Positions 1 to 64,000 of a stretch of 64,000 nt of DNA are shown here, one piece after another. A model generated the notes under the pieces. The model was not told the origin of the DNA. It did no database searches and saw nothing but the letters and a program-made list of their open reading frames with translations. The stretch is from Pseudomonas fulva 12-X. GTDB lineage: Bacteria; Pseudomonadota; Gammaproteobacteria; Pseudomonadales; Pseudomonadaceae. The DNA lies in assembly GCF_000213805.1 (NCBI RefSeq), contig NC_015556.1, positions 310,001-374,000 on the forward strand. The letters run 5' to 3'. Each line of letters begins with the position of its first letter. The first letter of the stretch is position 1. A program made the position numbers and the translations under genes.

Positions 1-1
1 G

Positions 2-571
2 CGCAGCGAGATCCGCCTGGCCACCCTGGCGCCGCTGGACCCGGCCAAGCCGCTGCGCTACACCCCGAAACTCAGCTACGCCCTGGGCGACCCGCGGTTG
101 CTGCCGATCAAGCAGGCCTATCCGCTGCCCTGGCGCGGTGGCCCGTTTCGCCTGACCCAGGGCGCCAACGGCCAGTACAGCCACTTCACGCCCAAGGGCC
201 GCTACGCCCTGGATATCGCCATGCCCGAGGGTACGCCGATCATCGCCGCGCGCGCCGGCATGGTGGTCAAGACCGAGAACGACCAGAGCGGGCGCGGCAC
301 CAACCCGTCCGGCAACTTCGTGCGCATCCTGCACGACGACGGCACCATGGGCGTCTACCTGCACCTGATGCAGGGCTCGGTGAGCGTGCGTGAGGGTCAG
401 CGTGTTCCGGTCGGCGCGCCGATTGGCCGCTCCGGCAATACCGGCAACAGCACCGGCCCGCACCTGCACTTCGTGGTGCAGCGCAACGTCGGCATGGCGC
501 TGGAGTCGATCCCCTTCGAATTCGCCCAGCCGGTGGACAGCCTGCCCAACTTTGCCGTGGGTGGCGACTGA
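2..571 (+). CDS. M23-family metallopeptidase, 5' end outside window
   Basis: This is the C-terminal part of a peptidoglycan-directed endopeptidase of the LytM/M23 type, which would act in the periplasm or at the cell surface. The reading frame is open from base 2 with no start, so the gene begins upstream of the window. Visible family marks are the zinc-site block with SHF followed by YALDIAMPEGTPI, the stretch GNFVRILHDDG, and the HLHF motif near the end, together forming the usual LytM beta fold. The domain runs almost to the C-terminus. Whether the enzyme is active or an EnvC-like activator cannot be told from the fragment, but the HLH motif is intact. A half copy of a dispersed repeat starts directly after the stop codon. 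Confidence 0.85.
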   Translation, partial: RSEIRLATLAPLDPAKPLRYTPKLSYALGDPRLLPIKQAYPLPWRGGPFRLTQGANGQYSHFTPKGRYALDIAMPEGTPIIAARAGMVVKTENDQSGRGTNPSGNFVRILHDDGTMGVYLHLMQGSVSVREGQRVPVGAPIGRSGNTGNSTGPHLHFVVQRNVGMALESIPFEFAQPVDSLPNFAVGGD

Positions 572-628
572 GAGCCTGTTTTTAACGCCGCAGTGCCGAC
601 GCGCAGCAGTCTTTGAACAGGTTCTGAG
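572..628 (-). repeat. Half copy (copy D) of a dispersed palindromic intergenic element
   Basis: Read on the minus strand this matches the first half of the longer copies near 7.9 kb, 35.6 kb and 60.9 kb, sharing TGCGCGTCGGC, then CTGCG, then GTTAAAAACAGGCTC. Its ends (GAGCCTGTT and GAACAGGTTCT) can pair as a small stem. It fills the gap between two convergent genes and so could act as a terminator. Confidence 0.6.
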
Positions 629-643
629 GAATCCGCCTCGTGA

Positions 644-1387
644 TCAGGCCTCTCCCAGGCGACAGCTCAGCGCGCAGTGGTCGGATACGCCGGTGCTCAG
701 CCTGGCGTTTTCCAGCCGATAGCCCGGCGTATGAAACAGCCCATCGACCATGAACGGAATTTCGCCAGCGCGATGCAGCGAACCGTCGATGCTGCTGGTG
801 TAGTGCGCCGGTACGCCGTCGATGAAGTGCTCGGCGATCAGGTCGAAGGTGGGCCGCCCGCGCGGCGCATTGAAGTCGCCGGTCAGCAGTAGGCCGCCCG
901 CTGCCTGAGCTTGCCCCTGAGCCAGCGCGATCAGCTTGCCGGCGCTCTCGCGCTGGTACGGCGTGGAGCTGCCGAGCGGGGTGACGTTGAGATGGGTGGT
1001 GGCGACGCGAAAGCCGCCAAGCGTGGCGCTGAGCAGTACTTCGGCGATGCTCAGCGGGTCGGCCACGCGCCGGCCCTCGGCGGTGAAGAAGGTCATCTCC
1101 TGGATGCGCTCGGGGCTGCCCGAGTAGTACTCGGCCGCGACATCGAGCAGCACCTCGCCACGGGCCAGCATGCCGACGCCCACCACGTTGGCCGGGCCTT
1201 CGTCCGGGTAGCGCGCCATGGGGGCGAAGACCATGGGCGCGCCCATCAGCGCCTCGAGGAACGGGATATCGCGCTCGCAGACCTCCTGCAGGCAGAGCAG
1301 ATCCGGGCGTTCACGGTCGATGAAGGCTTCGACGCGCGCCAGATGGCGGGAGCGTTCGATATTGATGGAGGCGATGTTCAGGGACAT
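644..1387 (-). CDS. Endonuclease/exonuclease/phosphatase-fold protein
   Basis: A 247-residue member of the metal-dependent DNase I-like superfamily, whose members cut phosphodiester bonds in nucleic acids, phospholipids or inositol phosphates. The N-terminal strand NIASINIERS carries the Asn of the active site, DLLCLQEV holds the metal-binding Glu, TGDFNAPRG holds the catalytic Asp-Asn, and GVSDHCAL holds the C-terminal Asp-His. All core residues are therefore present. I chose the start MSLNIASIN because a -10-like TATACT lies between it and a longer upstream start at 1444, and because the fold begins there. The substrate cannot be named. It is not Crc, whose N-terminus differs. Confidence 0.75.
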   Translation of the reverse strand: MSLNIASINIERSRHLARVEAFIDRERPDLLCLQEVCERDIPFLEALMGAPMVFAPMARYPDEGPANVVGVGMLARGEVLLDVAAEYYSGSPERIQEMTFFTAEGRRVADPLSIAEVLLSATLGGFRVATTHLNVTPLGSSTPYQRESAGKLIALAQGQAQAAGGLLLTGDFNAPRGRPTFDLIAEHFIDGVPAHYTSSIDGSLHRAGEIPFMVDGLFHTPGYRLENARLSTGVSDHCALSCRLGEA

Positions 1388-1426
1388 GGAATCAGCAGGT
1401 GCGAAGAGGGGCGTGATCAGCGGCGC

Positions 1427-1432
1427 AGTATA
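1427..1432 (-). promoter_or_regulatory. -10-like hexamer upstream of the phosphodiesterase-fold gene
   Basis: Minus-strand TATACT lies 39 bases before the chosen start and just downstream of the terminator at 1451-1474. No convincing -35 box is seen at 17 bases. It supports the shorter gene start. Confidence 0.35.
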
Positions 1433-1450
1433 CCTGACGGCCATAACGCA

Positions 1451-1474
1451 AATCGCCCGGCGAGCCGGGCGATT
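1451..1474 (-). terminator. Hairpin terminator after the outer-membrane barrel gene
   Basis: A perfect 10-bp stem (AATCGCCCGG and its complement) with a 4-base loop lies just past the stop of the barrel gene at 1492-2247. The T-run is short. It separates that gene from the downstream phosphodiesterase-fold gene. Confidence 0.6.
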
Positions 1475-1491
1475 CGTTTACAGCGGCGTGA

Positions 1492-2247
1492 TCAGAACGC
1501 CAGGCCGACTTTCAGACCGACCTGCTCCTGCTTGAGCTTGCTGCGCTCAGCCAGCTCGGAGTTGCTGTCCAGCTCGTAGCGAGTCTGGGTGTAGTACAGG
1601 CTGGTGCTGATCGGCAGGTTGTTGATGCCCTTGTTCCACAGCACGCTCAGCTCGCCATACGGGTTGACCTTGTTCTTCAGGTCCACCGAGTCGCTGTCGC
1701 CATCGATCTTCAGGCGTGCTTCGGAATCCACCGAGTAGCGCGCGCCGACTTCCAGGCGCACGGTGTAGTCGTTGGTCAGGTAGTTGTAGCCCAGGCCGGC
1801 CTTGGCGAACGGCGATTTGCTGGTCAGCTTGACGTTGCTGTCCAGCGGGCCGACGTCGTCCTGCTCGATACGGCCCCAGTCGTAACCGCCACCGACCAGC
1901 ACGTCGACATACTGGTTGCTGCTCAGCGCCGCGCGCAGGCCCAGATCCAGATCGGCACGGGCCGACTTGTATTCCACGTCGTCCTTGTCGCGGTACTGGC
2001 CTTCGATACCGGCCTGGTAGATGAAGCCTTCCTGGCCGGTCAGCTTGTTGCCGAAGGTGTAGAACAGACCGCCCTGGTTCAGGCGCTCCTTGTCGCTGTC
2101 GTCATCTACGGTGAGCTTGTACTGATTGTGGGAGCCGATTACGCCGATGGTCGAGATCGGGTCGGTGATGGAGTCGGCGTAAGCCTGGGACGCGCCGGCC
2201 AGGCAGAGGGCGAGGGCGGTTTTCGAGGTGATTCCATTGAGTCGCAT
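1492..2247 (-). CDS. Predicted outer-membrane beta-barrel protein
   Basis: A 251-residue exported protein. The first 24 residues form a signal peptide (MRLNGITSKTALALCLAGAS then QAYA, with cleavage after YADS or nearby). The mature part consists of alternating amphipathic strands rich in Tyr, Asp and Ser, and the chain ends in VGLKVGLAF, whose terminal Phe is the usual signal for BAM insertion. These marks support an outer-membrane barrel of roughly 10 to 12 strands. The start is set by the signal peptide and by an AAGGAT Shine-Dalgarno ahead of it. I cannot assign a substrate. It appears monocistronic, with its own terminator downstream. Confidence 0.65.
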   Translation of the reverse strand: MRLNGITSKTALALCLAGASQAYADSITDPISTIGVIGSHNQYKLTVDDDSDKERLNQGGLFYTFGNKLTGQEGFIYQAGIEGQYRDKDDVEYKSARADLDLGLRAALSSNQYVDVLVGGGYDWGRIEQDDVGPLDSNVKLTSKSPFAKAGLGYNYLTNDYTVRLEVGARYSVDSEARLKIDGDSDSVDLKNKVNPYGELSVLWNKGINNLPISTSLYYTQTRYELDSNSELAERSKLKQEQVGLKVGLAF

Positions 2248-2482
2248 GGCTGAATCCTTGGCAGTCTGTTCATGTGATGGCGTACACCGATCCAATCGGT
2301 GCCCGCGGTGGACTGCCCGGCTTTGCGCGACATTCGAGTATGCCGACGAACGGTCGTAAGTGATTGTTTCAGAAGGCCTGAGCGATGGCGGAAAGCAGCG
2401 ATAGATGACCGCTTGGTCAACTTGCGAGAAGGCGTTGCGGCGGCACGTTCCCGGGCACGTGTACGCCCGGGAACATGTGGCT

Positions 2483-3823
2483 TCAGTCGAGCTTGATGAC
2501 CTTGGCCAGGACGATCTTCGGTCCTTTCATCTTCTTGACGATCAGGCGCAGGCCGGCGACTTCCAGTGATTCCTCTTCCTCGGGCACGCGCTTCAAGGTT
2601 TCGTAGATCAGCCCGGCGAGGGTTTCCGCCTCGATATGATCGAGATCGATGCCCAGCAGTCGCTCGAGCTTGAAGAGTGGCGTGTCGCCGCGCACCAGCA
2701 GCTTGCCGGGCTGATAGGCGAGGATGCCGCGCTCGGTCTTGCGGTGTTCGTCCTGGATGTCGCCGACCAGAGCTTCGAGCACGTCTTCCATGGTCAGGTA
2801 GCCGATCACCTTGCCGTCGGCTTCTTCGACCAGGGCGAAATGCGCGCTGCCCTTGCGGAACTGTTCCAGCAGCTCGGAGAGCGGCAGGTTGCGGCTGACC
2901 TTCTCGATGGGGCGCATCAGCTCGGCCAGGCGCAGGGTCGAGGGCAGCATCTCCAGCAGCGACAGGTGCAGCAGCAGGTCCTTGATGTGCAGCACGCCGA
3001 CGAACTCGCCCGCGGCTTCATCGAAGATCGGGAAGCGGCTGTACTTGTGGCGGCGGAACAGGCTGAACACTTCGTCCAGCGTGGCGTTGAGTTCCAGGTA
3101 GACCAGATCTTCGCGGGAGTTGGCCCAGTCGACCACTTCCAGCTCACCCAGCTCCACGGCGGAGGCGAGCACGCGCATGTCCTGATCGGTCGGGTCGCTG
3201 GCGCGGCTGGAGTGCAGGATCAGCTTGAGCTCGTCGCGGCTGTAGTGGTGCTCATGGTGGCCGGCCGGCTGATCCTGGCCGGCGATGCGCAGAATGGCGT
3301 TGGCGCTGGCGTTGAGCAGGAAGATCGCCGGGTACATGGCCCAGTAGAACAGATACAGCGGCGCAGCCGTCCACAGCGACAGCAGCTCCGGCTTGCGGAT
3401 CGCCCAGGATTTCGGGGCCAGCTCGCCGATCACGATGTGCAGGTAGGAGATGATGAAGAACGCGGTGAAGAAGGCGATGCCGTGGATCAGCTTCTGCGAC
3501 TCGATACCGATCGAGGTCAGCAGCGGTTCGAGCAGGTGCGCGAAAGCCGGCTCACCCACCCAGCCCAGGCCCAGGGACGCCAGGGTGATACCCAACTGGC
3601 AGGCGGAGAGGTAGGCGTCGAGCTGGCTGTGCACGGTGCGCAGGATGTGGCCGCGCCAGCCGTTCTTCTGGGCCAGGGATTCGACCTTGGTGGCCCGCAG
3701 CTTGACCATGGCGAACTCGGCGGCCACGAAGAAGCCGTTGAGCAGCACCAGAAAGAGGGCGAACAGCACGAGGCCCATGTCAGCGAAATAACTGGAGAAG
3801 GAGACGCTCGTAGAGGGATCCAT
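2483..3823 (-). CDS. HlyC/CorC-family CNNM transporter with CBS pair
   Basis: A 446-residue inner-membrane protein of the DUF21/CNNM family, linked to magnesium or cobalt homeostasis. The N-terminal 190 residues hold the DUF21 domain with about four hydrophobic segments, including LVLFALFLVLLNGFFVAAEFAMVKLRA. A CBS pair follows (about residues 215-340, with GVLHIKDLLLHL and GYLTMEDVLEALVGDI), and the last 80 residues match the CorC_HlyC domain (ETLAGLIYETL and the ending KIVLAKVIKLD). Length and domain order are normal. It follows phoR on the same strand after about 70 bases, so it may be read through from phoBR. The transported ion is not shown by the sequence. Confidence 0.9.
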   Translation of the reverse strand: MDPSTSVSFSSYFADMGLVLFALFLVLLNGFFVAAEFAMVKLRATKVESLAQKNGWRGHILRTVHSQLDAYLSACQLGITLASLGLGWVGEPAFAHLLEPLLTSIGIESQKLIHGIAFFTAFFIISYLHIVIGELAPKSWAIRKPELLSLWTAAPLYLFYWAMYPAIFLLNASANAILRIAGQDQPAGHHEHHYSRDELKLILHSSRASDPTDQDMRVLASAVELGELEVVDWANSREDLVYLELNATLDEVFSLFRRHKYSRFPIFDEAAGEFVGVLHIKDLLLHLSLLEMLPSTLRLAELMRPIEKVSRNLPLSELLEQFRKGSAHFALVEEADGKVIGYLTMEDVLEALVGDIQDEHRKTERGILAYQPGKLLVRGDTPLFKLERLLGIDLDHIEAETLAGLIYETLKRVPEEEESLEVAGLRLIVKKMKGPKIVLAKVIKLD

Positions 3824-3892
3824 AAGGGGTTCGTGTGACCGGATGTTGCTAAAGGGTGGGGCCTGGACCGGCGCTTTGCAAGAGGGCCGCGG

Positions 3893-5200
3893 TTAGTGGC
3901 CTGACGCGGCGATCTGCGCCGGCTGGAAATGGCAGGTGAACAGGCTGCCCTTGCCCAGCACGCTGGTGATCTCCAGCGTGCCGCGGTGGCGCAGCAGCAC
4001 GTGCTTGACGATGGCCAGGCCCAGGCCCGTGCCGCCGGTATGGCTGGCGCGGCTGGAGTCGACCCGGTAGAAGCGTTCGGTCAGGCGTGGCAGGTGCTTG
4101 GCCTCGATTCCGGGGCCGGTGTCCTGCACCGACAGGTGCGCGCCCTGGCTGTCCTGCCACCAGCGAATGCGGATTTCGCCTTCGGCCTGGGTGTACTTCA
4201 CGGCGTTGAACACCAGATTGGAAAACGCGCTGCGCAGCTCCGAGTCGCTGCCCTTGAGCTTGAGGCCGGCGTCGGCCTCCAGGCTGATGCGGTGATTGCG
4301 CTCGGCGGACAGTGCTAGGGCGTCGTTGCGGATGGCCTGCAGCAGCAGGTCGACCGCCACCGGCTGGTTGTCGGAGGGATAATCGGTGGCTTCGAGCTTG
4401 GCCAGCAGCAGCAAATCGTTGAGCAGGCCCTGCATGCGCGCGCCTTGCTGCTGCATCTGCTGCAGGGCGCGGCGCCAGCGCGGATTGATGTCGTCGACGT
4501 TGTCCTGCAGGGTTTCCACGTAGCCAGAAATCACTGTCAGCGGCGTGCGCAGCTCGTGGGAAACATTGGCGACGAAATCCTTGCGCATCTGCTCAAGATG
4601 GTGGAGGCGAGTGACGTCGCGCACCAGCATCAGGTGTTCCTGATTGCCGTAGCGGGTGATGTTGAGCTGCAGCTGCTTGCGCGGATTGACCGGCGACGGC
4701 AGGTCGAGGGGTTCGAGGAAGTTGCCGCGCTCGAAGTACTCCTTGAAGCGTGGGTCGCGTACCAGGTTGGTGATCGACTGGCCGCTGTCCTGGGGCGTCT
4801 TCAGGCCCAGCAGGGTTTCCGAGGCCTTGTTCCACCATTCCAGGTTGCCGTGGCTGTCGAGCATGATCACTGCATCGCGCAGCGCCGCGGTGGATTCCTG
4901 CACCCGGTCGATCACCGCCTGCAGGCGGCCGCGGGCGCGCTGGTTGCGGCGTTGCAGGTGGTAGATGCTGTCGAACACCTCGCCCCACAGGCCGTAGCCG
5001 TCGGGTGGTGGTTCGTCAGGCTGGTGATCCTTGAGCCAGGCATGCAGGCGCAGCAGCTGGCTGAGGTTCCAGAGCAGGTGAGCGGCCAGGCCGATGGCGA
5101 TGGCCCAGGCGTATTCGCCGGTGACCACCCCGGCGACCAGGCAGGCGGCGATCAGCAGTACCAAGCGGCGGGTTATGGCGCCACGCCAGTTGCTCGTCAC
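3893..5200 (-). CDS. phoR: Phosphate regulon sensor histidine kinase PhoR
   Basis: A 435-residue membrane kinase that responds to phosphate limitation through the Pst/PhoU complex and phosphorylates PhoB. Two N-terminal hydrophobic segments (about residues 12-50) are followed by a PAS domain (LRDAVIMLDSHGNLEWWN), the H-box FVANVSHELRTPLTVISGY near residue 210, and a HATPase with the N-box NLVFNAVKYT and G-boxes DTGPGIE and GGTGLGLAIVKH. The start codon is GTG. The gene lies 52 bases downstream of phoB in the same operon. Confidence 0.95.
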   Translation of the reverse strand: MTSNWRGAITRRLVLLIAACLVAGVVTGEYAWAIAIGLAAHLLWNLSQLLRLHAWLKDHQPDEPPPDGYGLWGEVFDSIYHLQRRNQRARGRLQAVIDRVQESTAALRDAVIMLDSHGNLEWWNKASETLLGLKTPQDSGQSITNLVRDPRFKEYFERGNFLEPLDLPSPVNPRKQLQLNITRYGNQEHLMLVRDVTRLHHLEQMRKDFVANVSHELRTPLTVISGYVETLQDNVDDINPRWRRALQQMQQQGARMQGLLNDLLLLAKLEATDYPSDNQPVAVDLLLQAIRNDALALSAERNHRISLEADAGLKLKGSDSELRSAFSNLVFNAVKYTQAEGEIRIRWWQDSQGAHLSVQDTGPGIEAKHLPRLTERFYRVDSSRASHTGGTGLGLAIVKHVLLRHRGTLEITSVLGKGSLFTCHFQPAQIAASGH

Positions 5201-5252
5201 GTTTCGCTCATCCGCCGGCGGGTCCCTGTGATGGTCGGTTGCAGGCTATCGA

Positions 5253-5942
<690 letters not shown>

Positions 5943-5995
5943 GGGTTGAGCCTCTGTTCATTCAACTGTCATGCGGCGCATTAGATAACGGAATT

Positions 5996-6013
5996 ATTGC
6001 AGTGATATGACAG
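5996..6013 (-). promoter_or_regulatory. Pho box upstream of phoB
   Basis: On the minus strand the 18 bases read CTGTCAT, four spacer bases, then CTGCAAT. These are two near-consensus 7-bp PhoB half sites at the correct spacing. A TATCTA-like -10 follows about nine bases downstream, so the box takes the place of a -35 element as in known PhoB promoters. Confidence 0.8.
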
Positions 6014-6040
6014 CTGTGCGGCAGGCCTCCCGCGCGGTGC

Positions 6041-6931
6041 TCAGCGCAACACGTAATCCAGCACGATGCCGACGAAGATCGCCAGGCCGGCCCAGTGGTT
6101 GTGCAGAAAAGCCTGGAAGCAGACCATCGGCTCGCGCTGGCGGGTCATGTGAAATTCCCAGGCGAAGCAGCCGGCGGCCACCAGCAGGCCGAGGTAGAAG
6201 TACAGGCCCAGCTCGAAGCGTGCCCCGGCCAGCAGTAGGCAGAGCAGCGCCAGGCCCTGCAGGCCGAAGATGATCACCCGGTCGGCATCGCCAAAGAGGA
6301 TCGCCGTGGATTTCACGCCGATCTTCAGGTCGTCCTCGCGGTCGGCCATGGCGTAGTAGGTGTCGTAGGCCACGGTCCAGATCACGTTGGCCAGCAGCAG
6401 CAACCAGGCGGCCGCCGGCAGCTCGCCGGTCTCGGCGGTGAAGGCCATCGGCATGCCCCAGGAGAACGCCGTGCCGAGCACCACCTGGGGGTAATAGGTG
6501 TAGCGCTTCATGAACGGGTACAGCGCTGCCACGCCCAGGGCGCCGAACGACAGCCACACGGTGGTGGCGTTGGTCAGCAGCACTAGTGCGAAGCTGAGAG
6601 CGATCAGTACGGCGAAGAGGATCAGCGCCTCGCGCGCGGTGACCTTGCCGCTGGCCAGCGGGCGGGCTTTGGTGCGGCTGACGTGGCCGTCGAAGTTGCG
6701 GTCGGCGTAATCGTTGATCACGCAGCCGGCGGCGCGCATCAGCACCACGCCAACCACGAAGATCACCAGGTTCTTGATGCTCGGCACGCCTTCGGCAGCA
6801 ATCCACAGCGCCCACAGCGTCGGCCACAGCAGCAGGTAGATGCCGATGGGTTTGTCCATGCGCATCAGCTGCAGGAAATCCCATGTGCGCGGATGCAGGC
6901 GATTGAGCGATTGCAGCAGACGGATGTACAT
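6041..6931 (-). CDS. ubiA: 4-hydroxybenzoate octaprenyltransferase UbiA
   Basis: A 296-residue integral membrane prenyltransferase that joins a polyprenyl chain to 4-hydroxybenzoate, the second step of ubiquinone synthesis. The first Asp-rich motif is visible as [23 protein letters not shown] and the second as [17 protein letters not shown]. Seven to nine hydrophobic segments span the chain, from [11 protein letters not shown] to [12 protein letters not shown] start at MYIRLLQ because the family begins there. It lies downstream of ubiC on the same strand, so UbiC product passes directly to UbiA. Confidence 0.95.
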
Positions 6932-6987
6932 CGGGCGGTTCTCCTGGCGCGGTGCGCGGATTATACGGCGCGGCGCCGGCCGCGGGG

Positions 6988-7530
6988 TCAGCGGCTCGCC
7001 GCTGGCCAGAAATCGGCCAGGAACACTTCGGCGACCAGCACCGCCAGCGGGCCGCGGCGAAAGCACGAACGCCGCGCCCACAGATCATTCTGACTGGCCT
7101 CTGACGGCAGCCAGGCTGCCGGGTAACGGCACACCTGAAGCTCGCCGCGGGTAAAGGCCTGGTCGCTGAACAGCAGTTCGCCGAGGGAGCGGCTGCCCAG
7201 CTCCTGAAGGTCCAGATTCGAGCCTTCCAGCGCCTGTCGGGCGGCCACGCTGCGGGCGAACACCCAGGGCTGGCCATTGCCACGCAGGTACACCTCGCGC
7301 ACCCAGCCCTGGCTGCCCGGTGGCACGTCCAGCGCGGCGCATTCGTCGTCACGCAGCGCCTGCCAGCCTTCACGCAGCGGCGTGACGCTGAAGCCGCCGT
7401 CGGAGAGTTCGGTCAGCCGCCGGGTCAGCGAGTCCTGGTTGAACAGCCAGTCGTAAACGCTGGCTATTGGTGCGCTTGGCAGCTGGTCGCGGGTAAGCCA
7501 GGCGGGTGTTTGCGGGGTAGAACAGGGCAC
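6988..7530 (-). CDS. ubiC: Chorismate pyruvate-lyase UbiC
   Basis: A 180-residue soluble enzyme that converts chorismate to 4-hydroxybenzoate and pyruvate, the committed step of ubiquinone synthesis. Recognisable blocks are [28 protein letters not shown] and the C-terminal [21 protein letters not shown], which hold the Arg and Glu residues that bind product in this family. The start codon appears to be GTG, with no strong Shine-Dalgarno. It precedes ubiA by 56 bases, giving a ubiC-ubiA operon. Confidence 0.92.
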
Positions 7531-7674
7531 GGTGCAGGTCCGCGAGAGAAGGGAGCGCGGAGTCTAGCATGGGCGTTGTGCAGCCCCTGGCATTCGTCGT
7601 GCCCGCTTGGCGATAGCGCGGCATTTGCGGTAGCGTGCCCGCGCAACAACCGTGACTAGCGCCGGAGAGCCTGT

Positions 7675-7842
7675 ATGAAGAAGTGGCAATGTGTGGTCTG
7701 CGGACTGATCTATGACGAACGCGAAGGCTGGCCCGATGACGGCATCGCTCCCGGCACCCGCTGGGAGGATGTGCCGCAAGATTGGCTATGCCCGGACTGC
7801 GGCGTCGGCAAACTTGACTTCGAGATGATCGAAATCAACTGA
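7675..7842 (+). CDS. rubA: Rubredoxin
   Basis: A 55-residue electron carrier with one iron held by four cysteines in two knuckles, CVVCGLIYD and CPDCGVGK. Length and spacing are standard for alkane-hydroxylase-type or stress rubredoxins. GGAGAG sits seven bases before the ATG. The next gene on the strand is its NAD(P)H-dependent reductase, so electrons would pass from NAD(P)H through the reductase to this protein. P. aeruginosa carries two rubredoxin genes in tandem here; only one is present in this window. Confidence 0.95.
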
Positions 7843-7995
7843 GAATTCGCTCAAAGCTTGTTGCGCGTCGACCCTGCTGCGTTGAACGCAGGCTCGAAGT
7901 GCTCATTTACGTCAGTAAAGTCGCCCGCGACTCCGACCGCTTCTCGCCTGCCTTCGCCTTGCATGGCTCTAGCTCGCGAAGCTTTGAACAAATTC
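7843..7995 (+). repeat. Full copy (copy A) of a dispersed palindromic intergenic element
   Basis: It begins right after the rubredoxin stop codon. The outer arms are 7843-7859 and 7979-7995 (15 of 17 positions complementary), an inner arm uses GCAGGC with GCCTGC, and the tip TTTAC can pair with GTAAA. The core TGCGCGTCG, CTGCGTT, GCTCATTTAC and CTCTAGCTCGC is shared with copy B at 35537-35676. It lies between the rubredoxin and reductase genes and could terminate or attenuate transcription. Confidence 0.75.
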
Positions 7996-8014
7996 TTTAG
8001 GAAAGGAGCAAGCA

Positions 8015-9163
8015 ATGAGTGATCCCGTCGTCATCATCGGCACCGGCCTGGCCGGCTACAACCTGGCCCGCGAGTTTCGCAAGCTGGACAGCGAAACGCC
8101 GCTGCTGCTGATCACCGCCGACGACGGGCGCTCGTATTCCAAGCCGATGCTGTCCACCGGCTTCGGCAAGAACAAGGATGCCGACGGCCTGAGCATGGCC
8201 GAGCCGGGTGTCATGGCCGAGCAGCTCAATGCCCAGGTGTGGACGCATACGCGGGTGACCGGGATCGATCCGGGCCATCGCCGCCTGTGGATCGGCGAGG
8301 AGGCGGTGGCCTACCGCGATCTGGTGCTGGCCTGGGGCGCCGAGGTGCTCAGCGTGCCCATCGAGGGCGATGCGGCGGATCAGCTGTTCACGGTCAATGA
8401 CCTGCAGGGCTACGGGCGGTTTCGCCAGGCCGTCGAGGGCAAGCGCAAGGTGCTGATTCTCGGCGCCGGGCTGATTGGCTGTGAATTCGCCAACGATCTG
8501 TCACTGGGCGGCTATGAGGTCGATCTGGTGGCGCCCTGCGAGCAGCTGATGCCTGCCTTGCTGCCGGTCGAAGCCGCCGCCGCGGTGCAAAGTGGCCTCG
8601 AAGCGCTGGGCGTGCGCTTTCACCTCGGCCCGGTGGTCAGTCGCCTGCAGCATGCGGCCAGTGGGCTCGAAGCGCATCTGTCCGATGGCCGGACGATTGC
8701 CTGCGATGCGGTGATCTCCGCTGTCGGCCTGCGCCCGCGTACCGAGCTCGCCGCCGCCGCGGGCCTGGCGTTGAACCGTGGCGTGGTGGTCGACCGTCTG
8801 CTGCGCACGTCCCACGAACATATCTATGCCCTGGGCGATTGCGCCGAGGTCGACGGCCTCAACCTGCTCTACGTGATGCCGCTGATGGCCTGCGCCCGGG
8901 CGCTGGCCAAGACCCTGGCCGGCACGCCGAGTGAGGTGGCCTACGGCGCCATGCCGGTCACCGTGAAGACCCCAGCCTGCCCGCTGGTGGTGTCGCCGCC
9001 GCCACGCGGCAGCCAGGGCCAGTGGACGGTCGAAGGCAGCGGCGCCGATATCCGCGCGCTGTGCCACGACGCCGCCGGCGCACTGCTCGGCTATGCGCTG
9101 ACCGGCTCGGCGGTGCAGGAGCGGCTGGCACTCAACCGTGAGCTACCCGCTCTGCTGGCGTAG
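8015..9163 (+). CDS. rubB: Rubredoxin-NAD(+) reductase
   Basis: A 382-residue FAD flavoprotein that passes electrons from NAD(P)H to rubredoxin. The N-terminal FAD fold shows [18 protein letters not shown], the central NAD fold shows [18 protein letters not shown], and the second FAD contact is [15 protein letters not shown]. Length fits the alkane-associated and stress-associated reductases of Pseudomonas. AAAGGAGC lies ten bases ahead of the ATG. Copy A of the dispersed element separates it from rubA. Confidence 0.93.
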
Positions 9164-9331
9164 CGATCTGCCATCCATTCGACAAAAATGGCCGATTTAG
9201 CCTGGCGCGGGGCTGGCGAAGGCCCCCAGAGCGTGCCATTCTCCCCAGGCCTGGCCGCAGCGTAGAGCTGTCGGCGCGCATCGGCGCCAGGGCGCGGAAC
9301 ACAACAACAACAAACCGTAAATGAGGCAATC

Positions 9332-9604
9332 ATGCGTAAACCGGAACTCGCCGCCGCTATCGCGGAAAAAGCTGATCTGACCAAGGATCAGGCCAATCGT
9401 GTACTCAACGCCGTTCTCGAAGAAATCACCGGGGCACTGAACCGCAAGGACAGCGTCACGCTGGTCGGCTTCGGCACCTTCGTGCAGCGCCACCGCGGCG
9501 CCCGTACCGGCAAGAACCCGCAGACCGGGCAGCCGGTGAAGATCAAGGCCAGCAATACCGTCGCCTTCAAACCGGGCAAGGCCCTCAAGGACTCGATCAA
9601 CTGA
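9332..9604 (+). CDS. HU/IHF-family DNA-binding protein
   Basis: A 90-residue nucleoid protein that would bend or compact DNA as a dimer. The family signature is complete: MRKPELAAAIAEKADLTKDQ in the helical base, GFGTF at the turn, and the beta arm RTGKNPQTGQPVKI with the DNA-intercalating Pro. Gene order (rubredoxin reductase, then this gene) matches the minor HU-like gene of P. aeruginosa rather than hupB. A GAGG Shine-Dalgarno precedes the ATG. Confidence 0.92.
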   Translation: MRKPELAAAIAEKADLTKDQANRVLNAVLEEITGALNRKDSVTLVGFGTFVQRHRGARTGKNPQTGQPVKIKASNTVAFKPGKALKDSIN

Positions 9605-9611
9605 GTCTGCG

Positions 9612-9666
9612 GGTCTGCTGAGGTTTCACTCGTGGCTGCGGCGCAGCATCGAAACTTCAGCAGACC
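9612..9666 (+). terminator. Long hairpin after the HU-like gene
   Basis: Arms GGTCTGCTGAGGTTTC (9612-9627) and GAAACTTCAGCAGACC (9651-9666) pair with two mismatches around a 23-base loop. Position just past the stop suggests a terminator. Related arms occur at 45332-45380, so it also belongs to a small repeat family. Confidence 0.5.
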
Positions 9667-9764
9667 TTCAATACCCGCCAGCACGCTTACCGTACCCAGC
9701 TGTCAGGCGTCAGGCGGGTCGCTACAATGCATGGCTCTCCTATCCTCTGCGAACAGGCCATGCC

Positions 9765-10157
9765 ATGAAATTTCGTTTTCTTCTGTGGATGCTCGGCCGT
9801 CTGATGGCCAAGGCCAGCCGCGACAATCCGGCGTTCCGCCAGCAGCTCGAAGGCCGTGACCTGGTATTTCAGCTGCACACCCTGGACGGCAAGATCGCCC
9901 GTCACTTCATCGTCGAGAATCAGCGCATCACCAGCAAGCGCGGCGCAGCCAGTGCGCCGGCCTTCGCCATCGGCTTCAAGGATGCTGCTTACGGCTATGC
10001 GACGCTGACCGCCCAGAACAAGCAGCTGGCGTTCATGCAGGGCATTCAGAACAAGGACATCCAGATTCAGGGCAACCCCGCTCTGGTGATCTGGTTCCAG
10101 GGCCTGACCAAGTACCTGCGCCCGAAAAAGCGCTCGGCCGACAAGAAGGCCGCCTGA
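9765..10157 (+). CDS. SCP2 sterol-binding-domain protein
   Basis: A 130-residue small protein of the SCP2-like fold, which binds lipids in a hydrophobic tunnel in other members. Visible are the strand DLVFQLHTLDGKIARHFIVEN, the GFKDAAYGYATLT helix-strand unit and the GNPALVIWFQGLTKYL helix. There is no signal peptide. It sits between the HU-like gene and recG-oxyR as in P. aeruginosa. Its ligand and role are not known to me. Confidence 0.7.
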   Translation: MKFRFLLWMLGRLMAKASRDNPAFRQQLEGRDLVFQLHTLDGKIARHFIVENQRITSKRGAASAPAFAIGFKDAAYGYATLTAQNKQLAFMQGIQNKDIQIQGNPALVIWFQGLTKYLRPKKRSADKKAA

Positions 10158-10195
10158 AAAAACGCCACGGCCCGCGTTCAATGCGGGCCGTGGCG
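10157..10195 (-). terminator. Strong terminator between convergent genes
   Basis: A 13-bp perfect GC-rich stem (CGCCACGGCCCGC and its complement) with a 7-base loop. On the minus strand it is followed by six T residues, so it best serves the HDOD gene. The hairpin can also stop the convergent SCP2 gene. Confidence 0.85.
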
Positions 10196-10205
10196 CAGGC
10201 GTGGA

Positions 10206-11606
10206 TCAGTTCTGCGGAAATTGCGCGGCGAGGTCGCGCAGGGCGACTTCGGCAGCCAGCACCTTGTTGAGCGCTTCTTCGGCTTTTTCCCAGGTGATGC
10301 CCAGGTTATCCAGCAGGCTCTGCGGGATCTCGCGCGTCGGGCCGTTGCCGATGCCGTGATTGTGCAGCAGGCTGACCGCCAGGTAGACGAGGTTCGGGTA
10401 GGTGGCGTGATTGCCGGTGTAGGTCGGGTCGTGCTGGAAGCGCAGGGCCACGGCGAGCTCTTCGGGCATGTCCCAGTAACGCATCAGCCAGGAGCCGATC
10501 TGTTCGCGGCTGATCCCCAGCAGATGCTGCTCTATGTAGCTGTGCGGCAGGTGCGGGTTGACCTCCAGGTGACGGCAGATCAGCGAGAAGTGCGGCGGGA
10601 ACACGTGGGCCAGCACCAGGTTGCCGAAGTTGTGCAGCAGGCCGGCCAGGTAGGTCAGGCCGGCTTCCGGGCGCTGGGCGCGAGGCATGGCACGGGTCAG
10701 GCCTTCGATGACGGCGGCGGTGTAGATCGCCTGCTGCCAGTAGGGCGTGGCCTGCTGCGGCTGGTCCTTGGGCAGGCTTAGGGTCTTGCCCAGGGCCAGA
10801 CCTAGGGCCAGGTTGACCACCAGGTCGAAGCCCAGCACGCGCACGATGGCGTCTTCGACCGAGCGGATCTTGCCGGGCGCGGCGTAGTAGGGCGAAGCGG
10901 CCCAGCTGACCACCTGGGCGGCCAGGGCCGGATCGGTTTCCACCACGCCGGTGATGTCATCGACCGTGGCATTGGGGTCGACCCGCAGCTTGATGATCTT
11001 CTGCGCGGTTTCCGCCAGCGGCGGAATCTCGATGGTTTCTTCCAGGCGCTGCTGGATACGCCGGGCGGTGAAGGCCTGCACCGCCTGGCTGATTTCCTGG
11101 CGGTCGTCTTCGGGGCGTCTGAAGTTGGGGCGCACCTTGCTCGCCGGCTCGCCGAAACGGGCGGCGCTGGCCTTGGTCAGCAGCCCCTTGAAGGCTTCGG
11201 TGCCGAACTCCAGCAGCACACCGGCCTGGCCGGACTGGATGTACAGGCTCGGCACGTCGAGCAGGCGCTCGTCGTACAGGCAGGGCGAACTGGTCAGGGC
11301 GGGAATGCCCGGCAGCAGGGCCAGGTCATGCTTGCCCAGCATGCGATTGAGGCGCTCGGGCTTGACCGCCGTGAGCTTGCGGCCGGTCAGTTCGGCCAGA
11401 CGGTTGAGATCGAGCAGCTGATTTTGCGGGAACAGCACCAGCAGGGCACCCACGGCGTCTTCGAGCAGCACGGTCTGCACACGCTGGGCAGCCGGGATGC
11501 CGGGTTGGTCGTGGCGAGCCTGATAAGTCAAACCGAGTTTCTCCAGCAGCTGACGGATTACATGGGGCGGTTGGGGTGATGTGTCGGCAATGGCTAATTC
11601 AGTCAT
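10206..11606 (-). CDS. YbaK-like editing domain fused to HDOD domain
   Basis: A 466-residue two-domain protein. Residues 1-150 resemble the YbaK/ProX aminoacyl-tRNA editing fold (LLEKLGLTYQARHDQPG, DAVGALLVLFPQNQLLDLNRL, GIPALTSSPCLYDERLL). Residues about 195-420 form an HDOD domain (IEIPPLAETAQKIIKLRVDPNA, VVETDPALAAQVVSWAASP), a relative of HD phosphohydrolases found in signalling proteins that lacks catalytic metal ligands. The fusion suggests that tRNA-like or amino-acyl recognition feeds a signalling output, but this is inference. The gene follows recG after 94 bases. Confidence 0.75.
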   Translation of the reverse strand: MTELAIADTSPQPPHVIRQLLEKLGLTYQARHDQPGIPAAQRVQTVLLEDAVGALLVLFPQNQLLDLNRLAELTGRKLTAVKPERLNRMLGKHDLALLPGIPALTSSPCLYDERLLDVPSLYIQSGQAGVLLEFGTEAFKGLLTKASAARFGEPASKVRPNFRRPEDDRQEISQAVQAFTARRIQQRLEETIEIPPLAETAQKIIKLRVDPNATVDDITGVVETDPALAAQVVSWAASPYYAAPGKIRSVEDAIVRVLGFDLVVNLALGLALGKTLSLPKDQPQQATPYWQQAIYTAAVIEGLTRAMPRAQRPEAGLTYLAGLLHNFGNLVLAHVFPPHFSLICRHLEVNPHLPHSYIEQHLLGISREQIGSWLMRYWDMPEELAVALRFQHDPTYTGNHATYPNLVYLAVSLLHNHGIGNGPTREIPQSLLDNLGITWEKAEEALNKVLAAEVALRDLAAQFPQN

Positions 11607-11700
11607 GACCTATTCCGTCTTCAAGGGGAGCGCAATGTCCCAAGTATAACCAGCAAGCTGACGAGACGAGCGTTCAAGTCGACCATCGTCATGTGTCCAC

Positions 11701-13776
11701 TCACACTTGCCCATATTGTTGTCCGTGGCGCAGCCAGCGTTCGAGCAGTGGGCTGACGTGTTGCGGCCATTGTTCCTGCAGGGCCTGGGCGGCGTCGCGC
11801 ACCGCCGGCAGCAGGTCGGCGTCACGCATCAGATCAGCTACCTTGAACTGCAGCAGGCCGGTTTGTCGAGTGCCGAGCATTTCACCGGGGCCGCGCAACT
11901 CCAGATCCTTCTCCGCAATGACGAAGCCGTCACAGGTTTCACGCATGATGCCCAACCGTTCACGGCCGATCTGCGACAGTGGCGGGTGGTAGAGCAGTAC
12001 GCAGTGGCTGGCCGCGCTACCCCGGCCGACCCGCCCGCGCAGCTGGTGCAGCTGGGCCAGGCCGAGGCGTTCGGGGTTCTCGATGATCATCAGGCTGGCG
12101 TTGGGTACGTCGACACCCACCTCGATCACCGTGGTGGCCACCAGCAGTTGCAGGTTGCCCTGCTTGAACTGATCCATCACCGCGGCTTTCTCGGCCGGCT
12201 TCATGCGGCCGTGGATCAGCCCGACCTGCTGGCCGACCAGCGCGGCGGCCAGATCCTCGTAGGTGGTCTGCGCGGCCTGGCAGGTCAGCTCCTCGGATTC
12301 CTCGATCAGCGTGCATACCCAATATGCCTGGCGGCCTTCGTTGCAAGCCGAGCGAACCCGCTCGACCACCTCGAAGCGGCGGCTGTCGGCGACCAGTACG
12401 GTGTTCACGGGCGTGCGGCCGGGCGGCAGTTCGTCGAGGATCGAGGTATCCAGGTCGGCGTAGGCGCTCATCGCCAGGGTGCGCGGGATCGGCGTGGCGG
12501 TCATGATCAGCTGATGTGGGCTGAGCCGACCGCCCACCCCCTTCTGGCGCAGGGCCAGGCGCTGCTGCACGCCGAAGCGGTGCTGTTCGTCGATGATCGC
12601 CAGGGCCAGGTTGCGAAAGCGCACTTCGTCTTGGAACAGCGCGTGGGTGCCGACCACCATGGGCACGCCGGCGGCAATCTGCTCTAGGGCAGTGGCCCGC
12701 GCCTTGCCCTTGAGCTTGCCGGCCAGCCAGGCGGTTTCCAGGCCAAGGGGCTGCAGCCAGCGGGTGAAGTTTATGAAGTGCTGCTCGGCAAGAATTTCCG
12801 TCGGCGCCATCAGCGCCACCTGATAACCGGCCTCGATGGCCTGCAGCGCTGCGAAAGCTGCGACCACCGTCTTGCCGGCGCCGACGTCGCCCTGCACCAG
12901 GCGCAGCATCGGCTCGTGCTGGCTGAGGTCGTAGGCGATTTCCGCGCCAACCCGTTGCTGTGCGCCGGTGGGCTTGAAGCCGAGGTTGTCGAGAAACTGC
13001 TGGGGCAGGCGCTTGGCCACTGGCAGGCACGGCGCCTGCTGAGCTCGGGCGCTTTCGCGCAGGCGCTGCATCGACAGCTGATGGGTGAGCAGCTCTTCGA
13101 AGGCCAGCCGGTGCTGGGCCCAGTGGCGGCCTTCGGCGAGCTCCTCGAGGTCGGCGTCCGGTGGCGGGCGATGCAGGTAGCGAATCGCCTGGTCCAGCGG
13201 CGCCAGTTCGTACTCCTTGGCCAGTTCCCGGGGCAGCCAGTCCGGCAGGCTGTGCGGGCCGAGGCGTGCCAGGGCCTGCTCGCTGAGCTGGCGCAGGCGT
13301 TGCTGGGTCAGGCCTTCGGTGGTCGGATAGATCGGCGTCAGGGTCTGTTCGACGGCTGGCGGCTCGTCACCGGTCAGCGCGCGATATTCGGGGTGATAGA
13401 TTTCCAGGCCGGACGAGCCAGGGCGGATTTCCCCATAGCAGCGCACCTGGGTGCCGCGCTTGAGGCCTTCCTTCTGTGCATTGCTGAAGTGGTAAAAGCG
13501 CAGGCTCAGGGTGCCGCTGCCGTCACTCAGGCGCACCAGCAGGCTGCGGCGCCGGCCCATCACCACATCGGCGCCGGCAACGGTGCCTTCGACCACCGCA
13601 TCCTGGCCGGGGCGCAGGGCGCCGATGGGCACGATACGGGTACGGTCCTGGTAGCGCAGCGGCAGGTGGAACAGGATGTCCTGCAGGGTTTCCAGGCCGA
13701 CCTTGGCGAGCTTTTCCGCCAGGGCCGCGCCGACGCCTTTGAGGTCGGTAACGGAAACCGTCGACAGCTCGCTCAT
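11701..13776 (-). CDS. recG: ATP-dependent DNA helicase RecG
   Basis: A 691-residue helicase that drives reversal of stalled forks and branch migration of Holliday junctions. An N-terminal wedge domain with an OB fold (LFHLPLRYQDRTRIVPIGALRPGQDAVVEG) is followed by helicase motifs: Walker A GDVGAGKTVVAA, DEQH in IIDEQHRFGVQQR, TATPIPRT, and motif VI QLRGRVGRG. The length is normal. It starts eight bases after oxyR on the same strand; oxyR-recG co-transcription is known in P. aeruginosa. Confidence 0.97.
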   Translation of the reverse strand: MSELSTVSVTDLKGVGAALAEKLAKVGLETLQDILFHLPLRYQDRTRIVPIGALRPGQDAVVEGTVAGADVVMGRRRSLLVRLSDGSGTLSLRFYHFSNAQKEGLKRGTQVRCYGEIRPGSSGLEIYHPEYRALTGDEPPAVEQTLTPIYPTTEGLTQQRLRQLSEQALARLGPHSLPDWLPRELAKEYELAPLDQAIRYLHRPPPDADLEELAEGRHWAQHRLAFEELLTHQLSMQRLRESARAQQAPCLPVAKRLPQQFLDNLGFKPTGAQQRVGAEIAYDLSQHEPMLRLVQGDVGAGKTVVAAFAALQAIEAGYQVALMAPTEILAEQHFINFTRWLQPLGLETAWLAGKLKGKARATALEQIAAGVPMVVGTHALFQDEVRFRNLALAIIDEQHRFGVQQRLALRQKGVGGRLSPHQLIMTATPIPRTLAMSAYADLDTSILDELPPGRTPVNTVLVADSRRFEVVERVRSACNEGRQAYWVCTLIEESEELTCQAAQTTYEDLAAALVGQQVGLIHGRMKPAEKAAVMDQFKQGNLQLLVATTVIEVGVDVPNASLMIIENPERLGLAQLHQLRGRVGRGSAASHCVLLYHPPLSQIGRERLGIMRETCDGFVIAEKDLELRGPGEMLGTRQTGLLQFKVADLMRDADLLPAVRDAAQALQEQWPQHVSPLLERWLRHGQQYGQV

Positions 13777-13784
13777 CGCGATCC

Positions 13785-14708
13785 TCAGGCGTTACGTGGC
13801 AGTGGCTTGGCGACCGAGCACAGGCGGATGGAGTCGGCCAGCACTTCGATGGCCTTGGGGCGCGGGAAGCTGGCGCGCCAGGCGATGGCCACGGTGCGGA
13901 ACGGCGCCGGTGGGCTGAGCGGGCGCACTTCAATCACCCCGGGCGCGTAATGATGGCTGTCGACGGCCGAGAACGGCAGGATCGACACGCCCAGGCCCGA
14001 GGCGACCATATGGCGGATGGTTTCCAGCGAGCTGGATTCCACCGTGGTGTGCTTGGCGTGCTCCTCGCCCTTGCGCAGGGTCGGGCAGGCTTCCAACACC
14101 TGGTCGCGGAAGCAGTGGCCTTCGCCGAGCAGCAGCAGGCTCTTGTCGTTGAGCAGCTTGGTGTCGATGGTCTGCATCGCTGTCCACGGATGGTCCGCCG
14201 GCAGCAGCGCATAGAAGGGTTCGTCGTACAGCGGCAGGGTCAGCACGTCGGCTTCCTGGAACGGCAGGGCGACGATGATCGCGTCCAGCTCGCCGGTGCG
14301 CAGCTTGTCGCGCAGCACATGAGTGAAGTTTTCTTCGATATACAGCGGCATCTGCGTGGCCACGCGGTGCAGCTGCGGGATCAGATGGGGAAACAGGTAG
14401 GGGCCGACGGTATAGATGGCGCCGATCTTCAACGGTGCAGCCAGCTGGTTCTTGCCAACCTGGGCCAGTTCACGAATGCCCTGGGCCTGCTCCAGCACCT
14501 TCTGCGCCTGAGTGACGATGCCCTCGCCCACAGGCGTCAGGCGCACCGCGCTCTTGCTGCGCTCGAAGATCAGCACACCCAGCTCGTCCTCGAGCTTCTT
14601 GACCCCGACCGACAGCGTGGGCTGGCTGACATGGCAGCGCTCCGCGGCGCGGCCGAAGTGCTGTTCCTGAGCGAGCGTCACGATATAGCGCAGTTCGGTG
14701 AGGGTCAT
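13785..14708 (-). CDS. oxyR: Hydrogen peroxide sensing LysR regulator OxyR
   Basis: A 307-residue LysR-type activator of catalase and peroxidase genes. The N-terminal helix-turn-helix is MTLTELRYIVTLAQEQHFGRAAERCHVSQPTLSVGVKKLE (first 40 residues). The peroxide-sensing cysteines are visible in GEGHC and EACP, nine residues apart, as in C199-C208 of E. coli. The start MTLTELRY is chosen from the family; an in-frame upstream start adds nine unsupported residues. It leads the oxyR-recG unit. Confidence 0.95.
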   Translation of the reverse strand: MTLTELRYIVTLAQEQHFGRAAERCHVSQPTLSVGVKKLEDELGVLIFERSKSAVRLTPVGEGIVTQAQKVLEQAQGIRELAQVGKNQLAAPLKIGAIYTVGPYLFPHLIPQLHRVATQMPLYIEENFTHVLRDKLRTGELDAIIVALPFQEADVLTLPLYDEPFYALLPADHPWTAMQTIDTKLLNDKSLLLLGEGHCFRDQVLEACPTLRKGEEHAKHTTVESSSLETIRHMVASGLGVSILPFSAVDSHHYAPGVIEVRPLSPPAPFRTVAIAWRASFPRPKAIEVLADSIRLCSVAKPLPRNA

Positions 14709-14811
14709 AGTCTTTATCCATTGAGATGGCGCCAAGCATAGCCGCTGTCTTCAATGGAACCAACCACTCACGATGGCCAAAATGTGTGTTCGTTGACGGG
14801 CCCTGAATGCA

Positions 14812-14837
14812 AAGGCCCCGGCGGTTGCCGGGGCCTT
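14812..14837 (-). terminator. Terminator after tonB2
   Basis: An 11-bp perfect stem (AAGGCCCCGGC and its complement) with a GGTT loop follows the tonB2 stop on the minus strand. It separates the exbB-exbD-tonB2 operon from oxyR. Confidence 0.75.
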
Positions 14838-14850
14838 GGTGATGCTGGGG

Positions 14851-15594
14851 TCAGCGGCGCCCACCGCGCTCCAGCGAGTAGATGAAGGGCGCGACGATTT
14901 CCACGCTGCCGTTCTTGAGCATTTCCGCTGGCGGCTTGGGCAGCGGTTGGGCGCGGCGGATCATCTGCAGCGTGGCGCGATCCAGCGAAGCACTGCTGGA
15001 TTTGCCCACCAGCTCGTAGGACAGCACCTTGCCGTTGGCATCGACCACGAAGCGCAAGCGGTTGACCCCTTCGAGGCCGCGGCGGCGAGCGTCTTCCGGG
15101 TACTTCTTGTACTTCGCCAGGTGCGCGAGCAACTCGCCCTGCCAGCTTTTCTCGGCCTTGCTCGGCGCGCTGACCGGCGCCTGCTCCGGCGCGGCCGGCT
15201 TGGCTTCGGCCGGTGCCGGTGGGGCAGGTGGCGCCTTCTCTGGCGGCTGCTCCTGGGGCTCCGGAGGCTTGGGCTCGGGCGGCTTGGGTTTCGGTGGCTT
15301 CGGCTTGGGTTTCGGCTTGGGCGGCGTAACCGCGAGCGTCGGCTTCGGCGCTTCGGCGATCTTCGGCTGCGGCTCGGGCTCCTCCGGTACCACTTCCGGT
15401 GGCGGCGGCGGTGCAGGCTTGGGCGCGGCTGGTGGCAAGGGCTCCAGCTCGACGATCATCGCTGCCGGTGGCGGCAGCTCGATGGGCGTCGCCTGGGGCT
15501 GCCAGTACATCGCCCAGAGGAACAGGCCGACGTGCAGGCCGACCACGATGGCCAGGCTGGCAGCCCAGGAAAACGTGCGGCTGGATTTCTTCAT
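14851..15594 (-). CDS. tonB2: TonB energy transducer
   Basis: A 247-residue periplasm-spanning protein that couples the ExbB-ExbD proton motor to outer-membrane receptors. It has one N-terminal membrane anchor (AIVVGLHVGLFLWAMYW), a long Pro-Lys and Pro-Glu linker (about residues 35-150) and a C-terminal TonB domain with YPEDARRRGLEGVNRLRFVV. It overlaps exbD by four bases, so the three genes are translated together. The order exbB-exbD-tonB matches the exbB1-exbD1-tonB2 operon of P. aeruginosa, hence the name. Confidence 0.9.
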   Translation of the reverse strand: MKKSSRTFSWAASLAIVVGLHVGLFLWAMYWQPQATPIELPPPAAMIVELEPLPPAAPKPAPPPPPEVVPEEPEPQPKIAEAPKPTLAVTPPKPKPKPKPPKPKPPEPKPPEPQEQPPEKAPPAPPAPAEAKPAAPEQAPVSAPSKAEKSWQGELLAHLAKYKKYPEDARRRGLEGVNRLRFVVDANGKVLSYELVGKSSSASLDRATLQMIRRAQPLPKPPAEMLKNGSVEIVAPFIYSLERGGRR

Positions 15595-16019
15595 TGCGCG
15601 CCGACCGTCTCCAAGCCCACCAGGCCGATCTTCAGGTAACCGGTGCCGCGCAGGTTATCCATGACTTCCATCAGGTCACCATATTCGACGCCCTTGTCAC
15701 CGCGCACGAAGATGGTCTTGTCCTTGTCGTTCCTGGTCAGCTTGTCCAGCGCCGCGCCGAGCATGGCCGGCTGCACCTCGTCGTTGTCGAGGTACAGCTT
15801 CTTGTCTTCCTTGATGCTCAGGTAGATCGGCTTGTCCGGACGCGGCGCCGGCTTGGCGCTGGAGGCGGGCAGGTCGATCTTCACGTCGACGGTGGCCAGC
15901 GGCGCGGCGACCATGAAGATGATCAGCAGCACCAGCATCACGTCGATGAAGGGCGTGACGTTGATCTCGTGGTTTTCCTGGAGATCGTCGCCGCCGTTTT
16001 CGTTGAGATGAAGCCCCAT
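15591..16019 (-). CDS. exbD: ExbD proton-channel subunit
   Basis: A 142-residue biopolymer transport protein with one membrane segment (NVTPFIDVMLVLLIIFMVAAPL). That segment contains the essential proton-carrying Asp in PFIDVMLV. The periplasmic part (DKTIFVRGDKGVEYGDLMEVMDNLR) is typical. The start MGLHLNEN is chosen because it lies five bases after the exbB stop and just precedes the conserved cytosolic tail. It works in a complex with ExbB and TonB. Confidence 0.95.
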   Translation of the reverse strand: MGLHLNENGGDDLQENHEINVTPFIDVMLVLLIIFMVAAPLATVDVKIDLPASSAKPAPRPDKPIYLSIKEDKKLYLDNDEVQPAMLGAALDKLTRNDKDKTIFVRGDKGVEYGDLMEVMDNLRGTGYLKIGLVGLETVGAQ

Positions 16020-16023
16020 GGTC

Positions 16024-17136
16024 TTAGCCCACCTTGACCACGTGAGGTTGCTGGGCGCGGTCATGGGCCGGCGGCTGCATGTCCAGGTCGCGGCTGACCA
16101 GCAGCAGCACCTGGGCCGAAGCGTCGGCGACCTGGGCCTTGTAGGCGCTGATCGAGCGCGAGAAGGCGTTGTAGATGATCACCGCCGGAATCGCCGCGAC
16201 CAAGCCCAGAGCGGTGGCCAGCAGGGCTTCGGCGATGCCGGGGGCGACTACGGCGAGGTTGGTGGTCTGGGTTTTGGCGATGCCGATGAAGCTGTTCATG
16301 ATGCCCCACACGGTGCCGAACAAGCCGACGAAGGGCGCGGTGGAACCGATGGTGGCGAGCACGCCGGTGCCCTTGCTCATGTCGCGGCCGCAGGCGCCGA
16401 CCAGGCGCTCGAGACGGAAGCTGACGCGCTCCTTGATGCCTTCCTTCTCACGGCTGGTGGCTGAGAGTTTCAGTTCTTCGCGAGCGTCTTCGATGAGGAC
16501 TTCGCTGAAGCTGTGCTTGGCGCGGGCCTGCTCGCTGGCCTGGGCCAGGTTGCGGGCACCCTTGAGTTCGACGATCTCGCGGCGCAGACGGCGGCGTGCG
16601 GTAACCAGCTCGATGGTCTTGGCGATCCAGATGGTCCAGGTGAGGATCGAGGCCAGAACCAGGCCGATCATCACGCTTTTCACCACCACGTCGGCGCCCT
16701 GGTACATGCCCCACGGCGACAGATCATGGAAGGCCTGTTCGGCTTCGGCGGTGGGATCATTGTCAGCAGCGAATTTTTCAAAAGAGCTACTGAGCTCGCG
16801 CAACTTGTCGATGGTTTCCTGAGACACGCCCTTTTCTAAAAGGAACTGCTCGCGAGCCTGATTGACTTGTTCGGGGGTAGCATCTGGGCCAAGGGCATCG
16901 ATTCGAGCCTGCATTTCTTCTGCAAGGCGCGGGTCAACGGCGGGCATAGCCGGCTGTTCAGCATTCGCGTTCGCAGCGGGCTGAGAGCTGGGCGCAGGCT
17001 GTGCCGGCGCCGACTGGTCAGCAAAGCCCGCGGCTGGGGCCAGTGTCAGGCTGAGCAGCAGGGCGAGGAAGGCGCCGAGGCGTTGCGGCCGAGCGGCGAC
17101 GGTGGTTGGCTTGGCGCTATGGGCGATAGAGTTCAT
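16024..17136 (-). CDS. exbB: ExbB proton-channel subunit with long N-terminal periplasmic extension
   Basis: A 370-residue inner-membrane motor subunit that energises TonB. A signal-like segment (RLGAFLALLLSLTLAPAAGFA) is followed by a Pro/Ala/Gln-rich periplasmic region of about 100 residues. Then come three membrane helices around SVMIGLVLASILTWTIWI, GVLATIGSTAPFVGLFGTVWGIMNSF and VVAPGIAEALLATALGLVAAIPAVIIYN. The last two are the MotA/TolQ/ExbB signature. The extension is larger than in E. coli ExbB but is known in Pseudomonas. It is the first gene of its operon. A Fur site would be expected in the AT-rich 160 bases upstream, but I see no convincing match. Confidence 0.93.
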   Translation of the reverse strand: MNSIAHSAKPTTVAARPQRLGAFLALLLSLTLAPAAGFADQSAPAQPAPSSQPAANANAEQPAMPAVDPRLAEEMQARIDALGPDATPEQVNQAREQFLLEKGVSQETIDKLRELSSSFEKFAADNDPTAEAEQAFHDLSPWGMYQGADVVVKSVMIGLVLASILTWTIWIAKTIELVTARRRLRREIVELKGARNLAQASEQARAKHSFSEVLIEDAREELKLSATSREKEGIKERVSFRLERLVGACGRDMSKGTGVLATIGSTAPFVGLFGTVWGIMNSFIGIAKTQTTNLAVVAPGIAEALLATALGLVAAIPAVIIYNAFSRSISAYKAQVADASAQVLLLVSRDLDMQPPAHDRAQQPHVVKVG

Positions 17137-17300
17137 GCTTGCCGGACCTAAATGTGAGGGCGGTAATCGGTGCGGCCACATAGGGCGCACGAAAAAAAGG
17201 CTAAACATTATTGCAAGTAATTCTTGTTCGTGAAAGAGGTGGCGTAACTCTATTACGTTCATGCCTGTTTTTGAACGCCGGACAGCTTGAGAGAGGATCC

Positions 17301-18158
17301 ATGACTAAAGGTGCAAGTGTGCTGATCGCTGGTTGCGGCGATGTGGGCGGCCGGCTGGCCGTGCGGCTGCACGAGGCGGGTTGGCAGGTTCATGGCCTGC
17401 GCCGCACTGTGTCGGAGCTGCCCACGGGCATCCTGCCGGTCGCCGGTGATCTGCATCAGGCTGATTGCCCAGCCCAGTGGCCGCAGGGCGAGCTGGATTA
17501 TCTGGTGTACAGCGCCGCCGCCAGCGAGCATGACGAAGCGGGCTATCGCCAGGCTTACGTCGACGGGCTGCGTCATGTGCTGAGCTGGTTGCAGGATCGC
17601 GGGCAGCGGCCGAAGCGGCTGATCTTCGTTTCCAGCAGCGGCGTCTACGGCCAGGCGGGTGGCGAGTGGGTTGACGAACGCTCACCGGCCGAGGCGCAGA
17701 GCTATTCCGGGCGCATCATACGCGAGGCCGAGCAGGTGGCCTGGAGCAGCGGCGTGCCAGCCACCGTGGTGCGCCTGACGGGCATCTACGGCCCAGGACG
17801 TGAATGGCTGCTCAAGCAGGTGCGCATGGGCTATCGGGTGGCGGTCGAGCCGCCGCTGTATGGCAACCGCATTCATGCCGATGACGCGGCCGGCCTGCTG
17901 GCCTTTCTGCTGCAGGCCGATCTGGCAGGCAGGGCGCTGGATGACTGCTATCTCGGCGTGGACGACGAGCCGGCGCCGCTGCACCAGGTGGTCGGCTGGC
18001 TACGTGAACAGCTCGGGGTCGAACACTGGGCCGAGGATGCGGCGGTGCGTCGCTCCGGCAGCAAGCGCTGCAGTAACGCCCGCGCCCGGGCGTTGGGCTG
18101 GGTGCCGCAATATCCCAGCTATCGCGAAGGCTATGCCGCGGTGTTGCTGGAGCGCTGA
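17301..18158 (+). CDS. NAD(P)-binding epimerase/dehydratase-like protein
   Basis: A 285-residue extended short-chain dehydrogenase relative, similar to the YeeZ group. The nucleotide-binding loop is VLIAGCGDVGGRLAVRL. The middle region has FVSSSGVYGQAGG and a Ser-Gly-Arg stretch (YSGRIIREAE) where the usual Tyr-x-x-x-Lys would be, so the Lys is replaced by Arg. VRLTGIYGPGREWLL and HADDAAGLLAFLL follow the family. GAGAGG precedes the ATG. Substrate unknown. It faces ridA convergently. Confidence 0.75.
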   Translation: MTKGASVLIAGCGDVGGRLAVRLHEAGWQVHGLRRTVSELPTGILPVAGDLHQADCPAQWPQGELDYLVYSAAASEHDEAGYRQAYVDGLRHVLSWLQDRGQRPKRLIFVSSSGVYGQAGGEWVDERSPAEAQSYSGRIIREAEQVAWSSGVPATVVRLTGIYGPGREWLLKQVRMGYRVAVEPPLYGNRIHADDAAGLLAFLLQADLAGRALDDCYLGVDDEPAPLHQVVGWLREQLGVEHWAEDAAVRRSGSKRCSNARARALGWVPQYPSYREGYAAVLLER

Positions 18159-18164
18159 AGGGAA

Positions 18165-18186
18165 GCCCGGAGGCGATGCTCCGGGC
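18165..18186. terminator. Hairpin between convergent genes
   Basis: GCCCGGAG and CTCCGGGC form a perfect 8-bp stem with a 6-base loop between the stops of the epimerase-like gene and ridA. There is no clear T-run on either strand. Confidence 0.4.
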
Positions 18187-18196
18187 CTGTGGCAGG

Positions 18197-18577
18197 TCAG
18201 TCGATGACCAGGATGCCGTCCATTTCCACCTGAGCGCCTTTCGGCAGGGCGGCCACGCCAATGGCGGCGCGTGCCGGGTAGGGCTGCTGGAAGTAGCGGC
18301 CCATCACTTCGTTGACGGTGGCGAAGTGGGAGAGGTCGGTGAGGAAGATGTTCAGCTTGACCACGTCCTTGAACGAGCCACCGGCGGCTTCGATCACCGA
18401 CTTGAGGTTCTCGAAGACCTGCACGGTCTGCGCTTCGAAGCCTTCAACCAGCTCCATGGTCTTGGGATCCAGCGGGATCTGCCCGGACAGGTAGACGGTG
18501 TTGCCGGCCTTGATGGCTTGGGAGTAAGTGCCGATGGCGGCTGGGGCCTTGTCGCTGTTGATGACGCTCTTGCTCAT
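18197..18577 (-). CDS. ridA: RidA-family enamine/imine deaminase
   Basis: A 126-residue protein of the YjgF/YER057c/UK114 family, which hydrolyses reactive 2-aminoacrylate and related imines released by PLP enzymes. [25 protein letters not shown] is the N-terminal signature. The catalytic Arg is in [23 protein letters not shown], with the Glu that positions water just after it. Length is standard. It lies downstream of spoT on the same strand. Confidence 0.93.
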
Positions 18578-18740
18578 GGAGAACTCCTGGATAGGGCAGC
18601 CTCAGGCTGCAAGATGGACGCAGGCAGGCTACAGGCTGGCGTGCTTGCTCTCAAGCCGCGACTGGCGTCGTTGCGCCTTTGGGATACGCGATGACGCTTC
18701 CAGGAAGGGCTTGTCGCTGAGGTGCGGGTAACGCGGCCGG

Positions 18741-20849
18741 TCAGGCCTTCATGCGGGTGATGCGCATCACGCCGGGCAGGGTGCGCAGCTTCTTGATCAC
18801 CCGGGCCAGGTGCACGCGGTCATGCACACTGACCACCAGCTGAACCACGCTGACGCGACCGTCGCGCTCGTCCATGCTGATCTTCTCGATGTTGCCGTCG
18901 GCGGCATTGACGCTGCTGGCCAGAAGGGCGATCAGGCCGCGCTGGTGTTCAAGCTCGACGCGCAGTTCGACGTTGAACTCGCCGGTGACATCCTTGGCCC
19001 AGGCCAGCTGGATGCATTTTTCCGGGTTGTGGCGCACTTCGCTGATGTTCCGGCAGGTGTCCAGATGCACCACCATGCCCTTGCCGGCCGAGAGGTGGCC
19101 GACGATGGGGTCGCCGGGGATTGGCGTGCAGCACTTGGCGTAGCTGAGTACCAGGCCTTCTGTGCCGCGAATCGCCAGGGGGCCTTCGGCGTTGGGCAGT
19201 TCCTCGCCTTCGCTGGCCAGCAGGCGGCGCGCCACCACGTAGGCCATTCGGTTGCCGAGGCCGATGTCTTCGAGCAGGTCGTCGAAGGTTTCCATGCGGT
19301 ATTCGTTGAGCACCGCCAACTGGCGCTCGGCCGGCACCTTGTCGAGATGGGTCTCGAAGCTGGCCAGCACCTTGTTGAGCAGGCGCTCGCCAAGGTTCAC
19401 CGATTCCGAGCGGCGCTGCAGCTTGAGTGCGTGGCGGATATGGGTGCGCGCCTTGCCGGTGACCACGAAGTTCAGCCAGGCTGGATTCGGTCGTGCGCCG
19501 GGCGCGCTGACGATCTCCACCGTGGAGCCGCTTTCCAGGGCTTGCGACAGTGGCGCCAGGCGGCGGTTGATACGGCAGGCGATGCAGGTGTTGCCGACGT
19601 CGGTGTGCACCGCGTAGGCGAAGTCCACGGCCGTGGAGCCTTTGGGCAGCTCCATGATGCGGCCCTTGGGCGTGAACACGTAGACCTCGTCCGGGAACAG
19701 GTCGATCTTCACGCTCTCGATGAATTCCAGGGAGTTGCCGGCACGCTGCTGCAGCTCCAGCACGCCCTTGACCCACTGACGCGCGCGGGCGTGGTTGCCC
19801 TTGGGCAGCTCGTCCTCGTTGGACTTGTACAGCCAGTGCGCGGCGATGCCGTTGTTGGCCATCTCTTCCATCTCGCGGGTGCGGATCTGGATCTCGATGG
19901 GTACGCCATGCATACCGAACAGCGTGGTGTGCAGCGACTGGTAGCCGTTGGCCTTGGGAATCGCGATGTAATCCTTGAAGCGCCCCGGCAGCGGCTTGTA
20001 GAGGTTATGCACCGCGCCGAGCACGCGGTAGCAGGTGTCGACCTTGTCGACCACGATGCGGAAGGCGTAGACGTCCATGATCTCGTTGAACGACTTACGC
20101 TTGCCGCGCATCTTCTGGTAGATGCTGTACAGGTGCTTTTCGCGGCCCACCACTTCGCCGCTCAGGCCTTCACGCTCGAGGCAATGCAGCAGCGACTCCT
20201 CGATGCGCGTGACGATTTCCTTGCGGTTGCCCCGAGCGCGCCGCACGGCGGCGCGAATGCGCTCGGAGCGCATCGGGTGCATGGCCTTGAATCCCAGGTC
20301 CTCGAATTCCACGCGCATGCTGTGCATGCCCAGTCGGTTGGCGATGGGGGCGTAGATTTCCAGAGTTTCCTTGGCGATGCGCCGGCGTTTCTCGCCGGAC
20401 AGCACTTCCAGAGTACGCATGTTGTGCAGGCGGTCGGCCAGCTTGACCAGGATCACGCGGATGTCGCGCGCCATGGCCATGGCCATCTTCTGGAAGTTCT
20501 CGGCCTGGGCCTCGGCCTTGGTCTCGAAGTTCATCTGGGTCAGCTTGCTGACGCCATCCACCAGCTCCGCCACGGATTCGCCGAACTGCGCGTGCAGGGC
20601 TTCCTTGGCGATGCCGGTGTCTTCGATCACGTCGTGCAGCATGGCCGCCATCAGGCTCTGATGGTCCATGTGCATGTCGGCCAGAATGCTGGCCACGGCC
20701 AGCGGATGGGTCACGTAGGCTTCACCGCTGCGGCGGCGCTGCCCGTCGTGCGCCTGTTCGGCGTAGAAGTAAGCGCGACGAACGAGGTTGACCTGTTCGT
20801 CGCCCAGGTAGCCCGAAAGCCTGTCCGCGAGGGCGTCTATGCTCGGCAT
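18741..20849 (-). CDS. spoT: Bifunctional (p)ppGpp synthetase/hydrolase SpoT
   Basis: A 702-residue stringent-response enzyme. The N-terminal HD hydrolase has HPLAVASILADMHMD and MLHDVIEDTGI with His-Asp intact, so hydrolysis is retained. The synthetase domain shows KLADRLHNMRTL at the junction, then YQSLHTTLFG and EIQIRTREM. The TGS domain begins near PKGSTAVDFAYAVH, and a C-terminal ACT domain ends the chain. Length matches P. aeruginosa SpoT. It lies downstream of rpoZ, as in enterobacteria. Confidence 0.97.
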   Translation of the reverse strand: MPSIDALADRLSGYLGDEQVNLVRRAYFYAEQAHDGQRRRSGEAYVTHPLAVASILADMHMDHQSLMAAMLHDVIEDTGIAKEALHAQFGESVAELVDGVSKLTQMNFETKAEAQAENFQKMAMAMARDIRVILVKLADRLHNMRTLEVLSGEKRRRIAKETLEIYAPIANRLGMHSMRVEFEDLGFKAMHPMRSERIRAAVRRARGNRKEIVTRIEESLLHCLEREGLSGEVVGREKHLYSIYQKMRGKRKSFNEIMDVYAFRIVVDKVDTCYRVLGAVHNLYKPLPGRFKDYIAIPKANGYQSLHTTLFGMHGVPIEIQIRTREMEEMANNGIAAHWLYKSNEDELPKGNHARARQWVKGVLELQQRAGNSLEFIESVKIDLFPDEVYVFTPKGRIMELPKGSTAVDFAYAVHTDVGNTCIACRINRRLAPLSQALESGSTVEIVSAPGARPNPAWLNFVVTGKARTHIRHALKLQRRSESVNLGERLLNKVLASFETHLDKVPAERQLAVLNEYRMETFDDLLEDIGLGNRMAYVVARRLLASEGEELPNAEGPLAIRGTEGLVLSYAKCCTPIPGDPIVGHLSAGKGMVVHLDTCRNISEVRHNPEKCIQLAWAKDVTGEFNVELRVELEHQRGLIALLASSVNAADGNIEKISMDERDGRVSVVQLVVSVHDRVHLARVIKKLRTLPGVMRITRMKA

Positions 20850-20909
20850 GGGAGGCTCCCCAGCCGCGGCTTGTGCACCTGCGACGTACGCTTTCGACCC
20901 GGCATAGGC

Positions 20910-21173
20910 TTACAGAGGCTCGTTCGCCTCTTCCTCGAAGGCTGCGAACAGCGGTTCTTCTTCGATGATGTCTTCCTGGGCGACGATTTCGGCGTCAACC
21001 AGGCCGCTGGCGATTTCGCGCAGGGCGACTACGGTCGGCTTGTCGTTTTCCCAGGCTACTTTCGGCTCTTTGCCGCCAGTGGCGATTTGACGAGCGCGCT
21101 TGGTGGCAAGCATGACCAGCTCGAAGCGGTTATCGACGTTGTCCAGGCAGTCTTCAACGGTAACGCGAGCCAT
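20910..21173 (-). CDS. rpoZ: RNA polymerase omega subunit
   Basis: An 87-residue small subunit that helps fold and hold beta-prime and forms part of the ppGpp site of RNA polymerase. [20 protein letters not shown] and [13 protein letters not shown] are the family blocks, ending in a Glu-rich tail. It sits between gmk and spoT, the standard placement that links it with ppGpp metabolism. Confidence 0.97.
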
Positions 21174-21350
21174 GGTGTTCCTCGTAGCGAATGCAGAATT
21201 GGCTGAGCCCGAATGGGCGAGCGGACTGAATAGTCTAGAAAAACGCCAGCATTAAGGGAAGCGAAACTCGCTGAGAGGCACGCGTTCGCAACGCCGGGCG
21301 GGATTTTCGCGGCCTGAATGGACGGTTTTGCACCGCCCATCGGCTTTGCC

Positions 21351-22019
<669 letters not shown>

Positions 22020-22883
22020 TTATTCGATGTTCTGCACCTGCTCGCGCATCTGCTCGATCAATACCTTGAGGTTGACTGCCGCCTGGGTGCTGCGCGGGTC
22101 GAACGCCTTGGAGCCCAGGGTATTGGCCTCACGGTTGAGTTCCTGCATGAGGAAGTCCAGGCGACGCCCGGCCGCACCGCCGGCCTTGATTACGCGGCGC
22201 ACTTCGGTGACGTGGGTGCTCAGGCGATCCAGTTCCTCGGCGACGTCGCTCTTCTGTGCGAGCATCACCAGTTCCTGCTCCAGGCGCTGCGGGTCGAGTT
22301 CGGCCTGCATCTCGCGGCAGCGTTCGATGATCTTCTGGCGCTGGGCTTCGAGCATCTGCGGCACCAGCTCGCGCAGGGCGGCGACTTCCTCGAGCATGCT
22401 GTCGAGGCGCTCGTTGAGCAGCTTGGCCAGCTCGGTGCCTTCACGGCTGCGGCCGTTCTTGAGCTCCGCCAGGGCGCTGGCGAACAGCTCGAGTGCTGCT
22501 TTATTGAGTGCTTGCGGATCGCTGCTATCGGCCACCAGCACGCCGGGCCAGCCGAGCACTTCCAGAGGGTTCAGCGGCGCGGGTTGCTTGATCAGCGCGG
22601 CGACGCTCTCGGCGGCGGCGATCAGTTGGGTAGCCTTGTCGCGGTCGACCTGCAGCGGCTTGCCGGCACTGTCTTCGGTAAAGCGCAGGGTGCATTCCAC
22701 CTTGCCGCGCGACAAACCCTGACGCAGCGCTTCGCGCACCGCGCCTTCGAGATCGCGGAAGGCCTCCGGCAGGCGCAGGTGGGGTTCGAGGTAGCGGTGG
22801 TTGACCGAGCGCAGCTCCCAGCTCAGGGTGCCGTTGGCACCTGCCTGCTCGGTACGGGCGAAGGCCGTCATGCTGTGGATCAT
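22020..22883 (-). CDS. yicC: YicC-family endoribonuclease-like protein
   Basis: A 287-residue member of the YicC family, whose E. coli member has been linked to RNA cleavage and decay of small RNAs. The conserved N-terminus [12 protein letters not shown], the segment [20 protein letters not shown] and the C-terminal [28 protein letters not shown] are all present. I start at MIHSMTAF; a longer in-frame start overlaps the divergent rph promoter region. It is divergent from rph, another RNA-processing gene. Confidence 0.92.
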
Positions 22884-23004
22884 GCTGCTTACCTCGGCTT
22901 GCTGTAGGGCAAAGGCGGCGATTGTAGCGCACAGCGTCTGTGCCTCCCAAACCCCGTGCGGCGCCATCGGGCAGGCGCGGTCGCGGCTTGGAGTCAACAG
23001 CCCC

Positions 23005-23010
23005 TATAAT
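23005..23010 (+). promoter_or_regulatory. Probable -10 box of rph
   Basis: A perfect TATAAT lies 36 bases before the rph start. No good -35 is found at 17 bases. Confidence 0.4.
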
Positions 23011-23046
23011 GCGCGGCAGATTCTACTCGAGAGCAGGTATTTGTTG

Positions 23047-23769
23047 ATGAAACGTCCCAGTGGCCGCGCCGCCGATCAGTTGCGCCCGATCCGCATCACC
23101 CGCAACTACACCAAGCACGCTGAAGGTTCGGTGTTGGTCGAGTTCGGCGACACCAAGGTGATCTGCACCGTTAGCGTCGAGCAGGGCGTACCGCGTTTTC
23201 TGAAAGGCCAGGGCCAGGGTTGGGTGACCGCTGAATATGGCATGCTGCCGCGCGCCACCGGCGACCGTAACCAGCGTGAGGCCAGCAAGGGCAAGCAGGG
23301 CGGTCGTACCCTGGAAATCCAGCGCCTGATCGGCCGCTCGCTGCGCGCCGCGCTGGACATGAGCAAGCTGGGCGAGAACACCCTGTACGTCGACTGCGAC
23401 GTGATCCAGGCCGACGGCGGCACCCGCACCGCGTCGATCACCGGCGCCATGGTCGCCCTGGTCGATGCCCTGAAAGTGATGAAGAAGCGCGGTGGCCTGA
23501 AAGGCGGCGACCCGCTCAAGCAGATGATCGCTGCCGTTTCGGTCGGCATCTATCAGGGCGAGCCGGTACTGGACCTGGATTACCTGGAAGACTCCGCCGC
23601 CGAGACCGACCTGAACGTGGTGATGACCAGCACCGGTGGTTTCATCGAGGTGCAGGGCACCGCCGAAGGCGCGCCGTTCCAGCCGGCCGAGCTGAATGCC
23701 ATGCTGGCCCTGGCGCAGCAGGGCATGGGCGAGCTGTTCGCCCTGCAACAGGCTGCACTGGCCGAATGA
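23047..23769 (+). CDS. rph: Ribonuclease PH
   Basis: A 240-residue phosphate-dependent exonuclease that trims the 3' ends of tRNA precursors and forms a hexamer. Family blocks are [49 protein letters not shown] and the phosphate site [19 protein letters not shown]. Length is normal. The next gene follows after 26 bases and may be co-transcribed. Confidence 0.97.
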
Positions 23770-23795
23770 CCGGCCGTTGACCGAGGAGAGCCGTG

Positions 23796-24170
23796 ATGAT
23801 CGATGAGCACAACGCCGTAACGCCGGGCGAACCTGACCGCGACGCGCGGCAGTGGGCGATGATCTGTCACTTCGCGGCCGCCCTCGGCTTCGTGTTCCCC
23901 TTCGGCAATCTGATCGGCCCGCTGGTGGTCTGGCAGGTAAAGAAGGATTCGCACGCCTTCATCGACGAGCAGGGCAAGGAAGCGCTCAACTTCCAGCTGA
24001 CGGTGGCCATCGCCGGTATCGTCTGCCTGGTGCTGATGCTGGTGCTGATCGGCTTTCTGCTGATGGGGCTGCTGTGCATCGGCACCGTGGTGCTGACCAT
24101 CATTGGCGGCATCAAGGCCGGCGAGGGCAAACACTACCGCTACCCGTTCTGCCTGAGGTTGATCAAGTAA
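23796..24170 (+). CDS. DUF4870-family membrane protein
   Basis: A 124-residue membrane protein with three hydrophobic segments (CHFAAALGFVFPFGNLIGPLVVW, ALNFQLTVAIAGIVCLVLML, and LLMGLLCIGTVVLTIIGGIKA). The block IDEQGKEALNFQ is typical of DUF4870 proteins, whose function is unknown. GTG at 23793 is possible, but ATG has the better spacing from GAGGAGAG. A strong terminator follows. Confidence 0.8.
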   Translation: MIDEHNAVTPGEPDRDARQWAMICHFAAALGFVFPFGNLIGPLVVWQVKKDSHAFIDEQGKEALNFQLTVAIAGIVCLVLMLVLIGFLLMGLLCIGTVVLTIIGGIKAGEGKHYRYPFCLRLIK

Positions 24171-24187
24171 TCCTCGCCTGATCGAAG

Positions 24188-24216
24188 AAAAAGCCAGCGT
24201 AATGCTGGCTTTTTTA
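24188..24216 (+). terminator. Rho-independent terminator after DUF4870 gene
   Basis: AGCCAGC pairs with GCTGGCT around a GTAAT loop, flanked by an A-run on the left and TTTTTTA on the right. This is a classical intrinsic terminator. Confidence 0.9.
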
Positions 24217-24302
24217 TTGAAGTGTAACCAAGTGTTGATTCGCCTGGAGGCGACTTTTAAGCTCTGCCACGAAATCGCCCCATCGAGCTCACAAGGACGC
24301 CC

Positions 24303-25301
24303 ATGATCCCCATCAACCCACTGGCCATGATGCTCGGATCATTGTTCCTGCTGGTGTCCCTGGTTTGCGTGGCCGCCTTGGCGGCGCTGCTGATCGCCTT
24401 TCTCAATCGCCGTTCGCGGCGCTTCATCCGCATGCACCCCTGGTGGTTCGGACTGTTGGCCGTATTTCTGGTCGCCGGCAGCCTGCCCACCGTCGAGTTT
24501 CTGCGCTGGGAGGCCAAACAGTGGGCCGAGCAACGCGCGCTGAGTCCGCGCCTGGACAGCGAGCAGGTGCTCGGTGAGCTGGTGCTGCCCGCCGGTACGC
24601 GGGTGTGGCTGGAGCGCCTGGAGCCGGGCAAGAACCTCAGTGGCGACAACCTGCCCTACGGCCTGCAGAGCCTGAAGCGCGCCGAATTCGACAGTCAGCC
24701 GCTTGTGGTGCAGGGCGCCGCATTACGCCGTCTGGATCTCGGTGACCGACTGGCCGAAGCAAAGCTGGTCGATGACGCCACGCTGGGCGGCTGGCAGTGT
24801 TCGGCGCGGGCACCGGTGACCTTTGGCTATCCGTCCGGTGCGCGTTTCGAGATCCGCCAGTGGCAGCTGGAAAGCTGCACCCTGGCCGCTGGAAGCCAGG
24901 TGGCCGGCATCACCTGGCCGGAGCCGATGATCGTGCATGCGGTCGGCGAGAGCCGCTGGCAGCTGGAAACCACCGATACGCCGGTGCAGTTCCAGGGGCT
25001 CAAGGTGAGGCTGTGGAATCTGTGGGTCGATGGCCCTTATGGCCAGATGCAGGACTGGCAGGGCGAGCTGTCCGAGCCTGTCCAGTTAGGCCCCATGCAG
25101 TACCCGGCGAATACTCGGGTGCGGGCATTCAACGGCAACCTGTTGTTCAGCCCGCTGAGCGAGGCGCCGGCCACTGATCGTCGTGACGGCAAGCCCGTCG
25201 AGCCGGATATCTCGGTGGCGCAGCGGGCTGACGGTGAGGTGCTGGGCACCCACCGCAATGAGGATGTGGGCGTGGTCGACTGGTTCAAGGTCGTGCCCTG
25301 A
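24303..25301 (+). CDS. Uncharacterised membrane-anchored protein
   Basis: A 332-residue protein I do not recognise. Two membrane segments lie at the N-terminus (about residues 8-36 and 47-65, with an Arg-rich loop RRSRRF between them, cytosolic by the positive-inside rule). A large soluble part of about 265 residues follows. It has repeated pairs of beta-rich stretches such as LGELVLPAGTRVWLERLEPG and VQLGPMQYPANTRVRAFNG, suggesting two similar subdomains on the periplasmic side. It starts after a clear terminator and ends close to a convergent DUF3392 gene. Confidence 0.5.
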   Translation: MIPINPLAMMLGSLFLLVSLVCVAALAALLIAFLNRRSRRFIRMHPWWFGLLAVFLVAGSLPTVEFLRWEAKQWAEQRALSPRLDSEQVLGELVLPAGTRVWLERLEPGKNLSGDNLPYGLQSLKRAEFDSQPLVVQGAALRRLDLGDRLAEAKLVDDATLGGWQCSARAPVTFGYPSGARFEIRQWQLESCTLAAGSQVAGITWPEPMIVHAVGESRWQLETTDTPVQFQGLKVRLWNLWVDGPYGQMQDWQGELSEPVQLGPMQYPANTRVRAFNGNLLFSPLSEAPATDRRDGKPVEPDISVAQRADGEVLGTHRNEDVGVVDWFKVVP

Positions 25302-25307
25302 GGCGGC

Positions 25308-25631
25308 TCAGCTGCGGTCCGCCAGCACGCCGATCAGGAACATCACCACCAGCAGCACCGGCGCCAGGGTGTAGTTGTTGAAGTGGCCCAGCAACTGGGT
25401 CAGCAGCGGCGTCAGGTAGACCAGCGCCAGGCCGTAGCCGACCACGCAGACCGCCACGAAGATCAGGGTACGCAACACGAAATTCAGGCCGCCGATGCGC
25501 GCCTGGATCCAGGCGTTGATCGCCGGGCCGAACAGCACCAGCAATGTGGCCATAAGCCCCAGGGAAATCTCGCTGAGATGGCCACGGCTCCAGCGTGACA
25601 CGGTGGCGATCAGGTCCAGCACAAAATCCAT
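25308..25631 (-). CDS. DUF3392-family membrane protein
   Basis: A 107-residue protein with three membrane helices (LMATLLVLFGPAINAWI, TLIFVAVCVVGYGLALVYL and LAPVLLVVMFLIGVLA). The start MDFVLDLIATVSRWSRGHLSE matches the DUF3392 family found in Pseudomonas. No function is known. It lies between the unknown membrane gene and hemW. Confidence 0.75.
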   Translation of the reverse strand: MDFVLDLIATVSRWSRGHLSEISLGLMATLLVLFGPAINAWIQARIGGLNFVLRTLIFVAVCVVGYGLALVYLTPLLTQLLGHFNNYTLAPVLLVVMFLIGVLADRS

Positions 25632-25710
25632 GGTTGCTCCTTGGGCGTGACGATTTAATCCTGTTGCCTCGGATCATCCGGCGCGCCGTTGGTTCGCCGA
25701 TGGTGGTGAT

Positions 25711-26865
25711 TCAAGGCAGGAAATACTGCAGCAGATCATTGAGAAACAGCCGGCCTTCGCGGCTAGCGACCAGGCGCGTCGGGTCCGCTTGCAGCAGGCC
25801 GCGGCGCTGGGCCTGTTCGCGAGCCTCGGCTAGTTGTTGCAGGGGCAATCCGGTGCGCTGGCTGAACAGCTCGGCGGCGCAGCCATCGCTCAGACGCAGC
25901 ACATTCATCAGAAACTCGAACGGCAGCTCATCGGCCGTCAGCAGCCGCTCACCAGCGCTGTAGCGCTTGGCGGGGTCGAGGTAATCCTTCGGTAGGCGGG
26001 TTTTCCAGGTGCGGCTGATGCGCCCGTCCGGTGTGCTCAGCTTGCCGTGGGCGCCGGCACCGATGCCGAGGAAATCACCGAAGGTCCAGTAATTCAGGTT
26101 GTGCCGCGCCATGCGCTCGGGCTGCGCGTAGGCCGAGACTTCGTACTGGGCGTAACCGTGCTCGGCGAGCAGCGCCTGGCCGGCTTCCTGGATATCCCAC
26201 AGGGTGTCGTCCTCGGGCAGTACCGGCGGCTGGTTCCAGAACACCGTATTCGGCTCCACCGTCAGCTGGTACCAGGACAGGTGGGTCGGCGCCTGGGCGA
26301 TGGCGATGCGCAGGTCGCCCAGAGCGTCATCGAGGGACTGGTCCGGCAGGCCGTGCATCAGATCCAGGTTGAAATTGTCGAAGCCGGCGGCGCGGGCCAT
26401 GTCGGCGGCACGCACGGCTTCGTCACCATCGTGGATGCGCCCCAGAGCCTTGAGTTTTTCCGCCTGGAAGCTCTGCACGCCGATCGACAGGCGATTGATG
26501 CCCAGGCGCCGGTACGCGGCGAATTTCTCCTGCTCGAAGGTGCCCGGGTTGGCTTCCAGAGTGATCTCGATATGGCCGGCGAACGGGATGCGCCTCTCCA
26601 CCCCTTCGAGCAGGCGGCCCAGGGCCTTGGCGGAAAACAGGCTGGGCGTACCGCCGCCGAAGAAGATCGAGGTCAGCGGGCGGCCGTGTGCCTGGGCCAG
26701 GTCAGCGTCGAGGTCGGCGAGCAACGCGTCGACGTAGGCCTCTTCCGGCAGGTTGGGGCCGGCGGCGTGGGAGTTGAAATCGCAGTAGGGGCACTTGCGC
26801 ACGCACCAGGGAATATGGACGTACAGGGCCAGGGGCGGCAGCTGGAACACGGGCTTCTGGATCAC
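25711..26865 (-). CDS. hemW: Radical SAM heme chaperone HemW
   Basis: A 384-residue protein formerly annotated as a coproporphyrinogen oxidase but now regarded as a heme-binding chaperone that delivers heme to respiratory enzymes. The radical SAM cluster site is CVRKCPYCDFNSHAAG. FFGGGTPSLFSAKAL and LEANPGTFEQEKFAAYRRLGINRLSIGVQSF follow, with the HemW C-terminal domain at about 300-384. The start is uncertain: I use GTG giving MIQKPVFQLPP; a TTG at 26916 would add 17 residues. It is downstream of rdgB. Confidence 0.9.
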   Translation of the reverse strand: MIQKPVFQLPPLALYVHIPWCVRKCPYCDFNSHAAGPNLPEEAYVDALLADLDADLAQAHGRPLTSIFFGGGTPSLFSAKALGRLLEGVERRIPFAGHIEITLEANPGTFEQEKFAAYRRLGINRLSIGVQSFQAEKLKALGRIHDGDEAVRAADMARAAGFDNFNLDLMHGLPDQSLDDALGDLRIAIAQAPTHLSWYQLTVEPNTVFWNQPPVLPEDDTLWDIQEAGQALLAEHGYAQYEVSAYAQPERMARHNLNYWTFGDFLGIGAGAHGKLSTPDGRISRTWKTRLPKDYLDPAKRYSAGERLLTADELPFEFLMNVLRLSDGCAAELFSQRTGLPLQQLAEAREQAQRRGLLQADPTRLVASREGRLFLNDLLQYFLP

Positions 26866-26949
26866 GGCAGGGTGGTTGCGGGGCGCTATCGTGGCACGAG
26901 TTGGGCAAACTGCCAAAGCGCGTGGATGAAGCGCCCCATTCGAAAGCGC

Positions 26950-27543
26950 TTACAAACCCAGGCGCTGCTTGAGCAGCTTCATGGCAATGGCGCGGTGGCT
27001 GAGCTGATTCTTGTCGGCCGCAGGCAGCTCTGCGCTGGAGCACTGGCGCTCCTCGACCCAGAACAGCGGGTCGTAGCCGAAGCCGTGCTCGCCGCGTGCC
27101 TCATGCAGGATGCGGCCATGCCACAGGCCCTCGCAGAGAATCGGCAGCGGGTCGTCGGCGTGTCGCACCAGAGCCAGGCAGCAGACGAACTGGGCGCCGC
27201 GCTCGGCGTCCGGCACTTCCTTGAGGGCCGCCAGCAGCTTGGCGTTGTTGGCGGCATCGCCCTGGCCATCGGCGTAGCGAGCCGAATAGATGCCCGGCGC
27301 GCCGCCGAGGAAATCCACTGCCAGGCCGGAGTCGTCGGCCAGCGCCGGCAGGCCGGACAGGCGCGAGGCGTTGCGTGCCTTGAGGATGGCGTTCTCGACG
27401 AACGACAGGCCGGTTTCCTCCGGCTCCACCTGGCTGAATTCACCGACCGAGCGCAGGCGCACGCGGTCGCCGAGCATGGCTTGCAGTTCCTTGAGTTTGC
27501 CGGCGTTGTGGCTGGCGAGGACGAGTTCTGGAAAAGGCATCAT
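26950..27543 (-). CDS. rdgB: RdgB/HAM1 inosine and xanthosine triphosphate pyrophosphatase
   Basis: A 197-residue house-cleaning enzyme that removes dITP, ITP and XTP from the nucleotide pool. Signature blocks are [59 protein letters not shown] and [12 protein letters not shown] (the last read here as [15 protein letters not shown]). Two adjacent ATG codons exist; the first overlaps the stop of the preceding DUF4426 gene by four bases, showing translational coupling. Confidence 0.96.
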
Positions 27544-27944
27544 GGCTCCGGAAAGAGTTCCTGGTTGAAGTCCAGGCGCTGGCCGTTCACCTGCAGGTTG
27601 AACAGCAGCACCTCGCGGGATTCGAGGGGAAACTGCGCCAGGTACGAAACGAATTCGCCCTCGCGCTGCTCGATGAACGTCAGCGTCTGACCATGGCCCA
27701 GCACGTTCCTCACCTCGCCACTGACCTGCGCGGGCGCGGATTTGCCATCGCGCAGTACGCTGACGTTGAGTACGCCCAGCTTGCCGCTGCGCACCAGGCC
27801 GCTGGCATGGGCAATCTGCGGCTGCAGGTAGCTGGCGTTGAAGGCGCTGTAATGCACCTGCAGGTCACCAAGGCGCTGCATGCGCCCGTCAGCGGCAGCC
27901 GACAGGCTCAGGCACAGGGCCATCAGCACGATGAGCAGGCGCAT
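27540..27944 (-). CDS. DUF4426 exported protein
   Basis: A 134-residue protein with a signal peptide ([20 protein letters not shown]) and a soluble domain. [19 protein letters not shown] and [13 protein letters not shown] are typical of DUF4426, a periplasmic family of unknown role. Its place between metW and rdgB is conserved in Pseudomonas. It starts eight bases after metW ends and overlaps rdgB by four bases. Confidence 0.85.
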
Positions 27945-27952
27945 GGCGCGGC

Positions 27953-28573
27953 CTAGTTGGCGATGCGCACGTCGTGCGCATTGTGGCCGCTGATGCGGTA
28001 GATGCCGATCTCGCCCAGCAGGTTCGGCCAGGCGCGGCTGGCCCAGCCATGCCGGTGTTCGCGGTCCACGGCCAGGCGGTCGAGCACCCGGGCGCTCTGC
28101 TGGTGGCACAGGCGCTCGAAGTCCTCGAAGGTGCAGAAGTGGATGTTCGGCGTGTTGTACCAGGTGTACGGCAGGAAATCCGACACCGGCATGCGCCCCT
28201 TGCTGGCCAGGTACCAGCGGCAGCGCCAGTGACCGAAGTTGGGAAAGGTGATGATGCAGGTCTTGCCGACGCGCAGCATCTCGGCCAGCACCTTGTCGGG
28301 AAAGTGCAGCGCCTGCAGCGACTGGGTCATGACCACCACGTCGAAGCTGTCGCTGGCGAAGTTGCCCAGGCCTTCGTCGAGGTTCTGTTCGATGACGTTG
28401 ACGCCCTTGCCGATGCACTGGGCGATCTTGTCCGGGTCGATCTCCAGGCCATAGCCGGTCACCTGCTTGTTGGCGCCCAGCCAGGCGAGCAGTTCGCCGT
28501 CGCCGCAACCCAGGTCGAGGACGCGGCTGCCGGCGGGAATCCATTCCTGGATGATCTCTAGGTCGGCTCGCAT
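27953..28573 (-). CDS. metW: Methionine biosynthesis protein MetW
   Basis: A 206-residue SAM-methyltransferase-fold protein required with MetX for homoserine acylation in Pseudomonas and relatives. Motif I is SRVLDLGCGDGELLAWL, followed by VIEQNLDEGLGNFAS and SFDVVVMTQSLQAL. It starts two bases after the metX stop, so the pair is co-translated. Recent work on this family treats MetW as a partner of MetX rather than a methyltransferase; the sequence cannot decide. Confidence 0.95.
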   Translation of the reverse strand: MRADLEIIQEWIPAGSRVLDLGCGDGELLAWLGANKQVTGYGLEIDPDKIAQCIGKGVNVIEQNLDEGLGNFASDSFDVVVMTQSLQALHFPDKVLAEMLRVGKTCIITFPNFGHWRCRWYLASKGRMPVSDFLPYTWYNTPNIHFCTFEDFERLCHQQSARVLDRLAVDREHRHGWASRAWPNLLGEIGIYRISGHNAHDVRIAN

Positions 28574-28575
28574 GC

Positions 28576-29715
28576 TTACACCTCGATCCGTTTCATGTAG
28601 CTGGCAAAACCCTGCAGGTAGCGGGGGATCGGCATCAGGAAGGCGTCGTGGCCCTGGGGCGCATCGATCTCCAGGTAGCAGACGTTCTTGCGGGCGGCGA
28701 GCAGGGCGTTGACGATCTCCCGCGAGCGCGCCGGCGAGAAGCGCCAGTCGGTGGTGAACGACATCACGCAGAAGTCCGCCTTGGCCTTGGCCAGGGTCTT
28801 GGCCAGGTCGCCGTCGTGCTCGGCAGCCGGGTCGAAGTAGTCCAGCGCCTTGGTCATCAACAGGTAGGTGTTGGCGTCGAAGCGCCCGGAAAACTCCTCG
28901 CCCTGGTAGCGCAGGTAGCTTTCCACCTGGAATTCCACGCTGTGGAAGTCGTAGTTGAGCTTCTCGTTCTTCAGGCCGCGGCCGAATTTCTCGCCCATGG
29001 CGTCATCGGACAGGTAGGTGATGTGCCCGACCATGCGTGCCAGCATCAGGCCACGCTTGGGGATCACGCCCTGATCCTGGAAGTGCCCGCCGTGGAATTC
29101 CGGGTCGGTGAGAATCGCCTGGCGCGCCACTTCGTTGAAGGCGATGTTCTGCGCCGAGAGCTTAGGTGCCGAGGCGATGGCCAGGCAGTGACGCACGCGC
29201 TCCGGGTAGCTGATCGTCCACTGCATGGCCTGCATGCCGCCCAGGCTGCCGCCGATCACCGCGGCCCACTGGCCGATGCCCAGCAGGTCGGCCAGCCGCG
29301 CCTGGCTGTTGACCCAGTCTTCCACGGTCATCACCGGGAAATCGGCGCCGAACGGCTTGCCGGTGGCCGGGTTGATATCGGAGGGGCCGGTCGAGCCGTT
29401 GCAGCCGCCCAGATTGTTGAGGCTGACAACGAAGAACTTGTTGGTGTCGATCGGCTTGCCGGGGCCGATGCAGCTGTCCCACCAGCCCGGTTTGCGGTCG
29501 TCTGCGCTGTGGTAACCCGCGGCGTGGTGATGGCCGGACAGCGCGTGACAGATCAGCACCGCGTTGCTGGCGTTGGCATTGAGCTCGCCGTAGGTTTCGT
29601 AGATCAGCTGGTAATCGGCCAGGCTGCGGCCGCAGGCCAGGGCCAGTGGCTCGGCGAACCTGGCGACCTGTGGCGTCACCAGGCCAACGGAGTCTTGAGG
29701 AAAAACAGTCGACAT
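28576..29715 (-). CDS. metX: Homoserine O-acyltransferase MetX
   Basis: A 379-residue alpha/beta-hydrolase-fold enzyme that acylates homoserine in methionine synthesis. In P. aeruginosa the acyl donor is succinyl-CoA. The nucleophile elbow is [12 protein letters not shown], the oxyanion region [10 protein letters not shown], and the catalytic His is in [11 protein letters not shown]. The start MSTVFPQDS fits the family; longer in-frame starts are not conserved-looking. It is the first gene of metX-metW-DUF4426-rdgB. Confidence 0.95.
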
Positions 29716-29826
29716 CGACGCTGCTCGGCTAGGGAAGGTTTCTAGAAAGAGCAGCAGTCTAAAGAGCGCGCCTGTCAGCGGCAAGGAAACCACGGACCAC
29801 GCAGGCCGAGCCGGCCAGCGGGTGTG

Positions 29827-31809
29827 TTATTCGAGGTTGCCGGTCGGCCGCGGCATGCCTTTGAGCGTGACCACCTTGGCCTGACGCTGGATCGGCGCCG
29901 GGCGGCGCATCACGCGCAGCATGTCGCCGGCCTGGGTCAGCTGGCCCTTGAGCTCGGCGGCATACTGGGCCAGCTGTTGGTGGCGCTGGCGCCCGTGCTG
30001 GGTGTCCTGGGCCAGGGCCTTGAGGCGCAGCATGTGGCCTTCCAGCAGCTGCTTGTGCTCCAGGGTGTGCTGCATCAGCGGCATCAGCGCCTCGTCGGCC
30101 CAGCGCTCGGCGTCGCGGCGCAGGCGGCGGTGCAGGCCGATGACTTCCTGCACCAAGGTGGCGAAGAAGCGTCGGCCGAGGCTGCGCTGCTCGGTCAGCA
30201 GCGCCTTGAGGCCCAGGCGGAAGCGGTCGCCCTTTTTCTGCAGCTGGCGCAGTTCGCGCACGTAGTCCGCCAGTTCGAAGCGCGGTGCGTCGACTGCCTG
30301 CAGTGGGTTCTCCTCGTTGTGCCGGCGGTAGATGGCCTCGACCATGCGGTTGGCCATGTCGGCATCGTGGGACAGGCTGTGCAGGTCGTCCTCGACGGCG
30401 GTGAAGAAGTTCAGGATCGACTGATTGATGCCCAGAGTCGTCCAGGCGCCGTTGAGCTGACGGCGCAGCAGGGCGAGATGCGCTTCGAGTTTCTCTGCCT
30501 GGGCGGAAGTCTTCAGGCGTTCGCCCTGATTGCGCAGCAGGCGCTGGTTGGTACGCAGCGCCACCAGGCGCTTGTGGTGCAGGGTGTGGTCGTCCTTGGT
30601 CCGGCTGGTCAGCTCCATGAGCATCTGGCCGTTGTCCTGGCGGCGCTCGTCGAGTAGCTCCAACTGCTCGCTGACCTTGGCCAGGCGCAGGCCCAGCACA
30701 TGCTGGCTGTTGGTGAGCATGGCCAGCACCTGACGCACCACGCGCTCTTCGAGCAGGTGTTCCTTCTGCGCCACGATGCGCTCGCAGAGCAGCGTCTCGA
30801 GCTCTGCCATCTGGCTGCGCGCCAGCAGGCCCGGGTCCTTGCGCACCTTGGCCAGCAGCGCCTGCTTGGCCGACAGCGGCAGGATGTCCCGGCCGGGAAT
30901 GCCCAGGTGGCGGGCGGCCTGCATGCGCACCCGCTCGATGGCATTGGCCACGAAGGTGTCGCCGGCCAGGTCGTCCCACAGCACGTCGATCTTGTTCAGC
31001 ACCGCATACAGGCAGCCTTGGCGCTCCTCGTCGAGGGGCTGTACGTGCTGCTGCCAGATATCCAGGTCGCTGGCCGTCACGCCGGTGTCGGCGGACAGCA
31101 GAAAGATCACCGCCTGGGCGCTGGGCAGCATCGACAGGGTCAGCTCCGGCTCGCAGCCCAGGGCATTGAGGCCCGGCGTGTCGAGAATGCGCAGGCCCTG
31201 GCGCAGCAGCGGGTGGTCGAAATTGACGATGGCGTGGCGCCAGGCCGGCACCAGCACCTGGCCGGATTTGTCGGTGCTTTCCAGGTTGTCCGGGTGAAAG
31301 CCCAGGCTGATCGCCTTCTCCACCGGCATGGCCTTGCTGGCAGCGACCTGGGCGAAGGCCTTGGCCATGCCGTCGGGGTCGCTGGTGTCCAGCGGCACGT
31401 TCACCCAGTGGCGCGGGGTGCGCTTGAACTGGGCGACGCTGGCCTCGGCGATGCGCGTCTCGATGGGCAGCAGGCGGATATAGGGCTGCTCGGCGCCCGG
31501 ATCGAAGAGAATCTCGGTCGGGCACATGGTGGTGCGCCCGGCCTGGGACGGCAGCAGGCGCTGACCGTATTCGGAGAAGAACAGGCTGTTGATCAACTCG
31601 GTCTTGCCGCGGGAGAACTCGCCGACGAAGGCCAGGGTGATGTGGTCGGTACGCAGCAGGCGTAGCGCCCGCTCCAAACGTGCCTCGACGCCCTCGCTGC
31701 TCAGTCGGTTATGGGCCAGCCAACTGCGATAGCGGGTGATCTCGCGGACCAGTTCGCGCTTCCAGGCGACATACGCATCGACCTGCTCACTGAGACGTTC
31801 CATGCTCAT
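29827..31809 (-). CDS. Dynamin-family large GTPase
   Basis: A 660-residue GTPase of the bacterial dynamin group. The G1 P-loop is FVGEFSRGKTELINSLF, the switch region contains TTMCPTEI, G3 is ILDTPGLNAL, and G4 is LNKIDVLWDD. The C-terminal 350 residues are almost entirely helical, with long charged stretches as expected for a dynamin stalk, but there is no clear transmembrane paddle. The start MSMERLSEQ is chosen over an upstream TTG. Bacterial dynamins remodel or protect membranes; a specific role here is not shown. It stands alone between metX and yggU. Confidence 0.8.
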   Translation of the reverse strand: MSMERLSEQVDAYVAWKRELVREITRYRSWLAHNRLSSEGVEARLERALRLLRTDHITLAFVGEFSRGKTELINSLFFSEYGQRLLPSQAGRTTMCPTEILFDPGAEQPYIRLLPIETRIAEASVAQFKRTPRHWVNVPLDTSDPDGMAKAFAQVAASKAMPVEKAISLGFHPDNLESTDKSGQVLVPAWRHAIVNFDHPLLRQGLRILDTPGLNALGCEPELTLSMLPSAQAVIFLLSADTGVTASDLDIWQQHVQPLDEERQGCLYAVLNKIDVLWDDLAGDTFVANAIERVRMQAARHLGIPGRDILPLSAKQALLAKVRKDPGLLARSQMAELETLLCERIVAQKEHLLEERVVRQVLAMLTNSQHVLGLRLAKVSEQLELLDERRQDNGQMLMELTSRTKDDHTLHHKRLVALRTNQRLLRNQGERLKTSAQAEKLEAHLALLRRQLNGAWTTLGINQSILNFFTAVEDDLHSLSHDADMANRMVEAIYRRHNEENPLQAVDAPRFELADYVRELRQLQKKGDRFRLGLKALLTEQRSLGRRFFATLVQEVIGLHRRLRRDAERWADEALMPLMQHTLEHKQLLEGHMLRLKALAQDTQHGRQRHQQLAQYAAELKGQLTQAGDMLRVMRRPAPIQRQAKVVTLKGMPRPTGNLE

Positions 31810-31918
31810 CGGTAGGTTCCCTGACAAGGCATCGGCTTCGATGCGGGCTGCCGAGCATTATGCGAGGGGCACAGGCGGCGTCAATGGCGACTGGGTCGCA
31901 TTGGCACCTGATGGTCGT

Positions 31919-32215
31919 TCAGGACGGGCGAGCGGTCAGGCCGAGTTCGGCGGGCAAGGTGGTGGGCGCCTTTATACGTACACGCTTCTGGCGGCTCTGC
32001 TGGCCGCTTTCCAGGCTGACCTGGCTCTTGGCGACACCGAAGGCGGCGGCCAGAAAGGCCAACAGGTGGGCATTGGCTTTGCCGTCCACCGGCGGGGCGG
32101 TGAGGCGGATCTTCAGGCGTTCGCCATGCAGCCCGGCGAACGCGTCATTGCTCGCCTTGGGCTGCAGATGGCAGTCGAGGATCAGCGCATCGCCGTCCCA
32201 GCGGAAGAACGCCAC
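31919..32215 (-). CDS. yggU: DUF167/YggU-family protein
   Basis: A 98-residue protein of unknown function. It shows the full family pattern LHGERLKIRLTAPPVDGKANAHLLAFLAAAFGV and VSLESGQQSRQKRVRI. I start at a GTG (VAFFRWDGD, with Val read as Met) six bases after the yggT stop, because no ATG lies nearby. It ends the yggS-proC-yggT-yggU run. Confidence 0.85.
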   Translation of the reverse strand: MAFFRWDGDALILDCHLQPKASNDAFAGLHGERLKIRLTAPPVDGKANAHLLAFLAAAFGVAKSQVSLESGQQSRQKRVRIKAPTTLPAELGLTARPS

Positions 32216-32220
32216 CGCTT

Positions 32221-32811
32221 TTATATCGCTAGGCTCAGGCCGCTGAACATACCTGTACTGATCGCCAGGTTGCGGATCACCAGCATGTCGATCAGGTTGA
32301 GGATCAGGAACGCCACGATGGGCGACAGGTCCAGGCCGCCCAGGTTGGGCAGTACGCGGCGGATCGGCATCAGCAGCGGTTCGCAGATCTGGTTGACCAG
32401 CAGGGCGGCCGGGTTGTGGGTGCCCTGGGCGACCCAGGAGAGGATCACGCTGATGATCAGGGCGAAGAAGAACACCTTGAGCAGCAGGGCGGTCACGCCA
32501 ATGATCGACCACACCAGAATCAGCAGCGGGTCGCTGATGCCGACGCCCATCAGCATCAGGGTCAGTGCCATCAGCACGAACTGGACGATCAGCGCCAGCA
32601 CCAGCGAGGCCAGGTCGAGGCCGCCGAGGCTGGGGATGATGCGGCGCAGCGGCTTGAGGATCGGATGGGTGGCGCGCACGATGAACTGGCTGAGCGGGTT
32701 GTAGAAGTCCGCGCGAACCAGTTGCAGGATGAAGCGCAGCAGCACGATCAGCAGGTAGAAGCTGCCGATGGTCTGCAGGATGTAAATGGCAGCGGTGTTC
32801 AGACCGATCAT
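32221..32811 (-). CDS. yggT: YggT-family membrane protein
   Basis: A 196-residue protein with two copies of the YGGT repeat. Each copy has two membrane helices and a proline-rich turn (NPLSQFIVRATHPILKPLRRIIP and NPAALLVNQICEPLLMPIRRVLP). The family is linked to osmotic stress and membrane protein organisation, without an agreed function. It begins 11 bases after proC. Confidence 0.92.
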   Translation of the reverse strand: MIGLNTAAIYILQTIGSFYLLIVLLRFILQLVRADFYNPLSQFIVRATHPILKPLRRIIPSLGGLDLASLVLALIVQFVLMALTLMLMGVGISDPLLILVWSIIGVTALLLKVFFFALIISVILSWVAQGTHNPAALLVNQICEPLLMPIRRVLPNLGGLDLSPIVAFLILNLIDMLVIRNLAISTGMFSGLSLAI

Positions 32812-32822
32812 TACGTGTCTCC

Positions 32823-33641
32823 TTATTGACCCAGTTGTTCGGCCAGCTCGGCCGAGCGCTGATCGGCGGCCTTGACGGCCTGCTCGACCAGGGCTTCGAA
32901 GCCGCCAGCCTGGAATGTCTTGATCGCCGCCTCGGTGGTGCCGGCGGGCGAGGTGACGCGGCGACGCAGCTCGGCGGCGTCGACGTCGCTGTTCAGGGCC
33001 ATCTGCGCGGCGCCCAGGGCGGTTTGCATCGTCAGCTTGGCGGCGACGTCGCGGGGCAGGCCGAGCTTCTCACCGCTGGCGGTCATCGCCTCGATCAGCA
33101 GGAAGAAATACGCCGGGCCGCTGCCGGACACGGCGGTCACGGCGTCGATCAGCTTTTCCTCGTCCAGCCACACCGCCATGCCGACGGCGCTAAGTAGCTG
33201 CTCGGCCTGCTGGCGTTGCTCGGCGCTGACCTGCGCATTGGCGTACAGGCCGCTGGCGCCCAGGCGCAAGAGCGACGGGGTGTTGGGCATGCAACGTACG
33301 ATGGCGCGCGCGCCCAGCCAGTTTTCCAGGCTGGCGCTGGTGATGCCGGCGGCGATGGAAACGATCAGCTGGCCGGCCTGCACATGGGGCGCCAGGTCCA
33401 GGCACACGTCCTTCATGACCTGGGGCTTGACCGCCAGGACGATCACGTCGGCGTCACGGCAGGCCTCGGCATTGCTGGCGACCACGTCGATGCCGTGTTC
33501 GGCGGCGATCTTCTCGCGCTGTTCGGCGCCACGGTCGCTGGCACGGATGGCGCTGGCCGGCAGGCCTTGGGCGAGCAGCCCGCCGATCAGGCTGGCGGCC
33601 ATGTTGCCGGCGCCGATGAAGGCGATGCGGGGAGAGGTCAT
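32823..33641 (-). CDS. proC: Pyrroline-5-carboxylate reductase
   Basis: A 272-residue NAD(P)H enzyme that makes proline from pyrroline-5-carboxylate. The Rossmann loop is IAFIGAGNMAASLIGGLL, followed by VILAVKPQVMKDV. The C-terminal substrate site is VTAVSGSGPAYFFLLIEAM and RRRVTSPAGTTEAAI. It lies downstream of yggS in the common yggS-proC-yggT order. Confidence 0.97.
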   Translation of the reverse strand: MTSPRIAFIGAGNMAASLIGGLLAQGLPASAIRASDRGAEQREKIAAEHGIDVVASNAEACRDADVIVLAVKPQVMKDVCLDLAPHVQAGQLIVSIAAGITSASLENWLGARAIVRCMPNTPSLLRLGASGLYANAQVSAEQRQQAEQLLSAVGMAVWLDEEKLIDAVTAVSGSGPAYFFLLIEAMTASGEKLGLPRDVAAKLTMQTALGAAQMALNSDVDAAELRRRVTSPAGTTEAAIKTFQAGGFEALVEQAVKAADQRSAELAEQLGQ

Positions 33642-33678
33642 GGGGAGGTTCCTGTCTGAAAAGTCGAGATCGGGTAAT

Positions 33679-34365
33679 TCAAACCTTGCCGTAGTCGCGT
33701 TCGCCGAACAGCGCCGTGCCGATACGTACCCAGCTCGCGCCCTCGGCGATGGCCGCTTCGAGGTCGTGGCTCATGCCCATGGACAGGGTGTCGAGATCGA
33801 GGTTCAGCGCGTCCCGCAGTGCGCGCAGACGGGCGAACGCCGCACGTTGCTCGGCCACGTCATCGGTGGGCGCGGGGATTGTCATCAATCCGCGCAAACG
33901 TAGGTTGGGCAGTTGTGTAACCGCCTGTGCCAACTCGGCGAGCTGCTCGGGCTGGCAGCCGGATTTGCTCGCTTCGCCGCTGACGTTGACCTGCAGGCAG
34001 ATGTTCAGTGGCGCCAGCTCTGCGGGGCGCTGGGCGCTCAGGCGTTCGGCGACTTTCAGGCGATCCACCGAGTGCACCCAGGCGAAATGCTCGGCGATGG
34101 GGCGGGTCTTGTTGGACTGGATGGGGCCGATGAAATGCCAGGTCAGCGGCAGGTCGGTGAGCAGCGCCTGCTTGTCGAGGGCTTCCTGCAGGTAGTTCTC
34201 ACCGAAATCCCGCAGGCCGGCCGCGTGGGCTTCACGAATCGCGTCGGCGGGCTTGGTCTTGCTCACCGCCAGCAGCCCGACAGAGGAAAAATCTCGCTGC
34301 GAGGCTTGCGCCGCCTCACGGATCCGCACACCGACCTTTGCAATATTCTCTGCTATCGTGGACAT
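33679..34365 (-). CDS. yggS: PLP homeostasis protein YggS/PROSC
   Basis: A 228-residue single-domain PLP-binding protein that buffers pyridoxal phosphate and affects amino-acid balance. The PLP lysine is in LLAVSKTKPADAIREA, followed by FGENYLQEALDK and WHFIGPIQSNKT, with LSMGMSHDLEAAIAEGASWVRIGTALFG at the end. The start MSTIAENIAK is used; a longer in-frame start overlaps the upstream region shared with divergent pilT. Confidence 0.95.
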   Translation of the reverse strand: MSTIAENIAKVGVRIREAAQASQRDFSSVGLLAVSKTKPADAIREAHAAGLRDFGENYLQEALDKQALLTDLPLTWHFIGPIQSNKTRPIAEHFAWVHSVDRLKVAERLSAQRPAELAPLNICLQVNVSGEASKSGCQPEQLAELAQAVTQLPNLRLRGLMTIPAPTDDVAEQRAAFARLRALRDALNLDLDTLSMGMSHDLEAAIAEGASWVRIGTALFGERDYGKV

Positions 34366-34501
34366 TACCTGCGCCTGCCGCCTGAGCGTTTCTGCGGGCC
34401 CCACGGTGTTCTGCCAAGGGCGTGCTCGCGCAGCCGCCTGGTGATCCCCCAAGGCCCCTATCCTTAAGTTACGCGGCATTCTACCGTCATTAGGGAGTCC
34501 C

Positions 34502-35536
34502 ATGGATATCACCGAGCTGCTTGCCTTCAGCGCCAAGCAAGGCGCGTCGGACCTGCACCTTTCCGCAGGCTTGCCGCCGATGATCCGGGTCGACGGCGAT
34601 GTGCGCCGGATCAACCTGCCTGCCCTGGATCACAAGCAGGTCCACGCGCTGATCTACGACATCATGAACGACAAGCAGCGCAAGGATTTCGAAGAATTCC
34701 TGGAAACCGACTTCTCGTTCGAAGTGCCCGGCGTGGCGCGCTTCCGGGTCAACGCCTTCAACCAGAACCGCGGCAGCGGCGCGGTATTCCGGACCATTCC
34801 GTCGAAAGTGCTGAGCATGGAAGACCTCGGCATGGGCGAGATCTTCAAGAAGGTCTCCGACGTGCCGCGCGGGCTGGTGCTGGTCACCGGGCCGACCGGT
34901 TCGGGCAAGTCGACCACCCTGGCGGCGATGCTCGACTACATCAACAGCAACAAGTACCACCACATCCTCACCGTCGAAGACCCCATCGAATTCGTTCACG
35001 AGTCGAAGAAGTGTCTGGTCAACCAGCGTGAGGTGCACCGCGATACCCACGGCTTCTCCGAAGCGCTGCGCTCGGCTCTGCGTGAAGACCCGGACATCAT
35101 CCTGGTCGGCGAGATGCGCGACCTGGAAACCATCCGCCTGGCGCTGACCGCCGCAGAAACCGGTCACCTGGTGTTCGGCACCCTGCACACCACCTCCGCC
35201 GCCAAGACCATCGACCGGGTGGTCGACGTGTTCCCGGCCGAGGAAAAGTCCATGGTTCGCTCCATGCTGTCCGAATCCCTGCAGGCGGTGATTTCCCAGA
35301 CCCTGCTGAAGAAGATCGGCGGCGGTCGGGTGGCGGCCCACGAAATCATGATCGGCACCCCGGCGATCCGAAACCTGATCCGCGAAGACAAGGTGGCGCA
35401 GATGTATTCGGCCATCCAGACCGGTGGTGCACTGGGTATGGAAACCCTCGACTCCTGCCTGAAACGGCTGGTGTCCAAAGGCCTGGTCAGCCGTGAAAGT
35501 GCCCGAGAGAAGGCCAAGACACCCGAAAACTTCTGA
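34502..35536 (+). CDS. pilT: Type IV pilus retraction ATPase PilT
   Basis: A 344-residue hexameric ATPase that depolymerises pilin and powers twitching. It shows the N-terminal MDITELLAFSAKQGASDLHLS, Walker A GPTGSGKSTTLAA, Asp box VEDPIEFVH, Walker B DIILVGEMRDLETI, His box LVFGTLHTT and the retraction-specific AIRNLIRE near the C-terminus. GGGAG precedes the ATG. It is transcribed divergently from yggS. Copy B of a dispersed element lies between it and pilU. Confidence 0.98.
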   Translation: MDITELLAFSAKQGASDLHLSAGLPPMIRVDGDVRRINLPALDHKQVHALIYDIMNDKQRKDFEEFLETDFSFEVPGVARFRVNAFNQNRGSGAVFRTIPSKVLSMEDLGMGEIFKKVSDVPRGLVLVTGPTGSGKSTTLAAMLDYINSNKYHHILTVEDPIEFVHESKKCLVNQREVHRDTHGFSEALRSALREDPDIILVGEMRDLETIRLALTAAETGHLVFGTLHTTSAAKTIDRVVDVFPAEEKSMVRSMLSESLQAVISQTLLKKIGGGRVAAHEIMIGTPAIRNLIREDKVAQMYSAIQTGGALGMETLDSCLKRLVSKGLVSRESAREKAKTPENF

Positions 35537-35676
35537 GAATCTATCCACGATCAGCTGCGCGTCGGCGTTACTGCGTTAAAAACAAGCTCGGAATGCTCAT
35601 TTACCACTCGTAAACTCCGCTTCCTCGCTTGTTTTTGCCTTGCATCGCTCTAGCTCGCAAGATCGTGAACAGATCC
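35537..35676 (+). repeat. Full copy (copy B) of a dispersed palindromic intergenic element
   Basis: It starts right after the pilT stop codon. The outer arms at 35537-35552 and 35661-35676 pair at 13 of 16 positions, the inner arms are AAAAACAAGC and GCTTGTTTTT, and the tip is TTTAC with GTAAA. The core is shared with copy A near 7.9 kb although both stem sequences differ. It fills most of the 211 bases between pilT and pilU. Confidence 0.8.
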
Positions 35677-35747
35677 TCGGCCCAGGCTGGCGGATTTCCC
35701 CTCCGCCGGCAATTGAACATCGCGCCAGCGCATTTAGGTAGGCACCC

Positions 35748-36893
35748 ATGGAATTCGAAAAACTGTTGCGTCTGATGGTCGAGAAGGGCGGCTCCGATCT
35801 GTTCATCACCGCTGGCGTGCCGCCGTCGATGAAGGTCAATGGCAAGATCATGCCCGTGACCAAGACCCCGCTGTCGCCGGAGATGACCCGTGAAACCGTG
35901 CACGGGGTGATGAACGAGCAGCAACGCCGGGAGTTCGCCGAAAACCACGAGTGCAACTTCGCGATCAGCGCCCGTGGCATCGGCCGTTTCCGGGTCAGTG
36001 CCTTCTACCAGCGCAACCTGGCTGGCATGGTGCTGCGCCGCATCGAAACCAACATCCCGACGCTGGACGACCTCAAGCTGCCGGAAATCCTCAAGAAGCT
36101 GGCGCTGACCAAACGCGGCCTGGTGCTGTTCGTCGGCGCCACCGGCACCGGCAAGTCCACCTCCCTGGCGGCGATGATCGGCTACCGCAACAAGAACAGC
36201 AGCGGCCACATCATCTCCATCGAAGACCCGATCGAGTACATCCACCAGCACCAGAACTGCATCGTCACCCAGCGCGAAGTGGGCATCGACACTGATTCTT
36301 TCGAGGTCGCGCTGAAGAACACCCTGCGCCAGGCGCCGGACGTGATCCTCATCGGTGAGGTGCGTACCCGCGAGACCATGGACCACGCCGTGGCCTTCGC
36401 CGAAACCGGCCACCTGTGCCTGGCCACCCTGCACGCCAACAACGCCAACCAGGCGCTGGACCGGATCATCAACTTCTTCCCGGCGGACCGGCAGAACCAG
36501 GTGTGGATGGACCTGTCGCTGAACCTCAAGGCCATCGTCGCCCAGCAACTGATCCCCACGCCCGACGGCAAGGGCCGCCGCGCCGTGATCGAGGTGCTGA
36601 TCAACACCCCGCTGGCCGCCGACCTGATCCGCAAGGGTGAGGTGCACGAGCTCAAGGGCCTGATGAAGCGCTCCACCGAGCACGGCATGCAGACCTTCGA
36701 CCAGGCGCTTTACAACCTCTACAGCCAGGGCGAGATCACCTACGAAGATGCCCTGCTGTACGCTGACTCGGCCAACGACCTGCGTCTGATGATCAAGCTC
36801 GGCTCGGAAACCGACGGCGAACACCTGACCAGCATGTCCCAGGGTCTGGCCTTGGAGATCAGCGACGAAGATCAGGGGCGGCGGTTTCGTTAA
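35748..36893 (+). CDS. pilU: Type IV pilus PilT-like ATPase PilU
   Basis: A 381-residue paralogue of PilT that adds force to retraction. Walker A is GATGTGKSTSLAA, the Asp box IEDPIEYIHQH, Walker B DVILIGEVRTRETM, and the His box CLATLHANN. The C-terminal extension of about 40 residues beyond PilT is typical. An intrinsic terminator follows directly, and beyond it lies the CRISPR locus. Confidence 0.97.
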   Translation: MEFEKLLRLMVEKGGSDLFITAGVPPSMKVNGKIMPVTKTPLSPEMTRETVHGVMNEQQRREFAENHECNFAISARGIGRFRVSAFYQRNLAGMVLRRIETNIPTLDDLKLPEILKKLALTKRGLVLFVGATGTGKSTSLAAMIGYRNKNSSGHIISIEDPIEYIHQHQNCIVTQREVGIDTDSFEVALKNTLRQAPDVILIGEVRTRETMDHAVAFAETGHLCLATLHANNANQALDRIINFFPADRQNQVWMDLSLNLKAIVAQQLIPTPDGKGRRAVIEVLINTPLAADLIRKGEVHELKGLMKRSTEHGMQTFDQALYNLYSQGEITYEDALLYADSANDLRLMIKLGSETDGEHLTSMSQGLALEISDEDQGRRFR

Positions 36894-36917
36894 GCCTGTC
36901 GTTGCTCGTATAGAACG

Positions 36918-36940
36918 AAACCCGCTTCGGCGGGTTTTTT
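36918..36940 (+). terminator. Rho-independent terminator of pilU
   Basis: AAACCCGC, a TTCG loop and GCGGGTTTTTT form a classical intrinsic terminator 25 bases after the pilU stop. It ends eight bases before the first CRISPR repeat. Confidence 0.92.
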
Positions 36941-36947
36941 GTTGGTG

Positions 36948-37500
36948 ACTCGGGGCTGCCTATGCGGCAGTGAAGGTGGCGCCTTTCGTCACGGGCAGGT
37001 CTAGGCATTTCTGAGCTGCCTATACGGCAGTGAAGCCCTCCGGCACCGCCACGCCCGCAGGATGTACTTTCTGAGCTGCCTATACGGCAGTGAAGGTGGG
37101 CGAGGTGTGGGGCATCGGCCGGCGCCTTTTCTGAGCTGCCTACACGGCAGTGAAGCGGCCTTGGCTGGAGGCCCATGTGGGCGAGCATTTCTGAGCTGCC
37201 TACACGGCAGTGAAGCGCCTCTTCCTGGGCGGCAAAGCGCTCGGCCATTTCTGAGCTGCCTACACGGCAGTGAAGTCGGAACCGTAGGCGTAATCCGAGT
37301 AATCCAATTTCTGAGCTGCCTACACGGCAGTGAAGGCGGTACCAACAAGCTGAACCCTGGCCAGGGTTTTCTGAGCTGCCTACACGGCAGTGAAGCTGCA
37401 TGCCAGCCAGGCCACCCATGCCGTCATTTTCTGAGCTGCCTACACGGCAGTGAAGAACACCTGCATCACCGGCATGCCGTTCATCTTTTTCTGAGCTGCC
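36948..37500 (-). CRISPR. Left CRISPR arm, type I-F-like, nine spacers, leaderless
   Basis: There are nine repeats of 28 nt at an exact 60-base period plus a truncated tenth. On the minus strand the usual repeat starts CTTCACTGCC, has GTGTA at its centre and ends GGCAGCTCAGAAA. All nine spacers are 32 nt (first 36976-37007, last 37456-37487). The leftmost repeat is degenerate, and the next two differ at the centre (GTATA), marking this as the trailer end. The leader end, expected at the right, is cut inside a repeat at 37500. The repeat closely resembles the type I-F repeat of P. aeruginosa. No cas gene lies in the window. Confidence 0.95.
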
Positions 37501-37518
37501 GTATAGGCAGCTCAGAAA
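37488..37518. repeat. Chimeric palindromic repeat joining two CRISPR arms
   Basis: This 31-bp perfect palindrome has arms TTTCTGAGCTGCC and its complement around GTATA. The left 13 bases are the 3' part of a left-arm repeat, and the right 18 bases are the 3' part of a right-arm repeat. The 5' (leader-side) portions of both are missing. The join falls at CTGCC, which occurs in both repeat orientations. Confidence 0.9.
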
Positions 37519-37817
37519 AGCACGGTCGGTGCGTCAGCCATGGCAGCAGCGTTCACTGCCGTATAGGCAGCTCAGAAAGACACGAAACGTATGCGGCACA
37601 ACTCGATGTTGTTCACTGCCGTATAGGCAGCTCAGAAATTTGCCATGGTTCACCTCGATCCCGGCCGAGGGTTCACTGCCGTATAGGCAGCTCAGAAAAT
37701 GAAGGCGAAGAGCAGTGCGCCGGCGAATGCGTTCACTGCCGTATAGGCAGCTCATAAATCGGAGACACTGCCAGGGTTTCTTTTGCCCGGTTCACTGCCG
37801 CACAGGCAGCACTTTCT
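37501..37817 (+). CRISPR. Right CRISPR arm, type I-F-like, five spacers, leaderless
   Basis: Repeats run on the plus strand at the same 60-base period. The consensus starts GTTCACTGCC, has GTATA at its centre and ends GGCAGCTCAGAAA, differing from the left arm at base 1 and in the centre. Spacers are 37519-37550, 37579-37610, 37639-37670, 37699-37730 (32 nt each) and 37759-37789 (31 nt). The repeat at 37731 has one change (CTCATAAA), and the last, at 37790-37817, is degenerate over its final seven bases, so the trailer is at the right. The leader side is lost at the junction. Confidence 0.95.
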
Positions 37818-38649
37818 CCGCATCCGCCTGAATGCGTTTGCCCGGCCGAGCGGCGACTGCCTCAGCCTGGCCATCGACCTGGGCGCCTGCTCTAGCCTGG
37901 CTCATCAAACGGGGAATCAGTGGGCCTTCGGGCAGGTTGCGCCAGAAGCGCACCGGCATATTGGTTTCCAGAACGCTTCGATTGAGGCGTGCCGGGTTGA
38001 AGGTACTGCCGTAGTAGGCCAGCCACATCGCTTCGTTGCGGTCGTCGGTGCCCTGGGCCAATTGTTGCCATTCAGGCGGGCAGGGCTTGGCGTGATGCAG
38101 CTTCTCGCCATCCCAGTACACGCCGTCATCCGGTGTAGCGATTAGCCAGGTCTGGCGGCCGAGGCGTTCGGCGAAATGGCCCGAGGCGCTGGCGAGAATG
38201 TCGTGGGCCGGCTCGTGCCAGGCCACCAGCTCCGGTCCGCCGGCGCTGGCGTCCCGCGGTTTGAAGCGCAGGAAGGCGTGTAGGTGATGCGCTTCGCGGC
38301 GAACCGCCTTGAGGCGGGCGTGCAGTTCGCTGCCGTCGATATCGCCGGCCAGCATGGCGGCCTGATCGCCATTGGCGACGCGCCAGAGGATGCGGTACAG
38401 CAGTGCCCAGCGCTGGGCGCAGCGAAAGCGAGCGGCGCTTTCCAGTTGTTCGATCAGGGCGCGCGGCACGCGTACCGGACGATCAGCCGCCACGGCGGTT
38501 TGTGGCTTGTCCAGGTGGCCAAAGAGGTCGTGATTTTCCTGGCTGTCCTGCACCCAGCTCAGTTGATGCGGCGCCATGCCTTGGCGCAGTTGCGCTCGGG
38601 CAGCATCCCGCCAGCCGGCGAAACTGCCGTCGAAATGCACCGCGTGCAT
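37792..38649 (-). CDS. DNA-repair-linked protein of the TIGR03915/DUF4130 family
   Basis: A 285-residue soluble protein of a family found beside a DNA-repair radical SAM protein and often linked to uracil-DNA glycosylase-like domains. Typical blocks are HAVHFDGSFAGWRDAAR, KAVRREAHHLHAFLRF, ERLGRQTWLIATPDDGVYWDG and AMWLAYYGSTFNPARLN, ending with FWRNLPEGPLIPRL. Its biochemical role is not established. The ATG overlaps the stop of the radical SAM gene by one base (TGATG). The last codons and stop (VLPVRQ then TGA) are read from the degenerate CRISPR repeat, so the original C-terminus may have been replaced. Confidence 0.85.
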   Translation of the reverse strand: MHAVHFDGSFAGWRDAARAQLRQGMAPHQLSWVQDSQENHDLFGHLDKPQTAVAADRPVRVPRALIEQLESAARFRCAQRWALLYRILWRVANGDQAAMLAGDIDGSELHARLKAVRREAHHLHAFLRFKPRDASAGGPELVAWHEPAHDILASASGHFAERLGRQTWLIATPDDGVYWDGEKLHHAKPCPPEWQQLAQGTDDRNEAMWLAYYGSTFNPARLNRSVLETNMPVRFWRNLPEGPLIPRLMSQARAGAQVDGQAEAVAARPGKRIQADAEKVLPVRQ

Positions 38650-39860
38650 CACCACAGCCCCATCTGTTGCGGCGCTTCGCTCAATTGCTGGCGCAGTACC
38701 AGGGATTCGCGGGTCGCCTGAGCCGGGCGGTAGTCCTGGGTGACGATAAAGGGCTTGGCCTTTTCCAGCACGCAGCGCAAACGCCCCACATCTTCGAAGC
38801 GGATGCGCTTCTGCCTGCGCAGGGCCACCAGGCGCTGGGCGCTGAGCACACCGATGCCGGGGATGCGGGCGATCAGGGTGACGTCCGCGCGGTTGAGGTC
38901 GACGGGAAAGAGCTGACGATTGTTCAGTGCCCAGGCCAGTTTTGGGTCGATATCCAGCGCTAGGTTGCCGGGGCCGTCGAGCAACTCCGTGGCCTTGAAG
39001 CCGTAGCCGCGCATCAGGAAGTCCGCCTGATACAAGCGGTGCTCGCGTAGCAGCGGCGGCGCCTCGAAGGGGACGCTCTTGGGGCTTTGCGGAATCGGGC
39101 TGAAGGCCGAGTAATAGACGCGCTTGAGGCGAAAATCGCCATACAGCGACTGGGCGGTGTGCAGGATGGTGCTGTCGTCGGTGGCGTCGGCGCCGACGAT
39201 CATCTGCGTGCTCTGCCCGGCAGGCGCAAAGGCGGGCGCGCGTTTCTCGCTGTCGGCCTCTTCGACGCCATTGCGGATGGTGCCCATGGCCTGCTTGATC
39301 GGCGCCACGCTCTTTTCCGGCGCCAGGCGGATCAGGCTGCTTTCGGTGGGCAGTTCGATGTTCACGCTGAGGCGGTCGGCGTAGCGACCGGCTTCGGCGA
39401 TCAGCTCCGGCGACGCGTCGGGAATGGTCTTGAGGTGGATGTAGCCACGAAACTCGTGCTCCTCACGCAGCAGCTTGGCGACCCGGTTGAGCTGCTCCAT
39501 GGTGTAGTCCGCCGAGCGGATGATGCCGGAGCTCAGGAACAGCCCGCTGATGCAGTTGCGGCGGTAGAAATCCAGGGTCAGGGTGACCACTTCCTCGGGC
39601 GTGAAGCGCGCGCGGGGTACGTCGCTGGAGCGACGATTGACACAGTACTGGCAGTCGTACAGGCAGAAATTGGTCAGCAGGATCTTCAGCAGCGCCACGC
39701 AGCGGCCATCGGGGGTGAAGCTGTGGCAGATGCCCATGCCGTCGGTAGCGCCCATGCCGCTCTGGCCTTTCGAGCTGCGTTTGGGCGCGCCGCTGCTGGC
39801 GCACGAAACATCGTATTTGGCGGCGTCGGCGAGTACCGTGAGCTTTTCGATCAATTCCAT
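38649..39860 (-). CDS. Putative DNA modification/repair radical SAM protein
   Basis: A 403-residue protein of the TIGR03916 family. The iron-sulfur site is CLYDCQYC (C-x3-C-x2-C) near residue 67. The barrel segments LFLSSGIIRSADYTMEQL and IELPTESSLIRLAPEKS follow, and a C-terminal helix-hairpin-helix (LIARIPGIGVLSAQRLVALRR) suggests DNA binding. The start MELIEKLTVLADAAKYD is set by the family and by a LexA box that ends 17 bases upstream. It leads a two-gene unit with the DUF4130 gene. The substrate lesion is unknown; the box places it in the SOS response. Confidence 0.88.
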   Translation of the reverse strand: MELIEKLTVLADAAKYDVSCASSGAPKRSSKGQSGMGATDGMGICHSFTPDGRCVALLKILLTNFCLYDCQYCVNRRSSDVPRARFTPEEVVTLTLDFYRRNCISGLFLSSGIIRSADYTMEQLNRVAKLLREEHEFRGYIHLKTIPDASPELIAEAGRYADRLSVNIELPTESSLIRLAPEKSVAPIKQAMGTIRNGVEEADSEKRAPAFAPAGQSTQMIVGADATDDSTILHTAQSLYGDFRLKRVYYSAFSPIPQSPKSVPFEAPPLLREHRLYQADFLMRGYGFKATELLDGPGNLALDIDPKLAWALNNRQLFPVDLNRADVTLIARIPGIGVLSAQRLVALRRQKRIRFEDVGRLRCVLEKAKPFIVTQDYRPAQATRESLVLRQQLSEAPQQMGLW

Positions 39861-39877
39861 GGGTAACGATTCGATAG

Positions 39878-39893
39878 CTGTATTTATATACAG
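39878..39893 (-). promoter_or_regulatory. LexA (SOS) box controlling the radical SAM repair pair
   Basis: The 16 bases read CTGT, eight A/T bases, then ACAG (minus strand CTGTATATAAATACAG), a perfect match to the gamma-proteobacterial LexA consensus. It includes a TATAAA-like -10 and lies 17 bases before the start codon, a position where LexA would block transcription. Confidence 0.88.
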
Positions 39894-40000
39894 TATCGAG
39901 CAAGCTCCAGACGCCCGCAAGGTCGTCTCGTCGGCGACAGGGGAAACCAGCGCCGGCGTTGTGGATCGAAGGCAATGAACCTATCTATCTGGAGAGTCCG

Positions 40001-40399
40001 ATGCAGCGTCCTGACACCCACAGCAAGATCATCGGCTACCTGCTGTGGATCTTTGGCTTCCTCGGTGCGCACCGCTTCTATTACGGCAAGCCGGTGACCG
40101 GCACCATCTGGTTTTTCACCCTGGGCCTGCTGTTCATCGGCTGGATCATCGATCTGTTCCTGATTCCGGCGATGGATCGGGAGGCGGACCTGCGCTTCAC
40201 GGCCGGGCGCATCGACTACAACGTCGCCTGGATCCTGCTCACGTTCCTGGGCATTTTCGGCGTGCACCGCATGTACCAAGGCAAGTGGATCACCGGGATT
40301 CTTTATCTGCTGACCGGCGGACTGTTTCTGGTCGGCGTGCTGTACGACCTGTGGACGCTGAACAATCAGGTGTCGATTGAGAATGCGCGTAACGGATAA
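40001..40399 (+). CDS. TM2-domain membrane protein
   Basis: A 132-residue protein with two TM2 units. Each has the family mark of a helix then GxHRFY or GVHRMY: IIGYLLWIFGFLGAHRFYYGK with a following helix WFFTLGLLFIGWIIDLFLIP, and AWILLTFLGIFGVHRMYQGK with GILYLLTGGLFLVGVLYDLW. TM2 proteins have no settled function in bacteria. GGAGAG lies before the ATG, and a longer in-frame start upstream lacks such a site. Confidence 0.85.
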   Translation: MQRPDTHSKIIGYLLWIFGFLGAHRFYYGKPVTGTIWFFTLGLLFIGWIIDLFLIPAMDREADLRFTAGRIDYNVAWILLTFLGIFGVHRMYQGKWITGILYLLTGGLFLVGVLYDLWTLNNQVSIENARNG

Positions 40400-40477
40400 G
40401 GTCGCTGGAAAGTGAAGCCAGGCATCGCTGCCGGCCTTTGTGGGGCGACAGGGATGCCTGGTTGATGCGGATTATTT

Positions 40478-40500
40478 CGCGGGCATGGCCCGCTCCCACA
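40478..40500 (-). repeat. REP-type palindrome
   Basis: GCGGGCATGGCCCGC followed by TCCCACA is the common Pseudomonas REP shape: a short GC palindrome with a conserved tail. It lies between the convergent TM2 gene and pyrC'. An additional inverted pair CCAGGCATC and GATGCCTGG lies just to the left (40420-40462). Confidence 0.8.
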
Positions 40501-40519
40501 TCAGTCAGCCGGTGGTAGA

Positions 40520-41791
40520 TCAGCCTTGGAAGCTGATATGCCCATCCACCAGGGTGTAGCGCACCTGGCTGGGCAGGCAGTGGCCGAGGAAGGGGCTGTT
40601 GCGGCCCTTCGAGTGCCAGCTTTCGCCGGCCACGGTAGAGGCTTGCGGATCGAACAGCAGGATATCCGCCGCATCGCCCTGCTTGAGTTGGCCGACCGGC
40701 AGGCGTAGTGCCTGCGCCGGGCCGCTGCTCAGGCGGGCGAGCAGGGTGGGCAGGTCCAGCAAGCCGTCCTGCGCCAGCGTCATGGCCAGTGGCAGCAGCA
40801 GCTGCACGCCGCTGATGCCGGGCTCGGTCTCGCCAAACGGTGCCAGCTTGGCGTCCAGTTCGTGGGGTTGGTGATGGCTGGAGATGGCGCTGATCACGCC
40901 GCTCTTCACCGCCTCGCGCAGGCCGTCGCGGTCGGCGCGGGTGCGCAGTGGCGGTTGCACGTGATAGAGGCTGGAAAAGTCGATCAGCGCCTCGTCGGTG
41001 AGAATCAGCTGGTACAGCGCCACATCGGCGGTCACCGGCAGGCCGCGAGCCTGGGCATCGGCGATCAGCTGCGCGCCGCGGGCGCTGGTCAGCTGGCTGA
41101 AATGCGCGCGCACGCCGCTCTGCTCGACCAGCAACAGGTCGCGAGCCAGGGCCACGGTTTCGGCGGTTTCCGGAATCCCCGACAGGCCGAGGAAGCTGGC
41201 AGTGGCACCCTCGTGGGCCAGACCGCCTTCGGCGAGGTCATGATCCTGGGAGTGGAAGATCACCGTGAGGTCGAAGGTGGCGGCGTATTCCAGGGCGCGG
41301 CGCAGGGTGCGCGCGTTGCGGAAATTGTTCAAGCCGTTGCCGAACGCCACGCAGCCGGCATCGCGCAGGGCGACCAGCTCGGCGAGCTGCTCGCCATCGA
41401 GCCCTTTGCTCAGGGCGCCGATGGGAAACACCTTGGCGTGGCCGGCTTCGCGGGCGCGGTCGAGGATCAGTTCGGCCACCGCCGAAGTGTCCAGCACCGG
41501 CTTGGTGATCGGCGGGCAGCACAGGCTGGTGACGCCGCCAGCGGCAGCGGCCAGGGTTTCGCTGGCGATGTTGCCCTTGCGGCTGTAGCCGGGCTCGCGC
41601 AGGGCGACAGACAGGTCGACCAGGCCGGGTGCGGCGACCAGGCCGTTGGCGTCCAGGGTCTGGTCGGCTTCGAAGCCGGCCGGCGCCTGGCCGACGGCGC
41701 TCAGCTTGCCGCCTTCTATATACAGGTCGGCGACCTGATCGAAGCCGCTGCTCGGGTCGATGACGCGGGCGCCGAGGATACGGGTACGCAT
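40520..41791 (-). CDS. pyrC': Inactive dihydroorotase-like subunit PyrC'
   Basis: A 423-residue amidohydrolase-fold protein that, in Pseudomonas, is needed to assemble active aspartate transcarbamoylase rather than to act as a dihydroorotase. The metal-binding D-x-H-x-H of true enzymes is replaced near residue 60: GLVDLSVALREPG has Ser and Ala where the two His should be. Other blocks (VIFHSQDHDLAEGG, AISSHHQPHELDAKLAPFGETEPG) remain. It starts one base inside the pyrB stop (TGATG). True dihydroorotase activity must come from another gene. Confidence 0.93.
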   Translation of the reverse strand: MRTRILGARVIDPSSGFDQVADLYIEGGKLSAVGQAPAGFEADQTLDANGLVAAPGLVDLSVALREPGYSRKGNIASETLAAAAGGVTSLCCPPITKPVLDTSAVAELILDRAREAGHAKVFPIGALSKGLDGEQLAELVALRDAGCVAFGNGLNNFRNARTLRRALEYAATFDLTVIFHSQDHDLAEGGLAHEGATASFLGLSGIPETAETVALARDLLLVEQSGVRAHFSQLTSARGAQLIADAQARGLPVTADVALYQLILTDEALIDFSSLYHVQPPLRTRADRDGLREAVKSGVISAISSHHQPHELDAKLAPFGETEPGISGVQLLLPLAMTLAQDGLLDLPTLLARLSSGPAQALRLPVGQLKQGDAADILLFDPQASTVAGESWHSKGRNSPFLGHCLPSQVRYTLVDGHISFQG

Positions 41792-42798
41792 CAGTTGTGC
41801 TCCTCAGCGTTGAGTTGGCGTTGGGCGTTCTGGCCGCTCATGGCCATGGACAGCACGGCCATGCGGATGGCGATGCCGTAGGTGACCTGGTTGAGAATCA
41901 CCGACTGCGGGCCGTCGGCCACCGCCGACTCGATCTCCACGCCGCGGTTGATCGGCCCCGGGTGCATGACCAGGGCATCGGGCTTGGCCAGCTTGAGGCG
42001 CTGCTCGGTCAGGCCGAACAGGCGGTAGAACTCGCCCTCGCTGGGCAACAGGCCGCCGGTCATGCGCTCGCGCTGCAGGCGCAGCATGATCACCACGTCG
42101 ACATCTTTGAGGCCTTCATTGGCATCGCTGAACACGCGCACGCCGTAGCTTTCTTCCAGGCCGATGGGCAGCAGGGTCTTCGGCGCGATCACGCGGATGT
42201 CGGGGCAGCCGAGGGTCTTGAGCGCCAGCATGTTGGAGCGCGCCACCCGCGAATGCAGGATGTCGCCGACGATGGCCACCGAGAGATTCTCGAAGCTGCC
42301 CTTGTGGCGGCGGATGGTCAGCATGTCGAGCATGCCCTGGGTCGGGTGCGCGTGGCGGCCGTCGCCACCGTTGATGATCGCCAGGTTCGGGCACACGTGT
42401 TCGGCGATGAAGTGCGCGGCGCCGGAGCCGGCATGGCGCACCACGAAGATGTCGGCGGCCATGGCTTCGAGGTTGCGCAGGGTGTCGAACAGCGTCTCGC
42501 CCTTGCTGGTCGAGCTGGTCGACACGTTCAGGCTGATCACGTCGGCGGACAGGCGTTGGGCGGCTAGCTCGAAGGTGGTGCGGGTGCGCGTGGAGTTCTC
42601 GAAGAACACGTTGCACACCGTCTTGCCGCGCAGCAGCGGAACCTTCTTCACGGCGCGGGCACCGACTTCGAGGAAGGAGTCGGCGGTGTCGAGGATTTCC
42701 GTCAGCAACTCGCGGGGCAGGCCATCGAGGGACAGGAAATGGCGCAACTGGCCTTGGTCGTTCAGTTGCAGGGGGCGCTTGGCATCGAGTGCGGTCAT
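41791..42798 (-). CDS. pyrB: Aspartate carbamoyltransferase catalytic subunit
   Basis: A 335-residue enzyme joining carbamoyl phosphate and aspartate in pyrimidine synthesis. The carbamoyl phosphate site is [19 protein letters not shown], with [36 protein letters not shown] and [12 protein letters not shown]. The N-terminus is about 20 residues longer than in E. coli, as in Pseudomonas class A enzymes where it takes part in regulation and binding of PyrC'. It overlaps pyrR by four bases (ATGA). Confidence 0.97.
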
Positions 42799-43316
42799 TG
42801 CGGACGGCCTTGGTCGGAAAGCGTCTGAAGTTCGAGGGTGAAAGGCGCGGGGCCGGACAATTTTACCCGTTGATCGGCCGCCAGCGACAGCGTCGCGCCG
42901 ACCACGTCGGGGCGGATCGGCAGCTCGCGGGCGTCCAGGTCGAGCAAACTGACCAGGGTCACGCTGGCAGGGCGGCCGTAGTCGAACAGCTCGTTCAGCG
43001 CGGCGCGGATGGTGCGCCCGCTCATCAGCACGTCGTCGATCAGCACCAGGTGCTGACCTTCGATCTCGAACGGCAGCTCGGACGGTTGCACCTGCGGGTG
43101 CAGGCCGTTCTGGGTGAAGTCGTCGCGGTAGAAAGATACGTCGAGCACGCCCAGCGGCTCGTCGCGGCCTAGTTGCTCGAGCAGCGCCTGGGCCACCCAC
43201 ACGCCGCCGGTGCGGATGCCGATGAAGCGCGGCGTGCTGATCTGCCGCCGGCTCAGGTGGTTGCTCAGCGAGGTCGCCATCTGCGGCAGCAGTTCGGCGG
43301 GGTTGGGTAGGCTCAT
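42795..43316 (-). CDS. pyrR: PyrR bifunctional regulator/uracil phosphoribosyltransferase
   Basis: A 173-residue type I phosphoribosyltransferase-fold protein. The PRPP loop is [28 protein letters not shown], and [19 protein letters not shown] is the N-terminal site. In Bacillus the homologue controls pyr attenuation; in Pseudomonas it is reported to regulate pyr genes. It starts 21 bases after ruvX and overlaps pyrB, so the pyrimidine genes are within a ruvX-pyrR-pyrB-pyrC' unit. Confidence 0.93.
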
Positions 43317-43337
43317 CTAAAGCTCCTTGTGGCCGGG

Positions 43338-43781
43338 TCAGCCCAGGCAGTTTTCTTCCAGCCAGCCCTGCAGCAGCAGAGCGGCGGCCAGGGCGTCGAC
43401 CGGGCGCTGGCGGTAGCCACCGGTCTGGCCCTGCTGCAGGCGCTCGCCCTTGGCGGCGTAGGTGGTCAGGCGTTCGTCGTGGGTGAAGACTGGCAGATTG
43501 AAGCGGCCGTTGAGGCGGCGGGCGAACTTCTCGGCACGCTCGCTCATGTCGCTTGGCGTGCCATCCATATTCAGCGGCAGGCCGACAACGATGGCATCGG
43601 GCTGCCATTCCTTGATCAGCGCCTCGACCTTCTGCCAGTCCGGCACGCCGTTCTGCGCCTTGAGGATGCACAGCTCGCGGGCCGAGCCGGTGATCGGCTG
43701 GCCGACGGCGACGCCGATCTGCTTGGTGCCGTAATCGAAGCCGAGCAGCAGGCGCAGGGATTGTTTATCGACCTCGGCCAT
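43338..43781 (-). CDS. ruvX: Holliday junction resolvase-like RuvX/YqgF
   Basis: A 147-residue RNase H-fold nuclease reported to process the 5' end of pre-16S rRNA. It shows [17 protein letters not shown] with the first catalytic Asp, [17 protein letters not shown], and the end [15 protein letters not shown] with the last Asp. It overlaps yqgE by one base. Confidence 0.95.
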
Positions 43782-44350
43782 CAGGCATGGCCCGCCTGGG
43801 CAGTTAGCAGATTGAGGTTGATGCCGAGCAGCGCGGCGGCGGCGCCGAGGCGCTGGTCGTAGGGCGTTTCGAACAGAATCGCCTGGTTCGCCGGGCAGGT
43901 CAGCCAGGCGTTATCGGCCAGCTCGGCCTCCAACTGACCGGCGCCCCAGCCGGCGTAGCCGAGGGCGATCAGGTGATTAGCCGGGCCGCTACCTTCGGCG
44001 ATGGCGAACAGTACGTCCTGGGAGGTCGACAGGCTGAGGTCGCCGAGCTCCACGGTGGCCTGGAAGTGTTGGCCTTTGGGATGCAGCACGAAGCCGCGGT
44101 CGGTCTGTACCGGGCCGCCGCTGAAGATCGGCAGGCTCTGGCACAGCACCGAGGGTGTACTTTCCGGGCGCAGCTGTTCGAGCACGTCGGCCAGGTTCAG
44201 GCCATTGGGGCGGTTGATCACCAGGCCCATGGCGCCCTGGTCGTTGTGATCGATGAGGTAGATCACGGTGTGTGCGAAATTCGGATCGTCCATGTGCGGC
44301 ATGGCGATCAGAAAGTGGTGTTTGAGAATGCTCGGGCTGGCGTCTTTCAT
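43781..44350 (-). CDS. algH: YqgE/AlgH-family protein
   Basis: A 189-residue protein, LKHHFLIAMPHMDDPNFAHTVIYLIDHNDQGAMGLVINRP at its N-terminus (about residues 9-48), followed by IFSGGPVQTDRGFVLH and IALGYAGWGAGQLEAEL. It was named AlgH in P. aeruginosa from an alginate phenotype; its molecular function is unresolved. It is coupled to ruvX, an arrangement conserved across proteobacteria. Confidence 0.95.
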   Translation of the reverse strand: MKDASPSILKHHFLIAMPHMDDPNFAHTVIYLIDHNDQGAMGLVINRPNGLNLADVLEQLRPESTPSVLCQSLPIFSGGPVQTDRGFVLHPKGQHFQATVELGDLSLSTSQDVLFAIAEGSGPANHLIALGYAGWGAGQLEAELADNAWLTCPANQAILFETPYDQRLGAAAALLGINLNLLTAQAGHA

Positions 44351-44419
44351 GGCCGCTAGTTTGAGGCTGTGCGGCGCAAGCTACAAGCCGCACGTTCGGG
44401 CATGAATGCCGCGTCGGGG

Positions 44420-45316
44420 TCAGTTGCTCGACAGGCGGTCGCCGCGCTCGAAGCGCCAGGTGCGGATGATCTCCAGGCGGTCGATGTCGGCCAGATCGCC
44501 GGTGAACGGCGCGTAGGGCGCGGCCAGGCGCACGATGCGCATGGCGGCCTGGTCGAGCACCTGCTCACCGGAGGATTCCAGCACCATCACCTCGTACAGG
44601 CTGCCGTCACGGTTGATCGACACCAGCAGGCGCAGGCTGCCGTGGATCTGCCGACGGCGGGCGTCGTCCGGGTAGTTGAGGTTGCCAATACGCTCGACCT
44701 TCTTGCGCCATTCATCCTTGTACCAGGCGCCCTTGTCGCGCATGGTCGAGGCGGCGTTGAGGCGGTGGATCTTCGGGCGCTTGGCGTACTGCTGCACCTG
44801 GTCGGACAGCTCGGCTTCCAGGCTGGCGATCTCGGCGGACAGCTGAGCGCTGTCGAAGGACGGCGCCTCCTGGCTTGGTGGCGTCGGTTTGGTTTCCTCG
44901 CGCTTGGCCGGGGCCTTCTGCTGCTGCGGGGCGCGGGTGGTGACCGCGGCTTTCGGCGCTTCGGGCTTCACGGCAGGCGGAGGCGGCGCGGCGGCGGGCG
45001 TCACCTTGCGTACTTCGGTGTCCTGGAAGGGCGCCTGTTCGGTGGTGGTCGGCGCTGCCTTCTTCTCCAGGGTGCCGCTGCCCTGCTGATTGTCCTGGGC
45101 GAGGAAGTCCGCCTCCTTGGGCTTTTCATCGCTCTTGAAGGTGGACAGGGTGATTTCCAGGGTTTTGCTGATCTGCCCGGGCTCGGCGAAGGTGAACCCC
45201 ACGCCGAGAATCAGCGCTGCATGCAGCACCGCCGCCAGAAACAGGGTGAACCCCAGCCGATCCGCCGGGCGAACGCCGGAGGGGGTGAGATCGGGTGGGG
45301 TGGCTGTCGCGTTCAT
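44420..45316 (-). CDS. tonB3: TonB-like protein TonB3
   Basis: A 298-residue TonB-family protein with an N-terminal anchor (RLGFTLFLAAVLHAALILGVGFTF), a Pro/Ala/Lys linker, a short coiled region (SAQLSAEIASLEAELSDQV) and a C-terminal TonB domain with YPDDARRRQIHGSLRLLVSINRDG. It has no exbB or exbD partner beside it. The homologue beside gshB in P. aeruginosa is needed for twitching, which fits its place next to the Pil-Chp operon. Confidence 0.88.
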   Translation of the reverse strand: MNATATPPDLTPSGVRPADRLGFTLFLAAVLHAALILGVGFTFAEPGQISKTLEITLSTFKSDEKPKEADFLAQDNQQGSGTLEKKAAPTTTEQAPFQDTEVRKVTPAAAPPPPAVKPEAPKAAVTTRAPQQQKAPAKREETKPTPPSQEAPSFDSAQLSAEIASLEAELSDQVQQYAKRPKIHRLNAASTMRDKGAWYKDEWRKKVERIGNLNYPDDARRRQIHGSLRLLVSINRDGSLYEVMVLESSGEQVLDQAAMRIVRLAAPYAPFTGDLADIDRLEIIRTWRFERGDRLSSN

Positions 45317-45331
45317 CGCTATCTGTCGTCA

Positions 45332-45380
45332 GGGCCTGTCGGCGTTTCGGCACGGGCGTGCTGAAACGTCAGCAGACCCT
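45332..45380. repeat. Long hairpin between gshB and tonB3, related to 9612-9666
   Basis: The arms 45332-45353 and 45358-45380 pair over about 22 bp with a few mismatches, around a 4-base loop. GGTCTGCTGACGTTTC on the minus strand matches the HU-gene hairpin arm with one change. It sits between the gshB stop and tonB3 start on the same minus-strand side. Confidence 0.5.
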
Positions 45381-45418
45381 GGGTTGCCGCGCAGTCTGCC
45401 GAGGCGATGTGCAAAAGT

Positions 45419-46381
45419 CTATGAAGCACTCCGCGCATTGAGCTTTTCGGCGATCTTGTCCATCAGGCGCTCGCCGATGCGTGTATCGAAGGCCGCATCG
45501 ATCTCGCGAATGCAGGTCGGGCTGGTGACGTTGATCTCGGTGAGGCGGTCGCCGATCACGTCCAGGCCGACGAACAGCAGGCCGCGCTCGCGCAGGCTCG
45601 GGCCGACGGCGGCGGCGATTTCGCGGTCGCGCTCGGTCAGCGGGCGGGCTTCGCCGCGACCGCCGGCAGCCAGGTTGCCACGGGTCTCGCCGCTGGCCGG
45701 AATGCGTGCCAGGCAGTACGGCACCGGTTCACCGTCTATCATCAGAATACGCTTGTCGCCGTCGACGATGGCGGGCAGGTAACGCTGCGCCATGATCTGC
45801 TGGCTGCCGTGGGCGGTCAGGGCTTCGAGAATCACCGACAGGTTCGGGTCGCCCTCGCGGTGACGAAAGATCATCGATCCGCCCATTCCATCGAGGGGTT
45901 TGAGAATGATGTCACGGTGCTGCCTCGCGAAATCACGCAGAATGTCGGGTCTGCGGCTGACCAGCGTTTCCGGCGTGAATTGCGGAAAACGGGTGGCGAA
46001 GAACTTCTCGTTGCAGTCGCGCAGGCTTTGCGGTCGGTTGACCACCAGGGTGCCGGCTTCCTCGGCCTGTTCGAGCAGGTAGGTTGAATAGACGAATTCG
46101 TTATCGAAGGGCGGATCCTTGCGCATCAGGATCACGTCGAGTTCGGTCAGGGGCATGTCCTGCTCGTCACCGAATTCGAACCAGTGCTGGGGATCGGCGA
46201 ACACCTTGAGCGGGCGCGTGCGGCCGCGAGCGACACCGGCGGCCTGGTAGAGGTCCTTCTGCTCCATATAGAAGAGGCTCCAGCCACGCGCCTGGGCCGC
46301 CAGAAGCATGGCCAGCGAGCTGTCCTTCTTGTAGGAAATCTGCGCGATGGGATCCATGACGATGCCGAGGCGAACGCTCAT
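45419..46381 (-). CDS. gshB: Glutathione synthetase
   Basis: A 320-residue ATP-grasp enzyme adding glycine to gamma-glutamylcysteine. MSVRLGIVMDPIAQISYKKDSSLAMLLAA marks the N-terminus (first 29 residues), followed by DVILMRKDPPFDNEFVY, ILKPLDGMGGSMIFR, and the metal and product site LLFVGLDVIGDRLTEINVTSPTC. The start MSVRLGIV is the family one. It is divergent from pilG with a 227-base intergenic region. Confidence 0.97.
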   Translation of the reverse strand: MSVRLGIVMDPIAQISYKKDSSLAMLLAAQARGWSLFYMEQKDLYQAAGVARGRTRPLKVFADPQHWFEFGDEQDMPLTELDVILMRKDPPFDNEFVYSTYLLEQAEEAGTLVVNRPQSLRDCNEKFFATRFPQFTPETLVSRRPDILRDFARQHRDIILKPLDGMGGSMIFRHREGDPNLSVILEALTAHGSQQIMAQRYLPAIVDGDKRILMIDGEPVPYCLARIPASGETRGNLAAGGRGEARPLTERDREIAAAVGPSLRERGLLFVGLDVIGDRLTEINVTSPTCIREIDAAFDTRIGERLMDKIAEKLNARSAS

Positions 46382-46608
46382 TGAAGTATCTCCGTAGAGG
46401 CGGTGCGAAGCAGCCGCGAAGGTAGCAGGGATGGGCGCCAAGGGTGGCGCTGACAGGGCGGGCGGTCAAGGGCGAGCAGGCCGATGGCTTGCATGTGGAG
46501 AGTGTGCTACAAAGGCCCAGCGATGGGCCGGGCCCATTGATTTCAGGGCCTCCGGCGCACTGGATATGGCGTAATACAACGACTCACCGAAGTGGTGGCA
46601 GGGCAGAC

Positions 46609-47016
46609 ATGGAACAGCATTCGGAAGGCTTGAGGGTGATGGTGATCGACGACTCGAAGACGATTCGTCGTACAGCGGAAACCCTGCTGAAAAAGGTGGG
46701 CTGTGATGTGATCACCGCAGTGGACGGTTTCGACGCCCTGGCGAAGATTGCCGACACCCACCCGAGCATCATCTTCGTCGACATCATGATGCCGCGTCTG
46801 GATGGCTATCAGACCTGCGCGTTGATCAAGAACAACAGTGCCTTCAAATCCACCCCCGTTATCATGCTGTCGTCCAAGGACGGCCTGTTCGACAAGGCCA
46901 AGGGGCGCATCGTCGGTTCTGATCAATACCTGACCAAGCCATTCAGCAAGGAAGAGCTGCTCGGCGCGATCAAGGCCCACGTCCCGGAGTTCTCTCCGGT
47001 CGAACAAGCGTCCTGA
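46609..47016 (+). CDS. pilG: Twitching motility response regulator PilG
   Basis: A 135-residue CheY-like regulator and the first gene of the Pil-Chp operon. It takes phosphate from ChpA and promotes pilus extension and cAMP production in P. aeruginosa. VMVIDDSKTIRRTAETLL has the acidic pair, IIFVDIMMPRLDGYQ the phospho-acceptor Asp, PVIMLSSKDGLFDKAK the Ser/Thr switch and YLTKPFSKEELL the Lys. I start at MEQHSEGLRV, the family start. Confidence 0.97.
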   Translation: MEQHSEGLRVMVIDDSKTIRRTAETLLKKVGCDVITAVDGFDALAKIADTHPSIIFVDIMMPRLDGYQTCALIKNNSAFKSTPVIMLSSKDGLFDKAKGRIVGSDQYLTKPFSKEELLGAIKAHVPEFSPVEQAS

Positions 47017-47065
47017 CGCCCGGCTGTCGCTACCACCGCCTCTCTTCTATGTATTGGGAAACATC

Positions 47066-47431
47066 ATGGCTCGAATTCTGATTGTTGATGACTCGCCGAC
47101 CGAAATGTACAAGCTGACCGCCATGCTGGAAAAACATGGTCATCAGGTACTCAAGGCCGAAAACGGCGCCGACGGCGTCGCCCTGGCACGCCAGGAAAAA
47201 CCCGATGTGGTGCTGATGGACATCGTCATGCCCGGGCTCAATGGCTTCCAGGCCACCCGACAGCTGACCAAGGATGCCGAAACCAGCCACATCCCGGTGA
47301 TCATCGTGACCACCAAGGATCAGGAAACCGACAAGGTCTGGGGCAAGCGCCAGGGCGCCAAGGACTACCTGACCAAACCGGTGGACGAAGCTACGCTGCT
47401 GAAAACACTGAACGCGGTGCTGGCCGGCTGA
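47066..47431 (+). CDS. pilH: Twitching motility response regulator PilH
   Basis: A 121-residue CheY-like receiver, the second regulator of the Pil-Chp system, thought to act with PilT-driven retraction or as a phosphate sink. Key sites are ILIVDDSPTEMYKL, VVLMDIVMPGLNGFQ, VIIVTTKDQETDKVWGKRQGA and YLTKPVDEATLL. It begins 49 bases after pilG. Confidence 0.97.
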   Translation: MARILIVDDSPTEMYKLTAMLEKHGHQVLKAENGADGVALARQEKPDVVLMDIVMPGLNGFQATRQLTKDAETSHIPVIIVTTKDQETDKVWGKRQGAKDYLTKPVDEATLLKTLNAVLAG

Positions 47432-47474
47432 GGCCGCACCCGCGACACGACAAAAGAAGAAGGTCACGGCAGGC

Positions 47475-48014
47475 ATGTCAGAGACACGCACCCCCTTTCA
47501 GATCCTTCTCGGTATCGAGCAGCGTTGCCGTGCGTTGGCAGCGGGCTTGCCATCGCAGCAGGTGGCGGTGCAGACCTGGAGTGGCATTGGCTTTCGCATG
47601 GGCGAGCGGTTTTTCGTCGCACCGATGGGTGAGGTCGGTGAAGTGTTGCACGAGCCACGGCATACCTTGCTGCCCGGCGTAAAAAGCTGGGTAAAGGGCG
47701 TGGCCAACGTGCGCGGACGATTGCTGCCGGTGATGGACCTGTGCGGCTTTTTCGGCGGCGAGCTGTCGCCGCTGCGCAAGCAGCGGCGGGTGCTGGTGGT
47801 CGATCACCATGACATCTTCGCCGGCCTTACGGTCGACGAGGTGTTCGGGATGCAGCATTTTGCGGTGGATACCTTCTCCGAGCAGTTGCCAGCGCTCGAG
47901 GCGTCCATCGCGCCATTCATTCACGGAGTGTTCCAGCGCGAGCAGCCCTGGTTGGTGTTCAGCCCTCATGCGCTGGCCCAGGCACCCGAGTTTGTGGACG
48001 TGGCATACAGATAG
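47475..48014 (+). CDS. pilI: CheW-like adaptor PilI
   Basis: A 179-residue CheW-domain protein coupling the PilJ receptor to the ChpA kinase. CheW features are GIGFRMGERFFVAPMGEVGEVL, WVKGVANVRGRLLPVMDLCGFF and VLVVDHHDIFAGLTVDEVFGMQHF. It begins 43 bases after pilH in the same operon. Confidence 0.95.
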   Translation: MSETRTPFQILLGIEQRCRALAAGLPSQQVAVQTWSGIGFRMGERFFVAPMGEVGEVLHEPRHTLLPGVKSWVKGVANVRGRLLPVMDLCGFFGGELSPLRKQRRVLVVDHHDIFAGLTVDEVFGMQHFAVDTFSEQLPALEASIAPFIHGVFQREQPWLVFSPHALAQAPEFVDVAYR

Positions 48015-48096
48015 CTTTTCGGTGGGGGCGGCACAGCCTGCCTTCTGACGTTAGATGGAATTCGAAGTGCGGTAGGGTCCAGGCGGGGGCCAGATA

Positions 48097-50145
48097 ATGA
48101 AAAAAGTAATCTCCAACAACGTGCTGGCGGGGACACGGGTCGGTGGGCTCGTGGCCGGGCTGTTCGTCGTCCTGATCGTTTCGATCGTGATGCTGTTCGC
48201 CAACTTCGCGTACATGAACACGCAGAGTAACCACGATACCGAATACCTCGGTCACGCCGGTGAGCTGCGCGTTCTGTCCCAGCGTATCGCCAAGGACGCC
48301 ACCGAATCCGCCGCGGGCAAGGCCGAAGCCTTCGCGCTGTTGCGCGATGCCCGTAACGACTTCCAGACCCGCTGGGCCTACCTGACCGATGGCAATGCGC
48401 AGAGCGGCCTGCCAGCAGCGCCCGCTGATGTACAGGCGCAGATGGCTGCCGTGCAGCAGGACTGGGACGCGCTGCGCCAGAACGCCGACGCCATCCTGGC
48501 CAGCGAACAGACCGTTCTGTCGCTGCACCAGGTTGCTGCCACCCTTGCCGAAACCATTCCGCAACTGCAGGTCGAGTACGAGGAAGTGGTCGACATCCTG
48601 CTGGAAAGCGGAGCGCCGGCGGCCCAGGTCTCGGTGGCCCAGCGCCAGTCGCTGCTCGCCGAACGTATTCTCGGCTCGGTGAACAAGGTGCTGGCCGGTG
48701 ACCAGGATTCGGTACAGGCCGCCGACATGTTCGGCCGCGACGCCAGCCTGTTCGGCCGCGTACTGAGCGCCATGCAGGAAGGTAACGCCGCCATGGAAAT
48801 CACCAAGGTCAGCGACCAGGAAGCCCTGGAACGCCTCGGTGAGATTTCCGAGCTGTTCGAATTCGTATCCGGTTCGGTGGACGAGATTCTCGAGACCTCG
48901 CCCGAACTGTTCCAGGTTCGTGAATCGGCCAACACCATCTTTACCGTTTCGCAAACCCTGCTCGACAAGGCCTCGGCGCTATCGGCGGGTTTCGAAGGCC
49001 TGGCCGACGGTCGTTCGCTGAACACCATCGCCGGCTACGTGCTGGGCGCCTTGGCGCTGGGTTCGATTCTGATCATCGGCCTGGTGATGGTGCAGGAGAC
49101 CAACCGTCGACTGGCCGAAACCGCCGAGAAGAACGAGCGTAACCAGACCGCGATTCTGCGTCTGCTCGATGAGATCGCCGACCTCGCCGACGGTGACCTG
49201 ACGGTGGCCGCGACGGTAACCGAAGACTTCACCGGTGCGATTGCCGACTCCATCAACTACTCCATCGACCAGCTGCGCGACCTGGTCGCGACGATCAACA
49301 TGACCGCCGTCCAGGTAGCGGGCGCTGCTCAGGAAACCCAGGCCACCGCCATGCACCTGGCCGAAGCGTCCGAGCACCAGGCCCAGGAAATCGCCGGCGC
49401 CTCTGCCGCAATCAACGAAATGGCCGTGTCGATCGACCAGGTATCGGCGAACGCCTCGGAATCCTCCGCGGTAGCGGAACGTTCCGTAGCCATCGCCAAC
49501 AAGGGCAACGAAGTCGTACACAACACCATCACCGGCATGGACAACATCCGTGAGCAGATCCAGGACACCTCCAAGCGAATCAAGCGCCTTGGTGAATCGT
49601 CCCAGGAGATCGGTGACATCGTAAGCCTCATCAACGACATCGCCGACCAGACCAACATCCTCGCTCTTAACGCCGCGATCCAGGCCTCCATGGCCGGTGA
49701 CGCAGGCCGAGGCTTCGCCGTGGTAGCGGACGAGGTACAACGCCTCGCCGAACGCTCCTCCGGCGCGACCAAGCAGATCGAGGCGCTGGTAAAGACCATT
49801 CAGACCGACACCAACGAAGCGGTTATCTCCATGGAACAGACCACCTCCGAGGTGGTACGCGGTGCTCGCCTGGCGCAGGACGCCGGTGTGGCCCTGGAAG
49901 AGATCGAGAAGGTATCCAAGACTCTCGCGGCGCTGATCCAGAACATTTCCAACGCGGCACGTCAGCAGGCATCGTCTGCCGGCCACATCTCCAACACCAT
50001 GAACGTGATTCAGGAGATCACCTCGCAAACCTCGTCCGGTACCACCGCCACCGCCAAGAGCATTGGTAACCTGGCCAAGATGGCCAGTGAAATGCGCAAT
50101 TCGGTGTCCGGTTTCACCCTGCCACACGACGGCGAGCAGGCGTGA
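48097..50145 (+). CDS. pilJ: Type IV pilus chemoreceptor PilJ
   Basis: A 682-residue methyl-accepting transducer. The first membrane helix is [26 protein letters not shown]; two PilJ-type periplasmic helical modules follow (about 50-300); the second helix is [24 protein letters not shown] (about 308-332). HAMP and the signalling coiled coil come next, with the conserved tip [38 protein letters not shown] around residues 523-560. The common Glu-Ala of MCP tips reads Gln-Ala (AAIQASMAG), as in PilJ. Confidence 0.96.
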
Positions 50146-50171
50146 TCGTCTGCCGTCTGGCGCATTGAGCG

Positions 50172-51062
50172 ATGCACCAGGCGGCGGGCGTTTGCTCGAG
50201 CGAGGGCTTCAATATGCAGTCAGGCGTCTGGGCCTTGCAGCCAGTGGCGGACATGTCCGCCAACGAGTTCCGCGACTGGCAACAGTTGCTGGAATCGCGC
50301 CTGGGCATGGTGGTCAACGAACAGCGCCGCATCTTCCTGCAGACCAACCTGAGCACGCGCATGCGCGAGCTGGGCATCGTCGACTACGCCGCCTACTACC
50401 GGCAGGTCACCGATGGCCCGCGCGGCGCTGTGGAGTGGGCCAATCTGCTGGATCGGCTGACCGTTCAGGAGACCCGCTTCTACCGGCATCCGGCGTCGTT
50501 CGAGGTGTACCAGGCGTACCTCGCTCGGCGTGGCGAGCAGGGGCTGGACAGGCCCCTGGCGATCTGGAGCGTGGGCTGTTCCAGCGGCGAGGAGCCCTAT
50601 TCGCTGGCCATCGGCGCCAGCGAAGTGCTGGGCCCGGAAGGCCGCTTCGGTGTTACCGGCACCGATATCAGCCGCAGCGCCCTGGCCAAGGCACGGGAAG
50701 GTTTGTACGACGGACGCAGGCTGCAACCCATGGATGAAGCGCTGCGTGCGCGCTATTTCGCGCAGCAGGGCGATGGACGCTTCAAGGTTTTGCCGGAACT
50801 GGCCGCACGTGTGTGCTGCGCCAGGCTCAACGTGCTGGAGTTGGACAAGGCGCCAATGACCGGCATGGACGTTATTTTTTGCCAGAACTTGCTGATCTAT
50901 TTCCGCCGCTGGCGACGCCGCGAGATCCTCAACCGCCTGGCCGAGTGCCTGGCGCCGGGTGGCTTGCTGGTGATCGGGGTGGGCGAAGTGGTCGGTTGGC
51001 AGCACCCGGACATGCTTCCGGTGGCCGATGAGCGAGTGCTGGCGTATACCCGCAAGGGCTAA
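50172..51062 (+). CDS. pilK: Chemotaxis methyltransferase PilK (CheR type)
   Basis: A 296-residue SAM-dependent methyltransferase expected to methylate Glu residues of PilJ. The CheR N-terminal helical part (DWQQLLESRLGMVVNEQRR, LTVQETRFYRHPASFEV) is followed by motif I IWSVGCSSGEEPYSLAI, then VTGTDISRSALAKAREG and DVIFCQNLLIYF. An alternative start is MQSGVWALQ at 50214. It ends about 14 bases before chpA. Confidence 0.95.
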   Translation: MHQAAGVCSSEGFNMQSGVWALQPVADMSANEFRDWQQLLESRLGMVVNEQRRIFLQTNLSTRMRELGIVDYAAYYRQVTDGPRGAVEWANLLDRLTVQETRFYRHPASFEVYQAYLARRGEQGLDRPLAIWSVGCSSGEEPYSLAIGASEVLGPEGRFGVTGTDISRSALAKAREGLYDGRRLQPMDEALRARYFAQQGDGRFKVLPELAARVCCARLNVLELDKAPMTGMDVIFCQNLLIYFRRWRRREILNRLAECLAPGGLLVIGVGEVVGWQHPDMLPVADERVLAYTRKG

Positions 51063-51076
51063 GAGACGGAGTGTGT

Positions 51077-54000
51077 ATGGGTGATCGGCACGACTATGTC
51101 GCCCTGGAGTGGGTCAAGGGCGAAATCGCGGAAACCCTGAAGCAGGCGCGACAGGCACTGGAGGCGTTCGTCGAGAATCCGCAGGATTCGACGCGCATGC
51201 GTTTCTGCCAGACCTACGTGCATCAGGTTCACGGCACCCTGCAGATGGTCGAGTTCTTCGGCGCGGCCTTGCTCGCCGAGGAGATGGAGCACCTGTCCCA
51301 GGCGCTGATCGACGGCCGCGTGGCCAATCAGGGCGAAGCGCTGGAAGTGCTGATGCAGGCCATCCTGCAGCTGCCGGTGTATCTGGACCGCATCCAGACC
51401 GCTCGCCGTGACCTGCCCATGGTGGTGCTGCCGCTGCTCAACGACCTGCGCGCCGCGCGGGGCGAGAAGCTGCTGTCGGAAACTAGCCTGTTCTCTCCGG
51501 ATCTGTCCGCCCGCACTGCGGCGCTGTCCGCCGAATCCCTGACCCAGCTGCGCACCGCCGAGCTGCCAGCGCTGCTGCGCAAGCTGCGGCAGATGTTGCA
51601 GGTGGCGCTGGTTGGCGTGATTCGCCAGCAGGACATGGACACCAATCTCGGTTACATGGCGCGGGTGTTTGCGCGCCTGGAAACCCTGTGCAAGAGCTCG
51701 CCACTGGAATCCTTGTGGCAGATCGCCTCCGGCGTCGTCGAAGGGCTGTCCAACGGCAGCATCGCCAACGGCACCTCGGTGCGCACGCTGTTGCGTCAGG
51801 TCGACAAGGAGCTCAAGCGCCTGACCGAACAGGGCGCCGATGGCATCAACCAGGCCGCTCCGGACGAACTCACCAAGAACCTGCTGTTCTACGTCGCCAA
51901 GGCCTCGCCGCAGTCGCCGCGCAATCAGGTGCTGCGCGAGCGCTACAACCTCGACGAAGCGCTGCCCGACCATGATGTGGTCGATGAAGAACGTGCCCGC
52001 CTGGCCGGCCCCGACCGCGATGCCATGCGCTCGGTGGTCGGCGCGCTCTGTGAAGAGCTGGTGCGGGTCAAGGACAGCCTCGACCTGTTCGTGCGCAGCG
52101 ACCGCGCCCAGGTCAACGAACTGCAGAACCTGCTGGTGCCGCTCAAGCAGATCGCCGACACCCTGGCGGTGCTCGGCTTCGCCCAGCCGCGCAAGGTCAT
52201 CGTCGACCAGCTCGACGTGGTGCGCGCCCTGACCGAGGGCGCCCAGTCGCCGAGCGACGCCGTGCTGATGGATGTGGCCGGCGCGCTGCTCTACGTCGAA
52301 GCGACCCTGACCGGCATGGTCGGCCAGAACGACGGCAACAAGCGTGAAGAAAGCCACCTGCCGACCACCGATGTCGGGCAGATCCACCAGCTGGTGATCA
52401 AGGAAGCGCGCACCGGCCTGGAACAGGCCAAGGACGCGATCATCGAGTTCATCGCCTCGCAGTGGAACCACGACCACCTGGCCCGCGTGCCGGAGTTGCT
52501 GACCCAGGTGCGTGGCGGTCTGGCGATGATCCCGCTGGAGCGCGCCGCGGCGCTGCTCAATGCCTGCAACCGCTATATCCAGGAGCAGCTGCTGGCCCGC
52601 AAGGCGGTGCCGAACTGGCAGAACCTCGACACCCTGGCCGATGCCATCACCAGCGTCGAGTACTACCTGGAGCGTCTGTCCGAAGACCACGCCACCCAGG
52701 GCGATCTGATTCTCGACGTCGCCGAGGAAAGCCTCGGTGCGCTGGGCTATCCGCTGCAGGAAGCGCCGTCGATTCTCGATGCGCCTGCCGAGGACGAGCC
52801 GGCGCCGCTGGACGACCCGCTGCACGATATCGACGTGCTGGCCGCTCCCGCTATCGACCGCGCCGAGGCGGACGTAGTGGACGAGCCGGTCGCTGAGCTG
52901 CCCGTGCTGGACGAGCCGGCTTTCGAACAGCCGCAGCTGGTCAGCGAGCCGGTCGATCTGGCTGCCGATATGGCCGATACACACTGGCCGCATGAGGAAC
53001 AAGCCGCCGAGTCCCTGGTTTCGCAGCCAAGCGAACTGCCTGAACTGCATGCCGAGGTGATCGAGCCCGGCGAGCAGGCGACCGAGACGCTGATCGAGAC
53101 GGCTGAGGCCGACAGCTGGTCGGTCGACGATCAACCCCAGGCGCTGACGCCTGAGCCGGTCGACGCCGCGACCGACCCCTACGCACTCGACCTGAGCGAA
53201 CTGGACGACGACCCCTACGCCGATGCCAAGGCCGCGGTGGCCGACGACGCCTGGTCGCTGGATGACGCCGAGCTGCTGGACGAAGCGCCGAGCACCGCGA
53301 AGCAGGATGACGACTTCCTGCTCTCCGCCGAGCCGCTGGAGCTTGGTGAGCTGGAGACTTTGCCGGTCGCCGAGCAATCCGCTTCCGTAGCCGATGACGA
53401 GTGGTCCTTCGAGCTCGATGATCAGCCGGCCGCCGCGCCCGAGCCGCACGGCCGTGCCGAGGACGAGCTGTGGTCGTTGGACGAGCTGCAAAGCGATCTC
53501 GAATCTGTCGATGCCGAGCCGACCGTCGCCGAGTTGCCGGCCCTCGATCTGCCGAACCAGGGTTTCGAAGAGCAGCCGCTGGAACTGGAATCCCTGGATC
53601 TGGATGCCGGCGACGAGCCGCAGTGGAACGAAGTCGACCTCGACGACCTGCAACTGCCAGAAGTCGAGCTGCCCGGCCTGCCCGAAGCGCCTGTTGTCGA
53701 GGAGCCGGCTGCCGAGAAACCGCTGTCCATGGCCGACGTGATGGCCGCGCCTGTGCAGGCGATCAACCCGCCTGCGGCGGATGTGCCGCCCAGCCTGCTG
53801 CCGCCGCCTGCCGATGAAGAGCCCATCGATGAAGAACTGCGTGAGGTCTTTATCGAGGAAGCTGGCGAGGTGCTGGAAACCATCGCCGAATTCCTGCCGC
53901 GCTGGTGTGCCGACACCGAGGACCGTGAGGCCCTGACCGAAATTCGCCGCGCCTTCCACACCCTCAAGGGCAGTGGCCGCATGGTGCGCGCGCTGGTCAT

Positions 54001-57000
54001 CGGCGAGCTGGCCTGGTCCATCGAAAACCTGCTCAACCGCGTGCTCGATCGCAGCATCCTGCCGGGTGACGAGGTCAAGCAGGTGATCAACCAGGTCGTG
54101 GCGCTGACGCCCGAGCTGGTCGACGAGTTCGCCGCCCAGGCCCAGCGTCAGCGTGACGATGTCGACCGCCTGGCAGCCGACGCCCACGCGCTGGCCAAAG
54201 GGCTTAGCCTCCCAAAGCATGACGCCCCGGCTGCTGCGGTAGCCGAGCCCGCGGGCGAGATCGAGGCTGCCGCACCTGTCCATCCGGAGCCTGCGCACGA
54301 AGAACCGGCAGGGCTCGACCCGCAGTTGCTGGAGATCTTCCGCAACGAGGCGGAGGCCCACCTCGACACCCTGGCCGCATTCCTCGACGACTGCGCCCGG
54401 GAGATGCCGCAGCCGGTCACCGACGACCTGCAGCGCGCCCTGCACACCCTCAAGGGCAGCGCCTACATGGCCGGCATTCTGCCGATGGCGGAAGTGGCGG
54501 CGCCGCTGGAGAAGATGGTCAAGGAGTTCAAGGTCAACCTGGTGCCGCTGGACCTGGCCGAAGCCGAGGTGCTGGTCGAAGCCCAGGCGCTGTTCCGCCA
54601 GGGCCTGGCCCAGCTGGAAAGCGACCCGCTGCGCCCGATCCCTGGCACCGACGCGTTCTTGGAGCGCGTTCGCCAGCTGCACGAGCAGCGCCTCGAACAC
54701 GCCCAGAGCCAGCGCCAGGACGAACATGGCGAGAGCCGCGATCCGCAGCTGATCAGCATCTTCCTGGCCGAAGGCATGGACATCCTGCTCGACGCCGAAG
54801 ACCTGCTGCGCCGCTGGCGCACGCAGCCATCCGAGCGCCAGGAACTCAATACCCTGCTGGAAGAGCTGACCACCCTGGGCCGCGGCGCGGAAATGGCCGA
54901 GCTGCCGCAGATCGACGAACTCTGCGAGGTGCTGCTGGATATCTACGGCGCCGTGGAAGACGGCAGCCTGGCGGTCAGCGAGCGATTCTTCGACGAAGCC
55001 GAGCACGCCCACGAAGTGCTGGTCAGCATGATGGATCAGGTCGCGGCCGGCCTCGAAGTCACGGCCAGCCCCGAGTGCGTGGCCGCCCTGCGCGCGCTGC
55101 TCGACGAAGCGCTGGATCCGGCCAAGCTGGCCCTGCTGTCCGGCGACGTGCCGGGCCTGCAGGTGGTCGAGCTGGAGGAGGCGACCCGTGCACTGGAAGC
55201 ATCTGAAGTAGCCGACGAGCCGCTCGAAGAAGCCGTAAACGCAGCAGAATCGGACGACAACGAACTGGAGTCGATCTTCCTCGAAGAGGCGGTGGACATC
55301 CTCGACAGCGCCGCCGGCAATCTGCAGCGCTGGCTGGCCGAGCCGGACAACCGCAGCCTGGCCTCGTCGCTGCAGCGCGACATGCACACCCTCAAGGGCG
55401 GCGCCAACATGGCCGGCGTGACGCCGATCAGCGCCCTGGCCCATGAGCTGGAAGCCCTTTACGAAGGCCTCGTGGATCGCCGTTACGGCGTTTCCCCGTT
55501 CGCCACCGACAGCGTGCAGCAGGGCCATGCACGGCTTGGCGATATGCTCGCCAGCCTGCAGGCACATCAGCCGGCGCAGCCTGCCGATGAGCTGGTCGAA
55601 GCCATTCGCCAATTCCGCCATCGCGGCGGCCAGAACGAGCAACCCGGCGAGCCTGAGGGTCCGGTCGTGGCCGAGCCGGTCGAGCACCCGGATGCCTGGC
55701 CGGAGCCCGAAGCGCCGGCCGCCGAGCCCGTCGCGGAAATCGTCGAGCCGCCGGTGGTACGTGCTGAGCCCGCTCCGCAAGCCACGGTGCACAGCGACCG
55801 CGACCCCGAGCTGGTGGAGATCTTTCTCGAGGAAGGCTTCGACATCATCGACAGCGCCGGCGCGGCCCTGACGCACTGGATGGACGACGTCGACAACAGC
55901 CTCGATCTGGAATCCCTGCAGCGCGACCTGCACACCCTCAAGGGCGGTGCGCGGATGGCCGAGATCCGTGAGATCGGCGATCTGGCCCACGAGCTGGAGT
56001 TCCTCTACGAGGATCTCGGTAACGGCCGCCTGCGCCCCAGCCCGATGCTCTTCGAGCTGCTGCACGCCTGCCACGACCGCCTCGCCGAAATGCTCGACGC
56101 GGTGCGCTCGCAGCGCGTGGTACCGAACGGCGACGAGTTGATCGAAACCATTCGCCGCCTGCGTGCCAACCCGGACGAGCAACTGAGCATGCCGCGCGCC
56201 GTGCCGATGCATGCCGCGCCGCAGGAAGCGTTCGATGCCGATGGCGACGAAATCCTCGATATCTTCCTGGAAGAAGCCGATGACCTGCTCGAAGCCATGG
56301 AAGCCGGCATCGGCCGCTGGGAAGAGCGCCGTGACGATGCTAGCTGCATCGACGACCTGCTGCGCATCCTGCACACCCTCAAGGGTGGTGCCCGCCTGGC
56401 CGGGCAGAAGCAGCTGGGCGACCAGAGCCATGACCTGGAACAGCACCTGACCGAAGCCCAGACGCAAGGCGCGCCCTGGCCGGACAGCCTGTTCCTCGAC
56501 GTGCAGTCTGGCTTCGAAGGCCTGCAGAAGAGCCTCGACGAGCTGCGTCTGCGTCTGCAGCAGCAACCCGAGGACGAACGACCAGTCGCCGAGCCGCAGC
56601 AGCCACAGCCGGTGGTACGCGCCGCGACCTCCATCGTCGCCGCCAGCGAGCAGCCGGTGGTCGCGAACGAAAACCGCGTGCTGCCCTTCGTGCAGCGCGC
56701 CGAAGTGGCTGCCGAAGAGGCCGCCGCGCGGCGTGCCCCGCAGGAACTGGTCAAGGTGCCCGCCGATCTGCTCGAAGGCCTGGTCAACCTGGCCGGTGAG
56801 ACCTCGATCTTCCGTGGCCGTGTGGAGCAGCAGGTCAGCGACTTCGGTTTCACCCTGAGCGAGATGGAAGCCACCATCGACCGGGTGCGCGACCAGCTGC
56901 GCCGTCTGGACACCGAAACCCAGGCGCAGATCCTCAGCCGCTACCAGGCCGAGGCCGAGCGCGCCGGTTACGAGGAGTTCGACCCGCTGGAGATGGACCG

Positions 57001-58582
57001 CCATTCCCAGCTGCAGCAGCTGTCGCGGGCGCTGTTCGAGTCGGCCTCCGACTTGCTGGACCTCAAGGAAACCCTGGCCTCGCGTAACCGCGATGCGGAA
57101 ACCCTGTTGCTGCAACAGGCACGGGTCAACACCGAGCTTCAGGAAGGCCTGATGCGCACGCGCATGGTGCCGTTCGACCGCCTGGTGCCGCGCCTGCGTC
57201 GTATCGTGCGGCAGGTGGCCAGCGAGCTCGGCAAGCAGGTCGAGTTCACCGTCGGCAACGCCGATGGCGAGATGGACCGCACGGTGCTGGAGCGCATCGT
57301 CGCGCCTCTGGAACATATGCTGCGCAATGCCGTCGACCACGGTATCGAAGGCGCCGCGGTACGCGCCAAGGCCGGCAAGCCGGAGCAGGGCAGCATCCGC
57401 CTGGAACTGGGCCGCGAAGGTGGCGACATCGTGCTGACGCTCAGTGACGACGGCGCTGGCATCAACCTTGATGCGGTGCGCCGCAAGGCCATCGAGCGTG
57501 GGTTGATGGACGCCGGCTCCGACCTCAGTGAGCACGAGATCCTGCAGTTCATCCTCGAAGCGGGCTTCTCCACCGCCGAGAAGGTCACGCAGATTTCCGG
57601 GCGTGGCGTTGGCATGGATGTGGTCAACGCCGAGGTCAAGCAGCTCGGCGGCTCGATGAGCATCGATTCGGTCATCGGCGAAGGCACCACCTTCCGCATC
57701 CGCCTGCCGTTCACCGTATCGGTCAACCGCGCGCTGATGGTGTTGTCCGGCGAAGACCTGTACGCCATTCCGCTCAACACCATCGAAGGTATCGTGCGGG
57801 TTTCGCCGTACGAGCTGGAAAGCTACTACGGCCCCGATGCGCCGCGTTTCGAGTACGCCGGCCAGGCTTACGAACTGCGCTACTTGGGCGACCTGCTCAA
57901 CAACGGCCAGCATCCCAAACTGGTCGGTCAGAGCCTGCCGTTGCCGGTGATCCTGGTGCGCTCCAGCGAGCACGCCGTGGCCGTGCAGGTGGACTCCCTG
58001 GCCGGCTCGCGGGAGATCGTGGTGAAGAGCCTCGGCCCGCAGTTCGCCACGGTGCCGGGTATTTCCGGTGCGACCATCCTCGGCGACGGCCGCGTGGTGG
58101 TGATTCTCGACCTGCTGGCGACCATCCGCGAACTGCACGCCCACCTGCAGTATCAGGTGCGGCCGCGTCTGTCGGCCGATGCTGGCGCCGTGGCAGAGGT
58201 CGAGGTCGAGCGTCCGACCCTGGTCATGGTGGTGGACGACTCGGTCACCGTGCGCAAGGTCACCAGCCGCCTACTGGAACGCAACGGCATGAACGTGCTG
58301 ACCGCCAAGGACGGGGTCGACGCCATCGCCCAGCTGCAGGAGCATCGCCCCGACATCATGTTGCTGGACATCGAGATGCCACGCATGGACGGCTTCGAGG
58401 TCGCCAACCTGATTCGCCACGATGAAGGCCTCAAGGATCTGCCGATCATCATGATCACCTCGCGTACCGGTGAGAAACACCGCGAGCGGGCGATGAGCAT
58501 CGGCGTCAACGAGTACCTCGGCAAGCCGTACCAGGAGTCGCTGCTGCTCGACTCCATCGAGAAGTGGACGAAACGACCATGA
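51077..58582 (+). CDS. chpA: Hybrid chemotaxis kinase ChpA with multiple phosphotransfer domains
   Basis: A 2501-residue CheA-type kinase controlling pilus activity. Phosphotransfer modules are marked by VHGTL with His52 and by HTLKG motifs at His961, His1123, His1437, His1619 and His1766. Two further modules seem to have Thr at the His position (Thr476 in LTQVRGG, Thr1265 in LTTLGRG). An acidic Pro-rich linker spans about 560-900. The kinase core has the N-box HMLRNAVDHGIE (Asn2084), DDGAGIN and GRGVGMDVV, followed by a CheW-like domain and a receiver with phospho-acceptor Asp2431. ATG at 51077 is preferred over GTG at 51071 because GGAG is then five bases upstream. It overlaps chpB. Confidence 0.97.
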   Translation: MGDRHDYVALEWVKGEIAETLKQARQALEAFVENPQDSTRMRFCQTYVHQVHGTLQMVEFFGAALLAEEMEHLSQALIDGRVANQGEALEVLMQAILQLPVYLDRIQTARRDLPMVVLPLLNDLRAARGEKLLSETSLFSPDLSARTAALSAESLTQLRTAELPALLRKLRQMLQVALVGVIRQQDMDTNLGYMARVFARLETLCKSSPLESLWQIASGVVEGLSNGSIANGTSVRTLLRQVDKELKRLTEQGADGINQAAPDELTKNLLFYVAKASPQSPRNQVLRERYNLDEALPDHDVVDEERARLAGPDRDAMRSVVGALCEELVRVKDSLDLFVRSDRAQVNELQNLLVPLKQIADTLAVLGFAQPRKVIVDQLDVVRALTEGAQSPSDAVLMDVAGALLYVEATLTGMVGQNDGNKREESHLPTTDVGQIHQLVIKEARTGLEQAKDAIIEFIASQWNHDHLARVPELLTQVRGGLAMIPLERAAALLNACNRYIQEQLLARKAVPNWQNLDTLADAITSVEYYLERLSEDHATQGDLILDVAEESLGALGYPLQEAPSILDAPAEDEPAPLDDPLHDIDVLAAPAIDRAEADVVDEPVAELPVLDEPAFEQPQLVSEPVDLAADMADTHWPHEEQAAESLVSQPSELPELHAEVIEPGEQATETLIETAEADSWSVDDQPQALTPEPVDAATDPYALDLSELDDDPYADAKAAVADDAWSLDDAELLDEAPSTAKQDDDFLLSAEPLELGELETLPVAEQSASVADDEWSFELDDQPAAAPEPHGRAEDELWSLDELQSDLESVDAEPTVAELPALDLPNQGFEEQPLELESLDLDAGDEPQWNEVDLDDLQLPEVELPGLPEAPVVEEPAAEKPLSMADVMAAPVQAINPPAADVPPSLLPPPADEEPIDEELREVFIEEAGEVLETIAEFLPRWCADTEDREALTEIRRAFHTLKGSGRMVRALVIGELAWSIENLLNRVLDRSILPGDEVKQVINQVVALTPELVDEFAAQAQRQRDDVDRLAADAHALAKGLSLPKHDAPAAAVAEPAGEIEAAAPVHPEPAHEEPAGLDPQLLEIFRNEAEAHLDTLAAFLDDCAREMPQPVTDDLQRALHTLKGSAYMAGILPMAEVAAPLEKMVKEFKVNLVPLDLAEAEVLVEAQALFRQGLAQLESDPLRPIPGTDAFLERVRQLHEQRLEHAQSQRQDEHGESRDPQLISIFLAEGMDILLDAEDLLRRWRTQPSERQELNTLLEELTTLGRGAEMAELPQIDELCEVLLDIYGAVEDGSLAVSERFFDEAEHAHEVLVSMMDQVAAGLEVTASPECVAALRALLDEALDPAKLALLSGDVPGLQVVELEEATRALEASEVADEPLEEAVNAAESDDNELESIFLEEAVDILDSAAGNLQRWLAEPDNRSLASSLQRDMHTLKGGANMAGVTPISALAHELEALYEGLVDRRYGVSPFATDSVQQGHARLGDMLASLQAHQPAQPADELVEAIRQFRHRGGQNEQPGEPEGPVVAEPVEHPDAWPEPEAPAAEPVAEIVEPPVVRAEPAPQATVHSDRDPELVEIFLEEGFDIIDSAGAALTHWMDDVDNSLDLESLQRDLHTLKGGARMAEIREIGDLAHELEFLYEDLGNGRLRPSPMLFELLHACHDRLAEMLDAVRSQRVVPNGDELIETIRRLRANPDEQLSMPRAVPMHAAPQEAFDADGDEILDIFLEEADDLLEAMEAGIGRWEERRDDASCIDDLLRILHTLKGGARLAGQKQLGDQSHDLEQHLTEAQTQGAPWPDSLFLDVQSGFEGLQKSLDELRLRLQQQPEDERPVAEPQQPQPVVRAATSIVAASEQPVVANENRVLPFVQRAEVAAEEAAARRAPQELVKVPADLLEGLVNLAGETSIFRGRVEQQVSDFGFTLSEMEATIDRVRDQLRRLDTETQAQILSRYQAEAERAGYEEFDPLEMDRHSQLQQLSRALFESASDLLDLKETLASRNRDAETLLLQQARVNTELQEGLMRTRMVPFDRLVPRLRRIVRQVASELGKQVEFTVGNADGEMDRTVLERIVAPLEHMLRNAVDHGIEGAAVRAKAGKPEQGSIRLELGREGGDIVLTLSDDGAGINLDAVRRKAIERGLMDAGSDLSEHEILQFILEAGFSTAEKVTQISGRGVGMDVVNAEVKQLGGSMSIDSVIGEGTTFRIRLPFTVSVNRALMVLSGEDLYAIPLNTIEGIVRVSPYELESYYGPDAPRFEYAGQAYELRYLGDLLNNGQHPKLVGQSLPLPVILVRSSEHAVAVQVDSLAGSREIVVKSLGPQFATVPGISGATILGDGRVVVILDLLATIRELHAHLQYQVRPRLSADAGAVAEVEVERPTLVMVVDDSVTVRKVTSRLLERNGMNVLTAKDGVDAIAQLQEHRPDIMLLDIEMPRMDGFEVANLIRHDEGLKDLPIIMITSRTGEKHRERAMSIGVNEYLGKPYQESLLLDSIEKWTKRP

Positions 58583-59637
58583 ATCCATCCAGTGCAGCCC
58601 GTATTGCGGTAATCGCCGACACCTCGCTGCAGCGCCATGTGCTGCAGCAGGCGTTGAGCAGCAACGGTTACCAGGTAGTGCTCAACAGCGACCCGGAGCG
58701 CCTCGATGATGCGGCGCTGCGAGCCTGCGAAGCGGACCTGTGGCTGGTCGACCTGGTGCAGTCCGAGGATCTGCCGCTGATCGATACGCTGCTCGCTGAT
58801 GCCGAGGTGCCGGTGCTGTTCGGCGAAGGCCATGCGCCTGAGCGCAGCTCGGAAAATTACCCGCGCTGGGAGCGCCGGCTGGTCGGCAAGCTGAAGAAGC
58901 TGGTCGGTGATCCCGCCCTGGCCGCTGCCGGTGGCGGTCTCGAAAGCCTGCTGGCCGAGGCGCAGCGCCCTGAGCGCATCGACTTGCCGGCGGTGCTGGC
59001 CGATACCCCGCTGCAGGCCGGCGAGCCGGCCCGTCAGGTCTGGCTGCTGGCGGCGTCGCTCGGCGGGCCGGCGGCAGTGAAGGCGTTTCTCGATGCGCTG
59101 CCGGGCGGTCTGCCGGTGGCCTTCCTGTATGCCCAGCACATCGACCCCAGCTTCGAAGCCACCTTGCCCCAGGCCGTCGGCCGTCACAGCCAGTGGCGGG
59201 TTGGCAACGTGCGTGATGGCGACACCCTGCGCTGCGGCGAAGTGGTGGTGGTGCCGATCAGCAACGAGCTGACCTTCACCGATGATGGCGTGATGCGCGT
59301 CGCCGCACGCCCCTGGCCGGAGCCTTACAGCCCGTCGATCGACCAGATGATGCTCAACCTGGCCCAGCGTTACGCTGCCGGCAGTGGCGTGATCGCCTTC
59401 AGCGGCATGGGCAGTGATGGCAGTGCTGCGGCCGCCTACGTGAAGCGCCAGGGCGGCATCATCTGGACGCAGCGGGCCGAGAGCTGCGCCTGCTCGAGCA
59501 TGCCCGACAGCCTGCGCGAAGGCGGCTACAGCAGCTTCACCGCCGACCCGCGGGAGCTGGCCGCGGCGCTGGTCGAGCACCTTGCCGAGCAGTGCGCCAC
59601 TGAGCGGCAGTCTTCTTCTACCTCGTTCGCTGTCTGA
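58579..59637 (+). CDS. chpB: Chemotaxis methylesterase ChpB (CheB type)
   Basis: A 352-residue protein-glutamate methylesterase that would reset PilJ adaptation. The N-terminal 125 residues resemble a receiver domain (IAVIADTSLQRHVLQQAL, LWLVDLVQSEDLPLI). The catalytic domain shows the Ser of AASLGGPAAVKAFL, the His of YAQHIDPSFE and the Asp of FSGMGSDGSAAAAYV, so the triad is intact. The ATG overlaps the chpA stop by four bases. Confidence 0.93.
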   Translation: MNPSSAARIAVIADTSLQRHVLQQALSSNGYQVVLNSDPERLDDAALRACEADLWLVDLVQSEDLPLIDTLLADAEVPVLFGEGHAPERSSENYPRWERRLVGKLKKLVGDPALAAAGGGLESLLAEAQRPERIDLPAVLADTPLQAGEPARQVWLLAASLGGPAAVKAFLDALPGGLPVAFLYAQHIDPSFEATLPQAVGRHSQWRVGNVRDGDTLRCGEVVVVPISNELTFTDDGVMRVAARPWPEPYSPSIDQMMLNLAQRYAAGSGVIAFSGMGSDGSAAAAYVKRQGGIIWTQRAESCACSSMPDSLREGGYSSFTADPRELAAALVEHLAEQCATERQSSSTSFAV

Positions 59638-59649
59638 CAGGATGTTTTC

Positions 59650-60120
59650 ATGAGCCAAGCCGTCGCTACCCAGAACAGCGTCAGCAGCCTGACCGGTCTG
59701 GTCGTGCCGCTGGCCGATCGCACGCTGCTGCTGCCCAACGTGGCGGTGGCCGAGCTGATTCCCTATCGCGCGCCACCGGCCATGGCCGGCATGCCGGACT
59801 GGTTTCTTGGCCAGGTGGCCTGGCGCGATCTGAGCCTGCCGTTGCTGAGCTTCGAGGCCGCCAGTGGCGGTCAGCCGGTGGTCGGCAGCGGCGCGCGGAT
59901 CGCCATCCTCAACGCCCTGGGCGGGCGCGCCAACGTCAAGTTCATCGCCTTGCTGGTGCAGGGTATTCCGCGTTCCCTGCGCGTCACCGAGGACCTGCCG
60001 CGCGCCGACGCTGCGCTGGCGCCGCTGGAGCTGGCGGCGGTGAAGGTGGATGACGCCGTGCTGCGCATTCCCGATCTCGAAGGTCTCGAGCAGCTGCTCG
60101 CCGATGCCGAGCTGATCTAA
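59650..60120 (+). CDS. chpC: CheW-like adaptor ChpC
   Basis: A 156-residue CheW-domain protein, a second adaptor of the Pil-Chp system that may link a receptor other than PilJ to ChpA. It shows LVVPLADRTLLLPNVAVAELIPY, GQVAWRDLSLPLLSFE and VDDAVLRIPDLEGLEQLLADAELI. It is the last clear gene of the operon; P. aeruginosa chpD and chpE, which follow there, are not seen. Confidence 0.93.
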   Translation: MSQAVATQNSVSSLTGLVVPLADRTLLLPNVAVAELIPYRAPPAMAGMPDWFLGQVAWRDLSLPLLSFEAASGGQPVVGSGARIAILNALGGRANVKFIALLVQGIPRSLRVTEDLPRADAALAPLELAAVKVDDAVLRIPDLEGLEQLLADAELI

Positions 60121-60246
60121 GCCACAGACGAAACGGCAGTAACACTCGGAAACAGGTCAAACTTTTCTTCTTCGCAGCGACTCACACACGAGTGACGCCG
60201 GCCAGCAGAGCGGGCGCACTCAACCGTAAGCCGATGGAGAAAAGCC

Positions 60247-60774
60247 ATGAGCACCCCTCTCACCGATATCAGCATTCTGCGCCAGCGTGCCCGTCAGCAC
60301 CTCGACTCCGGGGCGATCACCGAGGGTTACACCGCCGACCGTGAAACCGTACTGCGCCTGCTCAACGAGTCGCTGGCCACCGAGCTGGTCTGTTACCTGC
60401 GCTACAAGCGCCACTACCACATGGCCAGTGGCCTCAAGGCCAGTGTGGCGGCTGCCGAGTTTCTCGAGCATGCCCAGCAGGAGCTGGAGCACTCCGACAA
60501 GCTGGCCGAGCGCATCACCCAGCTCGGCGGCGAGCCGGATTTCAACCCGGCCACGCTGACCGCGCGCTCCCACGCCGAATACGTTGCCGGCAACTCGCTC
60601 AAGGAAATGGTGACCGAGAATTTGGTGGCCGAGCGCATCGCCATCGACAGCTACCGCGAGATCATCGCCTACTTGGGTAATGACGATCCGACCACGCGGC
60701 GCATCTTCGAAGACATCCTCGCTCAGGAAGAAGAGCACGCCGACGACATGTCGGACATTCTCGACGACCTCTGA
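60247..60774 (+). CDS. Ferritin-like/bacterioferritin-family protein
   Basis: A 175-residue four-helix iron protein. The di-iron ligands are visible as Glu in LNESLATELVCYLRYKRHY, Glu-x-x-His in EFLEHAQQELEHSDKLAERI, Glu in ENLVAERIAIDSYREII, and Glu-x-x-His in ILAQEEEHADDMSDIL. This is closer to the Dps-like or atypical bacterioferritins of Pseudomonas than to BfrA or BfrB. GGAGAA lies before the ATG. It follows the chemosensory operon after 126 bases without an obvious functional link. Confidence 0.85.
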   Translation: MSTPLTDISILRQRARQHLDSGAITEGYTADRETVLRLLNESLATELVCYLRYKRHYHMASGLKASVAAAEFLEHAQQELEHSDKLAERITQLGGEPDFNPATLTARSHAEYVAGNSLKEMVTENLVAERIAIDSYREIIAYLGNDDPTTRRIFEDILAQEEEHADDMSDILDDL

Positions 60775-60809
60775 TCAGGGCTGCGGGGCGCATTCTGCGC
60801 TCCGCTAGG

Positions 60810-60945
60810 GTCTGTACGAAAAGTCTCCGAGCGAAGGTCAGGCGAGGCAAAAAACGGTGAGGCCGCGGAGTTTACGGCTGTAAATGAGCAGGCCGAAGCG
60901 ATTTTTAACGAAGCATCACCGAGCGCAGGTACTTTTCGTACAGAG
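60810..60945 (-). repeat. Full copy (copy C) of a dispersed palindromic intergenic element
   Basis: Read on the minus strand it aligns with copy B: GTTAAAAA, GCTCATTTAC, GTAAACTCCGC and TTTTTTGCC are shared in order. The outer arms GTCTGTACGAAAAGT and ACTTTTCGTACAGAGC pair almost perfectly and differ in sequence from those of copies A and B. It fills the gap between the convergent ferritin-like and cytochrome b561 genes. Confidence 0.75.
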
Positions 60946-60953
60946 CGTAGAGG

Positions 60954-61478
60954 TCAGCTGCGCCGCGGCAGCATGGCCCTGAGTACGCTGTCGTGCAGCC
61001 GATAATGGTGCCAGAGCGCCATGCACGCATGCCCCAGAATCAAGGCGAACAACAGGTACTTGGCCGTCAGGTGAAACTGACGGGCCAGGGCACGGGTGGC
61101 GTCGGATACCGGCAACGGGTCGATGCTCACCAGCCAGAACAGCTCCACCGGGCGTTTGCCGAACAGCAGGCCGCTCATTGGCATTGCCATCAGCAGCAGA
61201 TACAGCAGTACGTGGGCCAGCCCGGCCGCCCGCCGTTGCCAGTTTGCGCTGCGTGCCAGCAATTGCGGCGCGCCTTGCCGGGCGCGCACCAGCAGGCGCA
61301 ACAGGGTCAGCAGCAGAATGCTCAGACCGAGAGATTTGTGCAGGGTGAATAGATTGCCGGTTCCGCCGAGCAGGTCGGTGACCAGATCCTGGGCGTAGGG
61401 CAGTGACAGGGTGCAGATGACCAGCACAGCGCTGAGCCAGTGCAGCGCGATCTGGGTGCCTGAATAGCGGTCCTTCAT
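60954..61478 (-). CDS. Cytochrome b561-family protein
   Basis: A 174-residue four-helix membrane cytochrome. Heme-ligand His residues are seen in QIALHWLSAVLVICTLSL, LFTLHKSLGLSILLLTLL, AGLAHVLLYLLLMAMPMSGLLFG and ALILGHACMALWHHY. The family transfers electrons between quinones and periplasmic acceptors, including superoxide in one E. coli member. The gene appears to stand alone, with copy C beyond its 3' end. Confidence 0.9.
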   Translation of the reverse strand: MKDRYSGTQIALHWLSAVLVICTLSLPYAQDLVTDLLGGTGNLFTLHKSLGLSILLLTLLRLLVRARQGAPQLLARSANWQRRAAGLAHVLLYLLLMAMPMSGLLFGKRPVELFWLVSIDPLPVSDATRALARQFHLTAKYLLFALILGHACMALWHHYRLHDSVLRAMLPRRS

Positions 61479-61586
61479 GGTTCGCTCTCATCCTGCCCAC
61501 CGCATGCGGGCGCTGTATTGATGATAGCCAATCGCCCCTGATTTTCTTGCGGCTTTGGAGGCGCTGTCGGAGCGCTGAACGAAACC

Positions 61587-62306
61587 CTAGAAATCGCCCC
61601 ACAGATGCTGCGCCACGGCGAGGCCGGCGACAGGCGCGGTTTCCGTGCGCAGCACGCGTGGGCCCAGCCGTGCGGCATGAAAGCCGGCGCCTTTGGCCTG
61701 CTCGACCTCGGCATCGGTCAGGCCGCCTTCGGGGCCGATAAGAAAGGCCAGCGAAGCGGGTTTGGCGTGGCTGGTCAGCGGCTCGGCAACGGGATGCAGC
61801 ACCAGCTTGAGGTCTGCGCTGGTCTGTTGCAGCCAGTCGCCCAGCACGATGGGCGGATGGATCACGGGAATCACCGAGCGCCCGCATTGCTCGCAGGCGC
61901 TGATCGCCACCTGGCGCCAGTGGGCCATGCGCTTGTCGGTGCGCTCATCCTTCAGGCGCACCTCGCAGCGTGCGCTGATGATCGGGCTGATCACCTGGGC
62001 GCCGAGCTCGGTGGCTTTCTGGATCGCCCAGTCCATGCGCTCGCCACGCGACAGCCCCTGGCCCAGATGGATATGCAGAGGCGACTCGGCCTGCCCGGCG
62101 AACTGCTCACGCAGCTCGACGCGCACGCTCTTCTTGCCGACTTCGATCAGCTCGCCGAGAAACTCCTGGCCGCTGCCATCGAACAGCTGCACCGCGTCGC
62201 CCGCGGCATGGCGCAGCACCCGGCCGATGTAATGGGCCTGGGCTTCGGGCAGTTCGTGTTGACCGAGAGACAGCGGGGCGTCGATGAAGAAGCGGGAAAG
62301 GCGCAT
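61587..62306 (-). CDS. rsmE: 16S rRNA (uracil1498-N3)-methyltransferase RsmE
   Basis: A 239-residue SPOUT methyltransferase acting on 16S rRNA in the small subunit. The N-terminal PUA-like part shows MRLSRFFIDAPLSLGQ and HYIGRVLRHAAGD. The knotted domain shows GLSRGERMDWAIQKATELGAQVISPI, LIGPEGGLTDAEVEQAKGAGF and LGPRVLRTETAPVAGLA. The start MRLSRFF is the family start. It follows bioA after 89 bases. Confidence 0.96.
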   Translation of the reverse strand: MRLSRFFIDAPLSLGQHELPEAQAHYIGRVLRHAAGDAVQLFDGSGQEFLGELIEVGKKSVRVELREQFAGQAESPLHIHLGQGLSRGERMDWAIQKATELGAQVISPIISARCEVRLKDERTDKRMAHWRQVAISACEQCGRSVIPVIHPPIVLGDWLQQTSADLKLVLHPVAEPLTSHAKPASLAFLIGPEGGLTDAEVEQAKGAGFHAARLGPRVLRTETAPVAGLAVAQHLWGDF

Positions 62307-62395
62307 AAGGGCAGCTACAGGCGGCAAGTCGAAGCGCCAAGTTTAAAGCACCTGGCGCCCCTGCTGTTACCAAAGGGCTTCGGTTACCAACGGGT

Positions 62396-63799
62396 TTAGC
62401 CCGGATCGCGAAAGCCCGGATAGCGGTTATCGCCAACCGCCACGCTAACCGAGGTGCGGGTGGCCAGGTCGATGCCCTCACTGGCCACCTCGGCGAGAAA
62501 GTCGATCTGCTCCTCGCTGATCACGTAGGGCGGCAGGAAATACACCACGCTGCCCAAAGGCCGCAGCAGGGCACCGCGGGTCAGGGCGTGCTCGTACACC
62601 TTGAGGCCACGGCGTTCCTGCCAGGGATAGGCGACCTTGCCGGCCTTGTCCTGCACCATCTCAATGGCCAGGGCCATGCCGGTCTGGCGTACTTCGGCGA
62701 CGTGAGGATGGTCGACCAGGTGCGCGGTCGCGCTGGCCATGCGCGCGGCGAGCCTTTTGTTGGCCTCGATCACGCCGTCCTGCTCGAAGATATCCAGAGT
62801 CGCCAGGGCGGCGGCGCAGGCCAGCGGGTTACCGGTGTAGGTGTGCGAATGTAGGAAGGCGCGCAGGGTGGCGTATTCATCGTAGAACGCCGCGTAGACC
62901 TCATCGGTGGTCAGTACGGCGGCCATCGGCAGGTAGCCACCGGTCAGCGCTTTGGACAGCACCAGAAAATCCGGGGTGATGCCGGCCTGCTCGCAGGCGA
63001 ACATCGTGCCGGTGCGGCCGAAGCCAACGGCGATCTCGTCATGGATCAGGTGCACGCCGTAGCGGTCGCAGGCCTCGCGCAGCAGTTTCAGGTAGACCGG
63101 GTGATACATGCGCATGCCGCCGGCGCCCTGGATCAAGGGCTCCACGATCACCGCCGCCACTTCGTGATGGTGCTCGGCCAGGGTCTGCTCCATGGCGGCG
63201 AACATCGTCCGCGAATGCTCCTCCCAGCTCACACCCTCCGGGCGCAGGTAGCAATCCGGGCTCTGCACCTTGAGGGTGTCGAGCAACAGCGCCTTGTAGG
63301 TGTCGGTGAACAGCGCTACGTCACCCACCGACATCGCAGCCACGGTTTCGCCGTGGTAGCTGTTGGTCAGGGTCACGAAACGTTTCTTGGCCGGTTGGCC
63401 GCTGTTGAGCCAGTAGTGAAAGCTCATTTTCAGCGCCACCTCGATGCCCGAGGAACCGTTGTCGGCGAAGAACACCCGGCTCAGCCCCGGCGGCGTGATC
63501 TGTACCAGCCGCTCGGACAGTTCTACCACCGGCTGGTGGCTGAAGCCGGCCAGCATCACGTGCTCGAGCTGATCGACCTGCTCTTTGATGCGCTCGCCGA
63601 TACGCGCGTTGGCGTGGCCGAATACATTGACCCACCAGGAACTGACGGCATCCAGATAACGTTTGCCCTCGAAGTCCTCCAGCCACACACCTTCGCCACG
63701 ACGGATTGGAATCAGCGGCAGCCGCTCGTGGTCCTTCATCTGTGTACAGGGGTGCCAGAGGACGTCCAGGTCACGCTGCATCCAGTGTTGGTTACTCAT
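62396..63799 (-). CDS. bioA: Adenosylmethionine-8-amino-7-oxononanoate aminotransferase BioA
   Basis: A 467-residue PLP aminotransferase that makes 7,8-diaminopelargonate in biotin synthesis with S-adenosylmethionine as amino donor. Family marks are DVLWHPCTQMKDHE, SSWWVNVFGHANARI, FADNGSSGIEVALKMSFHYW, and the PLP lysine in LVLSKALTGGYLPMAAVLTT. The start MSNQHWMQRDL is the family one. It lies at the window end with about 200 bases of upstream sequence in which I see no certain operator. Confidence 0.96.
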   Translation of the reverse strand: MSNQHWMQRDLDVLWHPCTQMKDHERLPLIPIRRGEGVWLEDFEGKRYLDAVSSWWVNVFGHANARIGERIKEQVDQLEHVMLAGFSHQPVVELSERLVQITPPGLSRVFFADNGSSGIEVALKMSFHYWLNSGQPAKKRFVTLTNSYHGETVAAMSVGDVALFTDTYKALLLDTLKVQSPDCYLRPEGVSWEEHSRTMFAAMEQTLAEHHHEVAAVIVEPLIQGAGGMRMYHPVYLKLLREACDRYGVHLIHDEIAVGFGRTGTMFACEQAGITPDFLVLSKALTGGYLPMAAVLTTDEVYAAFYDEYATLRAFLHSHTYTGNPLACAAALATLDIFEQDGVIEANKRLAARMASATAHLVDHPHVAEVRQTGMALAIEMVQDKAGKVAYPWQERRGLKVYEHALTRGALLRPLGSVVYFLPPYVISEEQIDFLAEVASEGIDLATRTSVSVAVGDNRYPGFRDPG

Positions 63800-64000
63800 C
63801 GAGTCGCTCTCCCAATTGCCAGCGGGCAAGCCTACCAGAAGCTCGTGGCCCAGGTTTTTCCTCGAACGTAACCGCTGATCCAGCACAAACGACCGTTCGC
63901 AATCGTGGCGCTGAACGACATCGAGCTCTTACAGACTAATCACCTTGGTCTGTGAGACCGACGCTTAGCTATCGCCTTTGTCGATATTTCACAGCAACAA

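Follow-up and report, generated by a model that had tools for sequence, protein, structure and literature searches.

The locus described here lies in the genome of Pseudomonas fulva 12-X, within a 64,000-nucleotide stretch of DNA analysed as a whole (the window), where a CRISPR array at 36948-37817 separates a gene for a PilT/PilU-family ATPase from one for a TIGR03915 putative DNA repair protein (Table 1). Arrays of type I-F have a 28-nt repeat with a CTGCC-N5-GGCAG stem and spacers of 32 nt, and the array conforms to this definition in repeat length, stem and spacer length. Nine spacers, each of 32 nt, are read on the minus strand from eight 28-nt repeats and a ninth that is degenerate. Five more, all of 32 nt except one of 31 nt, are read on the plus strand from five repeats, the last of which is degenerate; the two sets meet in a single hybrid repeat, with zero DNA between the two array halves and no leader at their junction. 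Inspection thus bore out the architecture proposed in a sequence-only reading: two type I-F-like arrays placed head to head, repeat direction flipping inside one repeat, and degenerate repeats at both outer ends. The 60-nt spacing and near-perfect repeats exclude a chance origin. When the whole genome was searched with the repeat pattern (up to two mismatches), all 13 matches (13/13) fell inside this array, with no second array of the same repeat elsewhere, and the reversed pattern, used as a control, gave no match.

Table 1. Features of the fused array and its flanking genes (positions in the window).
Feature	Position	Strand	Remarks
PilT/PilU-family ATPase gene (pilU in the sequence-only reading), left flank	35748..36893	+	
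Terminator-like hairpin in the gap between pilU and the array	36917..36938	+	one found, shuffle mean 1.0
Degenerate trailer repeat, minus array	36948..36975	-	3' end CCCCGAGT where other repeats have CTCAGAAA; similar trailer at the same site in G450 and G462
Spacer M9, outermost in minus array	36976..37007	-	31/32 match to a viral-contig gene, CC in front
Minus-array body, 8 repeats with spacers M1-M8	37008..37487	-	
Spacer M7	37096..37127	-	30/32 match to a gene of phage OR820920 annotated DNA polymerase, TC in front
Head-to-head hybrid repeat	37488..37518	.	left half as in minus array; GTATA core and right half plus-array-like; perfect 13-bp arms
Plus-array body, 4 repeats with spacers P1-P5	37519..37789	+	
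Degenerate trailer repeat, plus array	37790..37817	+	on the minus strand it supplies the final residues of the DUF4130/TIGR03915 product and the TGA stop of its gene
TIGR03915 putative DNA repair protein gene (DUF4130 in the sequence-only reading), right flank	37792..38655	-	3' end within the trailer repeat

The flip in direction is a 31-nt palindrome, TTTCTGAGCTGCC-GTATA-GGCAGCTCAGAAA. Repeats of the minus array read CTTCACTGCCGTGTAGGCAGCTCAGAAA, the outermost three carrying GTATA, GTATA and GCATA, and those of the plus array read GTTCACTGCCGTATAGGCAGCTCAGAAA; since these variants differ, the halves derive from two distinct arrays. In the sense of the crRNA, the palindrome is the start of both arrays and a degenerate repeat is the end of each. 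On the plus strand, a repeat of the left array is TTTCTGAGCTGCC-TACAC-GGCAGTGAAG and one of the right array is GTTCACTGCC-GTATA-GGCAGCTCAGAAA, so that the junction takes its left part from the left repeat and everything from the core rightwards from the right repeat, placing the break inside CTGCC, five bases common to both. The hybrid repeat retains the CTGCC/GGCAG stem and CTCAGAAA on either strand.

The genome, one contig of 4,920,769 bp rated 100% complete, yielded no match to models of Cas1, Csy3 or the type I-F Cas2-3 (TIGR02562) when searched as a whole, and Csy1, Csy2 and Csy4 were absent from the window. Neither these cas genes nor the leader by the first repeat, all marks of a complete type I-F system, were found. 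The absence of cas genes from the locus, noted in the sequence-only reading, therefore extends genome-wide for cas1, csy3 and cas2-3, and its suggestion that the array might act with Cas proteins encoded elsewhere is untenable for the present genome, as far as these three models show. With leader and Cas1 both gone, the array is predicted to be incapable of acquiring spacers, and interference would require the arrival of Csy proteins. As no leader, Cas1 or cognate effector was found in the genome, the array is most likely an inert fossil. No promoter-like site was detected, and a terminator-like hairpin was seen only after pilU; transcription arriving from the TIGR03915 side would copy the minus array in sense. 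Csy4 processes repeats with a stem and handle, and an incoming Csy4 could conceivably process the hybrid repeat, which presents both on either strand.

Protospacers of type I-F systems carry a CC motif on their 5' side. Such a motif precedes the gene matched by M9, which lies in an IMG/VR contig (L173:5306-5337). The source of M7 is uncertain because plasmid Y-family polymerase genes match it as well as the phage polymerase gene. Comparison of the whole array with phages gave one match covering a complete spacer, that of M7. Eight spacers (M1, M2, M4, M8, M9, P1, P2 and P3) were scanned against viral contigs by their first 20-22 nt; M9 was matched and the other seven were not. Against plasmids the whole array retrieved 39 records, 32 at 60-80% identity, which we took for other I-F-like arrays, and seven at identities of at least 90%, one on the repeat and six on the M7 region. 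Five of these six are named Y-family DNA polymerase and one DUF4113; because two extend back into the repeat, the M7-region matches may represent a shared protein motif. The matches fit, if thinly, an array that formerly took up phage DNA. A spacer in the plus array of the relative G462 (L157) overlaps the viral target stretch of M9 (31/32, CC in front); it and M9 lie in arrays of opposite orientation, and the two species have no identical spacers.

Spacers directed against cas genes, the hallmark of the anti-cas orphan array of E. coli type, were sought by comparing 117 spacers from 21 rows with 16 cas intervals representing 15 distinct loci, all of them other loci than the lost local operon. 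The best full-length identity was 72% for real and reversed spacers alike, the longest exact match was 15 nt (14 nt in the reversed control), and weak hits (E up to 10) numbered 6161 for real and 4038 for reversed spacers. No spacer was found to match type I-F cas genes in this comparison, which speaks against placing the window array in that class. The only identical spacers among the 117 were those of L057 and L122, one locus in two records.

The pilU-TIGR03915 interval was compared in 16 relatives, each around its own TIGR03915 gene. Repeats were absent from the site in the more distant 12 of the 16; in ten of these the aligned ends of pilU and TIGR03915 are 1-49 bp apart, the remaining distances being 288 bp (L170) and 601 bp (L168). 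Array remnants occupy the site in the window, G450, P. flavescens, Pseudomonas sp. PA15 and G462, and trailers are similar at both ends among the window, G450 and G462. The prospect, raised in the sequence-only reading, that close relatives might hold an intact array-cas-array locus sharing these spacers was realized only in part: no intact locus was present at the site in the sampled relatives and no spacer is common to the species there, but G462 retains a relic of Cas2-3. This is an open 100-aa frame between the array remnants, adjoining the plus array and sharing 67% identity with the C-terminus of G054 Cas2-3; it also resembles that of most other intact loci, and lies on the minus strand, as does Cas2-3 in L115 and L116. 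No NCBIfam family was assigned to this short piece, and a TIGR02562 search of the G462 genome was blank. The gap in G462 (L157:12343-14660) has been invaded as well by a hipA-hipB-like pair, the antitoxin match falling under its cut-off, and G462 has a degenerate head-to-head palindrome in addition to the relic, a combination not accounted for by one clean deletion.

The trailer of the plus array has a history of its own. In G001 and G426 the array is gone, and the TIGR03915 gene ends in KVLPVRQ-stop within a trailer-like stretch (25 and 26 of 28 bases, respectively); the corresponding match is 19/28 in P. flavescens and 12-13/28 in G232, G424 and G215. Because the gene end matches the trailer repeat in the array-free G001 and G426, the repeat evidently entered the coding frame, where it supplies the TIGR03915 C-terminus and stop (the ends seen in L156 and L158), and it outlived the array. 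Directly after the pilU stop, G001 also has a repeat-like stretch with four mismatches in 21.

A midpoint-rooted tree of pilU, radical-SAM, TIGR03915 and pyrC (pyrC being absent in six rows, including G462) joins G450 and G462 as sisters with support of 100, separate from the window, PA15 and G215. Since G462 still holds the Cas2-3 relic, the G450 arrays were probably fused after the split from G462, independently of the window. The junction cores, GTATA in the window and TACAC in G450 (read in the window direction), differ, which together with the lack of shared spacers agrees with separate fusions; one early fusion followed by loss of spacers stays conceivable. Arrays were probably fused here on more than one occasion.

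To inventory such junctions more broadly, a junction pattern was searched in the GTDB r220 species genomes, leaving out that of the window, and retrieved 25 stretches in 24 species genomes. They were sorted by whether the repeats later turn back to their first direction: in 17 the head-to-head junction stands alone, seven also have a tail-to-tail junction (L035, L036, L042, L051, L052, L055 and L058), and one, at a contig edge (L048), is unclassed. Where a loose tail-to-tail hit came with no flip (L039, L040 and L050, the first ending at the stretch edge), it was taken as a single degenerate repeat. None of the 17 genomes with a head-to-head junction only contains csy3, nor do those of the window and G450 (0/19 species); csy3 occurs in three of the seven tail-to-tail genomes (L036, L042 and L052, with L051 counted via L048, the same strain). 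Cas1 was found in four of the 17, accompanied by weak Cas3 matches below the cut-off, and the 8-kb stretches around these 17 loci showed no cas remnant. Grouped by eye according to their flanks, the 19 loci represent about eight chromosomal sites; the fused architecture recurs, with other spacers, in three other species at the pilU-TIGR03915 site and at other sites besides. In 18 of the 19 loci (L054, with no repeats on one side, being set aside) the core lies entirely in one direction, ten left and eight right; it is identical to the adjacent core on just one side in 12/18 and matches neither neighbour in 6/18. The breaks lie in one or the other arm of the CTGCC/GGCAG stem, a position partly built into a pattern that requires both half-repeats and a 5-nt core and misses junctions elsewhere in the repeat. 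The exact E. coli junction gave no match with the one core variant tried.

Among 398 Pseudomonas genomes compared as one set, the repeat (at most one mismatch) was present in 31 and the junction in seven; csy3 was present in 14, each of which also has the repeat. Junction and csy3 did not overlap: the junction occurs in 0/14 csy3-positive as against 7/17 csy3-negative repeat-bearing genomes (Fisher p=0.009, counting related species as independent), or in 7/13 csy3-negative genomes (p=0.002) once four with a single repeat and no junction are excluded. These 13 comprise the seven with an exact junction, G462 with a degenerate one, and five in which one orientation was seen, opposite-direction degenerate repeats having been sought in three of the five (G006, G037 and G063). 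The exact junction has just one plain repeat beside it in G414 and G450. A record titled Pantoea sp. Cy-639 (L122/L057) has the same spacers as G414, a genome that the set places in Pseudomonas. Arrays face each other across the cas operon in 2/14 csy3-positive genomes (G195 and G258; stretches of 15-20 kb were viewed), and the intact facing-array loci are L115, L116 and, from another family, L080. Two divergent arrays 515-630 bp apart lie outside the cas operon in G018 and G438 (L079:13552-15436 and L120:1658-2765); these csy3-positive pairs possibly have one common leader region.

We consider it probable that the window array is a type I-F remnant, and likely an inert fossil, of a recurrent kind, produced by a deletion between two arrays that joined their repeats and removed the leaders and cas genes. 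Judging from relatives, the ancestral pilU-DUF4130 interval would have held an array, a cas operon and a second array, with leaders facing inward. Deletion between one repeat of each array would leave a join inside a repeat, and the short homology would be the repeat's own stem, in which CTGCC (or GGCAG) runs in the same direction in both repeat orientations. Everything between the break points would go with it: the cas operon, the two leaders and whatever spacers lay on the leader side; similar losses elsewhere in type I-F loci would make this a recurrent microhomology deletion between facing arrays. We favour this explanation because of the two trailers, the hybrid junction, the lack of any cas match, the Cas2-3 relic of G462 and the intact facing-array loci elsewhere, and these features support the earlier proposal that both leaders and everything between them were deleted. 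That the loss took one single deletion is likely. Against the deletion reading, the G462 relic is the sole direct trace, and our confidence is lower because facing arrays were seen in just two of the 14 intact loci: either such loci are the ones that have been lost, or the route was less simple than drawn.

A longer route, to which we give a minor share of belief, would have begun with the fusion of a divergent pair that had a short leader region in common, followed by a second step in which deletion between direct repeats removed the cas operon. The closely spaced pairs of G438 and G018 offer a starting point, and as they lie outside the cas operon such a fusion need not remove it; the joint presence of a degenerate palindrome and a Cas2-3 relic in G462 also counts in its favour. 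This sequence of events requires a third array, however, the fused junction is absent from all 14 csy3-positive genomes of the genus, and no spacer is common to the species at the pilU site.

Retention of the orphan array to guard against type I-F cas genes that enter the cell would be compatible with inter-array deletion and seems improbable. Its precedent is E. coli, where orphan I-F arrays and their anti-cas role are in print, as far as the parts consulted of these sources go (PMC4489801, PMC5972030, PMC2886076, PMC8616872; for the precedent itself, PMC5972030, PMC2886076 and PMC8616872). The E. coli orphan array (CRISPR4.1-2 or CRISPR3) resembles that of the window as a short I-F array where cas is absent, according to portions of the same four reports. 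The K-12 orphan has two repeats in one orientation, whereas in the window two orientations are fused within a repeat, and E. coli orphan spacers are described in those portions as matching cas, in contrast to the window spacers. The stem and CTCAGAAA kept on both strands of the hybrid repeat would suit a guard; the absence of cas-matching spacers and of a promoter-like site, and the viral contig to which M9 points, speak against one.

Still less credible is an origin from one array alone, part of which was inverted through its repeat stems without loss of a second array. Such inversions exist, since a tail-to-tail junction accompanies the head-to-head one at seven of the 25 loci, three of these seven in genomes with csy3, and their head-to-head junction is centred on the stem exactly as in the window. 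We rejected this origin for the window locus, which lacks the tail-to-tail junction carried by inverted arrays elsewhere, has a degenerate trailer at each end and uses different repeat variants in its two arms. Although palindromes can be misassembled, an assembly artefact is scarcely believable in a one-contig genome whose architecture recurs with other spacers in three other species at the same site and at other sites.

Among known arrangements, the locus is close to the two-array, cas-flanking loci L115 and L116, which have the same repeat type, 32-nt spacers and arrays that face each other; unlike them, the window locus is without a cas operon and both leaders. In the portions consulted of one report (PMC3630108), cas deletion abolishes self-targeting toxicity, and some deletion mutants show 7-nt homology at their repair sites. 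Titles and abstract openings contained no account of head-to-head, stem-fused I-F arrays; an earlier description is possible, notably in the subscription E. coli CRISPR literature outside that survey. Orphan I-F arrays themselves are already known; the window adds to them a CRISPR remnant from which the manner of loss can be read.

More tentatively, and with somewhat less than even confidence, we suggest that facing I-F arrays are a built-in, one-step excision device, that two-array systems in Pseudomonas disappear mainly in this way, and that a fused array could be re-armed. The palindromic stem would supply short direct homology to every inverted pair of repeats, and with stem and handle on both strands of the hybrid repeat, a newly acquired I-F system could use the array. 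Two facing arrays with palindromic repeats would then be unstable by design, a claim open to test. The pilU site displays several outcomes together, from fused arrays through a Cas2-3 relic to a single repeat that persists in a protein reading frame. The junction is a readable scar that records how a CRISPR-Cas system went, and a simple sequence pattern allows such losses to be counted across genomes. The same scar occurs in other species, and may represent a regular way in which type I-F systems disappear.
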